A model generated the notes under the pieces. It had not been told where the DNA came from, searched no databases, and saw nothing but the letters and a program-made list of their open reading frames with translations. From assembly GCA_963513935.1 (NCBI GenBank), contig OY740773.1:99247291-99311290 (forward strand): a stretch of 64,000 nucleotides of DNA, in the 5' to 3' direction. The translations under genes were made by a program, and so were the position numbers. Within the stretch, counting starts at the first letter, position 1. The number at the start of each line of letters is the position of its first letter. This DNA comes from Aphrophora alni (Eukaryota; Arthropoda; Insecta; Hemiptera; Aphrophoridae). This document shows positions 1-64,000 of this stretch, piece after piece.

Positions 1-690
1 TCAATTTCTGTTTGGATATGTCGGCGCGAGATATAAAAACAAATCCTGAAGGGGTGATCTACAACAGACTGACTCAGGGGATGATGTATGCAGGTGGCGT
101 GATTTCAGCCAGAATCAAAAGTGCGTTACCAGGAGAACTTCAAGGACTGGTGGGAACAGGATGAAAAAAAAATACAAAAGATGAAATACACGATGCCCTG
201 GTGGCAGGAAAGAAGGATATAATACTCCTTAATATAGAAAAAGAAATCAAAGCACAGCTAGGATGCATGTTTTCTCTGTAGAAAACGTTAAACAAATCTA
301 TTGGGGAAGGCTAAGTATCCGACCAGTTGTTATGTACGCCAGGGAAACATGGACCCTTACTGCAGAGTCTGAAAGAACCCTTCTAGTGTGGGAACGTAAC
401 GTGTTAAGGGAGGATCTTTGATCAGGTTTTTCGAGAAGGATCCTGGAGACTGGGGAAAAATAAAGTGTTGGGAGAGATATTTTGGGAGATTGAGATATTA
501 ATCCATGTAAAAAAGCGATAGATTGGAATTGTTGAGAGGGTGTCGGATGTTGGAACACCCTGAAGGAAGCCGGGTGGAGTGAGTTTAAAAGGAAGATCAA
601 ACTTAGTACGGGATATGAAGGTGAAGAGATGGGGAATGAAAGCTAGAGATCGCCACCTAGAGATTGTAGAAGAGGCGAAGGTTTTATAAC
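1..690 (+). pseudogene. LINE retrotransposon ORF2 C-terminal fragment, decayed
   Basis: Translating the plus strand with frame changes gives the typical tail of a non-LTR retrotransposon polymerase. Around 320-415 the peptide RPVVMYARETWTLTAESE is followed by a stretch of the type LLVWERNVLR. Further on come pieces like GIVERVSDV and, near 600-680, a basic stretch like RDMKVKRWGMKARDRHLEIVEEAKVL-type residues. Insect LINE ORF2 proteins usually end this way (RPVVLYGSETWT ... ERKVLRRI ... VEEAK). Several stops and frameshifts interrupt it, and the upstream part lies outside the window. This is a dead 5'-truncated copy. I recognise the family type but not the clade. Confidence 0.6.
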
Positions 691-1061
691 CACAGTAACT
701 ATGTAGCAACTCCCCCTGCAATGTAAATAAATACTTAGACACTTGTATGTAATGAAATAATAACACTGTTCCATTGAAGGGGCGTGAACAATAACTCGCA
801 TTCCTTTTGAACTATGCATGAATATCGATTAGTTGATTTAAATTTCAACTCGTGCTAATCGACTTGCCTTTAATGGAAGCGGAAGTGACGTGCCGAATAG
901 TTCCAGTTCCGGGTCCGGCATTGTATTTATTTAGCTGTCGTCATTATGTTAACAAAAGCTTGTTTGTAAACAATCAAATGTATCTGATGCTTTTACTTCA
1001 TGTTTTATTCTATTAACGATTTCAAATATGGTTTACGAAAACGTAAATATATAAAAACAAG

Positions 1062-1390
1062 TTGATTGAAGCCCTCATGGTACTTACCCAGCCAATACAA
1101 GCAGATCTTGGCTCTTTTAGGAAATGTTTAATTATATTAGTTGATCAAGGGGTCTTACCCAGTAGGGTAAGTTTGTTTGAAACAGTTGTTACACAGTTTC
1201 TGAATCTCGTAATTGTATATCACTACTTTTTTGACGACGGTTAGGCCCTAACGGGGCTCGTAGTTATGTACATACTAAGTCTCCACTCATTTCGCTCCTA
1301 TAGTGTCCTTGTCCTTATAGATATATGTGAAGGAGCCTCCACTCGCTATGCTGGTATCCGTCACTTTGTTCTGTCGGGTCTCGTAACTAT
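1062..1390 (+). repeat. Dispersed repeat family R3, copy 1
   Basis: The stretch from about 1135 to 1260 matches 46085-46215 closely, sharing GATCAAGGGGT, TTACCCAG, AGGGTA and AACAGTTGTTACACAG. Both copies are followed by a region with CTCGCTTCGCTCGTGTC-like blocks. The 60-codon frame at 1062-1244 lies inside the repeat and is not a gene. The element class is not recognised. Confidence 0.55.
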
Positions 1391-2186
1391 TCGATTATTA
1401 CATTTTCTAGCGAGTTATTACATTTTATAGGGAGTTATTACATTTTCTAGCGAGTTATTACATTTTTTAGGGAGTTATTACATTTTCTAGCGAGTTATTA
1501 CATTTTTTAGGGAGTTATTACATTTTCTAGCGAATTATTACATTTTTTAGGGAGTTATTACATTTTATAGGGAGTTATTACATTTTCTAGCGAGTTATTA
1601 CATTTTTTAGGGAGTTATTACATTTTCTAGGGAGTTATTACATTTTCTAGGGAGTTATTACATTTTCTAGGGTGTTATTAATTTTTTTAGGGTGTTATTA
1701 CATTTTCTAGCGAGTTATTACATTTTTAGGGAGTTATTACATTTTCTAGCGAGTTATTACATTGTTTAGGGAGTTATTACATTTTTTAGGGAGTTATTAC
1801 ATTTTCTAGGGAGATATTACATTGTTTAGGGAGTTATTACATTTTTTAGGGAGTTATTACATTTTCTAGGGAGATATTACATTGTTTAGGGAGTTATTAC
1901 ATTTTTTAGGGAGTTATTACATTTTCTAGGGAGTTATTACATTTTCTAGGGAGTTATTACATTTTCTAGGGTGTTATTAATTTTTTTAGGGTGTTATTAC
2001 ATTTTCTAGCGAGTTATTACATTTTTAGGGAGTTATTACATTTTATAGCGAGTTATTACATTGTTTAGGGAGTTATTACATTTTTTAGGGAGTTATTACA
2101 TTTTCTAGGGAGATATTACATTTTTTAGGGAGTTATTACATTTTCTAGGGAGTTATTATATTTTCTATGGAGATATTACATTTTTG
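1391..2186 (+). repeat. 20-bp minisatellite array (about 40 units)
   Basis: Tandem units of 20 bp with consensus GAGTTATTACATTTTCTAGG run without a break for about 800 bp. Units vary at a few positions (GCGAG/GGGAG/GGGTG; TCTAG/TTTAG/TATAG/GTTTAG). The 60-bp block at 1801-1860 is repeated exactly at 1861-1920, and a longer block around 1660-1760 recurs around 1960-2060, so recent higher-order duplication sits on top of the 20-bp unit. Confidence 0.95.
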
Positions 2187-2834
2187 ACAACAACTTCACT
2201 ATTTGTCACCGTAGAGAGGTAGATTTTGGTACCATAAAATGCAGAATCGAAATCTGCAAATTGTTAACTAATTTATTGTGTTTATAAATTTATTAACACA
2301 CAAGATATGAAGTGGGCGCCATTTTGATATTTTCGTTCTCTGAGTACACGAAGACACTGTAGTTGTCTACACCAAATTTTATGTTTCTATCTTTTTTCAT
2401 GCAAACGGTACATACGACAAAGATGACGGACACACGGGATGTCAAAAATCAGTTTTTCGATTTTCTGAGTAACCTACATCTTGACCAATTAAATTTCACA
2501 AGTTGACATTGAGAGGAATGATATAGAGCCCAGTAAGGAACAATATTTGACGCAATTTAATGCAAATTTAATTTACCTTTGTAACCAATAGAGTTCGCAA
2601 AAAACGTAGGATGTGGATGACCTTGAAGCGAGGCTACGTCACCTGTGGGTGGAGACATCCATACTGGAGTAAACTGGCTACTCTTTGGCAGGTTTGAAGG
2701 TTATTTGGGCAAAACAACAGGTTTGGCGGACCTCCAACTGCCGACTAATATTGGTTCAATGATGCGTGATATTGTGAGATTATATTATGATAGTAATTGT
2801 GTTTTTTACTTGTTGTTTAAAGGCGAAACATCTT
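2187..2834. other. Non-coding stretch without recognised feature
   Basis: AT-rich sequence with scattered homology to other repeats in the window (for example a GCCATTTTGAT block). The 77-codon frame at 2645-2878 runs into repeat R1 and has no recognisable domain. Confidence 0.4.
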
Positions 2835-3085
2835 TCGGTTATCATCATCTTATAAAAAAAGAAAAGAACATAAAGTAAAGACAACTAGCGGTCTTTTTAC
2901 ATATTACCACTCGAATACTCTAATTGTGTCAGACTCGGAAGAGAATAAGGGTTGATAAAGAGAGACTGGATAGGTAAGATGAAAGAGAGGGATCTAAACA
3001 AAGCCTACATGAAAAAAGTGTAGATCCAGGTAGGTCCTCTCGGGATTGGTAAACCCGTACTCACTAAAGTGGGCCCCTGAGGGTG
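2835..3085 (-). repeat. Dispersed repeat family R1 (SINE- or MITE-like), copy 1
   Basis: On the minus strand this copy carries the R1 blocks in order: GGTTTACCAATCCCGAGAG, then CTGGATCTACAC, then TCTCTCTTTCATCTTACC, then a block close to CTCTTGACCAACTCTTGTTC, then AGAGTATTCGAGTGG, then GATGATGATAACCGAAAG. The same order recurs about a dozen times in the window on both strands, so this is a mobile dispersed family of about 230-270 bp. I saw no clear tRNA-type box B and do not assign a class. Confidence 0.75.
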
Positions 3086-3470
3086 TGCGCAGTTCCAGGA
3101 GGACGAAACCATCCCACCTAAGATTAGACGGGTGGGTGGCCGGCGTCGATGGAAGGTAGCTCCAGAGAGGGTCAAAGAGCTAAAGTTAAAATATCCCTTC
3201 TTTCAAGATCAGAGTTGGTCGTGGCAAGAAGACTTATTCCACGATGGCGACTACAAGGATGAGGGAGTTCTTCACGAGCCCGGGGAGAGATCTCTGCAGA
3301 ATATACCGTCCAACCTCCCAGTCTCAGAGCTTCAAGCATCCTCATTGGAGACTGGGAGGACCTCAGGAGAAGGAAGCAGAACTTAGATCTCAGAGACGCT
3401 GGCGAAATAAGAAAAATATAAGTGGCACAGGGAGCGGAAGGAAAAGGAGTCTTCATCCTAATTAAAAAAT
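3086..3470. other. GC-elevated segment of unknown origin
   Basis: Base composition is clearly less AT-rich than the surroundings, and overlapping open frames occur on both strands (an 84-codon frame at 3132-3386 opens with GTG, not ATG). No domain is recognised. It begins right next to an R1 copy and is followed by an AT-rich tail, which would suit a fragment of an unrecognised mobile element. Confidence 0.3.
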
Positions 3471-3775
3471 TTATTGTATTTTTCAAAATTATGTGGATTT
3501 TTATATTAAAAATTAATTGTGTTAGTTATTGTATCAAAAGAGAATTTCCAATTCTTCCATTCTTTTTTGAATTTATTTGGAACGATAATACAGCGTATTT
3601 CAACCTGTAAACAATTAAATATATTGGAACCATGCACACGTAAGATTTTTTGAAAGCTTTTGTATTTAGCTTCGGTAATTCACATTTTTTATACTTTCTT
3701 TAGTATTCGACTAAATGCGTTTTATAGCGCCCCTTGTATTACCCACTTATAAAATGTTCTTAAACCTTTATCTAT

Positions 3776-3778
3776 ATA

Positions 3779-3830
<52 letters not shown>
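3776..3830. repeat. (TA)n microsatellite
   Basis: Uninterrupted TA dinucleotides of about 55 bp. Confidence 0.95.
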
Positions 3831-3832
<2 letters not shown>

Positions 3833-4949
3833 TCAAAACTCATTGACTGATCACGAAATCAGGATTCAAGAAGCCTAGACCTATCAATTTTTTAACATGG
3901 TTTGGGGTAGGTTTGTAGACGCGTACTAAGAAAGGATTTTGAAAATGTTCCACTACAAGAGTGTTTTTACCTCTAAAACAAGTATCATATCTTTGTTATT
4001 TATGGGTCGATTTTGATCAAAATTGGTGTGTTGCTGTATTTGGGGATAATTTATTTCCATAGCACCGCCAACAGTGTTGTACTAAAAAAATGTATTTCTT
4101 TATAAAACTATCTCAACTATCCCCAGGTGAAATTGGGGTCATCAACTAGTAGACATATAAATGGTAGAATCTGCATTTGTCTGAACAGTGGAAAGTTTGT
4201 TTCATTTCTTGGTTTTTTACAAAGGGTTCGAATAATTATTTTTGGAAAGTTAAAAATGGTTTAACAGTGCTTATATATGTCCCACTCCAGTATCTTATTC
4301 CATATTGTAACCTGGAATTAATTAAACTAAAGTAAACGCTTTTAGAACTACTGGACAACATCAACAAATCTAGTTTCCAACAACTCTGTAAGTGTTTTAA
4401 TTTACATCAAAAGTAATACAGAGATATTTTAAATAAGAAATCTTTTCTAATACCACACATCTCTTAATTAAGTAGGGACAGCGTGAACACAGTCCCCTCT
4501 ACATACAATTACGCGCCCGAGATACCCAAATTTGAGGCATTCTCAGGGGTTAACCGAACCAAAGTGCAATGAAAGAGGCTCGTCCTGGAAGAACCGCCTA
4601 GTTAATCACTGCAACCTCTGCGTTAGCTAAGTATGTTTTGACTCATTGTAACCTTTCATCGCCTCAGGAAACAAAAAATGTGATTTCCGACATTCCGTCC
4701 GTCCGTCGTTGTTGTCATTTGTACGTAACCGCGACTGCGACCCTAAAAATTAAGAGAGGAACACAATAGTGTGGAACCCTTTTGAAATTCAGATGAATCC
4801 AATTAAAAACGTCAAAATGGCGACCATTATAAACAATTTGTTTTTCATATCTCATATCAAATTAGATATAAATTTGGTAACATCCTCACATCCCTACGAT
4901 GAAAAATAGCAAAGTTATTGTGTATATATTGTATTTTGAATTCTGACCA

Positions 4950-5400
4950 ACTAAGAGATCCGTCAAGGTCGAGTCACCAAGACGAGCGTAGCGAGTGGAC
5001 GTTCCTTCACTATATACTTGAAGTACGCTAGCGGTGAGACACTTACACGAGCGAAGGATGAAAAAGACGTTTATGTAACTTGAAAACCTTTAAAAATTTT
5101 TCAAAAATATAATTTTGAAACCTCACTTCCCAATTAATGTGTATACGTAGGAGATCTGGCAAGGTCACCGACACGAGCGAAGCGAGTGCAGACTCTTTAA
5201 TATATAGAGTTTTTAGCCGATGTCAAGAAAGTAGTGATATAATATCTATGTTCAGAACTATTTGATACCCTACTGGCCTAACAATACACAATAAACCAAC
5301 TTTTGGATATTACAATAGAGGATCTGTTTCTATTGTACAATAAGACTGGGTAAGTAGCACGATGGCGCTTATCAAGTAGTTTTGTAGTGACCGAGAAAAA
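4950..5400 (-). repeat. Dispersed repeat family R3, minus-strand copy
   Basis: It contains GACGAGCGTAGCGAGTGGA and a second ACACGAGCGAAGCGAGTG block. Further on comes a stretch (TTTTGGATATTACAATAGAGG ... CTGGGTAAGTAGCACGATGG in pieces) that matches 53100-53200 (CTGGGTAAGTAACATGATGG). These are the blocks seen in reverse in the copies at 1.1 kb and 46.1 kb. Confidence 0.5.
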
Positions 5401-6149
5401 TTCTCCATTTTAAAGAACTATAATATTGATCATGTTCCGTGCAGATTTCATAGCACTTTAATTTCTAAAACCCTATATATAGGACAGGGAATTATTAATC
5501 GACGTTGTGACTGAGTAAAACACAATGTACGACGGTGCGGAATAAAGTGACAATGTCAATGTAATTCAAAGGTCATGACCTTATCTAAGGCACCATATTG
5601 CATTTGTTTCATTGACAGTACAGTCACTGTCAAGAGTTAACCTGTTGGATGATTTATTGCCGGATAACTGGGGATTTAAGTGTTTATATGTTTAACCGTG
5701 TGAAATTCTACCAGTTTCTTATCGAAATGTCAAGTTTGATAAACTGTCAAATCTACCACAAAAACTAAGTAATCCAGTTTGTGTATCGATTACATAGTTA
5801 GTTCTAGCTATAATCCATTGAGGATGACGACTATATTATCGAAATGTACATTAAGGTAATAAACATAACTAGATAAATAAAATATCAGTGTTTTCTGTTT
5901 TGGGATATGGGAATTTTTTCTCTTTGTTTTTAATTTCGGCACTATATTCCTTGGGGGAACCCAACTATCGGTTGTAGAAAATACAAATTTTAAACTGTAT
6001 TATTAAGAAGCGGAAAAATTTCTTTACTTGAATATAATCAATCTTTGAAATGATTTCCTGTTTATACGATTGAACTTCTTCGAATAGAGTTACATACTTG
6101 TGCTTCAAATTAAAAGAAACGTTGGTAAAAGTTAAGATTTTAAGTGTTT

Positions 6150-6410
6150 GAACCCTTAGAGGCTCACTACAGTGAGTACGGGCTTGGCAATCCCGAGGGA
6201 CATAGCTGGATCTACACCTTTTTTATGTAGTCTTAGGTTAGATAGCTGTCTTTCATCTTTCCCATCAGGTCTCTCTTGACCAACTCTTGTTCTTTTCCGA
6301 CTCTGACGCTGTTAGAGTATTCGACTGTTATGTATGTTTATTTTATACTCTTTGCTTTTTCTATAAGGCGATGTTGATTGAGAAGTTTTTCACCCTTAAA
6401 CAACACTGTA
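6150..6410 (+). repeat. Dispersed repeat family R1, copy 2
   Basis: One of the most complete plus-strand copies: GGCTCACTACAGTGAGTACG, GGCTTGGCAATCCCGAGG, TAGCTGGATCTACACC, TCTCTCTTGACCAACTCTTG, TTAGAGTATTCGAC and finally AAGGCGATG with TTTTTCACCCTTAAACAACA. The first block is itself a small inverted repeat (CTCACTACAGTGAG). Confidence 0.8.
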
Positions 6411-6507
6411 AAGATAATTGGCGGCTATTTGTTCATGAATATCCAAACTATTATTTGTAGAAAACAAAATTAAAAATGTCGCTATTACCTAATCATATTT
6501 ATATACA

Positions 6508-7372
6508 GGGTGTTTTAAAACAACTGAATATAAAAAGTTTGTTTTTGGTACGTGTTTATAAGACAATATTTACTTCCAATTTTGATTGTTTAAAATTTTG
6601 GCGACGATCTTGAATCCGCTATCTTGAAATTAAGTTTAATTTTGTAAATAAGAATACGGTTATGTAACATATTTGTGTACATTTTTTTAAATTCTATGTT
6701 TAATAGTGGACTCAGTTTTATTATATTTTATTTTCTTTAAAAAATATCAACTAATACAACTACAAAACATTTAAGAAACTAATTTACAGGTGGACAAATG
6801 TGATGGGCACTTACCTTTATAAACGTACATGCTGTAGTTTTGAATTTGTGATTTTCAAACATAACCAAAATGTTGCCCTAGTTCTTTAGTTGTACCAATT
6901 AATTTAGAAATTGTCTGGTCAGTTCATTTCTGTTCGTATCCTATTTTGTAGTTCATTCAGGTTTTCTGGTCGTTTGAAATAACTAATTTTATACGACTGT
7001 GCCAAATAGCTTTAGGGAAAAAATTTGGGCATCTTTGAAACTACATCATAAGTTCAAAACTACAGCATATTATAGGTGTTTAAAGATAAGTACCCAATTC
7101 ATTTGTCCACTTGTAAATTAGGGCTTTAAATGTTCTGTAGTTTTATTAGATAATAACTTTTGAAGGAAATGAGATATATAAAAAAATATATATAAATGGA
7201 TTTCACCATTAAACTCAGAATAAAAGAACAATGTAAAAACATGACATGTGTCACATGTCCCTATTCCTAAAAAAATATAATCTAATTACAAGATGTCGGA
7301 TGGAAGATGCAAGCTTAAATTTAAAACTATTAAAACTGGAAGTAAATGTTGTCTTATGAATTGTAACAATTC
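6508..7372 (-). mobile_element. Fold-back mariner/IS630-type remnant, copy 1
   Basis: It starts with ACAGGGTGTTTTAAAA, a sequence type common at the ends of insect Tc1/mariner/IS630 elements. The arm at about 6540-6680 recurs inverted at about 7280-7370 (TTTACTTCCAATTTTGAT versus AAAACTGGAAGTAAATGTTG). The middle, read on the minus strand, aligns with the transposase tail fragment at 39429-39638. The copy at 39138-40005 has the same architecture. It is non-autonomous and decayed. Confidence 0.55.
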
Positions 7373-7523
7373 GAAATGTCCACACGAATTTTATAAAATT
7401 GATTAAATAAAAGTGATGTGTGAGGAAATAGCGAACTTTATTATAGCCTAGGCTAACCAAATAAAATGCTTAACATCAATAGGCGATATGCCGTGGGATT
7501 AATACGATTCTAGAGAACTAAAG

Positions 7524-7525
<2 letters not shown>

Positions 7526-7559
<34 letters not shown>
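7526..7559. repeat. (TA)n microsatellite
   Basis: About 34 bp of TA dinucleotides. Confidence 0.95.
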
Positions 7560-7562
<3 letters not shown>

Positions 7563-10500
7563 GTAAAAACAATACATTAATAAATAGGATAGAATATATT
7601 ACTTTCAAAAGATATTACCAACAAAATACGAGAATTATATTAATAATATAAAACATGGAGTAAATCTAAATAAGTCCTATACATAAACAGCTGATGTGTT
7701 AAACTGAAATTATGTCATTGAAGGGACACGCCCATCTTCAAAACTAACACTCTGATTGGCGCAATAACACGTGGGACCTGAATCGTCTATTGATCCCGTC
7801 GAATTTAAATTTAAAAGGAAATATATATGTAGATTAGTATTAAGATTTTAAAATATAGAAGTTATTTGTTTAATGTATATACAATTTAATATATTTGGAA
7901 TTAAAGAAACTTACTATTCAAAATTAATTCCTAAATTCGTACAAAAATAAATAAATAAAAATTATCATTATCATCAACTTATCCATACATAGAGATCATT
8001 GTGAAAGTGGGGAGTGATTTAGATGGCGGATTATTCGATTTTTGCAAATTTTAATTATTAGAGCCTATTGTTAATCCAACTTTCGTTCTGAGCAGATGTA
8101 TATATTTTTATCCAAGTTTGGACCTTTATGAAAATTATAGAAGAATTGTTCAAATGAAATAGCGTGGTAATTATCTATTACAAGATATTCGAATAACGCT
8201 TATGTGGAAAGAAACAAAAACAGTTGAAAATAAAAGAAACTTTCTAATATGGTGAGATTCAACCAATTGCCTAGATTCAGAACAAATATTCCTTATAGTA
8301 GGCTTTCACACAATATATATAATTAGTGGACAAATATAAAACTATATCATCTCATTCATAATTTTTTTATTTTTTTAGATATGATTGGAACATAGTCACC
8401 GACACGAGATAAGAGTGATTTTTTTTTTACTTAAAAGAAAAGACTATTATAGACTTTATTCATATCAATATAATTTGATTTTCTTTCTGATATAAATGAA
8501 CAATTTTATTAATTATAATTTATCATCTTTAAATATATTGTAATAATATTTTGACGTTATAATGAAAGGTTATTAAAAATCTTAAACGGTTAAATGAATT
8601 GTTGTTATATTTCATTTCTCAATTTAAAATTTAAATATTGGAGAATAATAAATATAATAGAGTTGGTTATTTCAATTTTTGATGCTCCAAACGTAAAGCT
8701 AATTTGAATTTTAAATATTACTGTTTAAATATATATTTGTTTTATTGTAGAACATATACCAAAACGAAACAGGTCGAAGTAGTTCAAAATAGTAAATCTC
8801 CGTATTGACTTTCTGATTTTTAAGAAATAGAAATTGTAGTTTTCTTTTAAAAATTTGTTAAAAAAATATCTGACGAAAATTAAAAATAGTGTTATCAGAA
8901 GCTAGATTATTGCTTTAACCGAGAAAAGTGGTAAATATTTTGCGTCTTGTAAATTCATTGTATAGTTTTGGTTTTCCAAAATATTCGACAATAATTTTTA
9001 ACTACCGCGATTTTGTAAAATGTACAAAATACAGTCTAGAGCTTTTATACATTATGTAAAGGTTTGAATGAAATATGGACTCAATAATAAATTCATTTGC
9101 GTAGTTGTAAATTTATTTTTAAAAACGAAGAAAGAGTAAATTAAAAACAAATGTGACAAAATATCGGCACATCCTGTTTAGCACTCAGTACATTCTTTAC
9201 ACTAACAAATACATATAAAACAACGCTCCCGGATTCCTAAACATCCTCAACTAAACGTTCCTTAATAATCATTCCAATTTAAATTTCAAATCAAAACATT
9301 GACAGCTCAATCATCTCAAGGTCAAACACTTGAGCGGAGCGTGACGGTAGAAGTGAAACATTGGTAAACAAACTGTGATATCAAGGTCTCTTTTATCCAG
9401 GTTATGTATACAATGTACTAGGGCAGTCAGTGTACATAAGATATTCGTTTGTAAAGAATGATTTAGTTCGACAAAAAACTAACGAATTTCCATAACAAAA
9501 CATTTCTAATAAAGAGACGTTTCAATGACTAAGTCGGAGGGGGAAGGGGGGTTATATGGATGATGCTCCAGTTTAACATTTAATTATAGAGATGGAAGTT
9601 CCATATTAAAGAATAACATTCTGAGCCTACCATAAACTATGAACAAGCCTAAGTGCTCGCCAGGACGAACAGAGGGACATTAGAGTAAGAGGCACAGAGT
9701 TTGCGGAGCTGGCAGGGAGTCCACTACTACAATTCTGTGGACATTACTCCATAATAGGCATTTCTAAAAAACAAATTAATTCTTTACGTTGGATTTTGAA
9801 TATCATAATAAAATTGTTTTTCTATTCAGAAATGAACTCTCCAATCAAGATATCCAACAAATATAATTTTTACATAATCGATGTAATTCAATGCAAATGC
9901 ACATGTATACTGTAGTTACTTTATTAAAAATATAAACGAACACATTTATAAAAAAAATTAATGACTCAAACAAGTGTGTAAAATTTGCAAGTTAAAAAAT
10001 TATAACGGTTCGGAAATAATTATCAAAAACAAAAATGGACGCTCGATTTTGATGAAATAACGATATACGTTGAGAACGCATTTATAGAAAAAACGAAGGA
10101 AGTTTAAACCCTATTTAATTATACACATTTTTTTGAAATTCATGGTTCTCCTTCGCATTTTGAATGACAACTAACGAAATAATTCATGAAGATTAGTTTT
10201 TTGGGGGGTTTTGGAGAGATGGATGAGTATGAAAGTTTGTTCAATATGTTTGCACCGTTTAACCTATTTTCTCGATACTATACATAAATAGAAACGTTGA
10301 GATCAACAACTAATCAGATACACAATAATTCCCCCCCCCCTAACACCCCACCAACCAAGTATTATTTTCTTCTTTTCCCAAAAAGTTTGTATTTAAAATT
10401 CCATCTAATTTAAACACACTTGTAGTTTACCAAAATCCATCTTTCACAACTATCACTATAGAACTATCTACTCTCATAGTAGATGATGGACCCAGAACTG

Positions 10501-10987
10501 TTTCCGGTGAAATTTTCTCATCGCATTCACTATTCAAGATGGCTACCAATTCGTGACGTGACTTGAGTCAGTAAAGTATCTGCCAAAATAGGTTTACTGA
10601 AAATAACTATACAATCGATACTTGTTTCAAGACCTTATATGCATAATATACGGTAATCGATATCTCGAAGTAGCCAGAACGGTAGGCGTGTATATTTAGG
10701 TCACGTGACTACTGTGGTCAATTGTTCTCGTGTTGCGTATAATTATTGTAATTTGGTTTAATTACTATTTAGGACTCAAATAGGCTGTGATTCAAATGGA
10801 AACAGTTTTGTTTTATGATTTAATGAACAGCCTGTATATGGGTACGAAGTTTCTTCACACTCTATAGATAGATTTAAATTGCATGACTCGAGTACGAGGA
10901 GAGAAATTATATCATGAAGCTAAAATTTGTAACTTGTTATAAATCAATACATGTTAAACATATTTTATTTGTTTACTTTCCAACATA
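7560..10987. other. Non-coding, strongly AT-rich region
   Basis: No reading frame worth reporting and no recognised repeat longer than short blocks. A poly-C run sits at about 10331-10340. Nothing else could be assigned. Confidence 0.4.
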
Positions 10988-11484
10988 TATATAGGACAAC
11001 CCGAAAAAGGTGGACTAGCTATTCATTTTAGAATTATATACTTAAAAACGAAAATGACAAATAGCATATAGTCGAAATCCTCTTCATTATCGATCTATTA
11101 GCTATTTTGTTCTTTGATAAAAAACTTACAAATCAAGAAAAATATAAGATATTCAGTTGAGATTTGGTATACGCATTTTATATGTTACGTTTTACAAGTG
11201 TACCAAACACAATGGCGGCCGTATATAACTTTACCGTCGAATATCTCCAAAACCGTTAAATTTAAAGTCTTTGTGTTTGGAACACCTATAAAAATGTTTA
11301 TACCAAATATGAACTCAATATCTTATATATTTCTGGAGTTTTTGTGTGTGAAAGAACAAAATGGCGTATAGGCGGATAATGAAGCGAAATTCTACTATAT
11401 GTTGTTTGATATTTTTTGTTCATTTTGATGTATACAATCCGAATATGAATAGCCAGTCCACCTTTTCAGGGCACACTATATAGT
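10988..11484. mobile_element. Short TIR element (MITE), about 500 bp
   Basis: The left end GAAAAAGGTGGACTAGCTAT (from about 11003) is matched at the right end by its reverse complement, AATAGCCAGTCCACCTTTTC (to about 11468). The match extends outward to ATATAG on both sides, giving roughly 35-bp imperfect terminal inverted repeats. The 85-codon frame inside is not a transposase. A diverged relative lies at 44935-45310. TSDs are unclear because the flanks are TA-rich. Confidence 0.7.
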
Positions 11485-11539
11485 ATAGTTGAAAAAGTTA
11501 GCCTAATATGGTGGGTCAAAAAATCGAGGTCTTTTAAGT

Positions 11540-11850
11540 ACAAAATAATGTTTTTTTGGAATTATGTCTGTCTGTCGTATATGGAGTGCAATACGACAAA
11601 AACGCGTGGACCTATTTTAATCAAATTTGGTATGTGGGCATATTTTGGTCATACCTTGGGACTTATTTTTTAATTTGTACAATAACTCAAAATTTGGGGG
11701 TAGCTGCTATGAGGAAAAAAAAACCACAAAATTACTCTTTGTTCAAAGTCTTTTTCAACAATTTTCATTAAATTTTGCTCAAATATACCCGTTAAGTATC
11801 CAAACAAAACGAATTGGACACCATTTTCCCTAAAAAACGCCAACCTAAGA
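11540..11850 (+). repeat. Dispersed repeat family R2, copy 1
   Basis: It contains TATGTCTGTCTGTCGTAT, TTTTAATCAAATTTGGTATG, ACTCAAAATTTGGGGGTAGC and an AAACAAAACGAATTGGACAC block. The same order is seen at 13640-13960, 21560-21840, around 51430-51700 and in scraps elsewhere. Short frames of 68-71 codons are by-products. Element class unknown. Confidence 0.6.
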
Positions 11851-12294
11851 GTTATCGGTAAAAAATAATAATCCTCCAGGAGTTGTTATAAAATCCGCAA
11901 ATTCTCAATATTGGTTCTACAGATTTCGTTGAAATTTTTATAAAATATGAAGATGAATGATCCAAACATTAATTAAAAAAATTGCAAATTAAAAAAAAAA
12001 CTATTGTGGTTTAGGTAAAATATCGGTGTTTACTTGAATACTCGGTTTATAACACAGCAGTACAAGTTTAGGACCTATTTAAATATTATTATATATATAA
12101 TAAAAAATAAAAAAAAATTTTAAACGCCGACCATGGTTCGTTTTCATTATTTTAATGACAACTACCAAACAACTATAGTTTTGTTTGTTTAGTATTTCAA
12201 TTGTAATTGGGTGTGTGAGAAGTTTGTGCAATGTTTTGGACCGTTTAGTTCAAATGTGTCTAAGGCGTATGAAAGATTAAACCCGGTTCTACCT
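11851..12294. other. Non-coding stretch, R2-like tail
   Basis: Diverged continuation of R2-type sequence (CAAATTCTCAATATTGG and similar blocks) and plain AT-rich DNA. No gene seen. Confidence 0.35.
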
Positions 12295-12440
12295 TCAGGA
12301 AGTCATCTATAGTGAGTACGAGCTTGGCAATCCCGAGGTTTACTAGATGGATGTACACCCTTTTCCACGTAGTTTTGGGTTAGATCTCTCTCTTTCATAT
12401 TTACCAACCTTCACCTCTTGTTATCCCTTTCTTCATAAGA
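12295..12440 (+). repeat. Dispersed repeat family R1, copy 3 (partial)
   Basis: It carries TATAGTGAGTACGAGCTTGG, CAATCCCGAGG, the GGATGTACACC block and a diverged CCAACCTTCACCTCTTGT block. The 144-codon frame beginning at 12347 starts inside this copy. Confidence 0.65.
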
Positions 12441-13084
12441 AAAATATGACCAAGCAAAAATTAAAAGTAAAAAAAGCTTTTCCAAAAAAACAAAAACGCT
12501 TCTATAAAAATCCTATTCATCAACATGCAAATCGACGTCGTCAAACGAGCAGATATACAAAAGAAAATGGCGTCCAATCATCTCAATGTATCAACTGCGA
12601 ATATTTTAAAAACGCACTCATTCGCTTCGGAATTTCACTATTTCACTATCAATTTACAACGAATAAAGTTCTAGAAGCCAGGAAGGAGAAAGTACAGACG
12701 GCCTACATGCCTGTAATCACGTACACAGTGGAATCATGTTGGCCTACTCCTGCAACTGTTAACTTCATCGTTTCCGACTAAACTGTTGGTGTATCAACAA
12801 AACAGCTGATATTTGACAACGTTTTTATTAAAACAGCTGTTATTTATGTAGGACATTTAATTTGCGGTTCTTGGAAACATGACAAGATATTTTACATTGT
12901 CGTTTATCATGAAGTGTAGACATTAGCTTAAACGTGGATTTTAGTTCTATTGAATAAAGAGATATACCGTAGTTACAATCATTCTGGATCTTCTTCATTT
13001 TTCTACGACAGATATTGTAAAGAAATTTTGTATTATGATTAAATTTAAGAACATTTGTTTTCCTTGTAAACGGTAAAAATATTT

Positions 13085-13290
13085 TCGGTTATCATCATCT
13101 TAAAAAGAAAAGGAAAAATATAACATTAAATATAGACTTACAGCCCTCGGATTCTCTATTAGTGTCAGTGTCGGATAAGAACAAGAGTTGGTCAAGAAAG
13201 ACTTTATAGAAAAATGAAAGAACCAAGAATACAAGAAAAAGGATGTTGATCCAGATAATGACCCTCGGGATTTTCCATATTGAGATAATG
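13085..13290 (-). repeat. Dispersed repeat family R1, copy 4
   Basis: Minus-strand copy with AATCCCGAGGGTC, ATCTGGATCAACATCC, TCTTGACCAACTCTTGTTCT and GATGATGATAACCGAAAA at the far end. Confidence 0.7.
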
Positions 13291-13639
13291 TGAGGCTCAA
13301 TATGTGGGTTGAATTGTTGCAGTTTGTGGGTTCAAATTCAGAATGCGGTAGGGTGGAAGTCGAAGCGTGAAATACAATGTCCTTGAAGTTAGCAGATGTG
13401 AGTTGTTAGATGCAGCACTAGAGCTTATAATTTCTGACTTTCAAACCAACCCTAATTTAAATTACACGGTCTATGGAATAAAAACATTCATTTTTGAGAT
13501 ACCCTCCATTTCTTTCTGGAATGTTTCGTCAAATTGTAATGTAAGGAATTTTAGTAATTATATTTGTTTAATAAATGGAAAGAAGAAGAGAACTATAAAG
13601 GTTTAAGTCTGTTTTAATCTTTCTGGAAATAAAAATTAC

Positions 13640-13960
13640 CACAAAAAGAAGTTTTTGGGAATAATGTCAGTCTATCGTATGTACACACCAAACGTGTACA
13701 CAGATTTTAATCAAATTTGGGATATGGGCATATTTTGTACATATAGCGGGATTTTTGATCTTCATTTTATTTGATAACTCAAAATTTGCGTGAATCTCCC
13801 ATAAGAAAAAATCACTAAAATATATTTTTCTCAAAATCGGATCTACCAATTTTGATCATATTTTCTCCGAAACAAGACTCATTACTACATCTTCATAAAA
13901 TTCATCGAAATTTAGTTAAATTTGAAGATTATACTCCATACAAATGTGCCAAATAACAAG
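13640..13960 (+). repeat. Dispersed repeat family R2, copy 2
   Basis: It shares GGGAATAATGTCAGTCTATC, TTTTAATCAAATTTGGGATA, TGGGCATATTTTG and AACTCAAAATTTGCG with the copy at 11.5 kb, in the same order and orientation. Confidence 0.6.
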
Positions 13961-15299
13961 AAAAAAACTTTAGGCTCATAAGTATTTGAAAAACTCAACT
14001 AAATGGATAATCGTAATTTTGATTTTAGCCTTATGACGCAAATTTTGACCTGTCAAGAAAACAATAAAAGTAAAAACGCCTGAAAATATGGCGTAAATAT
14101 TATAAATTTAGTTTTTAGAGAACTAAACAGACTACAGAGGGAGATGGGTCTAAAAACCACTTTTTGGGGCTTAAGGGCAATAAATTTTACGAAAAATAAA
14201 AATTCGTTAATTCTTTTTTTTTTGGATTAACAGCATATGAAACGAAATAACCTTTAATTAAAGATATGATAAAATACGCCCACATACGAAATTTAACCAA
14301 AATCAACCTATTTGGGTTTCAGACAAACAAAAACCAAAGAAACTCCTAAATATTGGTCAACAATAAATTAAAATTTTCAAAGCTAGCTCATTCGTATGAT
14401 TACCAAATTTTCGTAAATCAGGCGCTGATTATGCAATATTGATACAACTTAAGTATCGCTTTTGCATAAGCTACGCCTGGAATTACCCAAAATTATAAAA
14501 AATATTACATAGTAACAGATTCAAGGGATGTTTTACCAACAGATGAGTCTTGGTTAATTGATAATAGAGCTGCCAATGAAGCAGATATAACGCTTCCTCA
14601 TATATGAATATTTTACGAAGGTTACAAGCCGAACTTCAAAACATCATATTATTGATTGCGATTCATTGAGATTTGTCAGATATTTATTAGATTGTATCAT
14701 TGGATCCAAAATATGAATACAGTATATAGAAAATAAGCTGTAACAAGTCATTGCAATATCTTATATGAACAGCACACTTGTTATACAATTGGGGGTAATG
14801 CGCACTCTTATCTCTCAAAATGTAGAATTTTTAATTGATTTATTAAAAGAAACAAGTTGATGATACCGTCTTCGTACTTACCTAGTCCCATCATATATCT
14901 TCTTAAAGTAATGTCGCCATATAGTTAGTCTTTTAGATGTTGCATTTAAATAATATCGGAAGATGAAGGTGTCTTACCCATTAAACGTACTACAGGATAA
15001 GTTTGTTTATAACAATAATTGTTATACAGGATTGTTGAACCTCGTAATTATGTATATAACTATTTTTTGACGTGTTCTTGTTACCATATCAAACAAAGAC
15101 AATGATGAGCATGTAGTGATAATGCCATATTTAATTTAATAACACAAAAAATAAACAATGATGATGAAGATGAAAAAAGATTTAGCCAGTGACGGCATGT
15201 GTACTATCGAGAAGACACTTTCTATGCAGAACACCAAGAGGATATGTCAACGTGGAGACTAAAAATTGGTCAAATGGAATAGGGCCACCCTAGCCAAAT
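13961..15299. other. Non-coding region with an R3 scrap
   Basis: AT-rich sequence. Around 14985-15075 a diverged R3 copy is visible (AGGATAAGTTTGTTTATAAC, GTTATACAGG, CTCGTAATTATGTATATAAC). No coding frame was recognised before the mariner relic. Confidence 0.4.
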
Positions 15300-15640
15300 G
15301 AGAAAACCTCTAAAGTGCGGGAAAACATTTTCTACAAGGAAATTTATGCGAACTGTCTTTTGGAACAGAAAAGGTTTCTCCTTGTGGATTTTATGGAACG
15401 AGATAATATAATAAATAATCTCTGCAGTTTACCGTGTTATTTAAGGAAGAAAGATTCATATTCAGAACAAACGATGTGGTTAAGTTCCGGTGTGCGCATA
15501 CTGCCGCGCACACACAAAGTGTACTGTACAGTTTCAAATGGAAGTTGTTTGACCATCCTCTATACAGCCTTGATGTCGATCCTAACGATTATCACCTTTT
15601 TCCTAACATGAAAAAATGGCTAAGGTCACAGTAGTTTTTT
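15300..15640 (+). pseudogene. Mariner-family transposase fragment
   Basis: Conceptual translation with at least two frame changes gives KFMRTVFWNRKGF, then LLVDFMERDNIINN, then SGVR, then AHTAAHTQSVLYSFKWKLFD followed by HPLYSLDVDPNDYHLFP and KKWL. This is the order of the second half of mariner transposase (W-D-x-GVLLVDFM..., ARPHTA..., HPPYSPDLAPSDYHLFP). The last catalytic aspartate region reads YSLDVDPNDY, so the block survives in altered form. The frameshifts show that the copy is dead. Confidence 0.75.
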
Positions 15641-15789
15641 TAGCTCCAAAGAAGCTTGTCTGTCAGAAAAACAAATTTCATTTCAGGAATATATATTAAA
15701 TATTCTATATTAAAATTATAAGATCTAAATAAATATTTAGATATTGTATATTGGATATTGGTTTACGTATTTCTTTTTTGTTATAACAG

Positions 15790-16007
15790 TTACAACTTAA
15801 AGATTCAAGTAGAGATGCGGAGGAAGTACGAACATCTCGAGATGAACTTGCACTTTCATTAAAGGAATCTGATCGACGGTTGAAATCCTTAGGAGCAGAA
15901 TTAATACAATTACAGGAAGAGTTAGCAAGTTCAGAACTTAGCCGTAGAGCTGCGGAAGCTGAACGCGATGAACTACAAGAAGAAATTAGTAGTAATGCAA
16001 ACAAGGG
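15790..16007 (+). CDS. zip: Non-muscle myosin II heavy chain, single coiled-coil tail exon
   Basis: This 218-bp exon is flanked by a polypyrimidine tract ending TTATAACAG and by a donor GGGTGAGTTT. In phase 0 it reads 72 codons beginning [20 protein letters not shown], with [16 protein letters not shown], then [16 protein letters not shown], and ends NANKG at a phase-2 donor. These residues match the C-terminal part of the coiled-coil rod of non-muscle myosin II (zipper/MYH9/MYH10 type, whose family ends this stretch with ERDEL.EEIAN...GKG). They do not match the muscle heavy chain. The protein forms bipolar actomyosin filaments in the cell cortex, and this part belongs to the filament-forming tail. 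The heptad pattern is intact and no stop is present. I could not find a neighbouring exon on either side, so the introns must be very long or the exon lies next to an assembly break. The symbol is by analogy with Drosophila. Confidence 0.88.
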
Positions 16008-16109
16008 GTGAGTTTATTTTTAGGTTAGTTATTTGAATAACAATAAAACAAAAGTACACTCAAATGCTCATGTATAGTATAGTGACTGGGGGGGGGGGGC
16101 AATTCCAAG

Positions 16110-16300
16110 GTATCTTACTTAGTTGGATCTGGATCCTATACCTTCATTTAGTTTTAGGTTAGATCCCTCTATTTAACCTTTCCTATTATTTCTGTCAAGA
16201 CCAACTCTTGTTCTCTTCTGACTCTGAGGCAAGGTGTCTTATGCTCTTTCTTTTCAAGGCGATTATGACCGTGGGTTTTTTTACCTTTAATACTTTGGGT
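16110..16300 (+). repeat. Dispersed repeat family R1, copy 5
   Basis: Blocks GGATCTGGATCCTATACC, GTTTTAGGTTAGATCCCTC, AAGACCAACTCTTGTTC and CAAGGCGATTATGACCG are in the standard order, starting just after a poly-G run at about 16088. It lies within the intron downstream of the myosin exon. Confidence 0.7.
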
Positions 16301-16405
16301 GCCATGTGAAAATGGCATTTAGCATGGCTCCCACTTGAAAATGACATTCACTAATTTTGAGATTTTCTCAGAATTTTAACTAAGTGTACCAGAAAAGAAA
16401 ACTCT

Positions 16406-16407
<2 letters not shown>

Positions 16408-16447
<40 letters not shown>
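16408..16447. repeat. (TA)n microsatellite
   Basis: About 40 bp of TA dinucleotides. Confidence 0.95.
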
Positions 16448-16449
<2 letters not shown>

Positions 16450-18889
16450 CATTAAAGGTCGTTATCTATATGTAATGAATAAAATAAAACAATTTATGAT
16501 CATTTTTATTCGTTTTATTTTTCCAGCTCTTTATAATGTGTTATTTATTTTGATACAGAATAAAAATTGGTCAAAATTTTGTAAATGTAATATCTATGTC
16601 TCTACTAAATGTATTGATAACATTTACTATTATAAAATATAAAAAGAGATAATAAGAGTAAAATTACTTACACAAATAAGCTTATAATTTTTATTTTTTT
16701 TAAATGTATAATTTGAAACATTCATTCAACATAAATGTGCCGCTTAGGTTAGAACGTGGTTATTCATACGTGGGGGGGGGGGGAAGACACAGAGATGGTT
16801 CAAAGATAAAAAAAGATTGTATAAACTATATATATTCAACTAATAAAATGATTTTTTTAAATATACTAAGGAAAACTATAGATATAAATAGGATGTCATA
16901 CTCTATATGCTGATGGCAATATTTTTATGATAGTTGGTAGTGTACATAGTACGACAGTGGCACGCAAAGTGTTAAACAGCAACAAATTGGAAATATCAAA
17001 TGAATTTATGTTGTTAGTTTAAAATCTTTTCTTTTTTTTTAAGATTGTACATAGTAGAATATTTTATCTTTCTTTGACCTGTAATAATAAATCTGCGAAA
17101 CAGTTGATTTGAACCAAACATATATACGTAATTGTGTATATGGGTAATACAGGAAAGATTAATCTACACCTAAGAATGTTTCACAAAATTTAATGTTTAA
17201 GGTATCATTCTGAAATCTTGCATGGATTCCCCCTCCAAAGTATTTGGAACCAAAATAAATCTAAAAACTGCAGTTTGAAATATTCAGTTGTGAAATACTG
17301 TAGATAGAAATTATGGGAGACTTCGCTCGTGTCAGAGTCACGATACTGGGGGATGTCGTAACTATACAAATATCATGTTTCCTTGAGTAATTTGCAAAGT
17401 TTTTTAAATTTAATATAAGTTGAAATAACACAAGATGTGGACAAAAACTGTTTTTACATTTTAAATTAATTTTTTGAATTTAAATAGTGTCCATTACGAG
17501 CACACAATAGTCCTCTATACCAAATTTCATATTCCTATTTTAGTTTTCTAACTTAGATAAAGTCACTTTTTCGGTTTTCGGAGTTTATGAAGTGTGAAAA
17601 ATCAGTTAAAAAACAGAAATTATTTTTGTATGTTTAACAAATTTATCCTATGGATAAGTAAAAATACTATAATCTGGATCGCCATATCAATCCCTAGATC
17701 GAGTTAGGTAAACAAGTAGAACACGAAGTAAATTCCTGCCTATTATATCAACGTATCTACCAGCGTATTTTTGAGATCTAATTACGGATTTGTTTACTAT
17801 GGTTTTTGATCAAAGAGAGTGCCACCGGGCAGTGGTCCAACCACAAAGTGTAGGATCAAAACAAAGTCAACATCAGCTGTTGAGTAAATTATTGCAGTCC
17901 TGGAACAGTTAAAAGGTCAAACAAATAAATTGTTCAGCATTGCCTACGTAATGAATTTACACAGTGCAAAGATTCGTGTTAAAATTTTCCATGTTTACTT
18001 TTATTTTTTCATATGCAGTATAGGAAAAGTTATGATGTTTGTAAAAAAAACAATCGATGTTAAGCTTGTCATAGTAATATTAATGTTGAGTTAGACTGTA
18101 TCAAAAAACTGTTTCCTCATTGATTAACCGTAGAATTATTGTGACCATACACTTTAGTGTCCAGTGCTTTTGACCAACTCCAAAATCTTGTGCAGGATGC
18201 TAGTGTTCATAATGTTTTCAGGTTACGGGACAAAATATACTCTTCCTTTCATTTAAGTGCTCAGCTCTGCGGTAGTATTTAAAACATACTTCTGGTATTC
18301 GTACTTTTAATTTGAGACACATGTATACAACAGCAGTTTTTGGAGAAAACTCTGATTTATAATGGGTAGAAATACTAAAACCATTAAAAGGATTTGCTGT
18401 TTTCAACTACTACAAGTTACAGTGTTTCACCCCTCGTTTACCTGTATGTAATATCATTGACAGTAGTTTAGATATTTATGTACACATTTCTTTTCAGAGT
18501 ATCAATTTTTTATCTTCACTTCGTCGAAAATGATAAGATTGTATACGCCTGCATTTATCAGTTACATTCTAGTATCGCATACTTCTTTATTGATACGAGA
18601 ACTTTTATCTTTTCACTTTTATGAAGAGTAGAGAGAGTAACGTGAAGGGTCAAAAATTTAATGTCTAGTTTTTTGGTGATATATTTCTTTTGAAGTTAAC
18701 TGAGTTTAAAAAATTTGAACAACCATTCCACATAAAATGAGCCTAAGTGTTAAAAAATAGAAGTGAAATAATATGGTTTAACATAAAGTACTAATAAAAT
18801 ATGTAAATTATTAGAATCCAAGCAAAATAAATACATTTTTTCACTTTTAATGCTTTTTTCAGACCTTGAAATGTCATACATGTTTCTTG
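16448..18889. other. Non-coding region between the myosin exon and element A
   Basis: No coding frame, a second poly-G run near 16772, and an R3-type scrap at about 17310-17345 (CTTCGCTCGTGTCAGAGTCA). The rest is unassigned AT-rich DNA. Confidence 0.4.
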
Positions 18890-19067
18890 ACTTGGGGGGA
18901 CATTTTTATCCTAAGGTACTCCTGGTAAACAGCTGTTTTTCCTCCATGTGGCATATTGTTACTTCCTGGTGGTCACATAAACTCTAAATTGACCGAAGCA
19001 CCATGTGGTTTTAGTTTTGTTTCAGAACTGTACTTATGAAATATTAAGAAGTTGAGTGATATTTGGT

Positions 19068-19240
19068 GTCCTGTACGGAACCAAAAAAGTGTCTTATAAA
19101 GTTTCTTTTTATAGTTAATCAAAGAAGACAGAATACTGAAAATCTACAACAGTTAGGTATATATCAATATTTTTAACCTCCTCTATGTATTTATTCTCTA
19201 TGTTGTGTATTTGTAAAGAAAACGAGGTTCCCTACGGGAC
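19068..19240. promoter_or_regulatory. Left pair of element A palindromic motifs
   Basis: GTCCTGTACGGAACC (19068-19082) and GGTTCCCTACGGGAC (19226-19240) each differ by one base from the consensus found three times on the right side. They are candidate transposase-binding sites. This is an inference from position and repetition. Confidence 0.5.
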
Positions 19241-19700
19241 ATTTCTGTGTTGGACCTCAATATGATCTGTTCATATCAGTTAGGTCTACTGTTGTTGTTT
19301 GACTAGTTTGATAACAATGTTTTAAGGTGTTTACCAACAATATTTATAAATACCCTCATTACTATCCTTTTATTGATACTTTTTTAACAATTTTAAATAG
19401 GCCTAATGTCAAATTAATTAAGTAATGTTTAGTACCTGAGCTTTTATCTGTGACATTTCATTGTAGTTTTTAGTCATTTGTTCTGTTAGTATTTCTGTAA
19501 CTCGTCTTTTATGTGTAGGCCTAGTTTCTGTCAAACATTCTTTATTATATAGAATTCTCATTTGAAGTTACCATACGGTACCGTAACTAAGTTATTGACT
19601 TTTGCAACCATATTGACAATGTCTATTACACCGTGTGACTAATGACAATAAAGATTCTTATTCTTATTCTATCATTAATACTAGTTTCTTTTTTATAGGA

Positions 19701-19905
19701 ATGGATAATAAAACAAAGAAACAGAGGTACTTCGATAAACTGAAAGCAGATCCAGTGCGCCTAGCTGCGTATCATGAAAAGGAAAGGCAGAGAGTGAATA
19801 ATCTACGAAGAAAGCAGGGAGAAGAGCTGAAAGGAAGACCGGATTTGCAGAAGAAATTAAAGAAACAAGAAACGTTAAGAAAGCGTAAGCAAAGGGAAAA
19901 AGAAG
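19701..19905 (+). pseudogene. Element A gene, N-terminal basic exon
   Basis: ATG at 19701 follows a good acceptor (TTCTTTTTTATAG at 19686-19698) by two bases, and the frame ends at the donor GAAG/GTAGGC (19905/19906). The 68 or so residues are highly charged: MDNKTKKQRYFDKLKADPV, then a HEKERQRVNNLRRKQGEEL segment, then lysine-rich KLKKQETLRKRKQREKE. That is a basic, probably helical segment like the N-termini of uncharacterised invertebrate proteins that later carry an SDG-x3-Q-x-KN domain. After the donor a short stretch (about 19940-19985) reads IQNPELESFKRPQSLGKA, which looks like the next piece of such a protein, but it is not cleanly spliced. The middle of the gene seems to be missing. 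Confidence 0.55.
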
Positions 19906-20117
19906 GTAGGCCTTAGCGACCCTAGTATTATCCAAAATCCAGAGCTTGAATCATTCAAACGACCTCAAAGTTTAGGGAAAGCGCACACTTGTTGTATGAA
20001 CAAGTTACTTTGTTCACCGGTTGTGCTTGGATTGGGGATACAACCACTTCATACACTGTTGTCAGCGTTATTTTGTTACGTGGTAAATTATCCTAAAAGG
20101 TTTTCTTTATAAAATAG

Positions 20118-20938
20118 TTGAAGATCTCAAAAATAGGTTTCCAAGACTTGAAGAACTTTCTATTTTCTCAGACGGCCCCTCATCCCAGTTTAAGAACAAG
20201 TTTACAGCTCATCTGCTTTGCTCACTGCAAAAAGACTTCAGTATAGACGTGGAATGGTTGTTCTTTGCAACATCACATGGCGAAGGAGCCGTAGATGACA
20301 TCGGGGGTGCACTGAAACGCAGTGTTTGGCTTACTATTAAATCTAGAAAGCGTCTGGTCTTAAGTGCTTACAACTTTTATGAATGTGGTAAGGAAGAAGT
20401 TATTCGTCAAGAAAACCGGATGAATTCGGAGTTGAAAAATGTTTTAAAAGTTCTCACTATCCGGTCAAGCCACTTCATGCGTCCTTATCATGAGAGCCAG
20501 AGTGTACTTGTAGAAATAACCCGACATGACATCATAAAACAATCTTCTCCCACAAAACAACGTTTCCATTATCAATGTCTACTCTAGTTCACAAGATGAA
20601 GTGGATGCGAGCTGTGCGTCTCAAGATGACATTTCTAAGCTTCAAAACTTAGACTACCTAAATGCCGTGACTAATGGATCATTTATTGAAGTTGAAATAA
20701 CAAGCAAGAAGGGACTTAAACATAACTATTTTGCTATTTTCAAAGAAAAAGTTGAAAGTGAAGAGTTACTTGTTACAGTGGAGTTCTTGAAACAATGTAC
20801 AAAGAAGGATAAACTGTTCACACTCGATGAAAAATCGGCTTCGTTCAAGAGCAACATTAGTATAAAACAGATTGTAAGAATCCTAGATCAGCCTGATATA
20901 GTAACAAAAGGAGAAAGAATCTACTATAAATTTGTCTA
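20118..20938 (+). pseudogene. Element A gene, C-terminal SDG-x3-Q-x-KN / SHG domain, frameshifted
   Basis: After an acceptor (TTTATAAAATAG, ending 20117) the frame reads EDLKNRFPRLEELSIFSDGP then SSQFKNKF. About 35 residues after the motif aspartate (codon 20171) comes FFATSHGEGAVDDIGGALKR (histidine codon 20276). Many uncharacterised invertebrate proteins share this pairing, which recalls an RNase H-like nuclease core, though the enzymatic role is not proven. The first frame stops at 20587. A second frame (coding from about 20562, tail to 20938) continues SSSQDEVDASCASQDDI and ends GERIYYKFV, so a single-base shift near 20560 breaks the gene. A polyadenylation-like AATAAA lies at about 21226. 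It is a transposase-like remnant, not a host gene as far as I can see. Confidence 0.6.
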
Positions 20939-21187
20939 AAGAATTGTTTTTGTAAATTGGTTTGAACTTTGATTGATGTAAGAGCTGAAAACAGATTTTT
21001 TTTTCCTTCACACAATGACTCTTGTACGTTAAGTGAGATTTTTCTTAAGTGTATATTTATTTATGTTAGGCCTATTTTAAATTAAAATACTCTTAAGTAT
21101 GTTAGGCAATGTATTGTATTGCTCAGGAATTAAAACTGAATGTTAAAAATCAAATAGTGGTTTAATTTAAATCCACAATTCACACGT

Positions 21188-21559
21188 GTTCCGTACGGAA
21201 CCAGGAAAAATTATATTTAACACAGAAATAAAGTGTGAAAAATTAAAATAGTTTGTGGAAATGTCTTGTAAATCTGTTCCACGTTGCATATTAACTCTTA
21301 GATACAGAGAGAATCACAGAGTTTAACAAAAAACATGGCATGTTAGCTCAAGGTGACCATAAGGTGTCCCGTACGGAACCAGCCTTTAGTTGCATATTTT
21401 CAGATTAGTCAAAACTGAAAAAATGCCAAAGGTTGGGAGAATATAAAATGACTACTGATATATAGTTTGGAATATTTTTACATTTTTTAGAGAAATATAA
21501 GTAATTTTTTAAAGCTATACATTGATCAAAAACAAGGTTAAAATGTCCCGTACGGAACT
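21188..21559. promoter_or_regulatory. Right cluster of element A palindromic motifs
   Basis: Three copies at 21188-21202 (GTTCCGTACGGAACC, a perfect palindrome over its central 14 bases), 21366-21380 and 21545-21559, spaced about 178 and 179 bp apart. The even spacing and position at the 3' side of the gene favour a subterminal repeat of the element. Confidence 0.5.
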
Positions 21560-21840
21560 TGGAATGGCTGTGAACGCATGGACAGATTTTAAGAAAATTT
21601 GGTATATGGGTCATATGAGACTTTTTCAAAATTTTGATAACTCAAAATCTGTGGTTAGCTGATATAAGAAAACTTTAATATTACAATTGTCTCAAAATGG
21701 GCTGACCAAATTTTGATGAAATTTGTTTCAGGTATACTCTCTAAAGATACAAACAAAACGAATTTACAGTCTTTCCAAAATGGCCAGTTCAAGAGTTATC
21801 GTAAAAAACCAAAAAAAGACGTAATTTTAAAAATTGGCTC
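21560..21840 (+). repeat. Dispersed repeat family R2, copy 3
   Basis: It contains GCATGGACAGATTTTAAG, AAATTTGGTATATGGGTCAT, TAACTCAAAATCTGTGG and AACAAAACGAATTTACAG in the family order. It starts right after the last element A motif. Confidence 0.55.
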
Positions 21841-22149
21841 TACTGATTTTATTCAAATTTTAGTTTAGGATAATTTACACACAAAAAACTTGAAGGTCGA
21901 TTTTTATCAAATACGATATAGGCTGAGGATGTGTTTATGGTACAAGAGAATCAAGTTTAGGCGTTATTTAAAAATGTGTGGAAAGAACGATCATGATAAA
22001 TTTTCATTTTTTTACTGACAACTACTGAAATTACATTTTTGTCGACGAATAATTTTGGTTGGTTTTTATATGGTTATAGGAATAGGTGAGTGAGAAAGTT
22101 TGTGCAATATTTTGCATAATATATATAATAAAAGAAAATAGGAAAACTT

Positions 22150-22560
22150 TCCTCACTTGTAAACGATGTTTTTTTTAAAGAATAATAATTTTTTCCTGTG
22201 TTTTAATTCTGTTTAGAAAATTACTCAGAAATATATTTTGACTTTGCAAAGTTGGTAGCATTGTCAAGAAAGTTGCATATTATTATATCCCTGTCAGAAG
22301 GATATCCAAGACAGCCACTCGACTTGTCACCGACAATAGGAACTGATTCTCGAAATGATGAAAAAAAAACGGGAAAACATTTTCCTCGTGGCTTTTGTCA
22401 CGAAGTATCTAATGAAGAAAAGAGGGTGGGGAGTGAGACACCCCTCGACCCCAACTCTTACAATAACCTACTGCAGTTGAGAGAAATTTATACCAAGTGA
22501 TCAAATATTTTTATTTTATATGTAATTGTTATAACTTTATTTCTTTAACAAAATAATAGA
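22150..22560 (+). repeat. Repeat segment shared with 48.0 kb
   Basis: The block CACTCGACTTGTC, followed by ACAATAG, then ATGA and AACATTTTCCTCGTGG-type sequence, parallels 48050-48130 (CACTCGACTTGTCTCTAAC, AATAGATCCACGAAATGAGG). The 82-codon frame at 22252-22500 lies across it, does not start with ATG, and has no known domain. Confidence 0.35.
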
Positions 22561-23640
22561 AATAGAAGTTATATTTGGATTTATTTTAAGAATTTCGATA
22601 AAATAAAAGGTGCAAAAATATTGCACAAACTTTCTCAAACAGCCATAATTTAATCCACATAAAAATGAACTAAAAATAATCGTTACAAAATTTATTTTTT
22701 GTTATTGTCGATGTAAATTAAGAAAGAATTTTTAACGTTGTCTATAAAAAAAATTAATCAGCCCTAAAAGTGCTTTGTTTGTGCCATAAAATCGTCATTA
22801 TATTTGAAGAAAATCAAGTTTTTAATGACGACGGTTGAGGTCTATTAAATATATTTTTAACAATTATTTTTAAAAACGTAAATTTTTACTTGGCATTTTG
22901 CACACGGGTTTGTATCATTAATCTTCACGTTTCACTAAAATTTTAACAAAATCGGTTCAGCAACATGACCGACATTTTGTTTTCTCTGATAACTCACGAA
23001 CCGAAATTTTATTAGAGACGAAAACAATTCTTTTTTTTTTCCGATTCTTAAAGGCAATACTTGAGTAAAAATTTGATCAAAATCGTTGCTGCCATTATGA
23101 GAAAAACGTAATTGCATTTTTCTTATGACCGTTACTCGCAAATTGTTTGTTATCAAGATTGATACAACTTCCGAGATAATATGTTTAATTTTCTAATTTT
23201 ATTAAAATTGGTTCACACGTTTGGGCTGTAGGACACTGTGTATACGACAGACATTGGAGATATACCAGGCAGACAGTCATTTCAAAAAACAATTTTTTCC
23301 GCAAAAGCTTAACATCAATTTTTTGACCTGTCCCAAATTTTTTTTTTTTGTACAGCTTATATGAGAAAGTTATAATAAACAATATCACTTTATTTTAGTA
23401 TCTAATTATTTCAGTGGAAAAGATCAGTAGACATTTCATGATCTAGAGCGATATGTATCTACGAGGATGATAATACAGCTAGAATTTCATTAGATGTGTT
23501 TAAAATTTGTTCCATAAAAAACAACCTTAAGCAACATGTTAACGAATTCCTTAAAAACCCGCTTGACAGGACATCATTTTGATATAGGTCACCAAGCCGA
23601 AGAACTACCAGTTTCGTCGAACGCTGTAAACATTAATAAA
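22561..23640. other. Non-coding region with diverged R2-type sequence
   Basis: Blocks such as AACAAAATCGGTTCAGCAAC, TGATAACTCACGAACCG and the paired statements on both sides suggest old R2-like copies. No gene seen. Confidence 0.35.
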
Positions 23641-23644
23641 GTTT

Positions 23645-23870
23645 AGACGATGACTGTAGTGAGCAATCCCGAGAAAACTCAGCTGGATCTAGGCATTTTT
23701 TACACGTAGTCTAATGTTGGATCCTACTCTTACCACTCTCTCTTGACCAACTCTTGTTTATTCCGACGGTAATAGAGTGTTTGAGGTCTTTATAATCTTC
23801 CTCTAAGGCGATGAGAACCGAGTGATTTTTTTTTGTATTTAAACAACAGTAAAACACCGTAACACAGTTT
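23645..23870 (+). repeat. Dispersed repeat family R1, copy 6 (plus member of an inverted pair)
   Basis: It has GAGCAATCCCGAG, CAGCTGGATCTAGGC, CTCTCTTGACCAACTCTTGT and CTAAGGCGATGAGAACCG. Only about 40 bp separate it from the next copy in opposite orientation. Confidence 0.7.
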
Positions 23871-23909
23871 ACCTTCTCATACAGAAAATATAGTTACTAC
23901 AAAACTTGT

Positions 23910-24160
23910 TGTTTAAAGGCGAAATAAACAGTCATCGTCGCCTTATAAAAAAAGGAGGAAAGATCATAAAATAAAGACCCCCTAGCCCAAGAATACTCTA
24001 ATAACGTCAGGGTTAGAAAAGAACAAGATTTGGTCAAGATAGACTGGATACAAAGATGAAAGAGAGGGATATAATTCATTGTTATATCAAAAAAGTGTAG
24101 ATACAGCTAGGTAATCTCGGGATTGCCAAGCCCTTACTCACTTACACTGAGGGTAAAGTA
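23910..24160 (-). repeat. Dispersed repeat family R1, copy 7 (minus member of an inverted pair)
   Basis: On the minus strand: GGCTTGGCAATCCCGAGA, CTAGCTGTATCTACAC, TCTATCTTGACCAAATCTTG, TTAGAGTATTC, and AAGGCGACGATGACTG near the far end. With the copy at 23645-23870 it could form a long hairpin in a transcript. Confidence 0.7.
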
Positions 24161-24769
24161 ACAAGTGGAGTTACCTCATACATTCAATTTGGTGGGAGGG
24201 CATGAGGCAAGTCAATTTTTTTTAAATATTGTCACGTGATACATAAATTTAAAGGACTACATGAGAAAAGAAAGAATTTTTTTGGAACACTGTAATGAAA
24301 ATGGCTGCCATTGACGTTGTTGTATGAAGATAGCTAGAGAGGAAATTGCACCTCAACACTTGACTTTACAATCTGATTATGATTTCTTCAATCTTATCAG
24401 ATAAGCGATACTAATTTTAGGTTTCTGGCAATAATATCGTGAGTTATCGAAAAAAGTTAAAAATCTTACTTTTGACTGTTATCAATACGTAATTTCTCAA
24501 AATCTGTTCAACCGATTTCGTTTAAATTTGAGTAAAATGTAAAGATAAAGGACAATCCCGTTTATGACAAATAAAAGTATGTTATACTTGAGGAATAATC
24601 GTTAAAAAAAACAAATACAATCATTAAAATGTTGACTGCTGTTAAATATGATTTACTCTAAGGAAGTTGTTGTGGTACAAACGAAAAACATTGAGGTCTG
24701 AATTTAAATATTTGATCAAATGGATATGCATTTTATGATTCATTTTCACTTTTTAAATAACCAGTACCA
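24161..24769. other. Non-coding stretch with R2-like blocks
   Basis: No coding frame. CTCAAAATCTGTTCAACCG and nearby blocks resemble R2. Confidence 0.35.
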
Positions 24770-25690
24770 AACTTACATTTTTGGAGATATTTAGTTTTGA
24801 TTCCTTTTTAAACGTGCATTTTTGGAGATAATTAGAAGGTTAGTTACTAAACTTAAATTTTTGGAGAGAACTATTAGGTGAATTTTAAACTTATATTTTT
24901 GGAGATTATAAGTTTTGGTTCGTGTCTAAACTTTCATTTTTGATTATAATTAATTTTGGTTAGTTTCTAACCTTACATTTTTAGAGATAATTAGTTTAGG
25001 TTCCTTTGTAAATTTACATTTTTGTAGATAATTGATTTTGGTTTGTTTCTAAACTTACATTTTTGGAGATAAAATTGTTTTTGGTTCGTTTATAAACTAA
25101 CATTTTTTGAGATAAATACTTTAGGTTGGTTTCTGAACCGAAATTTCGGTGATAATTAGTTTCGTTCGTTTCCAAACTTACATTTTTGGAGATTATAAGT
25201 TTTGGTTAGTTTCTAAACTTACATTTTTGAAGATTATAAGTTTTGGTTAGTTTCTAAACTTACATTTTTGAAGATTATAAGTTTTGGTTAGTTTCTAAAC
25301 TTACATTTTTGAAGATTACAAGTTTTGGTTCGTGTCTAAACTTACATTTTTTAAGATTATAAGTTTTGGTTAGTTTCTAAACTTACATTTTTGAAGATTA
25401 TAAGTTTTGGTTAGTTTCTAAACTTACATTTTTGAACATAATTAATTTTGGTTAGTTTCTAAACTAACATTTTTGAGATAAATACTTTAGGTTGATTTCT
25501 GAACTGAATTTTTGGTGATAATTAGTAGGGTTCGTTTCCAAACTTACACTATTGGAACCAATTAATTTGGTTAGTTTCCAAACTTACTTTTTTGGAACCA
25601 ATTAGTTTTGGTTCCTTTCCAAACTTACATTTTTGGAACCAATTAGTTTGGTTTATTTCTAAACTTACATTTTTGGAGAAAATTATGTTA
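24770..25690 (+). repeat. 41-bp minisatellite array (about 22 units)
   Basis: Tandem units close to 41 bp with the core TTTTGGTTAGTTTCTAAAC and TTACATTTTTGAAGATTATA. The middle units (about 25190-25430) are nearly identical, and the outer ones are diverged and vary in length, as expected for an array that homogenises at its centre. Confidence 0.92.
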
Positions 25691-26816
25691 AGGTTAGTTT
25701 TTATTATGTTTTAGTGATGTGTGAGAGAGAATGTTTCTGTAATGGACCATTTATTTTATGTTATCTTACACAGTCCGGAACTGAGACACACCCATCATGT
25801 GTATTGTGTTTTGTCTATTGGTTTTGTGTTTTTATCTTAGTACAATAACAGACTTTTACAAGCGAAAAATCTGACGATGGAACATAGTTTCCGAAACGAA
25901 CAAAATTAAAAAATAAGGGAGTCTAAATACGAATTTAAGCTTCCATAATAACTCAGACAAAGGAAGATTTATTGATGCAATATCATAAATGTAAGATGAA
26001 GATAACTATCAGTTTTAGGAGTGATAAGATAAACAATAACAATTGTTATCATTGATAAACACAATTCTTAGATAGTTTGTCACCTATCTTTATTTACTAC
26101 ATTTACGTTGTAATGTAAATGTAGTTACGTGATGGGTTTATATCAGTTTTGAATCAAAACAAGGTTGGTTTTTGTAATGATGTCTTCTCATCACATAGCA
26201 TTCTTTGTACTATAACTTATTTAAAAACATTAAAAGCTAAATTTGAACCTTTCGCTTTAAAAATTATGAAGTAAATTAATGGTGCAATATTGAAAATTTT
26301 ATATTGGAAAACGGCGAGCATTTTTCAAAACGGATTTTTAAATTTCATCAAAATCGAAGATCCCCACTTAACGTTTTCTATAGGATCAATTGTGTAGATA
26401 ATAGTACCCATGAATAATGAACTCCTTTTATTTTAAAAATCAGACTTGCACAACAAGTTTAGATAAATATAGAATATGATATCAGTACAAGATAAATAAC
26501 GTGTTTCTACTCGGTACACTTGTATAAATACAGAACAGCTGTAATGAAAAAAGGTTCACTGAAGAGAAAGAAGCAAATGGTCTTTAAGGACATACGTGTG
26601 ACGTAATCAGAACTTTCCGTCAGTGATACATTGGTTATATTTAATTCAAATAAATAAATAATATAGTTATGCAATATATTATATTTTAGTAAACACTCTA
26701 GACACAATTTGATTCCCATTTTGACCAAAATTTGGTGCGTAGGATCGGTTAAAAACGGAAAAGCCTTTTAATTTAAAAAATTTGATCAGTTACTTTCATA
26801 ATAGTGGCTGAAACAG
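25691..26816. other. Non-coding region before the satellite
   Basis: No gene. It includes a short region with an imperfect hairpin around 26010-26070 (GATAAACAATAACAATTGTT ATCATTGATAAAC-type symmetry) and plain AT-rich DNA. Confidence 0.4.
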
Positions 26817-27029
26817 TAGAAATGTTTTATTTGAGAATGATGTATGAGGTCATACAGTAATCATTTTGTGTAGCTTTAAAATCTGTTCTGGTTTTAAAGA
26901 TATTGGATAGTTGTGGATTGTTCATATTATTGATAATCGGAGCCATCATTAGCATATATAAAAATTAATACAAGACGTTTCAAGAGTATAAATCAACTCT
27001 CGTTATCAAGTGATAAGTAGAAATGTTTT
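26817..27029. repeat. 201-bp satellite, unit 1 plus first 12 bp of unit 2
   Basis: The unit from TAGAAATGTTTTATTTGAGA to TCAAGTGATAAG is 201 bp. It is followed by the first 12 bp of the next unit (TAGAAATGTTTT, 27018-27029), where the PLE complex interrupts it. The array resumes at 33918. Confidence 0.9.
27018..27029. other. 12-bp target-site duplication, left
   Basis: TAGAAATGTTTT is identical to 33918-33929. Because the left copy is preceded by a complete satellite unit and the right copy continues into the next unit, it is a true duplication made at insertion, not a repeat coincidence. Confidence 0.85.
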
Positions 27030-27122
27030 TTTTTTGAATCAATCATATTAGCCACGGATCAATTATATAATTATATTATATTAAATGTGAGTACTCACGT
27101 CTGTTGATCCTTTTTGTTTTCT

Positions 27123-27180
27123 CTCAATAAAACAATTGCAATTTCGGGCATGAAGTACCCATCATCAGGTTTTTATAATC
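27123..27180 (-). ncRNA. Hammerhead ribozyme motif, PLE copy L
   Basis: Reverse complement of the motif described at 31055-31112, with core CTGATGA at 27162-27168 and GAAA at 27142-27145 on the minus strand. It is identical to the other two copies. Confidence 0.75.
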
Positions 27181-27319
27181 ATATCACATACACAAGAACG
27201 CAAAAACACATATATATTTCACTCCGTGTGGAGATCGTTAGAGTCAAAACACGCACTTTTTTATATACGAACATTGGTGTGCACACCGCATCAGTTGTTT
27301 AAGATGGTACTGACTGAAG

Positions 27320-29137
27320 TTAGGTTAAGCAACGATTATTGGACCGTGTCCCCCTCCCTTGTCTTGTGATTAGCGTATCATACAATAGGTTTGACTTAAA
27401 TGACAGCTGATCATTCAATATGTTATTAGGTTCAGCTTTTAAACCTTTGTAGATTTCGAATTCCTCTAACGCGTTTAGAGTATTTCCTTTCTTACATTTA
27501 TGTAATATACTCATATTAGTAGTAATATCAGTATATGAATGGAGGTTATTGATAAGATGTTCGGCATAAGTAGATTTGATAACTCTAAGGTTGCTATGTG
27601 GCAAATGTTCTTTGTATCTGATGTTAAAGGGACGTCCAGTTTGTCCTATGTAGAAACTAGGACAATCATTGCATAATAACTTGTAGACACCGGTTGTTTT
27701 ATATTCATCGAATTTTTCTCTAGTTTTTGGTTTAAGCAGAAATTCCAACTTATTAGTGGTACGGAACGTGAGAATGATGTTATTATTGGCCATTATATTT
27801 CTTAAAATGTTGTTGAACATGTTACCATAAACACATGAGGCATATTTTTTCTTTTCGCTATTATTACACTTAGTTGTTATTTTTTGTGTCATTTTCTTTT
27901 TCTTATGCTTACTTATTAATTGGTCTACGATAGTTGTCCTGTAGCCATTAGCTTGTGCGATGTGTTTAATAACATTCCTTTCTCTCTCATAATTTGTAGC
28001 GGACATGGGTACGGATAAAAGTCTATATACAAGGCTGTTATAAGCGGCTAGTTTTTGCTCTATTGGGTGATGAGAAGATTTGTGTATGGTTTTATCTGTA
28101 GTTGTAGGTTTTCTGTATATGTTGAATGCGATTCTTGTATTGTTCCGAGTTAAGTTGAGGTCTAAGTAATTCAGGCCATTATTATTTTCGATTTCTGCGG
28201 TAAAGGTGAGGTTGGGATGTATATTATTTATAAAATTGGTTAAAAGGCATAATTGTCTGTCACTGCCATTAAATACAATAATGGTATCATCGACATATCT
28301 GTTATAGAATATAATTTTATTTCTAAATGGGTTAGAATCAGCAAACAAGTAATTGTTTTCTATGTAGTTCAAATATATTTCAGACAATATACCAGATAGG
28401 GGTGAGCCCATGGCTAGGCCGTCGTTCTGTAAAAAATATTCATTGTTAAAAGTGAAGTAATTCTGCTTTAGGGTTGTTTTTAGGAGGTTAATAAATTCGT
28501 CTATTGCAGGCTTCTGTAATGTGGAATTCTTTTTTAGGTTATTATGTATGATCTCTATTGTTTGTTGAACCGGGATGTTTGTGTACAAATTTACTATGTC
28601 GAAGGAAGCAAGTTTGTATGTGCTTTCTATTTTAACATCATTTAACTTATTAATGAGGTCCGTACTATTTTTAAGGCTATAGTCCTCTTCGAATAAGTAA
28701 TGTTTTCGCAATAATTTATCTAGTTCTTTAGATAAATTATATCCTGGAGCAGGTGTAAAGTTCACTAACGGTCTGATAGGGGAATTGGGTTTGTGAATTT
28801 TAGGTAGACCTCTCAGAATGGGGGCGTGTGGATTAATATTTTTTAAGCGACGTATTTTAGTATCGGACAATAGGGTTTTACTTGTATTCAAAGATTTGTT
28901 TATTAATTTGTTATAAGTGACAGTGGGATCTTTAGTCATTTTGTTTATATTGTTGGCCTGGAAGAAATCATTGACCTTGCCATTGTAAATAGTCTTATCA
29001 ATAATGACTATTGAATTCCCTTTATCAGCTTTGGTTATGAGGGCATTATGTTTTATTAGTTTATCTTTAATGCCGGCTGAGGCCTGCCTAATGATATTGG
29101 TTTGTCTGTCTGAGATAACATTGTGCTGTTTGGTTGA
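27320..29137 (-). pseudogene. PLE reverse transcriptase/GIY-YIG ORF, 5'-truncated inverted copy (L)
   Basis: The open frame corresponds to codons 88-692 of the full-length ORF2 at 31590-33668 and ends at the same stop codon. It keeps the whole polymerase core (SFDIVNLYTNIP, GLAMGSPLSGI, YNRYVDDTIIV) and the GIY-YIG domain, but has lost its first 87 codons and the upstream ORF1. The first internal ATG gives a 539-residue product (from 28939). No promoter belongs to it in this orientation. It is classed as a pseudogene because of the truncation only: no stop or frameshift is visible, and the protein matches the intact copy. Confidence 0.85.
29098..29137. other. 40-bp loop at the centre of the PLE palindrome
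   Basis: These 40 bases belong to copy L only (equivalent to 31851-31890 of copy F, reversed). They separate the two 2066-bp arms. The two copies join at 29137/29138 with one base of shared sequence. Confidence 0.85.
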
Positions 29138-30915
29138 ATATCATTAGGCAGGCCTCAGCCGGCATTAAAGATAAACTAATAAAACATAATGCCCTCATAA
29201 CCAAAGCTGATAAAGGGAATTCAATAGTCATTATTGATAAGACTATTTACAATGGCAAGGTCAATGATTTCTTCCAGGCCAACAATATAAACAAAATGAC
29301 TAAAGATCCCACTGTCACTTATAACAAATTAATAAACAAATCTTTGAATACAAGTAAAACCCTATTGTCCGATACTAAAATACGTCGCTTAAAAAATATT
29401 AATCCACACGCCCCCATTCTGAGAGGTCTACCTAAAATTCACAAACCCAATTCCCCTATCAGACCGTTAGTGAACTTTACACCTGCTCCAGGATATAATT
29501 TATCTAAAGAACTAGATAAATTATTGCGAAAACATTACTTATTCGAAGAGGACTATAGCCTTAAAAATAGTACGGACCTCATTAATAAGTTAAATGATGT
29601 TAAAATAGAAAGCACATACAAACTTGCTTCCTTCGACATAGTAAATTTGTACACAAACATCCCGGTTCAACAAACAATAGAGATCATACATAATAACCTA
29701 AAAAAGAATTCCACATTACAGAAGCCTGCAATAGACGAATTTATTAACCTCCTAAAAACAACCCTAAAGCAGAATTACTTCACTTTTAACAATGAATATT
29801 TTTTACAGAACGACGGCCTAGCCATGGGCTCACCCCTATCTGGTATATTGTCTGAAATATATTTGAACTACATAGAAAACAATTACTTGTTTGCTGATTC
29901 TAACCCATTTAGAAATAAAATTATATTCTATAACAGATATGTCGATGATACCATTATTGTATTTAATGGCAGTGACAGACAATTATGCCTTTTAACCAAT
30001 TTTATAAATAATATACATCCCAACCTCACCTTTACCGCAGAAATCGAAAATAATAATGGCCTGAATTACTTAGACCTCAACTTAACTCGGAACAATACAA
30101 GAATCGCATTCAACATATACAGAAAACCTACAACTACAGATAAAACCATACACAAATCTTCTCATCACCCAATAGAGCAAAAACTAGCCGCTTATAACAG
30201 CCTTGTATATAGACTTTTATCCGTACCCATGTCCGCTACAAATTATGAGAGAGAAAGGAATGTTATTAAACACATCGCACAAGCTAATGGCTACAGGACA
30301 ACTATCGTAGACCAATTAATAAGTAAGCATAAGAAAAAGAAAATGACACAAAAAATAACAACTAAGTGTAATAATAGCGAAAAGAAAAAATATGCCTCAT
30401 GTGTTTATGGTAACATGTTCAACAACATTTTAAGAAATATAATGGCCAATAATAACATCATTCTCACGTTCCGTACCACTAATAAGTTGGAATTTCTGCT
30501 TAAACCAAAAACTAGAGAAAAATTCGATGAATATAAAACAACCGGTGTCTACAAGTTATTATGCAATGATTGTCCTAGTTTCTACATAGGACAAACTGGA
30601 CGTCCCTTTAACATCAGATACAAAGAACATTTGCCACATAGCAACCTTAGAGTTATCAAATCTACTTATGCCGAACATCTTATCAATAACCTCCATTCAT
30701 ATACTGATATTACTACTAATATGAGTATATTACATAAATGTAAGAAAGGAAATACTCTAAACGCGTTAGAGGAATTCGAAATCTACAAAGGTTTAAAAGC
30801 TGAACCTAATAACATATTGAATGATCAGCTGTCATTTAAGTCAAACCTATTGTATGATACGCTAATCACAAGACAAGGGAGGGGGACACGGTCCAATAAT
30901 CGTTGCTTAACCTAA
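29138..30915 (+). pseudogene. PLE reverse transcriptase/GIY-YIG ORF, 5'-truncated tandem copy (M)
   Basis: Equivalent to codons about 102-692 of the full-length ORF2. The frame is open to the normal stop at 30913-30915 but has no native start, and the preceding codons belong to the inverted copy L. It is head-to-tail with copy F, and its trailing terminal region (30916-31164) acts as the upstream pseudo-LTR of F. In Penelope elements this partial upstream copy commonly supplies the promoter of the next copy, which I infer here too. The protein sequence is the same as in F over the shared part. Confidence 0.87.
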
Positions 30916-31188
30916 CTTCAGTCAGTACCATCTTAAACAACTGATGCGGTGTGCACACCAATGTTCGTATATAAAAAAGTGCGTGTTTTGACTCTAACGA
31001 TCTCCACACGGAGTGAAATATATATGTGTTTTTGCGTTCTTGTGTATGTGATATGATTATAAAAACCTGATGATGGGTACTTCATGCCCGAAATTGCAAT
31101 TGTTTTATTGAGAGAAAACAAAAAGGATCAACAGACGTGAGTACTCACATTTAATATAATATAATTATATAATTGATCCGTGGCTAAT
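30916..31188 (+). repeat. PLE pseudo-LTR upstream of the full-length copy
   Basis: Terminal region after the ORF stop of copy M, repeated at 33669-33917 and inverted at 27030-27319. It contains the hammerhead motif and the 12-bp palindrome GTGAGTACTCAC (31137-31148). The 62-codon minus-strand frame found in all three copies is a by-product of this repeat. Confidence 0.8.
31055..31112 (+). ncRNA. Hammerhead ribozyme motif in PLE pseudo-LTR (copy M/F junction)
   Basis: Core box CTGATGA at 31067-31073 is followed by a hairpin GGGTA-CTTCA-TGCCC (31075-31089) and then GAAA (31090-31093). The next bases ATTGCAAT (31093-31100) can form a very short, palindromic stem III. Stem I pairs AAAAC (31062-31066) with GTTTT (31102-31106). 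The predicted cleavage falls after T31101. One extra U (31074) lies between CUGAUGA and stem II. Minimal type I hammerheads with short stem III are established in Penelope-like elements. The distance from this cleavage site to the equivalent one at 33854 is 2753 nt, exactly one unit. Activity is inferred, not shown. Confidence 0.78.
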
Positions 31189-31590
31189 ATGATTGATTCA
31201 AAATTAAATGCAAGTCAAGCAAAATCAGCCTATCAATATAAAAATATCAAACTAAGAATGATAAAGACAGCACATAATATTAAGTTCAATAAAGCATGCT
31301 TACACAACAACGTCATTCCCAATTACATTTCTATAAACATAAGGAATAATTCAAGAGCTGCATGTACCGCTAAAAAAGCCGCCACATTAACCTGGTTAAA
31401 AAGCGAAATTAAACACCTCTACGGTAAAAAAGACAGATTGAACACATTACTCTACAAAAAACACATCGAAATGTGCAATTATTTGCACCCTGCTCAGATT
31501 GAATCTGTTTTTCTCAATATTAACAAACAGATTAACTTAATTATTAACCGCAAAAAGTCTATTCAAAAGAAAAAAAATTCAATCTCTTAA
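31189..31590 (+). CDS. PLE ORF1, N-terminal lysine-rich protein
   Basis: A 133-residue protein begins at ATG 31189 (a longer frame opens with GTG at 31180). It is basic and helix-rich: MIDSKLNASQAKSAYQYKNI, an internal TLTWLKSEIKHLYGKK, and a lysine-rich end KSIQKKKNSIS. No enzyme motif is visible. In other Penelope elements the corresponding region is the N-terminal part of a single ORF of about 840 residues. Here 133 + 692 gives about 825, so ORF1 most likely represents that N-terminus. Its stop TAA (31588-31590) overlaps the ATG of ORF2 by one base (TAATG). An A run just upstream (31570-31577) could equally have gained or lost a base in this copy. The other two copies are truncated before this point and cannot decide it. 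Confidence 0.8.
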   Translation: MIDSKLNASQAKSAYQYKNIKLRMIKTAHNIKFNKACLHNNVIPNYISINIRNNSRAACTAKKAATLTWLKSEIKHLYGKKDRLNTLLYKKHIEMCNYLHPAQIESVFLNINKQINLIINRKKSIQKKKNSIS

Positions 31591-33668
31591 TGGACAAACA
31601 ACACGGACATAAAATAGTCACATGTGAACATAATTTCTTTCCACGTGTCATAAACAATACAGACATTGAATTTACTGAAATTGAATTATCTCTATTGCAT
31701 AAGGGCCTAAATCACAATCTTGTTAGAACTAATAATGCTCGCGGCATCCAAAGTGAAATAATTAATGCAGAAACCGTCATAAAAATGTTACCAACGATGG
31801 AATCTCAAATAACCGCAAGGGCAGCGATAAATAATAAATTAAAGCTACGTTCAACCAAACAGCACAATGTTATCTCAGACAGACAAACCAATATCATTAG
31901 GCAGGCCTCAGCCGGCATTAAAGATAAACTAATAAAACATAATGCCCTCATAACCAAAGCTGATAAAGGGAATTCAATAGTCATTATTGATAAGACTATT
32001 TACAATGGCAAGGTCAATGATTTCTTCCAGGCCAACAATATAAACAAAATGACTAAAGATCCCACTGTCACTTATAACAAATTAATAAACAAATCTTTGA
32101 ATACAAGTAAAACCCTATTGTCCGATACTAAAATACGTCGCTTAAAAAATATTAATCCACACGCCCCCATTCTGAGAGGTCTACCTAAAATTCACAAACC
32201 CAATTCCCCTATCAGACCGTTAGTGAACTTTACACCTGCTCCAGGATATAATTTATCTAAAGAACTAGATAAATTATTGCGAAAACATTACTTATTCGAA
32301 GAGGACTATAGCCTTAAAAATAGTACGGACCTCATTAATAAGTTAAATGATGTTAAAATAGAAAGCACATACAAACTTGCTTCCTTCGACATAGTAAATT
32401 TGTACACAAACATCCCGGTTCAACAAACAATAGAGATCATACATAATAACCTAAAAAAGAATTCCACATTACAGAAGCCTGCAATAGACGAATTTATTAA
32501 CCTCCTAAAAACAACCCTAAAGCAGAATTACTTCACTTTTAACAATGAATATTTTTTACAGAACGACGGCCTAGCCATGGGCTCACCCCTATCTGGTATA
32601 TTGTCTGAAATATATTTGAACTACATAGAAAACAATTACTTGTTTGCTGATTCTAACCCATTTAGAAATAAAATTATATTCTATAACAGATATGTCGATG
32701 ATACCATTATTGTATTTAATGGCAGTGACAGACAATTATGCCTTTTAACCAATTTTATAAATAATATACATCCCAACCTCACCTTTACCGCAGAAATCGA
32801 AAATAATAATGGCCTGAATTACTTAGACCTCAACTTAACTCGGAACAATACAAGAATCGCATTCAACATATACAGAAAACCTACAACTACAGATAAAACC
32901 ATACACAAATCTTCTCATCACCCAATAGAGCAAAAACTAGCCGCTTATAACAGCCTTGTATATAGACTTTTATCCGTACCCATGTCCGCTACAAATTATG
33001 AGAGAGAAAGGAATGTTATTAAACACATCGCACAAGCTAATGGCTACAGGACAACTATCGTAGACCAATTAATAAGTAAGCATAAGAAAAAGAAAATGAC
33101 ACAAAAAATAACAACTAAGTGTAATAATAGCGAAAAGAAAAAATATGCCTCATGTGTTTATGGTAACATGTTCAACAACATTTTAAGAAATATAATGGCC
33201 AATAATAACATCATTCTCACGTTCCGTACCACTAATAAGTTGGAATTTCTGCTTAAACCAAAAACTAGAGAAAAATTCGATGAATATAAAACAACCGGTG
33301 TCTACAAGTTATTATGCAATGATTGTCCTAGTTTCTACATAGGACAAACTGGACGTCCCTTTAACATCAGATACAAAGAACATTTGCCACATAGCAACCT
33401 TAGAGTTATCAAATCTACTTATGCCGAACATCTTATCAATAACCTCCATTCATATACTGATATTACTACTAATATGAGTATATTACATAAATGTAAGAAA
33501 GGAAATACTCTAAACGCGTTAGAGGAATTCGAAATCTACAAAGGTTTAAAAGCTGAACCTAATAACATATTGAATGATCAGCTGTCATTTAAGTCAAACC
33601 TATTGTATGATACGCTAATCACAAGACAAGGGAGGGGGACACGGTCCAATAATCGTTGCTTAACCTAA
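31590..33668 (+). CDS. PLE ORF2: reverse transcriptase with C-terminal GIY-YIG endonuclease
   Basis: 692 residues, intact. KADKGNSIVIID lies near residue 124 and LPKIHKP starts at 198. Polymerase motif A is SFDIVNLYTNIP with Asp267, followed by GLAMGSPLSGI, and the catalytic YVDD is at 368-371. The C-terminal GIY-YIG nuclease starts GVY (570-572), has CNDC (576-579), FYIGQTGRPFNIR (582-594, with Arg594 as the expected catalytic arginine), a downstream H598 and a late LEEFEIYKGL with a candidate metal-binding glutamate. This order is diagnostic of endonuclease-containing Penelope-like elements, which copy their RNA into nicked DNA in the nucleus. ATG 31590 is chosen because it overlaps the ORF1 stop. 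An upstream frame fused by frameshift is the alternative. No inactivating change is visible, so this copy may be functional. Confidence 0.95.
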   Translation: MDKQHGHKIVTCEHNFFPRVINNTDIEFTEIELSLLHKGLNHNLVRTNNARGIQSEIINAETVIKMLPTMESQITARAAINNKLKLRSTKQHNVISDRQTNIIRQASAGIKDKLIKHNALITKADKGNSIVIIDKTIYNGKVNDFFQANNINKMTKDPTVTYNKLINKSLNTSKTLLSDTKIRRLKNINPHAPILRGLPKIHKPNSPIRPLVNFTPAPGYNLSKELDKLLRKHYLFEEDYSLKNSTDLINKLNDVKIESTYKLASFDIVNLYTNIPVQQTIEIIHNNLKKNSTLQKPAIDEFINLLKTTLKQNYFTFNNEYFLQNDGLAMGSPLSGILSEIYLNYIENNYLFADSNPFRNKIIFYNRYVDDTIIVFNGSDRQLCLLTNFINNIHPNLTFTAEIENNNGLNYLDLNLTRNNTRIAFNIYRKPTTTDKTIHKSSHHPIEQKLAAYNSLVYRLLSVPMSATNYERERNVIKHIAQANGYRTTIVDQLISKHKKKKMTQKITTKCNNSEKKKYASCVYGNMFNNILRNIMANNNIILTFRTTNKLEFLLKPKTREKFDEYKTTGVYKLLCNDCPSFYIGQTGRPFNIRYKEHLPHSNLRVIKSTYAEHLINNLHSYTDITTNMSILHKCKKGNTLNALEEFEIYKGLKAEPNNILNDQLSFKSNLLYDTLITRQGRGTRSNNRCLT

Positions 33669-33917
33669 CTTCAGTCAGTACCATCTTAAACAACTGATGC
33701 GGTGTGCACACCAATGTTCGTATATAAAAAAGTGCGTGTTTTGACTCTAACGATCTCCACACGGAGTGAAATATATATGTGTTTTTGCGTTCTTGTGTAT
33801 GTGATATGATTATAAAAACCTGATGATGGGTACTTCATGCCCGAAATTGCAATTGTTTTATTGAGAGAAAACAAAAAGGATCAACAGACGTGAGTACTCA
33901 CATTTAATATAATATAA
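33669..33917 (+). repeat. PLE terminal pseudo-LTR of the full-length copy
   Basis: Identical to 30916-31164 as far as I can see. It ends 63 bases past the predicted hammerhead cleavage site, immediately at the target-site duplication. Confidence 0.8.
33808..33865 (+). ncRNA. Hammerhead ribozyme motif, PLE 3' terminal copy
   Basis: Same motif as at 31055-31112, shifted by 2753: CTGATGA at 33820-33826, GAAA at 33843-33846, predicted cleavage after 33854. Confidence 0.78.
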
Positions 33918-34319
33918 TAGAAATGTTTTATTTGAGAATGATGTATGAGGTCATACAGTAATCATTTTGTGTAGCTTTAAAATCTGTTCTGGTTTTAAAG
34001 TTATTGGATAGTTGTGGATTGTTCATATTATTGATAATCGGAGCCATCATTAGCATATATAAAAATTAATACAAGACGTTTCAAGAGTATAAATCAACTC
34101 TCGTTATCAAGTGATAAGTAGAAATGTTTTATTTGAGAATGATGTATGAGGTCATACAGTAATCATTTTGTGTAGCTTTAAAATCTGTTCTCGTTTTAAA
34201 GATATTGGATAGTTGTGGATTGTTCATATTGTTGATTATCTGAGCCATCATTGGCATATATAAAAATTAATACACGACGTTTCAAGAGTATAAATCAACT
34301 CACGCTATCAAGTGATAAG
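33918..34319. repeat. 201-bp satellite, units 2 and 3 (with right TSD)
   Basis: Units at 33918-34118 and 34119-34319 start with TAGAAATGTTTTATTTGAGA and are nearly identical to each other and to 26817-27017. The first 12 bp (33918-33929) are the right target-site duplication of the PLE complex. Confidence 0.92.
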
Positions 34320-34872
34320 TCTAGAGTATAGAGTGAAAACACCGACGTGTCCTAATATCCTAGACGTCGTGTTTTAATTTTTTTATGTACACAAATGATT
34401 TCAAAATGTCCGATTAAAACATCTAAATATCTATTTATAGGTTAGGGGATTTTTGTTGAGTGGAACTGCTCCAAGCGTTAACTGATTTTGACGTTCGAGG
34501 TGCCTTTGAATAGTTGTTTCAACCCAAATTTCAAAAAACTTTAACTTAAATTAACCCAATGCTAATTTTTATTGAGAAATTTATAAACATCTGTAATTAA
34601 AAATATCTGTCTTTATATAGAAAATTTGTTCTTTTTAAACTACACCAATCTAATTATATAAACTGTTATTGTGATTAAAAAAAATTAAACAAACTAAACA
34701 AAAATGTGGAAGAAGTGTTATTTGTTATTTGTGAAATTAAGGTGTTATCATTTCGTTTTGACTGGCGTGTACAATGTTTTAAAATGAAGTTTTTTAAGAT
34801 TGTTAAATAGATGTTACAACGAATTGTTTTAAATTTATTGAACTGTTTCTCATTGCACTATTGACAGTAACA
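34320..34872. other. Non-coding stretch downstream of the satellite
   Basis: AT-rich, with no recognised repeat and no frame. It could hold the promoter or 5' untranslated part of the small frame at 34873 if that is expressed, but no clear signal is seen. Confidence 0.35.
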
Positions 34873-35073
34873 ATGCCTCCAATTAGAGGGCACAGAAACT
34901 TATACAGAACACTTGTTTATCACCGCAACTACATGAGAATTATGCGTGGACTTAAAAATGAGGAAACGAACATTGATTCGTATAAACGAGCACTAAGGAT
35001 GCCAGCCGAAGTTATAACATTTACAATTGGACTAATGAATGAACGCTTCAAATCAATTTACAACCGTGTTTAA
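34873..35073 (+). CDS. Small hypothetical basic protein, family not recognised
   Basis: ATG at 34873 gives 66 residues: MPPIRGHRNLYRTLVYHRNY, then a MRGLKNEETNIDSYKRAL section and MPAEVITFTIGLMNERFKS near the end. The mix of charged and hydrophobic residues and the balanced composition look more like real protein than the other short frames here, and no repeat family covers it. There is no signal peptide or membrane segment. AATAAA-type signals occur about 110 bases after the stop (near 35179). I do not recognise the family. It may be a small host gene, a terminal exon or a piece of an integrated foreign gene. Confidence 0.35.
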   Translation: MPPIRGHRNLYRTLVYHRNYMRIMRGLKNEETNIDSYKRALRMPAEVITFTIGLMNERFKSIYNRV

Positions 35074-35400
35074 ATTTAAAATATTTATATGTAACAAATT
35101 ATCGTTCGATTTCGAGAAACAGATACCCTAGTATTAATAATATGAACAATAGGTCATTTTCAAATAAATTTAAAACCCGAATAAAATCTTAATTAATTTC
35201 CAAGTGATTTTATAAATCCCGTTGTTCTGTTATTATGTGTTAAAATATTTAACTATTTTAGTTATTGTTATTGTATGTTATTTTCAACCTGAACTTTTAT
35301 TATTACTAATTCATTATTTAAAATAATATTATACTTAGAAATTATCTTTTAACTATTAGATGAAGTTGTTGAAATAAACAAAGTACGTTTTTATTAGGTT

Positions 35401-35820
35401 ATGATTTTGCCTACAACACAAATAATGTTTCTATTGATATTGTTGATCTATTGTAAGAATATTGATAGTAATATGATAAATTGTGGTTTTGCAACTCTTG
35501 AATATGGACATTCATATAATCTATACACAACAACAAGGCTTAACTTACTTAATGAAAATTTCCACGAAATACCATTTAAGTGGAGTTGGAAAGTTGGTTC
35601 ATATAAAACAAAATGTAGAAAATGCAATTACTCGTGTATGGCTTGTTTTTGCTGATGAAAAAACGACACGGTCGCTAATAAAAAAGCAGTTGCCTACGTT
35701 TTGGGACGCAATATCGATAAACATACTGTTTATGTTACACATCCAACTTCAAACATACCTCTCAATAATAATCAAAACATTTGTGTATTTTCATTATTTT
35801 TCATTCAAATATTGTTTCTT
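35401..35820 (+). pseudogene. Hypothetical secreted-type protein, frameshifted
   Basis: ATG 35401 opens a frame with a hydrophobic N-terminus (MILPTTQIMFLLILLIYC) that resembles a signal peptide. It is followed by NMINCGFATLEYGHSYNLY and a tryptophan-rich KWSWKVG, ending at 35655. The overlapping +2-related frame (35483-35824) continues in protein-like fashion near 35610-35700 (NVENAITRVWLVFADEKTT, then SLIKKQLPTFWDAIS). This suggests one protein interrupted by a frameshift around 35600, or an unseen splice. I do not recognise it. Together with the frame at 34873 it may mark a small gene remnant between the two PLE loci. Confidence 0.3.
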
Positions 35821-35830
35821 CTGAATACTT

Positions 35831-36235
35831 TTCATCAAAATGAATTTTGATGTTTCACATCCGCCAGGCGTCCTGTGATGACTCTTTTTTTTAAATATGT
35901 TCCACAAATTAGTTACTTTAATTTTAGTCTTGTATTGGTATTAATTTATACTTCTTAGACTTTGCTTAATCAAATTTTGAACTTGATAGCACAACAAGAA
36001 GTACGGAAAATTGTCTCTCAAAAAACAACAACTTTCAAAAGTTCAACACCTTTAAATATTACACGTGAGTGTTTATAAAAATATACTCAAGTATAAAAGA
36101 AGTCTTGGTGTAAAACATCTGAGTGTCCTTACGGAATTTTAAAGTTAGATCTCATATGGGATAATTCAAGTTGTCCAACTCTGATCTTTTGTTCATTTAC
36201 GAGCACTTATTAATTGTCATCTAGTAAACTATTGA
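35831..36235. other. Non-coding stretch with a possible frame fragment
   Basis: Around 35960-36070 one frame reads LLNQILNLIAQQEVRK then IVSQKTTTFKSSTPLNI without a stop, but no start or family is seen. The rest is AT-rich. Confidence 0.25.
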
Positions 36236-36289
36236 TGGTTAGAATAGAATAAAACTCAAACACAAGAACTCACAAAAATTCCGTTTACT

Positions 36290-36345
36290 TACTCAAATAC
36301 GTTTCAACGACAAAGTCGCCTTCCTCAGTGATACATGAGCTACAA
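36290..36345 (-). ncRNA. Hammerhead-like motif, PLE relic, inverted copy
   Basis: On the minus strand: CTGAGGA (36322-36328), a GGCGAC/GTCGTT hairpin with a short loop, then GAAA (36302-36305). It is the same motif as at 37050-37105. Confidence 0.6.
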
Positions 36346-36789
36346 TAACTAAACTATAACTATTTCTATCTTAATATTAGCCTATCTCACTAGTCAAGCT
36401 CAATATTTATTTATAATTATAGCACTCAAGTCAGTATCAGAACCTGCTACATGTTAAAGTTAGATTATTATCTGATGACATTTAGTTTTTAAATATGTGT
36501 AGAAAACGAAGTGTTTCCGAAATTTTTGAAGATAAAAATACCTACCATTAACAAATTTACTAAATAAATCGAAGAAAGTGTAAAAAGGGAGTGGTTAAAT
36601 TTTTGAAATTAAATTATTTTATTTTAAACAAGCTAATTTAGAACTTCATGCTCTTGAACTTCATCTAAAGTTAGTTAAAAGGACAAATACAGTTATGAAG
36701 ATTTTAACGTACGATTTGAGAAAATGATGTCTGTAATAAAACATAAACATAACGAAAAACTTCAAAACCTAAATAAGAAATTATAATCA

Positions 36790-36987
36790 TTGTGCAAAAC
36801 GAATAAAGACGAATCAGAAAAAGAGAAATATAATGATCAATTAGGTAGACGAAAGTTAGTGCATAATTGGAGTAATAAGGAATGTAATCAAGATGAATTA
36901 AATTTATTGTATAAAGTCCTAAATTTTAATATTGAAAATTTTAAAAAAACCATGAAAGTTTATTACTGGATGTCAAAACTGCATTAA
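36790..36987 (+). pseudogene. PLE ORF N-terminal fragment
   Basis: 65 codons starting at a non-ATG codon: KDESEKEKYNDQLGRR, then HNWSNKECNQDELNLLYKV and LNFNIENFKKTMKVYY. The segment 'L..E..LL.KGL.F...' resembles the region of PLE ORFs before the polymerase (compare ELSLLHKGLNHN at residues 32-43 of the intact ORF2). It is truncated on both sides. Confidence 0.5.
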
Positions 36988-37049
36988 GATTCGAAAAAAT
37001 TGACGTAAAAAAATGAGTTATAGTTTAGTAGCTATTGTAGTAGTATTGT

Positions 37050-37105
37050 AGCTCATGTATCACTGAGGATGGCGACTTTGTCGTTGAAACGCGTTTGATT
37101 AAATA
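37050..37105 (+). ncRNA. Hammerhead-like motif, PLE relic, direct copy
   Basis: CTGAGGA (37063-37069) fits the CUGANGA core. It is followed by one extra U, the hairpin GGCGAC-TTT-GTCGTT, GAAA (37086-37089) and the palindrome ACGCGT, which would form the short stem III. The plan, including the extra U and the palindromic stem III, is the same as in the young PLE. Confidence 0.65.
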
Positions 37106-37180
37106 AACGTATATTTACTGAGATCTTGTGTTCGGGTTTTATTCTATCTCAATATTATCTCACAAGTCAAGCTCAATATT

Positions 37181-37502
37181 GATTTATATTGATGGTTGGA
37201 AAAACTTTAAATAGAATTCACCAATCAATTTTTTTTTTCAAATTAAAGAAATATTCCTATGATTTGTTACCCTAGGCACCAAATTTTGGTCAAAATGGGT
37301 ATAAAATTGTATTTAGAGCATTATTACACAAATTATGGTAAAAGTCCAATTAAACCATAAATATTAACATTTTACTCACAGCAACCATTATTTAATTTTA
37401 GACACAACAGTGAAATTTGCAGCAAACTCCAATTTACAATTCATAAATATTTGAAAATCAATCAGTTTTTTTCAATTACTTCGCCTTAAATGTGTTTTTA
37501 AT
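37181..37502. other. Non-coding stretch
   Basis: AT-rich, with an R2-like scrap (ACCAAATTTTGGTCAAAATG, 37276-37300). No gene. Confidence 0.35.
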
Positions 37503-37913
37503 TTACATAGAGTGAAAAAAAGTCTTACAACCCCTAGGTAATTTCTGAATGAGCAGAAAATAAAACTTCCAACTTCCCTCAAACCTCGTAGGTTTTAGCT
37601 CCTTTCACTTTTTTAGTCTTCAAAAAGTCTCTACGATATCTCTAACTTGAATTACTGGGGGTAAAAGTTGAATTTTGAGTTTTGTTAATTTATCATGGAC
37701 ATTAATAAAAAAGAAACAAAAAACACAATACGTATTAAATTTTTTAACAGACGACTTATGTTTTACCCCTTAAAAAGGACGCAAAAAATGTTTTAGCTCA
37801 TAAAAAGTGAAAGGACTTACCCTACGAGGTTTTAGGGAAGCTAAGAAGTTTTCTTCTCTACTCGTTCAAAAATTACCTGGGTGTTGTAAGACTTTTTTTC
37901 AATCTATGTGAAC
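37503..37913. mobile_element. Fold-back MITE, about 410 bp
   Basis: The left arm (TACATAGAGTGAAAAAAAGT, then CTTACAACCCCTAGGTAATT, then CCTCGTAGGTTTTAGC) is repeated inverted at the right end (TACGAGGTTTTAGG, AATTACCTGGGTGTTGTAAG, ACTTTTTTTCAATCTATGTG). Arms are about 115 bp. There is no coding frame. A partial relative lies at 38560-38660. Confidence 0.75.
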
Positions 37914-37959
37914 AGGAGGGAAAACAATACTATTAACTAAATGAACAAACTATTAGGTA

Positions 37960-38302
37960 GTTTAGCAAACCGACGCCAAATTTTGAAAGGGGGAACCAAT
38001 GGGCCAATTCCCCCCCCCATAATGTGATATATTATTTTAAAGGGAATTGTCAGAGGAAATTGATGATGTATAAAATAAGTCTATACAATTTTTTTAATGA
38101 ATTAGTTTTAATCTTGGTTTTACTTGTGCTTTTTTCTTGTTTTGTTAGTTCACTACTACTTCAAATTAGTCATGGGGACTTATACCATAAGTCATCAATT
38201 TCTTTTTACAACTCTTTTTAGAATGATATATTACATGATGGTTAAACAAAATTGATCCATTGGTTCCCGTTTAAATTATTGGGGCTTGTTTGCTAAAATA
38301 GG
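37960..38302. mobile_element. Second fold-back MITE, about 340 bp
   Basis: The left arm (TAGTTTAGCAAAC, GGGAACCAATGGGCCAATT, GTGATATATTATTTTAAAGG, GAAATTGATGA) is matched inverted at the right (TCATCAATTTC, TTTAGAATGATATATTACAT, TTGATCCATTGGTTCCCG, GTTTGCTAAAATA). Arms are about 125 bp. It lies nearly adjacent to the previous MITE. The 65-codon frame inside is not a transposase. Confidence 0.75.
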
Positions 38303-39137
38303 AAAAATAAATAAAAGTTTGTTCATATAGTTAAATAAATTTGATAAAAAAATTTTTTATAAAAAAAAATTAATATCCCTAACAAATAGCAACTTTCAAA
38401 ATTTGATTTCTAGCCCCATAATTTCTGTTAGAAATATTGTAGAGATTTTTCAAGGTACTAAAGTTTTTCTTTCAAAATGATATGTCCTACTATATGAAAA
38501 AATTTAGATCACCCTTTTAATTCCCTTTAAAAAGGGGCAAAAACTAGTTTAAACCATAATAAGTGAAATGACTTACCCTATGAGGTTTGGGGAAGGTTAG
38601 AAGTTTTCATCTCTACTCGAATTACCTAGAGGGTTTGCAAGACATATTCCACTATGAATAAATATCATTAGATTTTTTAACAATTTAAAATTTGCGTTTC
38701 ATTCAATGACAAATTTCCGCCTATTTCATCTTTGCATGTCGATTAAAGTGGTAAAATTGCACCTCATTTAATTCAACAATCTCAGCAAGTAATATATTAA
38801 GATAAGTGTAATAACATACCACCCAATTCCAATGTAAAGACATCCACATGCTATGTATACCATATCAAGGCGACCAAGATCTAGAAGGCACATGTGTACA
38901 GTGTTCACAATCATCGAGGCACAACTGTTCAGTTCAATGCCAACTTGTTTTGACAACAAAACGTAACATTATCAGAGTTTAAACCATTTCATGGGCAAGC
39001 CTTGACTTTTGTCTTGTGCGACCAGTTCATGTAATCTGATAACGAATTTATAATCATCATTATTATTATTATAAGATACTGAGTTATGCTTCCGCGTTCT
39101 TTAGGAAAAATAATATTTATAACGTATTATTAAAGTA
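38303..39137. other. Non-coding stretch with a partial MITE
   Basis: At 38560-38660 it contains a one-arm relative of the 37503-37913 MITE (ACTTACCCTATGAGGTTTGG, GAATTACCTAGAGGG). No gene was seen otherwise. Confidence 0.45.
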
Positions 39138-40005
39138 TACAGGGTGTTAATAAAGTAAGGAATATAAAAAATATTTAAAAAGTAAAAAGTTCGATTTTTG
39201 TATATTTTTTATAAGATAAGATTTACTTCTATTTTGATAGTTTTAAATTTTGTCAGCAATCTTGGATCCGACATTTTAAAAATTAGGTTATTTTTTAAAA
39301 TACAGTATAGGGACACGTGACCCTTGTTTTTGCGTTTTTTTATTCTGAGTTCAATGGTGGAATCCGTTTTTATTATATCTCATTTCCTTGAAATGTTGTA
39401 AACTAATAAAACTACAGACAATTAAAAATCATAATTTACTCGTGGACAAATTACAACACGTACATGCTGTAGTTTTGAAATTGTGATTAACATGCTCAAA
39501 TCGTTGCACTATTTGGTACAGTCCTAAACGGTTATAAAATTCACCAAGTACTTTAAAAATTGTTCTGATCAGTAGTAGAGTTAATTTCTGTATCCTATTT
39601 TGTAGTTCATTTAGGTTTACTGGTTGGTTAAAATACATCCTACTTTTTAAATATACAAATACACCTTCTATTCAAATATTACCTTGTAATCAAGAGAAAC
39701 AAGGTAAGGAAAAACTACTGGATGTAAATGTTTAAAGGTAAGTACCTAACTCATTTGTAAATTATGGTTTTAAATGTTCTGTAGACATATTAGTCGTTAA
39801 CTTTTTAACGAAAAGAGATATGAAAAAACGGATTAGACCATTGAACTCAGTATAAAAACGCAATGTAAAAACATGTGTCACACAACCCTATTCCTATAAA
39901 AAAAAATTAAATCTAATTTCAAAATGGGGGATCCATGATGACCGCCAAAATTTAAAATTATCAAAACTGAAAGTAAATGTTATCTTATAAACATATACAA
40001 AATAC
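39138..40005 (-). mobile_element. Fold-back mariner/IS630-type remnant, copy 2
   Basis: It starts ACAGGGTGTTAATAAAG. The arm at about 39200-39300 (TAAGATTTACTTCTATTTTG) returns inverted at about 39950-39995 (CAAAACTGAAAGTAAATGTT). It has the same internal plan as 6508-7372. Confidence 0.55.
39429..39638 (-). pseudogene. Transposase C-terminal fragment (Tc1/mariner/IS630 type)
   Basis: 69 residues: MYFNQPVNLNELQNRIQKLT, then RTIFKVLGEFYNRL and QRFEHVNHNF. The pattern (D/N)LNELR.RI......(V)...F..RL..C......H.E is the usual end of insect IS630/Tc1/mariner-type transposases. No catalytic residues remain. Confidence 0.5.
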
Positions 40006-40019
40006 TAACTTTGTAAATG

Positions 40020-40375
40020 GTGTTTGAAAGAGGTGTAACAGTTGTTTTATTCAATAAGTACAAAAGATACAAAAAACTTTAAAAGGTAACCTCAGGATTT
40101 TTTGAGTTAAAATTACAGGTATATAAATATAATATCATCCGCCATTTTCCAATATGGCGGTCAGCTCTATATTTTCTTATGGTAACTCCATTTTTATGAC
40201 GATTTTATATAAAACACATTATTTTAAGAGTTTTTTTTATTCTCGGGTATTTTTCGATATCTTTAACCGTTCTTGTTTAAAAAATTCGCAATTTTCAAGC
40301 TATTCGAAAATTCCAGAGTCGATTTTTCCTAACTTTGAAAGTCAAATTCTGGTGAAATTTACAAAACTCTGATTG
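40020..40375 (+). repeat. Repeat R7, copy 1
   Basis: The blocks GTTGTTTTATTCAATAAGTA, CCGCCATTTTCCAATATGGC, GGTCAGCTC and GGGTATTTTTCGATATCTTT recur in the same order at 41045-41390, about 1.03 kb downstream. Confidence 0.65.
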
Positions 40376-40465
40376 AAAAGGTTAAAGAGAGGGACCGAAC
40401 TCACAACTAAATGAAAAAAGGGGTAGATCCAGCTATGGTCCTTTGTGATTGCCACACTTTTACTC
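40376..40465 (-). repeat. Dispersed repeat family R1, short copy
   Basis: Minus-strand remnant: GTGTGGCAATCACAAAGGAC, AGCTGGATCTACCCC and a CTCTCTTTAACC block. The 70-codon frame starting at 40411 arises from it. Confidence 0.5.
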
Positions 40466-41044
40466 ACTGTATATCATATTGGACATTTAATCTATATGAA
40501 ACCCATCAGAGCCTCTCAATTGATGAAGCTAATCGCGTATTAACATTCAAGAAGCTAGATTCTGACATAAGCAAGAGTTTCATTGACCCTCCAAGCAATG
40601 TATCACAGTTGGAAGTTACATAGTTTGTTTACTAACACTGCGAAGGCTAGGTTGCGTGTCCACTTGCAGTTATGCAACTGGAAAGTAAGCTTAGTTTACA
40701 GAAAAAAATATGAAACTATATGCAAATCTCGCTTTAACCATTGGAAGGGATTCTAACGATTTTCATGAAAATACTGACACGTGAACTAATATATATCAAA
40801 GATTTATTTACTGAAGAGGCTTTTTAATACTAATTTTACTTTGTCCCATATAGGAAAAGGTTATGTAATGGGTCAAAAACTACGCTTTTTTTGCGAATAT
40901 GTGATGTTTTTATTTTGTTTATGCCTGTCCCTCTAACGTCAGTAGTATGTGCTGTGTTTTATAGGGATAACATTTGAACAGATTTTGATGAAATTTGTTA
41001 TGTGGGCGTATTTCACCATCTACATACAGGGTGATTAAAACACC

Positions 41045-41390
41045 CTGTGAGATTGAAACAGGTGTGATCGCTGTTTTATTCGATAAAATTACAAAAAAAA
41101 CTTTAAAAAAGTTAACCCATAATTTTTTGCGTTAAAACCTCAAGTATTAAACAATTTTTCATATCACCCGCCATTTTTCCAGTATGGTGGTCACTTCTTA
41201 ATTTTCAAAAGGGAACCCCTATTTTTATTTCGATATTGTATAAAACATTATTAAAAACCTTTTTATTTTGGGGTATTTTTCGATACCTTTAACAGTTTAG
41301 ACACTATAATGTTTAAAAATCCGCAAATTCAAGCTATTTCTAGAGACGATTTTTCTTATTTTTCAAAGTCAAATTCAGGTGAGATTTAAA
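41045..41390 (+). repeat. Repeat R7, copy 2
   Basis: Same order of blocks as copy 1 (GCTGTTTTATTCGATAAAAT, CCGCCATTTTTCCAGTATGG, GGGGTATTTTTCGATACC). A short inverted end ACAGGGTGATTAAAACACCC TGT lies just before it (about 41026-41047). Confidence 0.65.
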
Positions 41391-42283
41391 CTAGAGCTAG
41401 AGTGTAATAACACTACGGTTCTTTTTTTCTTCTGTAGTCTAAGTAATGACAGAATTATCAGTAGAAAACAAAAATCATTATGTTCTCGTAATTGTCTAGA
41501 ACATCCACTAGCTTATACCTGCTCTTTATTATTATTAAATGTATTACACTTTGTGAATTAAGGGTAAATTGTATTATTAAGCACTGTTAATAAATTTAAT
41601 TTGGATATAATATCGTATTCACAAGATCTAATACTTCTAGATAATTACAAATTGGTGTAAGCCAGTAAGTGTTCTAGACGATTACAAGAAAAGTTGATCA
41701 AAATCGAATGTTGAGGCATTTTAACAGAGTTCCATTCATTGAATTTCTTTAAAAACTGATGTGTTTTACGAAATCAAGAGTATCAAATTTATTTTTATTC
41801 AAAAAATAATTATTAAATTTTTAAAGACGTTTCCATTTTTTAGTCCTACCACGTGAATAAAAAACGAAATGTTGTTTTCAAAATTTTAATATTTTATATA
41901 CATTACAGTCTATCCAGGTTTTAATTTTAAATTCGGTTCAATTGTTTTAGGTAGGGAAAATAGATCTCTTAAAACGCCTTAAACCCTGTATTTTCCCAAC
42001 TTTAATGGCTTATAGCTCCTAGATGGTTAAAGATATCGAAAAATACCCAAGAATATAAAGTCTTAAAATAATATGATTTATCTAAATTCGACACTGTGAA
42101 AATTATATACAGAAAATTACATTATGACATCTGAAACAAAATGGCGGCAAAAGAGTATTTTATTTACGAAGTTAGAAGGAAGCTAGTGTGGATGATCTAC
42201 TCAGAAGACAATACAATCGATTTTTCTAAATGTTGGTTCACTGCTTCAAATACAAGACCTTGTTTTGTAGGTAATCTCACTAA
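41391..42283. other. Non-coding stretch
   Basis: It includes a minus-sense scrap of R7 around 42020-42075 (GATATCGAAAAATACCC). No gene recognised. Confidence 0.4.
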
Positions 42284-42320
42284 TCTAACCTAACCTAATC
42301 ATACCTAATCTAACCTAAAC
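42284..42320. repeat. Interstitial (CCTAA)n, short
   Basis: Degenerate CTAACCTAACCTAAT units. The reverse complement is TTAGG, the arthropod telomere-type pentamer. Confidence 0.7.
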
Positions 42321-43729
42321 AAACTTCTGATAACATGTTTCAGCAAAGAATGTAGGCTACTACTACTTTTAGGTACAGGAAAAACAATTTGAACATTTAA
42401 TATGACATAAAAATACATTAATGTCATACAAGGGGATGTACCGTACCAATCTAGTTTCCTAAACCAAATAACTCTTTTGGCTGCCATTTTGTTTTGGGTG
42501 GTAGAATTTAATTGTCTTTAAGTCATTTATCTTGTCTCGCAGAAATGTTTAAAATGAGGTATCACAACCTCCACCCCCACAATTAATATAACCTATCTAA
42601 ACCATTGATTTTTTAGGTTACCAAAGAGATTGACCCAAACAGAATTCTAATATATCAAATATGTTTAAAAAAAGTGTAGGTGGTAGTTTATTTTCAGGCA
42701 TTCTGTATAAATTTAATACTTTTTTTCTTAACACATAAAATACTTTTATCAAACCACTTCGCACATAAAATATTTCATTAAAATTGCAACTAAAAAATGG
42801 ACGTGTTTAAGGTACAAGGGAAGAAATAGGGCCTTATTTAAATATAAAGATACAAATACGACGTCCATATTTAATTATCACTTTATATTAACATCTAGAG
42901 AAAAAAAGGGTTGTCTGTTTAGTATTTTGGTTTTGTTTACGCCTTTGAAAATCCACCGCGATAACTATATGAAGGTTTGTCGAAATTCTATTATTTTACA
43001 CAACGACATAAATCACGGAATAAGGCAAAAAAACAATCCATTGTTGTCCTACAGGTTTCAAATACCTACTGCTGTCTGGTAGCGTGTCTATAAACTGGAA
43101 AGCCTGTTAGCGTGTTGTCAAACTAATACAGCAATAAATAAATTTTCATCAATTGATATTTCCTACGTAGAAAGTGGTCAGGTGTCGACACTAAATTAAT
43201 TGAACGACTGTACCTCTGCCGCGATGAAAAAACGCAGCAAACTGTTGCGAAGTAATTTATTGTACTTTCAATTCAAATGCGTGCCTGCGTCAACGCGTAT
43301 ATTGTTTCATAATTAATTATGTAGGCGTGACGAAAATGTTGATACAAGATAGTGACTGTAGATCGATTATTACTAGAGCAAGAAGAACATAAATGTTGTC
43401 AAAATAATGCATTAACTTTCTCACACAAAACTAAAAATAATATTCGTTACCACCCCCTCCCCCAAAAATGTTAAAAAAAAATTGTTTACATGTTTTTCAC
43501 ATGAATATTACTTAACCAGTATTGAGGTACCAAAAATGTCGACCTCGGTTCTCCGTTTTTATGACTAATCTACACATTTTATGCCTTCAGGAAACCAAAA
43601 AACTGATTTTCCACATGCCCTCCGTTCCTCGTCTTTGCCATCTGTACGCAAGCACAAAAGAGGCCACAAAAATTAAGTCAGGAACATGAAATTTAGTATA
43701 CGGAACTATAGTGAGCTCATTCATTACTT
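42321..43729. other. Non-coding region
   Basis: AT-rich with R2- and R3-like scraps. No reading frame of interest. Confidence 0.4.
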
Positions 43730-44075
43730 AAGGACATTCCTGAAAAGACAATAATGTCCTGAGATAAGGAACAAATTACGGGACACTTTGGCCTGAGAGT
43801 GCACTTCCACAGGATGGGAGCCTATCATGGCGAAACTGGGTGTAGACTGTGCGGAAAGGGTGAGGAGACCGCAAACACATAATTTTCAATTGTGAGGCCC
43901 TGACCAATAAGAGGAGGTATTTGGATTCCAAATTTCTGTGGAATTAACGTTGGAAGAGATATGTTAGTGGATTACTTAAATTCGTAAGGGGAAAAAATCT
44001 GCTAAACTAGAAAAAGGAGGCTTTAGTTGGACAATAGGACATCGGTCGCGGTGCCAGGGCTGGTTAAATCTCCAA
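43730..44075 (+). pseudogene. LINE (Jockey/R1-type) C-terminal fragment
   Basis: The plus strand reads TGHFGLRVHFHRMGAYHGET, then GCRLCGKGEETANT, a lost histidine block and later KLEKGGFSWTIGHRSRCQGW. The order TGH..LR.HL..MG......C..C...EET..H is the usual C-terminal end of insect Jockey/R1-type ORF2 proteins. A stop interrupts the zinc-knuckle-like region, so the copy is dead. Confidence 0.6.
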
Positions 44076-44934
44076 ATTAAAACAATCAATCAATCATAGT
44101 GTGCTCATACATTCTAATTGAAAATTTCAAAATGGCGGCCATTTTAAACAGATTTCTATTTATATCTAGTGAGTTATTACAATTATAACACACATTTGCA
44201 GATTTCAATTCTGCATGTAATGCTACCAATATCACATCTCTCGTTGACAAAGTTATTGTACAAAATCCATTTTTTAACCCTGTCCTCGCAAGAAAATGTG
44301 ATATTCGTATAGTGTTGAGATTAGGATGGGCATCGACTTTAATCAAATATGAAAGGTGATAAATTTTAGCAAAATTTCAGAATATATTTTTATAACTAAA
44401 AATTCGGGGAGGGTAGCTGCCATAAGAAAAAAAAACACAATATTCAGATTTTTGGATAAGTGCGAAAGATTGTGCTTTATTTTTGCACTGTTTCTTTGTA
44501 CGTTTATTTAAAGAAAAATTACTTATTATTTTGATCTTTGAATCACATTAAAACTTTTGTTACCCGACGTGCTACATAATCTGTACGTTAGGTTAAGTGA
44601 GACATTTTTTTCAAATTACTCCAATGATCGGTGACCATTTCATGGCCTACGGTGTCGGTGTACAACGAGGATGATAACATTAAAAATATAAGTAATTCAT
44701 TGACAACAAAACCTAGATCTATAAATGTCCAACACAACACGTATAAAAACAAAACCTAGATAACTGCCGCGTAATGAGTATCACGTTCACACTATGAATC
44801 ATGTGACCTTGGCCACGCCCACTGACATTAATACCATTCTAATGATTGCAGATAACCAGTACGAAATCCTAGATACAGGAAAATATGACATGCCACTGTG
44901 ATCACCTTCCATGGAAACACCGACACCCCTCATA
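44076..44934. other. Non-coding stretch
   Basis: It contains CAAAATGGCGGCCATTTTAA (about 44129-44148), an inverted-symmetric motif, and R2-like blocks near 44340-44440. No gene. Confidence 0.4.
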
Positions 44935-45310
44935 CAGAGTGACCAAGGTGGACTGGCTACTCATTTAATGATTATATGTATCAAAACGAACAAAAATGTC
45001 ATTTAACATATAGTCGAATTCTGCTACATTATTCGTCTATCCGCCATTTTGTTTTTTTTAATGTATGATTTCCAACTCCAGGTATATGCTGAACATTTTG
45101 TATGTTACGTTTTACAAGTGAAGCAAACACAAAAACGTTATTGTTATAAATTTAAAAATGGCGGCAGTTTAAAACTTTTAACATTAAAAATCTCAAAAAT
45201 CGTTAACTTAAAAAAAAAATTACAAAACAAAATATTTTTCTTTTACTTGGCAGAGTTACCTGTTACTTTTGTAACAATGGCTGTCCAGTACACTCTAGAA
45301 TATTAGACTA
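44935..45310. mobile_element. Diverged relative of the 10988-11484 MITE
   Basis: AAGGTGGACTGGCTACTCAT at the left end and ATATAGTCGAATTCTGCTAC, GTATGTTACGTTTTACAAGT inside match the 11.0-kb element in the same order. The right end (ATTAGACTAGCCAC) is worn. Confidence 0.6.
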
Positions 45311-45509
45311 GCCACAGTACTGTTTACAAACAACATTCCTACATAAAACCTGTTTGGTTTCTAACTCGTTATTTGGTTGAATCCTTTGCGGTTAACTCTA
45401 AGCTTCATTTCGTCCTTGTTATACTTAACTTCCTTAAGGAAGTTGTATTTACTTTATTGTTCCATGAAACGTCAAAATGATACCACCCATTAATTTGACG
45501 GCAGGGTTA

Positions 45510-45740
45510 ATCTTAATGGGCAAGCACTGTATCAAGGATACCCTCAGCAGGGACCCACGTAGCAACTCAGAGGGACGTTTTTCTCGTGTAGTCTTAGGTG
45601 AGGCACTACTCTCTCTGAACTAACTTTCGTTATCTTAAGACCCCGACGATGTTAGAGTATTCGAGGAATAAGGTTCTTTATTTCACGTTTTTTCTTTCTT
45701 TTTTTATAAATAGAGAGGTTTTTCGGTTTTAAATAAAAAG
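45510..45740 (+). repeat. Dispersed repeat family R1, copy 8
   Basis: Diverged copy with AATGGGCAAGC..., GGGACCC, CTCTCTGAACTAACTTTCGT, GTTAGAGTATTCGAGG and a final TTTTTCGGTTTTAAATAAA. Confidence 0.55.
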
Positions 45741-46074
45741 AAAAAAATTGAAAGGACGGAATCTGCGTGTAAAAGTAAATAAAAAATCAGCTGTAAAGAA
45801 ATATCTGAAACGTTTTCTCTTACATATGTTGTTCTATTAATATGTGTTTTTCCTTTAAATAAAAGTATAATTTAGGAATTGTATGAGGCATTGCGTCCAG
45901 ATTTGGTATACATACTTTGACCTAACCAAACCGAGTCTATCCAACCCAACCTAACCTAAATTAACCTTTTACCAGTATACCGAACAAAGACTATGTTTTT
46001 TAGGTTTTAAAAACAAGCTGAAATGCGCCACTATGGTTTTAGCCCAGCCCTACCATACATGTTGATGTCTTGGG

Positions 46075-46345
46075 CCTTGTAGGAAATGTTATATTGTATT
46101 GGTAGATCAAGGGGTTTTACCCAGCAGGGTAGGTTTGTTTAAAACAGTTGTTACACAGGTTTTCTGAACTTCGTAATTCTGCATATCATTACTTTCTTGA
46201 CATCGGCTAGGCTATAACGTTTCTCGTAGATGTGTTTATATTTAAAGTCACCACTCGCTTCGCTCGTGTCAGTGTTTTGGATTTAGCACGTCTAGAAGCT
46301 TTAAATATGTGAAGAGCTTCCGCTTGCTTCGCTCGAGTCGATGGC
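46075..46345 (+). repeat. Dispersed repeat family R3, copy 2
   Basis: AGATCAAGGGGTTTTACCC, AGGGTAGGTTTGTTTAAAAC, AGTTGTTACACAGG, then CACTCGCTTCGCTCGTGTCA and CGCTTGCTTCGCTCGAGTC. Same order as the copy at 1.1 kb. Confidence 0.65.
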
Positions 46346-46489
46346 TCGGCTCTGCCAAATACATTTCAGGTCTTTCATTATTTGTCGTCGTTGGTACCAT
46401 TTCATACAGAATTGATATCCGCAAATGTATGTCTAATTTAGTGTGATATAAGTTAAATATCAGTGTAAGTCAAAATGTAAAGTGAAATG

Positions 46490-47480
46490 GAAAAAAATCT
46501 ATATATTTATTGTACTTACACAAATAATAGTAGCATTATTTTTCAACATAATCTCCTCCTACTTCTATGCATTTAGTCCATCTTTTAACGAGCATTTTAA
46601 TTCCTTCATGGCAGAAGGTTTTTGGTCTCGTGTTCAGGAAATTTTGTACAGCTTCAATGTCCTCTTCATCAGATCGATAATGATTCCCTCGAAACTGCTC
46701 TTTTAATGGCCCGAAAAGATGAAAATGGCTTGGAGCCAGGTCCGGACTATATGGAGGATTGTCCAACACCTTTTGAAAGTTTACCACGTCTTTTGGATTT
46801 AGTTTTTGTCTTCAATAAACGCAGTATCTCACAGTAGCTGTCAATATTTATTGTTTCACCTTTACGTTTGAAGTCAACTTAAACTGGACCTTCCATATCC
46901 CAGAATATCGGCATCATAACCTTTCTTGCAGTCATCTGTGTTTTGAACTTTTTAGCTGTGGGAGGAGAATGTTTCCACACCAAACTTTGTCGCTTACACT
47001 CTGGTTCTAAATTATGGACCCATGTTTAATCAACGTTTATTATTCGCTTAAGAAATGAGTCTCCTTCTTCATAACGTTCCAAATGCTAAGACTTTACAAA
47101 AGTTTAAAGAATTGTGGATGATTGAATATGCTGAGCCATGGACTTACATTTAACTCACTTGCAATTTCATCAACTTTAGTTCGTCGATTATCGAGAATCA
47201 TTGTTTAACCTCTTCATTATTTTCATTAGTTTTTGAAGTGGAAGGCCTACCAGGCCGTTGTTCATCACACAGAGAAATCCTACCACTTTTACAGCGATCA
47301 ACCCATTCGTAGATCTTGCTTCCACTTAAACAACTCTCTCCATATTGCAGCTACATTCGACGAATAATCTCTGCTGGTTTCACACTTTCTGAATTGAGGA
47401 AACGTATCAATGCTCGCATTTCTTCCTTGTTGCAATCATTCCACACAGTCTTTAAAACTCAATCACAAATAGCTAACAAT
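46490..47480 (-). pseudogene. Mariner transposase pseudogene
   Basis: Read on the minus strand from about 47450: VWNDCNKEEMRALIRFLN, then GSKIYEWVDRCKSGRIS with EQRPGRPSTSK (mariner helix-turn-helix region), then a TWVHNLEPECKRQSLVWKH block, an AKKFKTQMTARKVMMPIFWD block, and finally DNPPYSPDLAPSHFHLFGPL with KEQFRGNHYRSDEEDIEAV to about 46536. This is the complete order of a mariner transposase, but stops and frameshifts are frequent. The middle LHDNARPH block with the second catalytic aspartate is missing, and the residue after APS is His where Asp is usual. It is dead. Confidence 0.82.
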
Positions 47481-49129
47481 GAAACAATACTTTCAATGAA
47501 CGTTGATAGATGTTATGAGTTATAGAAAAACAACCAGTGCTGCCATACATGTGGTTCGGAGGGAAATCAATATTTCCCATTACTTATTGACTTTCCCTCG
47601 TAACTCAAGAAATATAAACAAGTTTACTGTTTAAAATGGCCGCTTTTTGAAATTTTCAATTAGATTTTTCTGAATTTTATATAGATTCTATATGAGCATA
47701 CATGTTGCTATATTCAATTTTGTAGCCGCTATCGTGCTTACGTACAGATGCCGACAGAGGGCGTGTTGAGAATCACTTTTTTGCCAAACTTTATATTATA
47801 TATGTGTACAAGTAATACAACTGTGTGTCTATAATGAATGCAAATTATTGCACGACCTTGATATTAATCCTATCCATTGAAATGTAGGCTAAACTAAGAA
47901 TTTTTACATGCCATTATTATATCCAATTGCAATTTTTACACTTCGAATTTCACCCAGTAATTACATACATTTCTAAACCTAGTACTAGTAACACTTTTTG
48001 TTCTCAAGTTGGTAACAATGCACGTATCTCACAAACCACTCTTAAGAGGAAATCCGCAACCCTCCACTCGACTTGTCTCTAACAATAGATCCACGAAATG
48101 AGGACATCGGAACAACTTTTCTTCAAGAGGAAGAGAAGATAGCTTTCTATCCTTGACAATCCTTTCTTCCTTTAAGGACTTTTAAAAGCATCCGTTGTCA
48201 AACACAGATTTACATCGGTTTTTTACAGCTTTGCGTGTAACGTTTAAATGTTAAACACTTAATTTTAATTTTCCACAGGATGGAGGAAGTTTACAAAAAT
48301 CGATGTTAACATTTTTCGCGAAAAAGTCCGTTTTAAAATTTCATGAGCCTAAAAGCCGTTTTGGAATAATGTCTATCAGTGACACATTTTGAACAAATTT
48401 TAATGTGGGGAAATAATTCAAGGGTTAAATAAAGCAATAAATCTAAAGTATCAAAAGTATTTTAATAATATAAATGAGCGACAATACAAAAATTTGGAGC
48501 AACTGGTACGAGGGTTAAAAATGAAAATTTAATTGTCTAACAAAATACAGAAGTTGAGCCTCACTAATTCTGTGTTCATTATTACTCCCCCCCCCACCCG
48601 TACATATTTGATATATTAGTTAAGTTTTAAGACGTTCACATTACTCTAAAACATAATTGAAATCTCCTTGAGATATACGACTTTAAAACCAGGGATTTGA
48701 CCTTTTTAAACAAAAATTCACCAAACGTTGTTTTTTGGGAATAGATATTCGATACGATTTTTCCTCGCAAATCTTATAGGTTATTTAGATTTGGAATGAA
48801 TTCAAACTATTGGAAAATTTTATTATCGGTATATTTCAAAATTTAAAAAAAATTTCAAACACGGTTTTTATGGTTCGTAGATATAACCAAGGACCCTTAA
48901 AATATCACGTGCGTGTCTAAGTCACAACCAGTCTACACAGAGAAAACGATAATTCTTCATTATTTCAAACTCTCATTTATATTCTTTGTATTGTCCCACA
49001 TAAAAAAATGACATTAAGGGGCAAAATATTTAGTCCAACTTAGATTTTGTGAAAATATTATGTGTGGTGTATCAAATAAAACTAGAAGTAATTCTGATTA
49101 CGAATATGTATGTTTATGTAACAAAAAAA
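47481..49129. other. Non-coding region
   Basis: It contains the segment shared with 22.3 kb (about 48040-48130), R2-like blocks near 48350-48420 and a poly-C tract near 48587. No gene. Confidence 0.4.
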
Positions 49130-49570
49130 ATAATTTGTGGCGCTAGGACAAATTGAAAATGTCAGTTATAATGCAACCCTGCTCTAACTTAAACATGGCG
49201 AGACCTACAAACCTGATCAAAAATTATTATTTTTTGAAATTAAATTGCAGTGTGAAATCATAAATATTATAATTTCTTGTATGACGAATACAACTTAATT
49301 TAACCACACAATGAGAAATTTGTAGCGTACAAGTTTTAAAAGCAAAATTTGTTAATTGTGAGACAAACAATATGATAGCCATTAAAAAAAAGTTTGCATT
49401 TTCATTATTTTCTCTTTGGTCCTTAGACTCTTCTAATTTCACACATGTGTCAGTCTGTACTATTTAAACTGCCGCTTAAAAGACTTTGACTTTATAAAAA
49501 CTATTCCTATATGACTACGGACCCTAAGTCGCGTGGTTTTAGCACATGCTTGATCCCTTTTATTACTTTA
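49130..49570 (+). repeat. Diverged direct duplication, upstream copy
   Basis: ATTAAATTGCAGTGTGAAAT, GACGAATACAACTTAATTTA, ACCACACAATGAGAA, AAGTTTTAAAAG and GAGACAAACAAT recur in the same order at 50985-51400. Confidence 0.7.
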
Positions 49571-50204
49571 TTACGGATATATTCTTTTTCAGTTTCTCTG
49601 AGTCCAAAAAAGTGGTTTTTGGAGTGATCTTATCACATCCTCACTGTCATTAAAAGTTGGATTTTCATAAAGTAGCACTTACACTGAGGACGTGTTTATG
49701 GCGTCAACAAGTTTAGGGTGTTATTGAAATAAACAAATATTTTGTTTAAAGAAGGTTTTTTCCCACTTTTTGAAAATAAATAAATGGTTGAAACACATCG
49801 AAGTTATATTTGACTCATAGTGTAAAATAGTAGCTGTAATTGCGTTAAATAAACGGTTACCTTAATTTGTCCTTTTACAATCTTCTGTTTTTTTAAAATG
49901 ATTACTAGTTTCTACAGAGTACTGTCATCATCAGTTCTTTACTTATTTTTTTTCTGAGCGAATATGCAAGTTAAATAGAAATTACATATTAAAAAACGTT
50001 AGTGAAGATCTGATTGTGACAGCACTCCATTGAAACTAGCAATCATTTGAAAAAGGAAAAAAAAGAAGAAAAAAAAACAGAAGATTATAGACAAATTAGA
50101 GTAATAATTTATATTTTACTGCGAAAATTGGATAATTAAGTAACAGGAAAATCGTATTAACGATCAAATCAACAGCGAAGGACCTCTATGTTTGTGACCC
50201 TCAG
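49571..50204. other. Non-coding stretch between duplicates
   Basis: AT-rich with a possible hairpin around 49880-50085 (ATCTTCTGTTTTTTT against AAAACAGAAGATTATAG). No gene. Confidence 0.35.
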
Positions 50205-50425
50205 GGGCTCATTTTAGTGAGTACGGGTTTGGTAATACCGAGGGAACCAACCTGTATCTACACCTTTTTCCACGTAGTCTTGGGGTTAGATCCCCCTCTT
50301 TTAGCTTTCTTATCAGGTCTCTCTTGATTAACTCTTGTTCTTTTTCAATCCTGAACTATTAGAATATTCGATGGCTAGAAGACGATGATGACCGCGTTTA
50401 TGGCAAAACAAAACAGGTTTAGGCT
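50205..50425 (+). repeat. Dispersed repeat family R1, copy 9
   Basis: GGGGCTCATTTTAGTGAGTA, ACGGGTTTGGTAATACCGAG, CTGTATCTACACC, GGTCTCTCTTGATTAACTCT, ATTCGATGG and GACGATGATGACCG in order. Confidence 0.75.
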
Positions 50426-50984
50426 TTTATTAATTTGTTTTGTCAAAGACGGCGAAAATAGTACATATTCACTTTTTCATTGACGACTAAGTGCCAGGAT
50501 TAACCTTATTGACAAAGAACCTCTATAGCCTATGTAATTTCTAATAACACTAAACCCAATTCTATTAAGATTTTCCAAGAAAACGCTCTTGCCTGGCTTA
50601 CCTACAAAAGTGTGTTATTGAAAGATACTTTTAATAAGACAACTTTAAAAACACAACACGTCCATCGAGTACAAGGAGACGACATGGCCTCCCTAGCGCA
50701 TTTGTTATAATGGGTTTTTAAGACTTTGTAATATTATAAGAGTGTTATTAAATAGGATATTGACTTAATATGGAATTGTAAAATAATGGCAACGATTGGA
50801 ATTAATTTGATGTAATTATTATAGTTACAATATTACAGGAATTAATTGTGGTCAATTTAACGGTAGACTTTTTATTTTATCTCATATATTATGTAGTACA
50901 GAGAAAATTATGTAGGGTAAAAAAATATACGTGTTATTTGACGTAAACATTAATATGTTGGCGCTAGACTAAATTTAAATTGTC

Positions 50985-51400
50985 AGATATCAAGACACCC
51001 CCCCCCCTTACTTGAACACGGCATGATCTACTATTTGGATTTGAAATTAAATTACAGTGTGAAATCATATTATATTATAGTTTTTTGAATGACGAATACA
51101 ACTTAATGTAACCACACAATGAGAATGTCGTAGCGTATAAGTTTTAAAAGAATTTTTTAAGAGATGCGAGACAAACAATTCAATAGCCATTAAAAATGGG
51201 ATTGCATTTTTATTTGTTTCTCTTTATTAGGGTCCTTAGATAAAACCAAGGACTCTTATAATATCACGCGCGTGTCTCTACAAAAAACTTCTGCTTGAAA
51301 GACTTGGACTTTATTTAGGTTTGTTATAACTCCCTCTAAATGCTTAAGTCATGTGGCTTTACCTCACGCTTGGCCCCTTTGTTTACGGATATATCCATTT
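50985..51400 (+). repeat. Diverged direct duplication, downstream copy
   Basis: Partner of 49130-49570: ATTAAATTACAGTGTGAAAT, GACGAATACAACTTAATGTA, ACCACACAATGAGAA, then GAGACAAACAATTCAATAGC. Confidence 0.7.
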
Positions 51401-51429
51401 TGAGGGCCCCGAGTAAAAAAAAATGGTTT

Positions 51430-51800
51430 TTGAAATAATCTTTGGTACTCTTCAGTCCAAATACGTGGAGATCTAACGATTTTTTAAAATTCTTTTTGAT
51501 AATTCAAAATTTGTGGCAAGCAGACAAAAAAATTTTTTTTTTTTTTAAATAATTGACTATAACGATTTTGATCTTATTTTCTTAAAGCACTTTAAGGACA
51601 CAAACAAAACGTATTGGTCACCTCTCTCCGAAATTGCTGGTTCGTGATTCACCGTTAAAAACACACACAAAATCGGCTTTACTTACTTCGTTCAAATTTT
51701 AAATAAATTTGAACTTTAATGACCCAAACCCGTGTTAAAAATCAATACTAAAAACCAATTGTAGTTCTGGAGTAATTAAAAAAAAAATTAGCAAGAATAT
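51430..51800 (+). repeat. Dispersed repeat family R2, copy 4
   Basis: Blocks TTTTGATAATTCAAAATTTG, AAACAAAACGTATTGGTCAC and TTCAAATTTTAAATAAATTT in family order. Confidence 0.45.
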
Positions 51801-52174
51801 TTTGATTTTTGTAAAAAGTATGTTCTACACAATTCCCATTTGAAATGTTGTCAGTATCTTTTTAAACTAAAATTATCCCATACTGCTGAGTTAGAGGTTT
51901 CTGGTTTAATATCCGTTGGGGCTGAACAAGTTATGGTGTAGTTCTAGCATCATGAGGACATTTGGAGGCTACACTTAGTAAAAAACTCTCGAGAATGCTA
52001 CAACAAAAGTGATAACCACACATCTAATTGAAAAAACCGTCCAACAGGCATTTCAAGGTCACGGAGCATCATTCAAATTTGGAAACATAGATCTATGCTG
52101 TTTTACTATTAATTTGCTTATGTACTATACTGTTACAAATTTCTAAATGGCGGAAGTTTAAAATGGAAAGTATC
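51801..52174. other. Non-coding stretch
   Basis: No gene or strong repeat recognised. Confidence 0.35.
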
Positions 52175-52350
52175 TCCTTAGTGTTAGGTTAGGTTTGGAT
52201 ATGGGTAGAAAGAGGTAGGTCAGGTTAGGTTAGGTAAGAGTAGGTTAGGTTAGATTAGAATAGGTTGGATTAAGTTAAGTAAGGTGTGATGAGCTTAGGT
52301 TAGCTTACGTTAAGTTAAATAATGTGAGGTGAGGTTAGGTTAAGTTAGCA
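52175..52350. repeat. Interstitial degenerate (TTAGG)n array
   Basis: GGTTAGGTTAGGTAAGAGTA and similar units over about 170 bp, broken by substitutions. TTAGG is the usual arthropod telomere unit, so this is an internal telomere-type microsatellite. Confidence 0.8.
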
Positions 52351-52974
52351 CATAGACACACATTATAACGTTCTAAAACTAGCAGATAATTTTGAAAACC
52401 CGCACACTACACGTTGCTAACAATCTGCTTAGCATTAGGAAAGTATAACGTGCAGGCTTTCGTTTTACTCGTATTCATTCACAAAAACCATAAATGAAAG
52501 TCACATAGTTTGGTGTCAACATTTCAGCTGTTACGCTACTTATTAGACCAGCACTATCATTACTTGGGTCCGTTGAACTCTGTGGGAAATAGAGTACCAT
52601 TGTTTATACACGTACTGTGTCAACGATTGGTAACACATTTGCACAGTAAGAAGTACAATTTTCTTGCATATGTAAGACCACAGAGTTTAATGTAATTTTA
52701 TAATTGAAAAAGTTAATTTTAATGAAAGTCTTAGGAAACGGGGCCTATGTTTGCGTATTAAATGTTTCTTTGTTTTTTCTTATCCAGTAAGTTAAGTACA
52801 GTGTAAGTTTGGCAATCTTAAAAATGCTGTCTATCGTCTGTATATAGGGGTGCTTAAATATTTGGCGGGTATTTTAAACAGCTGATTGTTCAGATCTCGT
52901 GTGTTAGTCAACTTAAAGTACTCTTTCATTACTTAAGAACAGTAACTTACCAAGATAATGTAATGCTGGTTAAG
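52351..52974. other. Non-coding stretch
   Basis: It holds a 61-codon frame at 52510-52695 with no domain. Nothing else recognised. Confidence 0.35.
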
Positions 52975-53205
52975 GTAGGTGCTCCGTCAGGATTGAGTCA
53001 CCGAGCGAATAGAGACACGATCAGCGCCTAGCCGACGTGATATACACAATCCCTTGTGTACCAACTGTTTTAAACAAACACCCTACTGGATTACAATTTA
53101 ACATTTCCTACAGTGCTCAAGAAACCAACTTTGGGGAACGACATATACTTGGATTACAGGGGCTGGGTAAGTAACATGATGGCGTCCATCTAGTTGTTTA
53201 AAATT
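52975..53205 (-). repeat. Dispersed repeat family R3, minus-type copy
   Basis: GAGTCACCGAGCGAATAGAG, CCAACTGTTTTAAACAAACA, CCCTACTGGATTACAAT and CTGGGTAAGTAACATGATGG, the reverse order of the copies at 1.1 and 46.1 kb. Confidence 0.55.
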
Positions 53206-56130
53206 TGACTAAGTGTACGAATGTGGCAGTTTCTGAACACAATTGAAAGCTATTTCACGCGACAGGAACAATTAAAAAAACACACTTAAGGAGTGCAGCC
53301 AACCTTGCAACTGAAAAACTGATTAGCTGCAAATCGTAATATCCAAGCTGATTTGAAGTTACAATAAGCTTAGTAGTTGAAAAGCTCAAATTTAAAAGAA
53401 CATTCAAGCTCGTACGACCTTTCGGTTTATGTCTATAAGACCTCGATTGTTTTTTAGGTTATATTTATAATTTTTGATTCGAATATTAGCAAAATTTAAG
53501 CGAACTACTTTTGTGTTTGATTTTGTGACGTCATAAATTTTAATTAATTTTCTTCTTACGTTTAATAAAATTATCCAAAAGTTGTCCGTCTCTTAAAAGA
53601 TTAATTATTTAGAATTTTTTTTTTTAATTATGTAAATAGAAAACATATAAAATGCGTACTCTTAATGTCAGGGTTCAAAGTACAATAATCTGTAATTTCT
53701 GTTTTGTTTATGTTTACAACAATAATTTAAATGCGCAAAATAAAAACTTAATCTAAACTATTGGGATTTTTGATGTCTTAAAAATCAATAAAAGGCGTCT
53801 GATGGGTGAATATGATACAAAATTTATGATGGATTGTTTAAAAAAAAAGTTAATTGTTTACACTAATAAAAGTTCTTTCGTTTGCAGTTTCGAGTTTGTA
53901 GTCTTTAATGAATTTTGAGACAGTTGCGATTATCGTTGGTCAATTTTGGCTGGATATAATCTGGATGGATTTGGTCTGAAAGGTAAATTTACAATGTAGA
54001 TTCTATTTAAAAAAAATCTTATAAATAATAACGTAGAAAATTCAATTTATATAAAACTGTACTAAAAATTATTGCTGTGACTGACTAGCAGTGGTTACTT
54101 TTCTTCATTATTATTTATCCAATTAAAAAAAAAAATTACATTGTTGTCTTTGTAATTGTTTGTAATTAAATTATACAAAAAAGGTATTTGTAGTAACTTT
54201 TTTACGTTTTACCGTTCAAAAGTTGTATAAGGTTGAAGAATTGAAATATCCATTTTGAAAATAGTCCTTGAATTTTTTTGAAATGAAGTCTTTAAATTAT
54301 AAAGCTCCATACCAAATTTCATTTGAATACAACAAACCGTTGTTACAATTAAAATGTTTAAGTGAAACATACAAAATGGCGGCTGTAAGTTTAACGAATA
54401 TTTTGATTTGTCTTTGGCTCAGGAAAAATACCTAAAAAGGTTATTAGAGAGTTCAGGGACACTCTGTATAAACTGCTTAGCTGTGTTCGATCACTCGATT
54501 TTTATTTTAAACACTAAATCTTCTTCCAGGATCTAAAAATGATGCTGCCTGTTTGGATGTTTTGAATGTAATTTCCCAAAAACTTCTTTTTTTCCCCAGT
54601 GATATTTCTCCTTTCTTTAGTTTTTCTCGTAACATAATGTAAATCCTATAACTGTTCATGTTATTCTGTTTTTATCACCAGAAAACACATATAAAATATA
54701 TTTTTCTATTTTCTGTTGTTTTCAAGTTATGGACTCGATCCGGAACGTTTGGTACACAAGGTACAGTATATTAAAAAGTCTGGACTCGTTACACTTTAGT
54801 CGGTGATTCTGCCCTTTCTATTTGTCATCGTAGATTGGTGGGGTTGATAAATGTTTTATCCGACTGATTCAACACAATATATGAACAAAAAACTTTTTAA
54901 ATTGACAGCCTTTATTTCCAATTGATTTTTAAATATTTCAATAGGGTTTTATATGAGCATATTATAGTGAATGCTCACTATAATGCCTTCAGACGACAAT
55001 GGACAAAATGTAGGTCAAGGTTTTCTGATATGTTTTTGAAAACGGAAGCAAAATTTACCTTGAAATTCGTATAATGAGTAAGTAGTATCGAGTTCATTAT
55101 TCAAGAAATAAAAATGTATAATGTAAATTTTCTTAAAAAATGGTAACCAAACAACAAAGTTAAATTCAAAATAGGGATTTTGTAGGGCACAACTAAACAC
55201 CAATCATTAATTCAGTAGGTATGGTTTAGAAGGAAAGCATTGTCTTACCTGTTAAACAGAATCTCAAACTACTGAGTAGAAAGTCCAAACACTTACCTGT
55301 AAAAACACAGAAATTAGTAACATAATCTGTATGGTTTGCAAACAGTAATTTGAAGTAAAAAAGTTACTTCATTTTGTTTGTATCATTATATTTTGAATTT
55401 AAAAATAGTCTAATGTAAACTAGAAACAACAAACTTGTACAAAATATACCTGATCAACAACAGGTATCGAATGCAAGATTAAAAAAAAAAACATAAAAAG
55501 GAATATTTTTTAAATATATTTCATTACAAGAATTGAAAGTGAACGATCGTGTTCGGAAGCACAGGAAAAGCTCTTTTGGTCGAGTTATGAACAATACTTT
55601 TTTTGAAAAATGACACAAGTAAAGAAATATAAATTCCAAGTTCCCACCACTCACAAAATTTGACATATTGTTGATATCTAATTCGGAATTGTTTCGCCAA
55701 TAACTATCCCGCTAGTTCTGCTGCTTTTTGCAATAGACTTTTATATTTGGTAAATTCGTAATATCTTCGTTAATTAATTAACTAAGTAGTTGTTTATTTT
55801 GGTCTAATTGTAACTGATCAAAGACTAAATTAATTGTTTGTACGGTCACGTGTTTACGATACCAACGGAAACTTCAAATTTGCTTGCAGAGAATCCTCGC
55901 AACTGGAGGTAAAACGAAACTACAAAGTGCGTGGGGAAAATTGTCCGGTGCAGTTGCATAACAGATATTGAGAACAGAAACTTTCGGGACTCAAAGCAGG
56001 TGTTTATAATAGTCAATATTAATATTAATATTCAGGTTTATTCAATATTAATTTTCGTAACATATAGTATTTATATAAAACAGGTCATATATACACATTA
56101 CAAGATATTGAGACAATACACATAAAAAAA
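53206..56130. other. Non-coding AT-rich region
   Basis: No frame with a recognised domain. AAAATGGCGGC occurs near 54375. No larger repeat was recognised. Confidence 0.4.
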
Positions 56131-57050
56131 TCACAATATAGAATTAAAAAGCCAGCAGCATAAAAAATAGAGAAAAATATACAATATTTGACTTATTACA
56201 CAAAAGTAAGTTATAGTACATTCAGGATGAAACATATTACAAATGGAAAAGAGATCACATCCGTCATGAAATAGTAGGATCATGATGCATAAACTTATCC
56301 ACTGAGTAAAAGGATCCAGACAATAGAAATTGTTTAAGAATGTTTTTATAAATCCTGTAGTTTGGTAAATTTTGAATGATTTTAGGAAGCTCATTCATGT
56401 GAGGGAGTTTAGTTTAGTTAAAGGCACCAGCTTTTAAGTTTAGCCTATAAATTTAACCTGTGCTGTTTTGGTACAATACTCACAAGCTTGTCTGGTGCTG
56501 TAGTTGTGTATATCCATATTTTGGACATGATCACTTGAATTTAACATGGAAGTGTAAGTACTCCAAATTTTTTGAAATAGTTTTTACAACTTTGGTTTTT
56601 TTTAGCCCCTCAAAAGCCTTATGGCTCTTTTTTGCAAGACAAACACTCTTTTCATATTCTGAGCCTAAGAATATCCCCAAAGAAGAATTCCATAGTTCAA
56701 ATAATGAAACACTAGCCCACAATATGCTGTTAAAAGTATAGATGTACCACAGTATAACTTCAAATATCTCAGTACAAATATACCTGAGCTAATTTTAACA
56801 CTAAACTACTAATGTGGTCACCAGTTCAACTTGTTAGCGATTTGAAGACCCGAAAGTTTTATTGATTGCACTTCTTCAAGTATACTATCACCTATACTAT
56901 GTTTTTTACTGAAGTGTATGTACTTTGTTTTACATAGATTTACTACTAAATTGTTTACAGCAAAATACTGTCTCCAGTAGCATTGACAGCATACTCCAAT
57001 TGTTGAACAGAATCTGCTTGAAGACTTAGTGTTGTATCTGTTTACGCTAA
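56131..57050 (-). pseudogene. LINE reverse-transcriptase C-terminal relic
   Basis: On the minus strand, with several frame changes: YFAVNNLVVNLCKTKYIHFS (about 56970-56910), SIKLSGLQIANKLNW, SSGIFVLRYLKLYC, TAYCGLVFHYLNYGILLWG, VFVLQKRAIRLLRG, then NSSDHVQNMDIHNYSTRQA and finally LPNYRIYKN with LKQFLLSGSFYSVDKFM. The order (TK..HFS, ..FLG..ID..L.W..H, Y.....YGI..WG, LQKRAIR, ..HNY.TR, ..FYSV.E..) is that of the thumb and C-terminal part of CR1/Jockey-group LINE polymerases. It is dead. Confidence 0.75.
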
Positions 57051-59847
57051 CGTTTAAGCGGACCTAAGTGAAGTATTTGCTTTGTATTCGTAGCGTTAAT
57101 TAAACATCTCCAAATTGAAAAGGGGTTGAACAACAAAATTTGTACATGTCTCAAAAAAGAGTTTCTTTTGGTCAATGAATTTTACGTTTGTTTGGTTTAC
57201 GTTACGTTTGGTCAATGAGTTTCTTTTGGTTTGTGAATAATACGTCCCAGAAAATCGGTAAAAAAAAATGAATGAGAGGGGGGAATTTAAAATCATCCAA
57301 TACATACAGAGTGTTCAGTAATTAGAGTGCCAAACTTTGGAAAGTGATTGTGAACTTAAAAATAAAGAAAATATGTTAAAAAATGTTTAGTTTTCAAAAG
57401 TTTAATTTTTAAATGAAATATAAATAACACCAAAACAGATGTTGATACGAAAATACGCAGAAGATTACAGTCAGTGTACCACAAAATATTATTTTTTCGC
57501 TTAACCGTTTCAAAATGGCGTTTGTATAAATCTGTGTCAAATATTTCAAAAATAAGAATGTAATATTTACATTGCGTTTTTAATGTTGTGTACTATGATA
57601 CTTTATTCTTATGGTATGTTGAAGAATAGATGAGATTTCGATAAAAAAACTCATGGTAATTAATTTTAGAACACAAGGAATCATTTCCTGGTTATTCGAC
57701 TCAGCACCAAATGAGGAAAGTGTGATGGCGTGTGCGTTAGAGTGAGGCGACTCCTTCGTTTAGTCGTACAGTATTCCCCGTTTAATAATTGTATAGTGTC
57801 TACCAATGCTTGTAAAATTATATTTTTAAATTTAACAAAATGTTGCATTCATTCTAATATTTTTGAAAGTTACGTAAAAAAAAATAATGAAAGTTAATAC
57901 AAAACACGACCTAATTACTTTGGGGGAAAAAAATGTATGAACTACTCTTGAAATTAAGTAGATCACAATAAAATTTATATTTATAAAATAAATTCCATAA
58001 TATAAATAAACTACATCTATCATATCTTATAAGCTTACCGATATTTAGTATTTAAATTATTATACACACTCCTTCTTATTAAACACCTCATTTCTAAAGT
58101 TTTTCCTTTACATACATTTTTACCTTCGAGCGAAGCGTCCCTAATCTTTTAAAAGTATAAATATTTACATTTCGTATAATCTAAATATTTGATTAAAGTT
58201 TCAGAAAATATTCACAGTCATTTATTCCCAAGGCACAAAATTATCTTCCTAGACGGTGAAGTTTGTCGACAAAGCTTTTTAAGTTGACGTCAAGAAATTA
58301 TGTAAATTGTTTGACGAGAAGGAAAAAGTTTCTTTGATGAGACGGGTTATCAAATATTGAAATTGATTTTTAGACTTTAACGTTGGTATAGGCGTGAAGT
58401 TTGTTTCTCTTCCTGGTTTAAGTAATGACTTTACGGAAGTATAAACATGATTTTAATTTATTTAATTGTTGTATTTTTGTTGTCTTTTTAGTAAATCTTT
58501 GTAAAATATGAAATGCACAGATCGTGACATCTAGAATTCGTTTTAAGCATTAAACAAATTTTATTTGGTTTTTATACTGTATACAGGTTATTTTATAAGT
58601 CTTGTGCTAAACTTTGGGGAGGGAGTTTCTAGTATACCCAAAATCTGATAATTATTACTTAACATTTAAAAATGGCGTTGAATACAAATCAAACAAATTC
58701 TGGTACATATTTATCAACTTATAGCCATTACAAAAATTGAGTTATATGTTCTAAATCGTAAAGAAAGGCTGTTATGAATTCATTTAATATTCCAAAAGAA
58801 AATCACTAATATATAATTCATTTAATTAAACCAAACCATTTTGGGACTGTTAACAAGGTCAACTGAAGTTCCTTCTATGACAGTTTAGAATGTTGCCTGT
58901 AATGGGGAATTTTTGAAAGAATCCACATCTGTCAAATCAATGACAAAATTAATGGCACTATTTTTTGACAAGAAATTGTTTTTGGACGACCCTAACCAAA
59001 ATGGCGGTAAAATTACATTTGAGATTTTTAACTATAAAATAGATTTTTCCTTTAAATGATTTATATAGCACAATCACAAATGTGAAATCATTGCACTATA
59101 CAATTTTGAAGTGTTCGCTAGACTAACCCTGAGAGAAACATTGGACGTTTAAGTGTGGTACTTTTGGGAACATTCAAAATATAGAAAAAGAACTACGTCA
59201 TGTGACATATCAAATTAAAGTGCTTTTAACGACAAAACTAACTTGTAACTTTATCAAAAATTATTTTGGATTTTTACTGATAGTACGATAGTTGCATGTG
59301 GTATCCACCTTTAGACGGAAATTCATCAATGGTCGTAATTAATCATGATGATGTTGTCAAAACTTAAAAAAAATACTTTCCATATTTTATGCTAATAGAA
59401 ATCTCAAATACATTTTGTGCCGCCATTTTGATTACGGTCATCCAAAAAATATTTTGTGAGCGCTATTAATTTTGTATTTTTATGCCCTTTAATTAGACAA
59501 ATCACAAGAACCGGGTTTCCATTTGAAAATTTTGAGTTTCCCCAAAACTCCCCATTTTAGCAAGGAGGGAAAATTCAAAACTAAAAAAACACTTTATTTG
59601 ACCTAGTTTGCAGTTCCAAAAGGGTTTGGTTCTATTTAAGTTTATACGAAAGTTAAGGAGCGGGTGGTGACACTGTATACAATATAATTTGAGTGTACTA
59701 TAAAATATAATGTAATTGTTCATTAACAGCTTCAAAATGGCGATTAGCTACTAACGTGTTTGATACCTTGAAAAATCATCGATTTTGCAACTGATTTGAA
59801 AGGTACAAAATATATTATTTCTGGAGAACATTTGACAATTCGGTAAA
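57051..59847. other. Non-coding region upstream of element B
   Basis: AT-rich with many short frames, none with a domain. A local repeat of TTTCTTTTGGT and TACGTTTGGT units lies at about 57160-57245. CAAAATGGCG blocks recur at 57512, 58671, 58996 and 59733. Confidence 0.4.
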
Positions 59848-59854
59848 TATATAT

Positions 59855-59887
59855 GAATGCTTTAATTTCAAAACGATCTAAGTGCCA
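59855..59887 (+). repeat. Element B left terminal inverted repeat
   Basis: Starts GAATGCTTTAATTTCAAA and ends with the motif CGATCTAAGTGCCA. It is the reverse complement of 61329-61361 except for one base. Confidence 0.85.
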
Positions 59888-59917
59888 AAAAATAATTTTT
59901 TTTTTTAAATTGCAAAG

Positions 59918-60053
59918 TGATCTAAGTATCAACGCCAATGCACGTCTATAAGATCTATATGCCAAATAATTTTCTGTTGGTTTTTATAGCCTTCCATAGA
60001 ATGCGCTGTGTGTATGTCCAGTGGGAGCGCCTTTCAATTCGATCTAAGTGCCA
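59918..60053 (+). promoter_or_regulatory. Element B left subterminal motif cluster
   Basis: Variants GATCTAAGTATCA (59919-59931), AGATCTATATGCCA (59951-59964) and the exact CGATCTAAGTGCCA (60040-60053), all in the same orientation as in the left TIR. Repeated subterminal sites of this kind are where transposases bind in several DNA transposon families. The role here is inferred. Confidence 0.6.
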
Positions 60054-60136
60054 CCTGCTTGGAATTGGTTTGTTTACATGACATGAAACTGCTCTGTTGC
60101 ACAACACTTTGTTATTGTTTTTTTACAAGGTTTTAA

Positions 60137-61096
60137 TTGTTTTTGATTATAATTGGCGCAAGTCCAGATTCTCGTGAAGCTAAAGTGAAACTTGAACTAC
60201 ACCAGAAAAAAGCTGGTAAGGTTTTTGAAACCATGAAAAATGATGCAATTTGTAGCACAAGACCGGGCAGTACTACTATCAATATAGTAATGGACTTACA
60301 AAAAGTCTTTCCCATCCCAAAGCTCACACACAGTGACATGTATTACAGCCGCCAACTTTCCTGCTACAATTTTGGAATCCATGTTAGTAATAACGCAGAT
60401 GGTATTATGTGTGTTTGGCACGAAGGGCAATCGGGACGTGGTGGCAATCAGATGGCGTCTTGTCTCTTCCAAGCAATAAACTCTGATCTTCTGTCAACTA
60501 CTGATAAAAAACATTTAGTTGTTTGGTCCGATAACTGTGCTGGTCAGTTAAAAAACAGAATGTTAGTATTTTTGTATAAATACTTAGTATACATTGGAAT
60601 GTTTAACACTATCGAACACAAATTTCTAGTGACAGGGCACAGCTTTTCATCTGCCGACAGAGATTTTGCGCTGATTGAAAAGCGAGCTAAAAAATGTTCG
60701 CAGATGGAAACTGTTGAGCATGTGATGAATATTATAGCTACAGCTAGGCCTTCCAAACCATTTAAAGTTCTGAACATGAGTGAAAAGTTTTTTAATTTTG
60801 ATTTGGCAGGAGAAAATTATATAACAACTAAAAAACTGGGAATTTCATCTATATCAATGATGAAAATCTGCAAAGATGAACCAAACAATGTCCTCTTCAA
60901 AACATCTTTTTTCGGCGATTGGCAAAAGTGCAACGTGTTAAAAAAAGGAGTTAAGATTGAAGATCTCAACAATATGACACTTGAAATTCTTCCTACCTCA
61001 GTGCCAATATCTGAAAATAAAAAGAAGGACCTACGTGCTATGCTGGACTACATTTCAGAGCCAAACAGAACCTTTTACACCAATTTGTGCGCCTAA
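60137..61096 (+). CDS. DUF7869-like protein of element B (transposase-like)
   Basis: The frame is open from 60137 (TTG, directly after an in-frame TAA). The first ATG is 60233, and a possible acceptor AG lies at 60161-60162, so upstream exons may once have existed. Numbering from 60137: AKVKLELHQKKAGKVFETMK near 15-34, MDLQKVFPIPKL, YYSRQLSCYNFGIHV, MCVWHEGQSGRGGNQMASC, then VVWSDNCAGQLKN with Asp132, Gln137 and Asn140. Thirty-six residues after Asp132 comes GHSFSSADRDFALIEKRAKK with His168, Asp174, Asp176 and Glu181. This order is that of the arthropod family annotated as DUF7869 (from memory). Function is unknown; the D...H/D...E layout suggests an RNase H-like nuclease. Family members are usually longer, so the N-terminal half seems lost. 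There is no internal stop. It lies within TIRs, so I infer a mobile-element gene. Confidence 0.75.
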   Translation: MFLIIIGASPDSREAKVKLELHQKKAGKVFETMKNDAICSTRPGSTTINIVMDLQKVFPIPKLTHSDMYYSRQLSCYNFGIHVSNNADGIMCVWHEGQSGRGGNQMASCLFQAINSDLLSTTDKKHLVVWSDNCAGQLKNRMLVFLYKYLVYIGMFNTIEHKFLVTGHSFSSADRDFALIEKRAKKCSQMETVEHVMNIIATARPSKPFKVLNMSEKFFNFDLAGENYITTKKLGISSISMMKICKDEPNNVLFKTSFFGDWQKCNVLKKGVKIEDLNNMTLEILPTSVPISENKKKDLRAMLDYISEPNRTFYTNLCA

Positions 61097-61103
61097 GATC
61101 CAT

Positions 61104-61150
61104 AGGACTTAGATCGGTTTGAAAGAAAACCAGCCATGGACATAGATCGT
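61104..61150 (-). promoter_or_regulatory. Element B right subterminal motif cluster
   Basis: GGACTTAGATCG (about 61105-61116) and TGGACATAGATCGT (61137-61150) are reverse-orientation variants of TGGCACTTAGATCG in the right TIR. The first is followed by GTTTGAAAG, close to the GCTTTGAAA that follows the motif in the right TIR. Confidence 0.6.
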
Positions 61151-61272
61151 TCTGCTGACTGGGTACATCAAATTTTTTTTCTTCCTTGTGTGTTTTAATA
61201 ATTTAATTTTTTAACATAAGAGCACTTTTTTATATTTTTAACTTATGTAAAAATAATGTTGTACCCTATTGA

Positions 61273-61278
61273 AATAAA
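61273..61278 (+). terminator. Polyadenylation signal AATAAA after element B gene
   Basis: AATAAA about 177 bases after the stop codon and before the right TIR. A transcript could therefore end inside the element. Confidence 0.5.
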
Positions 61279-61328
61279 ACTATTATAAAACTACAGTGTT
61301 TTTATTGATTACCCGAAAATTTACGTTA

Positions 61329-61358
61329 TGGCACTTAGATCGCTTTGAAATTAAAGCA

Positions 61359-61361
<3 letters not shown>
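61329..61361 (-). repeat. Element B right terminal inverted repeat
   Basis: TGGCACTTAGATCG followed by CTTTGAAATTAAAGCATTC. Mirror of the left TIR. Confidence 0.85.

Positions 61362-61399
<38 letters not shown>
61362..61399. repeat. (TA)n microsatellite abutting element B
   Basis: About 38 bp of TA dinucleotides directly at the right end of the TIR. Confidence 0.95.
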
Positions 61400-61402
<3 letters not shown>

Positions 61403-62539
61403 GAGTTTCTGTTTTTTTTTTTTTTTTACTAAATAATTATATCTCTAGAACGGTTGAACAGTTTGAGTTGAAATTTTGGACTGTAGTCACAAATTTAATT
61501 ACCTAAATTGGGAAAAAAATACTCAACATGTTCCAATAATCAGTTTCAAAATGGCGGCTATTTAAGACATTTTATTGAAAGTAACTAAAACTGAGTTATT
61601 TTCGTAAGAAATATTTAAATGGCCACCATTTTGAAACGGATTATTTTCTAAGATTTTGAATTGGGGTGTTGGAGAGAGTTTCACTTTACACAAATTTTCT
61701 CGTCTCAACGAAGGCTTTAAAATGTTGTATCAGTCAATAGGAGTTGCTATTTAAAATTATTGACTTGCAACCCAACCCATAAAATAAGGGTGTAGTTCAT
61801 TCATACCCCTAAAAGGTGCAGAATCTTCCCAATATAACTGCCTAAAGGTTTGCAGATAACAGGTTTAAAATTACGAAGGGGTTGCCGAACTTTGCATCAT
61901 TCTGTATATGTATAGTCTCTTGAAGGAACAAATATGAAAAATTTGCAATGAAAATCTTTAAAGCCAATTTCGGGAAAATCGTAATAATGTATTTTTCACA
62001 TACGACTAACTCAAATTTTTGAAAATTTTGAAAGTAAATGACAAAACCTTCTCAAGATAAGGCCAAAATATAACCATATGGAAAATGTAATTTTATTTGA
62101 TTCACGTGTTTAGACTATACAACACACAAACAATTTTTCGAACCATCAGATCAATTTCTATAGACGAAGTACATTTAAAAACCCTTATCGCTAGAGAATA
62201 CGGAAGCAAAGCGTAATCGAAAAACATATCTTATGAATATTTACAAGAAGCAAGACAGAAGGAAATCGTACCCAACAGGATTTACTTGTTTTGTATGTTA
62301 ATATTCTCAAATAAAACCGGATAACAGAAATTCAACGTCCTAATATAGACCCGACCTAATACAACTTGAAGCTTGGATATGTACAGGTTTGGTTGCACCC
62401 ACTCAACAGTGGGTTAGTATGACATTTAGCTAGGCCACGTGTGTTCAGCTGTTGATTTAGTAGAGGGAGGATTAGTGTGCGATTATAAAATTATTTACGT
62501 AAAAAAAAGCTGCACAAACGTTATAACAAAAATTGACTT
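61400..62539. other. Non-coding region
   Basis: AT-rich, with CAAAATGGCGGC (61547-61558) and its reverse-type GCCACCATTTTG (61622-61633) close together. No gene. Confidence 0.4.
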
Positions 62540-62775
62540 TAAAATGTTGTTTAAAGGTGAAAAACCTTTCGGTCATCATCGCTTTTTTAAAAAAAGGAAG
62601 AACAGTACATAAAATAAAATTCCGTACATCTATAATGCTCTAAAATCAGGGTCGGAATAGAATAAGAGTTGGTCAAGAAGGATGAAAGAAAGGAATCTAA
62701 TCCAAGACTACATTAAAAAGTGTAAATCCAGCTAGGATCCAAGCTAGGAATGCCAAGCTCGTACATAATGTAAGT
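62540..62775 (-). repeat. Dispersed repeat family R1, copy 10
   Basis: Minus-strand copy: GAGCTTGGCATTCCTAGC, AGCTGGATTTACAC, TTCTTGACCAACTCTTATTC and, at the far end, GATGATGACCGAAAGG with TTTTTCACCTTTAAACAACA. Confidence 0.75.
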
Positions 62776-63019
62776 GTTTTTTTTTGCTAAAATCTAGGCT
62801 ATAAAAATTCCAAACAAACTGGTTCAGAAGTTATGTCTTGAAAAAAGAAAATGAAACATGGGTGACGTCGAACACATTCTCGAATTTGGTGGAATTGATT
62901 TTGATCAAAGTTTAATCAAATTGAACGGTTAATAACTTAAATATAAGAAAATAACGGTCTACGGAGATTATAACGAATAAAAAGAGAAACAAAACCCTTA
63001 AAATATTGTATTTTTCTTG

Positions 63020-63340
63020 AAAGACCTCTAGGCCATCAACGTCTGATTGAAAAAGGAAGAACTTAATGACCTCTAGCCCTTGAATAGTCTAATAGCGTAG
63101 TGTCGGACGAAAAGAAGAGTTGGTTAAGAGAGACCTAATAGGAAAGATAAAAAAGATACCTATCCTAATCTAACCTAACCTAACCTAACTTAACCTAACC
63201 TAACCTAACCTAAATAAACCTAACCTAATCTAACCAAACTTAACCTAACCTAACCTAATCCAAGATACAAGAAAAAAGGTGTAGATCCAGCTGTTGATCC
63301 TCGGGATTGTCAATCCCGTACTCATTATAATACCTATGAG
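63020..63340 (-). repeat. Dispersed repeat family R1, copy 11, interrupted by (CCTAA)n
   Basis: Minus-strand copy with GGGATTGACAATCCCGAGG, CAGCTGGATCTACACC, TCTCTCTTAACCAACTCTTC and CCTAGAGGTC-type ends. Where other copies read GATCTAACCCAAGA-like sequence, this copy has about 100 bp of CCTAA units. Confidence 0.7.
63163..63262. repeat. Interstitial (CCTAA)n array inside an R1 copy
   Basis: About 20 CCTAA/TTAGG-type units with few substitutions, located exactly at the position where R1 carries the seed AGGTTAGATC (plus sense). Confidence 0.9.
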
Positions 63341-63869
63341 TTTGTGATATTGTAAAAATATCCCAGCATATTATTTTTAATCAAAATCGCTTCACACACA
63401 TCATTCCAAAATTACTTTGTTTTCTCAGAAAACTTGAAAATAGATATATTTATGAAAGAATGAACGTCGTTTTTTAACCCATCATATAACTTTCTGTTTC
63501 ATGTTAAAATAAAATAAAATAAATAAAGAAAAACTGAATTAAAATTTAAATTAATCGTAAAAAAAGTATAATTAAATTGATTTATTTGTTTCAGGAAAAT
63601 ACAGAAACGATGTTAGAATTTTTTTGTCTACTTACCTCTTAACTAAAAAAGACGCGAGAGTAGGAAACAGAAAAACGCAACGTCTCTAACCCGGCTGAAT
63701 CCTCTGTAACCTGTGACAGTTCACTAGTCAAAACTGCAGCAAGATAAACTAACTAAGCTACGCATGTTTTTAGTTTTATAAAAATCGGACCATTAAAAAA
63801 ATTCATACATTTGAAAACGTCCTTATTTCCTTCATTCTTTGAAATTAAAATTAAACTTGAATACAATAA
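63341..63869. other. Non-coding stretch
   Basis: AT-rich. No gene or repeat recognised. Confidence 0.35.
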
Positions 63870-64000
63870 ATATTTCACGAAACTCATGTAGTCACCTTTA
63901 GTAATGCATGAACTGCAATAATCGAACTATAACTTTTTTTAAATTAAACTAACAGTAGCTCAAAGATCATCAAAAGATGACAAAATTGTCGTTGAAACGT
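63870..64000. mobile_element. Third Penelope-like relic, cut by the window end
   Basis: On the minus strand, TATAGTTCGATTATTGCAGT followed by TCATGCATTACTAAAGG parallels the terminal region of the 37-kb relic (TATAGTTTAGTAGCTATTG..., CTCATGTATCACTGAGG). At the very end, GATGACAAAATTGTCGTTGA followed by AACGT parallels the stem II, GAAA and palindrome part of its hammerhead-like motif, on the plus strand. The head-to-head order is the same as at 36.2 kb. Confidence 0.45.

Follow-up and report, generated by a model that had tools for sequence, protein, structure and literature searches.

Does a 319-codon open reading frame flanked by terminal inverted repeats (TIRs) in Aphrophora alni belong to a DNA transposon, and is its product, a protein with the uncharacterised domain DUF7869, the transposase? 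The frame lies in a stretch of 64,000 nucleotides of contig OY740773.1 (the window), whose initial annotation had proposed a compact element of a new DNA transposon group. The analyses presented here make it highly likely that the feature is an internally deleted, non-autonomous copy of a recently active cut-and-paste DUF7869 element, with Sola2 as its most likely superfamily.

Results

Ends and repeated motif of the element

We determined the ends of the element and listed its features in Table 1. The annotated extent, 59848-61368, did contain the element and included 7 bp of AT-rich flank too many on each side, while the proposed pair of 33-bp TIRs with a single mismatch was borne out. The inner TIR motif, CGATCTAAGTGCCA, was found at 10 sites with four mismatches or fewer, compared to a mean of 0.63 and a maximum of 3 in 200 shuffled sequences. 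Seven of these sites were located in or near the ends and all pointed inward, four on the left (0, 3, 3 and 0 mismatches) and three on the right (2, 4 and 0), just as the initial annotation had described; three of the seven were exact and four carried 2-4 mismatches. The other three, in mixed orientation within the coding region, look like chance occurrences. These results support that the subterminal motif is part of the element.

Table 1. Positions of the element and its parts within the window
Feature	Position	Strand	Basis or remark
Complete non-autonomous element, 1507 bp	59855..61361	+	Ends fixed from 30 copies read at both ends
Left target site duplication, ATAT	59851..59854	.	Within an AT run, ambiguous for the window copy alone
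Right target site duplication, ATAT	61362..61365	.	Within an AT run, ambiguous for the window copy alone
Left TIR, 33 bp	59855..59887	+	Last 14 bp are exactly CGATCTAAGTGCCA
Right TIR, 33 bp	61329..61361	-	One mismatch to left TIR; inner 14 bp are exactly CGATCTAAGTGCCA
Subterminal repeat of inner TIR motif	59918..59931	+	3 mismatches
Subterminal repeat of inner TIR motif	59951..59964	+	3 mismatches
Subterminal repeat of inner TIR motif	60040..60053	+	Exact
Subterminal repeat of inner TIR motif	61103..61116	-	2 mismatches
Subterminal repeat of inner TIR motif	61136..61149	-	4 mismatches
Open frame, 319 codons	60137-61096	+	
Internal deletion junction	60151..60155	.	Comparison with full-length L009
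Kept 3' part of putative transposase frame (catalytic core and C-terminus)	60155..61096	+	DUF7869, E 4.9e-15
Codon for D53, putative catalytic Asp 1 (in strand beta-1)	60293..60295	+	Conservation and model
Codon for D132, putative catalytic Asp 2 (SDNC motif, where beta-4 ends)	60530..60532	+	Conservation and model
Codon for D174, putative catalytic Asp 3 (GHS....D motif, helix start after beta-5)	60656..60658	+	Conservation and model

The element belongs to a young repeat family

The host genome (1.70 Gb) contained 89 occurrences of the 14-bp motif and one of its reversed control, and therefore the TIR is not restricted to this locus. We took 36 regions, corresponding to the 14-mer sites outside the window except for the last end of one L022 copy. 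The element was present in 33 of them, twice in one, which together with the window made 35 copies. Two regions (L013 and L028) were isolated matches without an element and in another (L036) the 14-mer adjoined a DUF7869 relative of 67% identity. A 28-base TIR pattern identified 67 ends in the genome, of which 61 were exact and six had one mismatch. No end had two or three mismatches and the reversed control gave none, and a swarm of miniature elements (MITEs) sharing the window TIR was discarded on the same count. For the 30 copies with both ends read, differences between copies averaged 1.6% (0 to 4.9%) and some pairs showed zero substitutions; at this mean divergence, the family is young. 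Flanking sequences differed from locus to locus, the two copies in L022 excepted. A host gene with TIRs arisen by chance was ruled out by the 35 copies, their differing flanks and their target site duplications (TSDs).

In the L022 region (G000 C2:96916600-96926599), the two copies had opposite orientations and were separated by approximately 6 kb. Since both had an identical left flank, the pair probably represents an inverted segmental duplication rather than two insertions.

Other repeats were also observed in the window. Three near-identical reverse-transcriptase frames, one of 606 aa on the minus strand and two of 598 and 706 aa on the plus strand, lay between 27320 and 33668; the first two were back to back and RVT_1 was detected in both frames tested. 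Their C-terminal part recalls a GIY-YIG nuclease, and we take them to be perhaps a Penelope-like element. Two minisatellites (1395-2184, 20-bp unit x 39.6; 24769-25700, 41-bp unit x 23) and a degenerate ACCTA array (63158-63258) were present as well. Read in another register, ACCTA is CCTAA, which is complementary to TTAGG, the telomere repeat of arthropods, and the array thus hints at an arthropod host.

Insertion produces a constant 4-bp duplication

Where both ends were read (30 copies), 27 copies carried a perfect 4-bp TSD, which was AAAT in 11, ATTT in five, ATAT in four, AATT in four, AGTT in two and ATGT in one. Thus, 24 out of 27 fitted AWWT, AGTT (twice) and ATGT being the remaining three. 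When left and right flanks were re-paired at random in 10,000 trials, 4-bp matches averaged 6.6 and reached a maximum of 16. The copies lacking a perfect TSD were L012, L022 and L010, the last with a single mismatch. Beyond the duplication itself, the target tended to the palindrome A[C/T]AWWT[G/A]T. Duplications of 2, 3 and 5 bp were rejected, as they matched in just 5, 1 and 0 of the 30 copies, respectively. A 2-bp TSD combined with a TIR extended by T...A would yield an identical empty site; the 4-bp TSD was preferred because L012 and L022 lack that left T.

The initial annotation had named a constant TSD and an empty site as marks of a mobile element. The former was evident, and the constant 4 bp support an element of the cut-and-paste type. 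For the latter, one candidate was found: the L027 insertion was absent from related sequences beside L010, and the match crossed the junction with a left part of just 20 bp and one extra A, which hints at an empty site.

Most copies are deletion derivatives of a full-length element

The suspicion that the window copy lacked the N-terminus and derived from a larger element was confirmed by two full-length copies with DUF7869 genes between the same TIRs, L009 (2531 bp) and L010 (2549 bp). L009 carried an intact 532-codon stop-to-stop frame, and L010 a frameshift. A short exon further upstream that contains an ATG, joined through a GT-AG intron, would extend the protein to about 570 residues. The other 33 out of 35 copies were deletion derivatives. 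Class A, with 20 copies, lacked approximately positions 306-1320 of the full element, and in 17 of them the junction read TATAATTATAATTGG or differed from it by a point change. The window copy, L021 and L035 shared an identical junction with one ATAATT unit fewer than these 17, which may mean that the junction contracted later or that a second deletion took place close by. A separate deletion at an AATT microhomology was kept only as one option for the window junction because 17 copies presented the same deletion plus one ATAATT unit. L034, also of class A, had suffered an additional internal loss. Class B lacked approximately 317-1374 and comprised 12 copies, including L012 with an additional loss, while L017 (478-929 missing) was the sole copy of its type. 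In the window copy, the deletion of about 1 kb removed the start codon together with the putative exon 1 and intron and the first part of exon 2, and its frame is consequently without the N-terminal half.

DUF7869 presents features of a DDD transposase

The window frame matched PF25273 (DUF7869) with 56.1 bits, over the curated cut-off of 26 bits. D132 and D174 were invariant in the three alignments (A1, A2 and A3), and D53 was invariant in A1 and A2 and present in at least 90% of A3. E96 was not conserved across all bacterial relatives. The predicted core adopted an RNase H-like, integrase-like fold with the three conserved Asp, in a model of middling quality (pLDDT 68.7, pTM 0.70) built from 12 sequences. 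The comparison with RNase H-like transposases that had been recommended for the predicted structure came out in favour of such a core. Plain Foldseek ranked NurA nucleases at the top with poor TM scores. Searching solved structures by sequence gave none for protein P0001, and with alignment A1 an ankyrin-repeat protein was matched only weakly (E 0.017 and 0.048).

Other families of DUF7869 elements, animal and bacterial

At least 150 PF25273 matches were present in the host genome (150 scored out of 1239 first-look candidates) and none in 14 control genomes. Two further families had defined ends. Family F4 (2576 bp, 546-aa frame) shared TAAGTGCCA and the first GAA with the TIR of the window element and, of its five copies with both ends read, three showed perfect TSDs (AAAT, AAAT and AATA); its five inward repeats of the inner TIR were within the chance range (shuffle mean 0.84, maximum 7). 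Family F3 (3198 bp, 732-aa frame) had an unrelated 37-bp TIR and the TSD ATAT/ATAT in 3/3. Families F1 and F2 gave no clear element ends.

In bacteria, DUF7869 was found in 11 GTDB loci and in seven of 291 genomes from one bacterial class, and profile homology to the bacterial proteins covered almost the full protein length (E 1.8e-90), A3 itself including the window frame. In six of the 11 loci (L081, L083, L085, L086, L087 and L088), the gene was located within TIRs of 39-61 bp. Five of these six elements had TIRs beginning with GGGG, unlike the animal ones, and several shared a GACAAAACCTACCTT-like sequence. When the first G was taken as the end, A..T flanks were present on both sides in all six, and an exact 4-bp TSD in two (AATT and AAAT). 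TIRs were not found in L082, which starts inside the frame, L084, L089, L090 and L091, the other contigs being short, nor in L096-L098; those of L099 were the same as in L088. The four bacterial genomes checked had one DUF7869 copy each. Elements such as that of Desulfocicer vacuolatum (L086) have the domain and the Asp triad in common with the window family, but differ in their TIR sequence and in their uninterrupted frame. NCBIfam gave no good model match to the DUF7869 genes of the six TIR loci, and these elements are candidates for an undescribed insertion-sequence family. Among 24 pattern matches to relatives in IMG/VR, zero were confirmed.

A fragment at 20087-20939 of the window (SDGPSSQFKNKF...HGEGAVDDIGG) presented a motif order like that of the DUF7869 core, SDNCxGQNKN...GHxxxxxD. 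The fragment, which contains SDGPSSQFKN, matched the DUF7869 profile with just E 0.48 and Pfam gave no match for 20087-20584. The fragment possibly represents a distant transposase group.

Sola2 or a separate superfamily

The Sola group was reportedly established by Bao et al. 2009 on the basis of its DDD transposases and duplications of 4 bp, and Sola as a whole is reportedly present in bacteria and metazoa. The D53, D132 and D174 triad on a predicted RNase H-like core agrees with the DDD triad attributed to Sola2, and the bacterial DUF7869 loci agree with the reported occurrence. In PMC3627910, Sola2 is described with 4-bp AT-rich AWWT TSDs (ATAT, AAAT and ATTT), TIRs of 12, 13 or 21 bp, forms missing most of the transposase and, in Dictyostelium fasciculatum, a transposase of 888 aa. 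The window family resembles this description in having TIRs, a 4-bp TSD and an AWWT target, and differs from it in TIR length (33 bp versus 12-21 bp) and in protein length (about 570 residues as deduced here versus 888 aa). Every Sola2 feature tested fitted, namely TSD length, AWWT, TIRs, the DDD triad with the predicted fold and bacterial presence, and the claim of a new transposon group was therefore not supported. On these described features, we consider it likely that the element is a Sola2, and a separate superfamily is the main rival of this assignment.

According to that rival, DUF7869 elements would be a DDD superfamily of their own, spanning animals and bacteria, and would have reached a 4-bp AT-rich target by convergence. 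The Pfam and NCBIfam transposase models speak for it, as none was significant (the nearest were ISNCY_2, E 0.0061, 1/6, and DDE_Tnp_ISAZ013, E 0.018, 3/12), and so does the GGGG start of the bacterial TIRs. In addition, our literature search returned no paper with 'DUF7869', although it was a limited search and a link between Sola2 and DUF7869 may be published. Set against this, both TSD length and AWWT target coincide with Sola2 as described in PMC3627910, and the triad and the bacterial occurrence with what is reported for Sola, which makes a convergent superfamily rather improbable. We give a small but real chance to the broader proposal that DUF7869 is the transposase of its own bacteria-animal superfamily with G...C ends and ANNT targets, the bacterial members being an undescribed insertion-sequence family.

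Other known systems were also compared. Tc1/mariner elements (Mos1, SETMAR and Sleeping Beauty) move by cut-and-paste, have TIRs and resemble the window family in the predicted RNase H-like catalytic core. However, mariner duplicates TA, which differs from the 4-bp ANNT found here, and no Tc1/mariner model was listed among the Pfam or NCBIfam matches. The TTAA of piggyBac-type elements was absent from the 27 TSDs. P and Ac-Ds are systems of autonomous elements and deletion derivatives, and likewise combine full-length elements with many internal deletions that leave the ends intact; they differ in their transposase and in the TSD of about 8 bp typical of hAT and P. Here, the flanks matched over 8 bp in a single copy out of 30, namely that of the window, with its AT run.

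The reading frame of the window copy

Across 30 copies, the retained coding region had accumulated 63 distinct non-synonymous changes, 16 synonymous changes and two stops. The non-synonymous to synonymous ratio of 3.9 matches what is expected under neutrality (3.87), indicating no selection on the remnant, and we regard the 319-codon frame as most probably a relic. It could instead encode a working truncated protein, for example a transposition repressor, given that no stop interrupts it in the window copy or in L021 and L035, which are nearly identical, and that a 308-codon open frame is kept in at least four class-B copies. This is very unlikely, since the ratio leaves no sign of purifying selection, the 12 other class-A copies measured had frames of 120-262 codons instead of 313, and the first ATG of the window frame does not appear before codon 33.

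Transposons can capture genes and the window copy is non-autonomous, as would be expected if DUF7869 were a passenger of an unrelated transposon with its transposase elsewhere in the genome, but this is very unlikely given the occurrence of DUF7869 between TIRs in three animal element families with different TIRs and in six bacterial elements, and given its predicted integrase-like core with three conserved Asp. The initial proposal that DUF7869 proteins are transposases or derive from them was hence supported by computation, through TIR-bounded families, the Asp triad and the predicted fold, and DUF7869 is almost certainly the DDD transposase of the element.

Discussion

The findings are consistent with the following mechanism. 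A full-length copy such as L009 would make the transposase, whose cysteine-containing N-terminal half may bind the CGATCTAAGTGCCA repeats within the TIRs and beside them. The transposase would pair the element ends, and the D53-D132-D174 site would presumably cut at the G and C of GAATGC...GCATTC. The element would then be joined to a 4-bp-staggered AWWT target, and repair would generate the 4-bp duplication. The ancestor of the window copy would have kept both ends and lost the start codon and the N-terminal half, perhaps during gap repair after excision, and the deleted copy would subsequently have moved in trans.

Altogether, a Pfam domain of unknown function with at least 150 matches in this genome gains a likely function and mechanism. 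'DUF7869' genes become recognisable as transposons that should not be counted as host genes, and the animal elements are linked to bacterial ones that share the enzyme and are likewise bounded by TIRs. If the bacteria-animal superfamily proved true, the many animal 'DUF7869' genes would be transposases or their domesticated relatives. A young family with an intact full-length member, known ends and target and candidate binding sites makes the transposase function directly testable.
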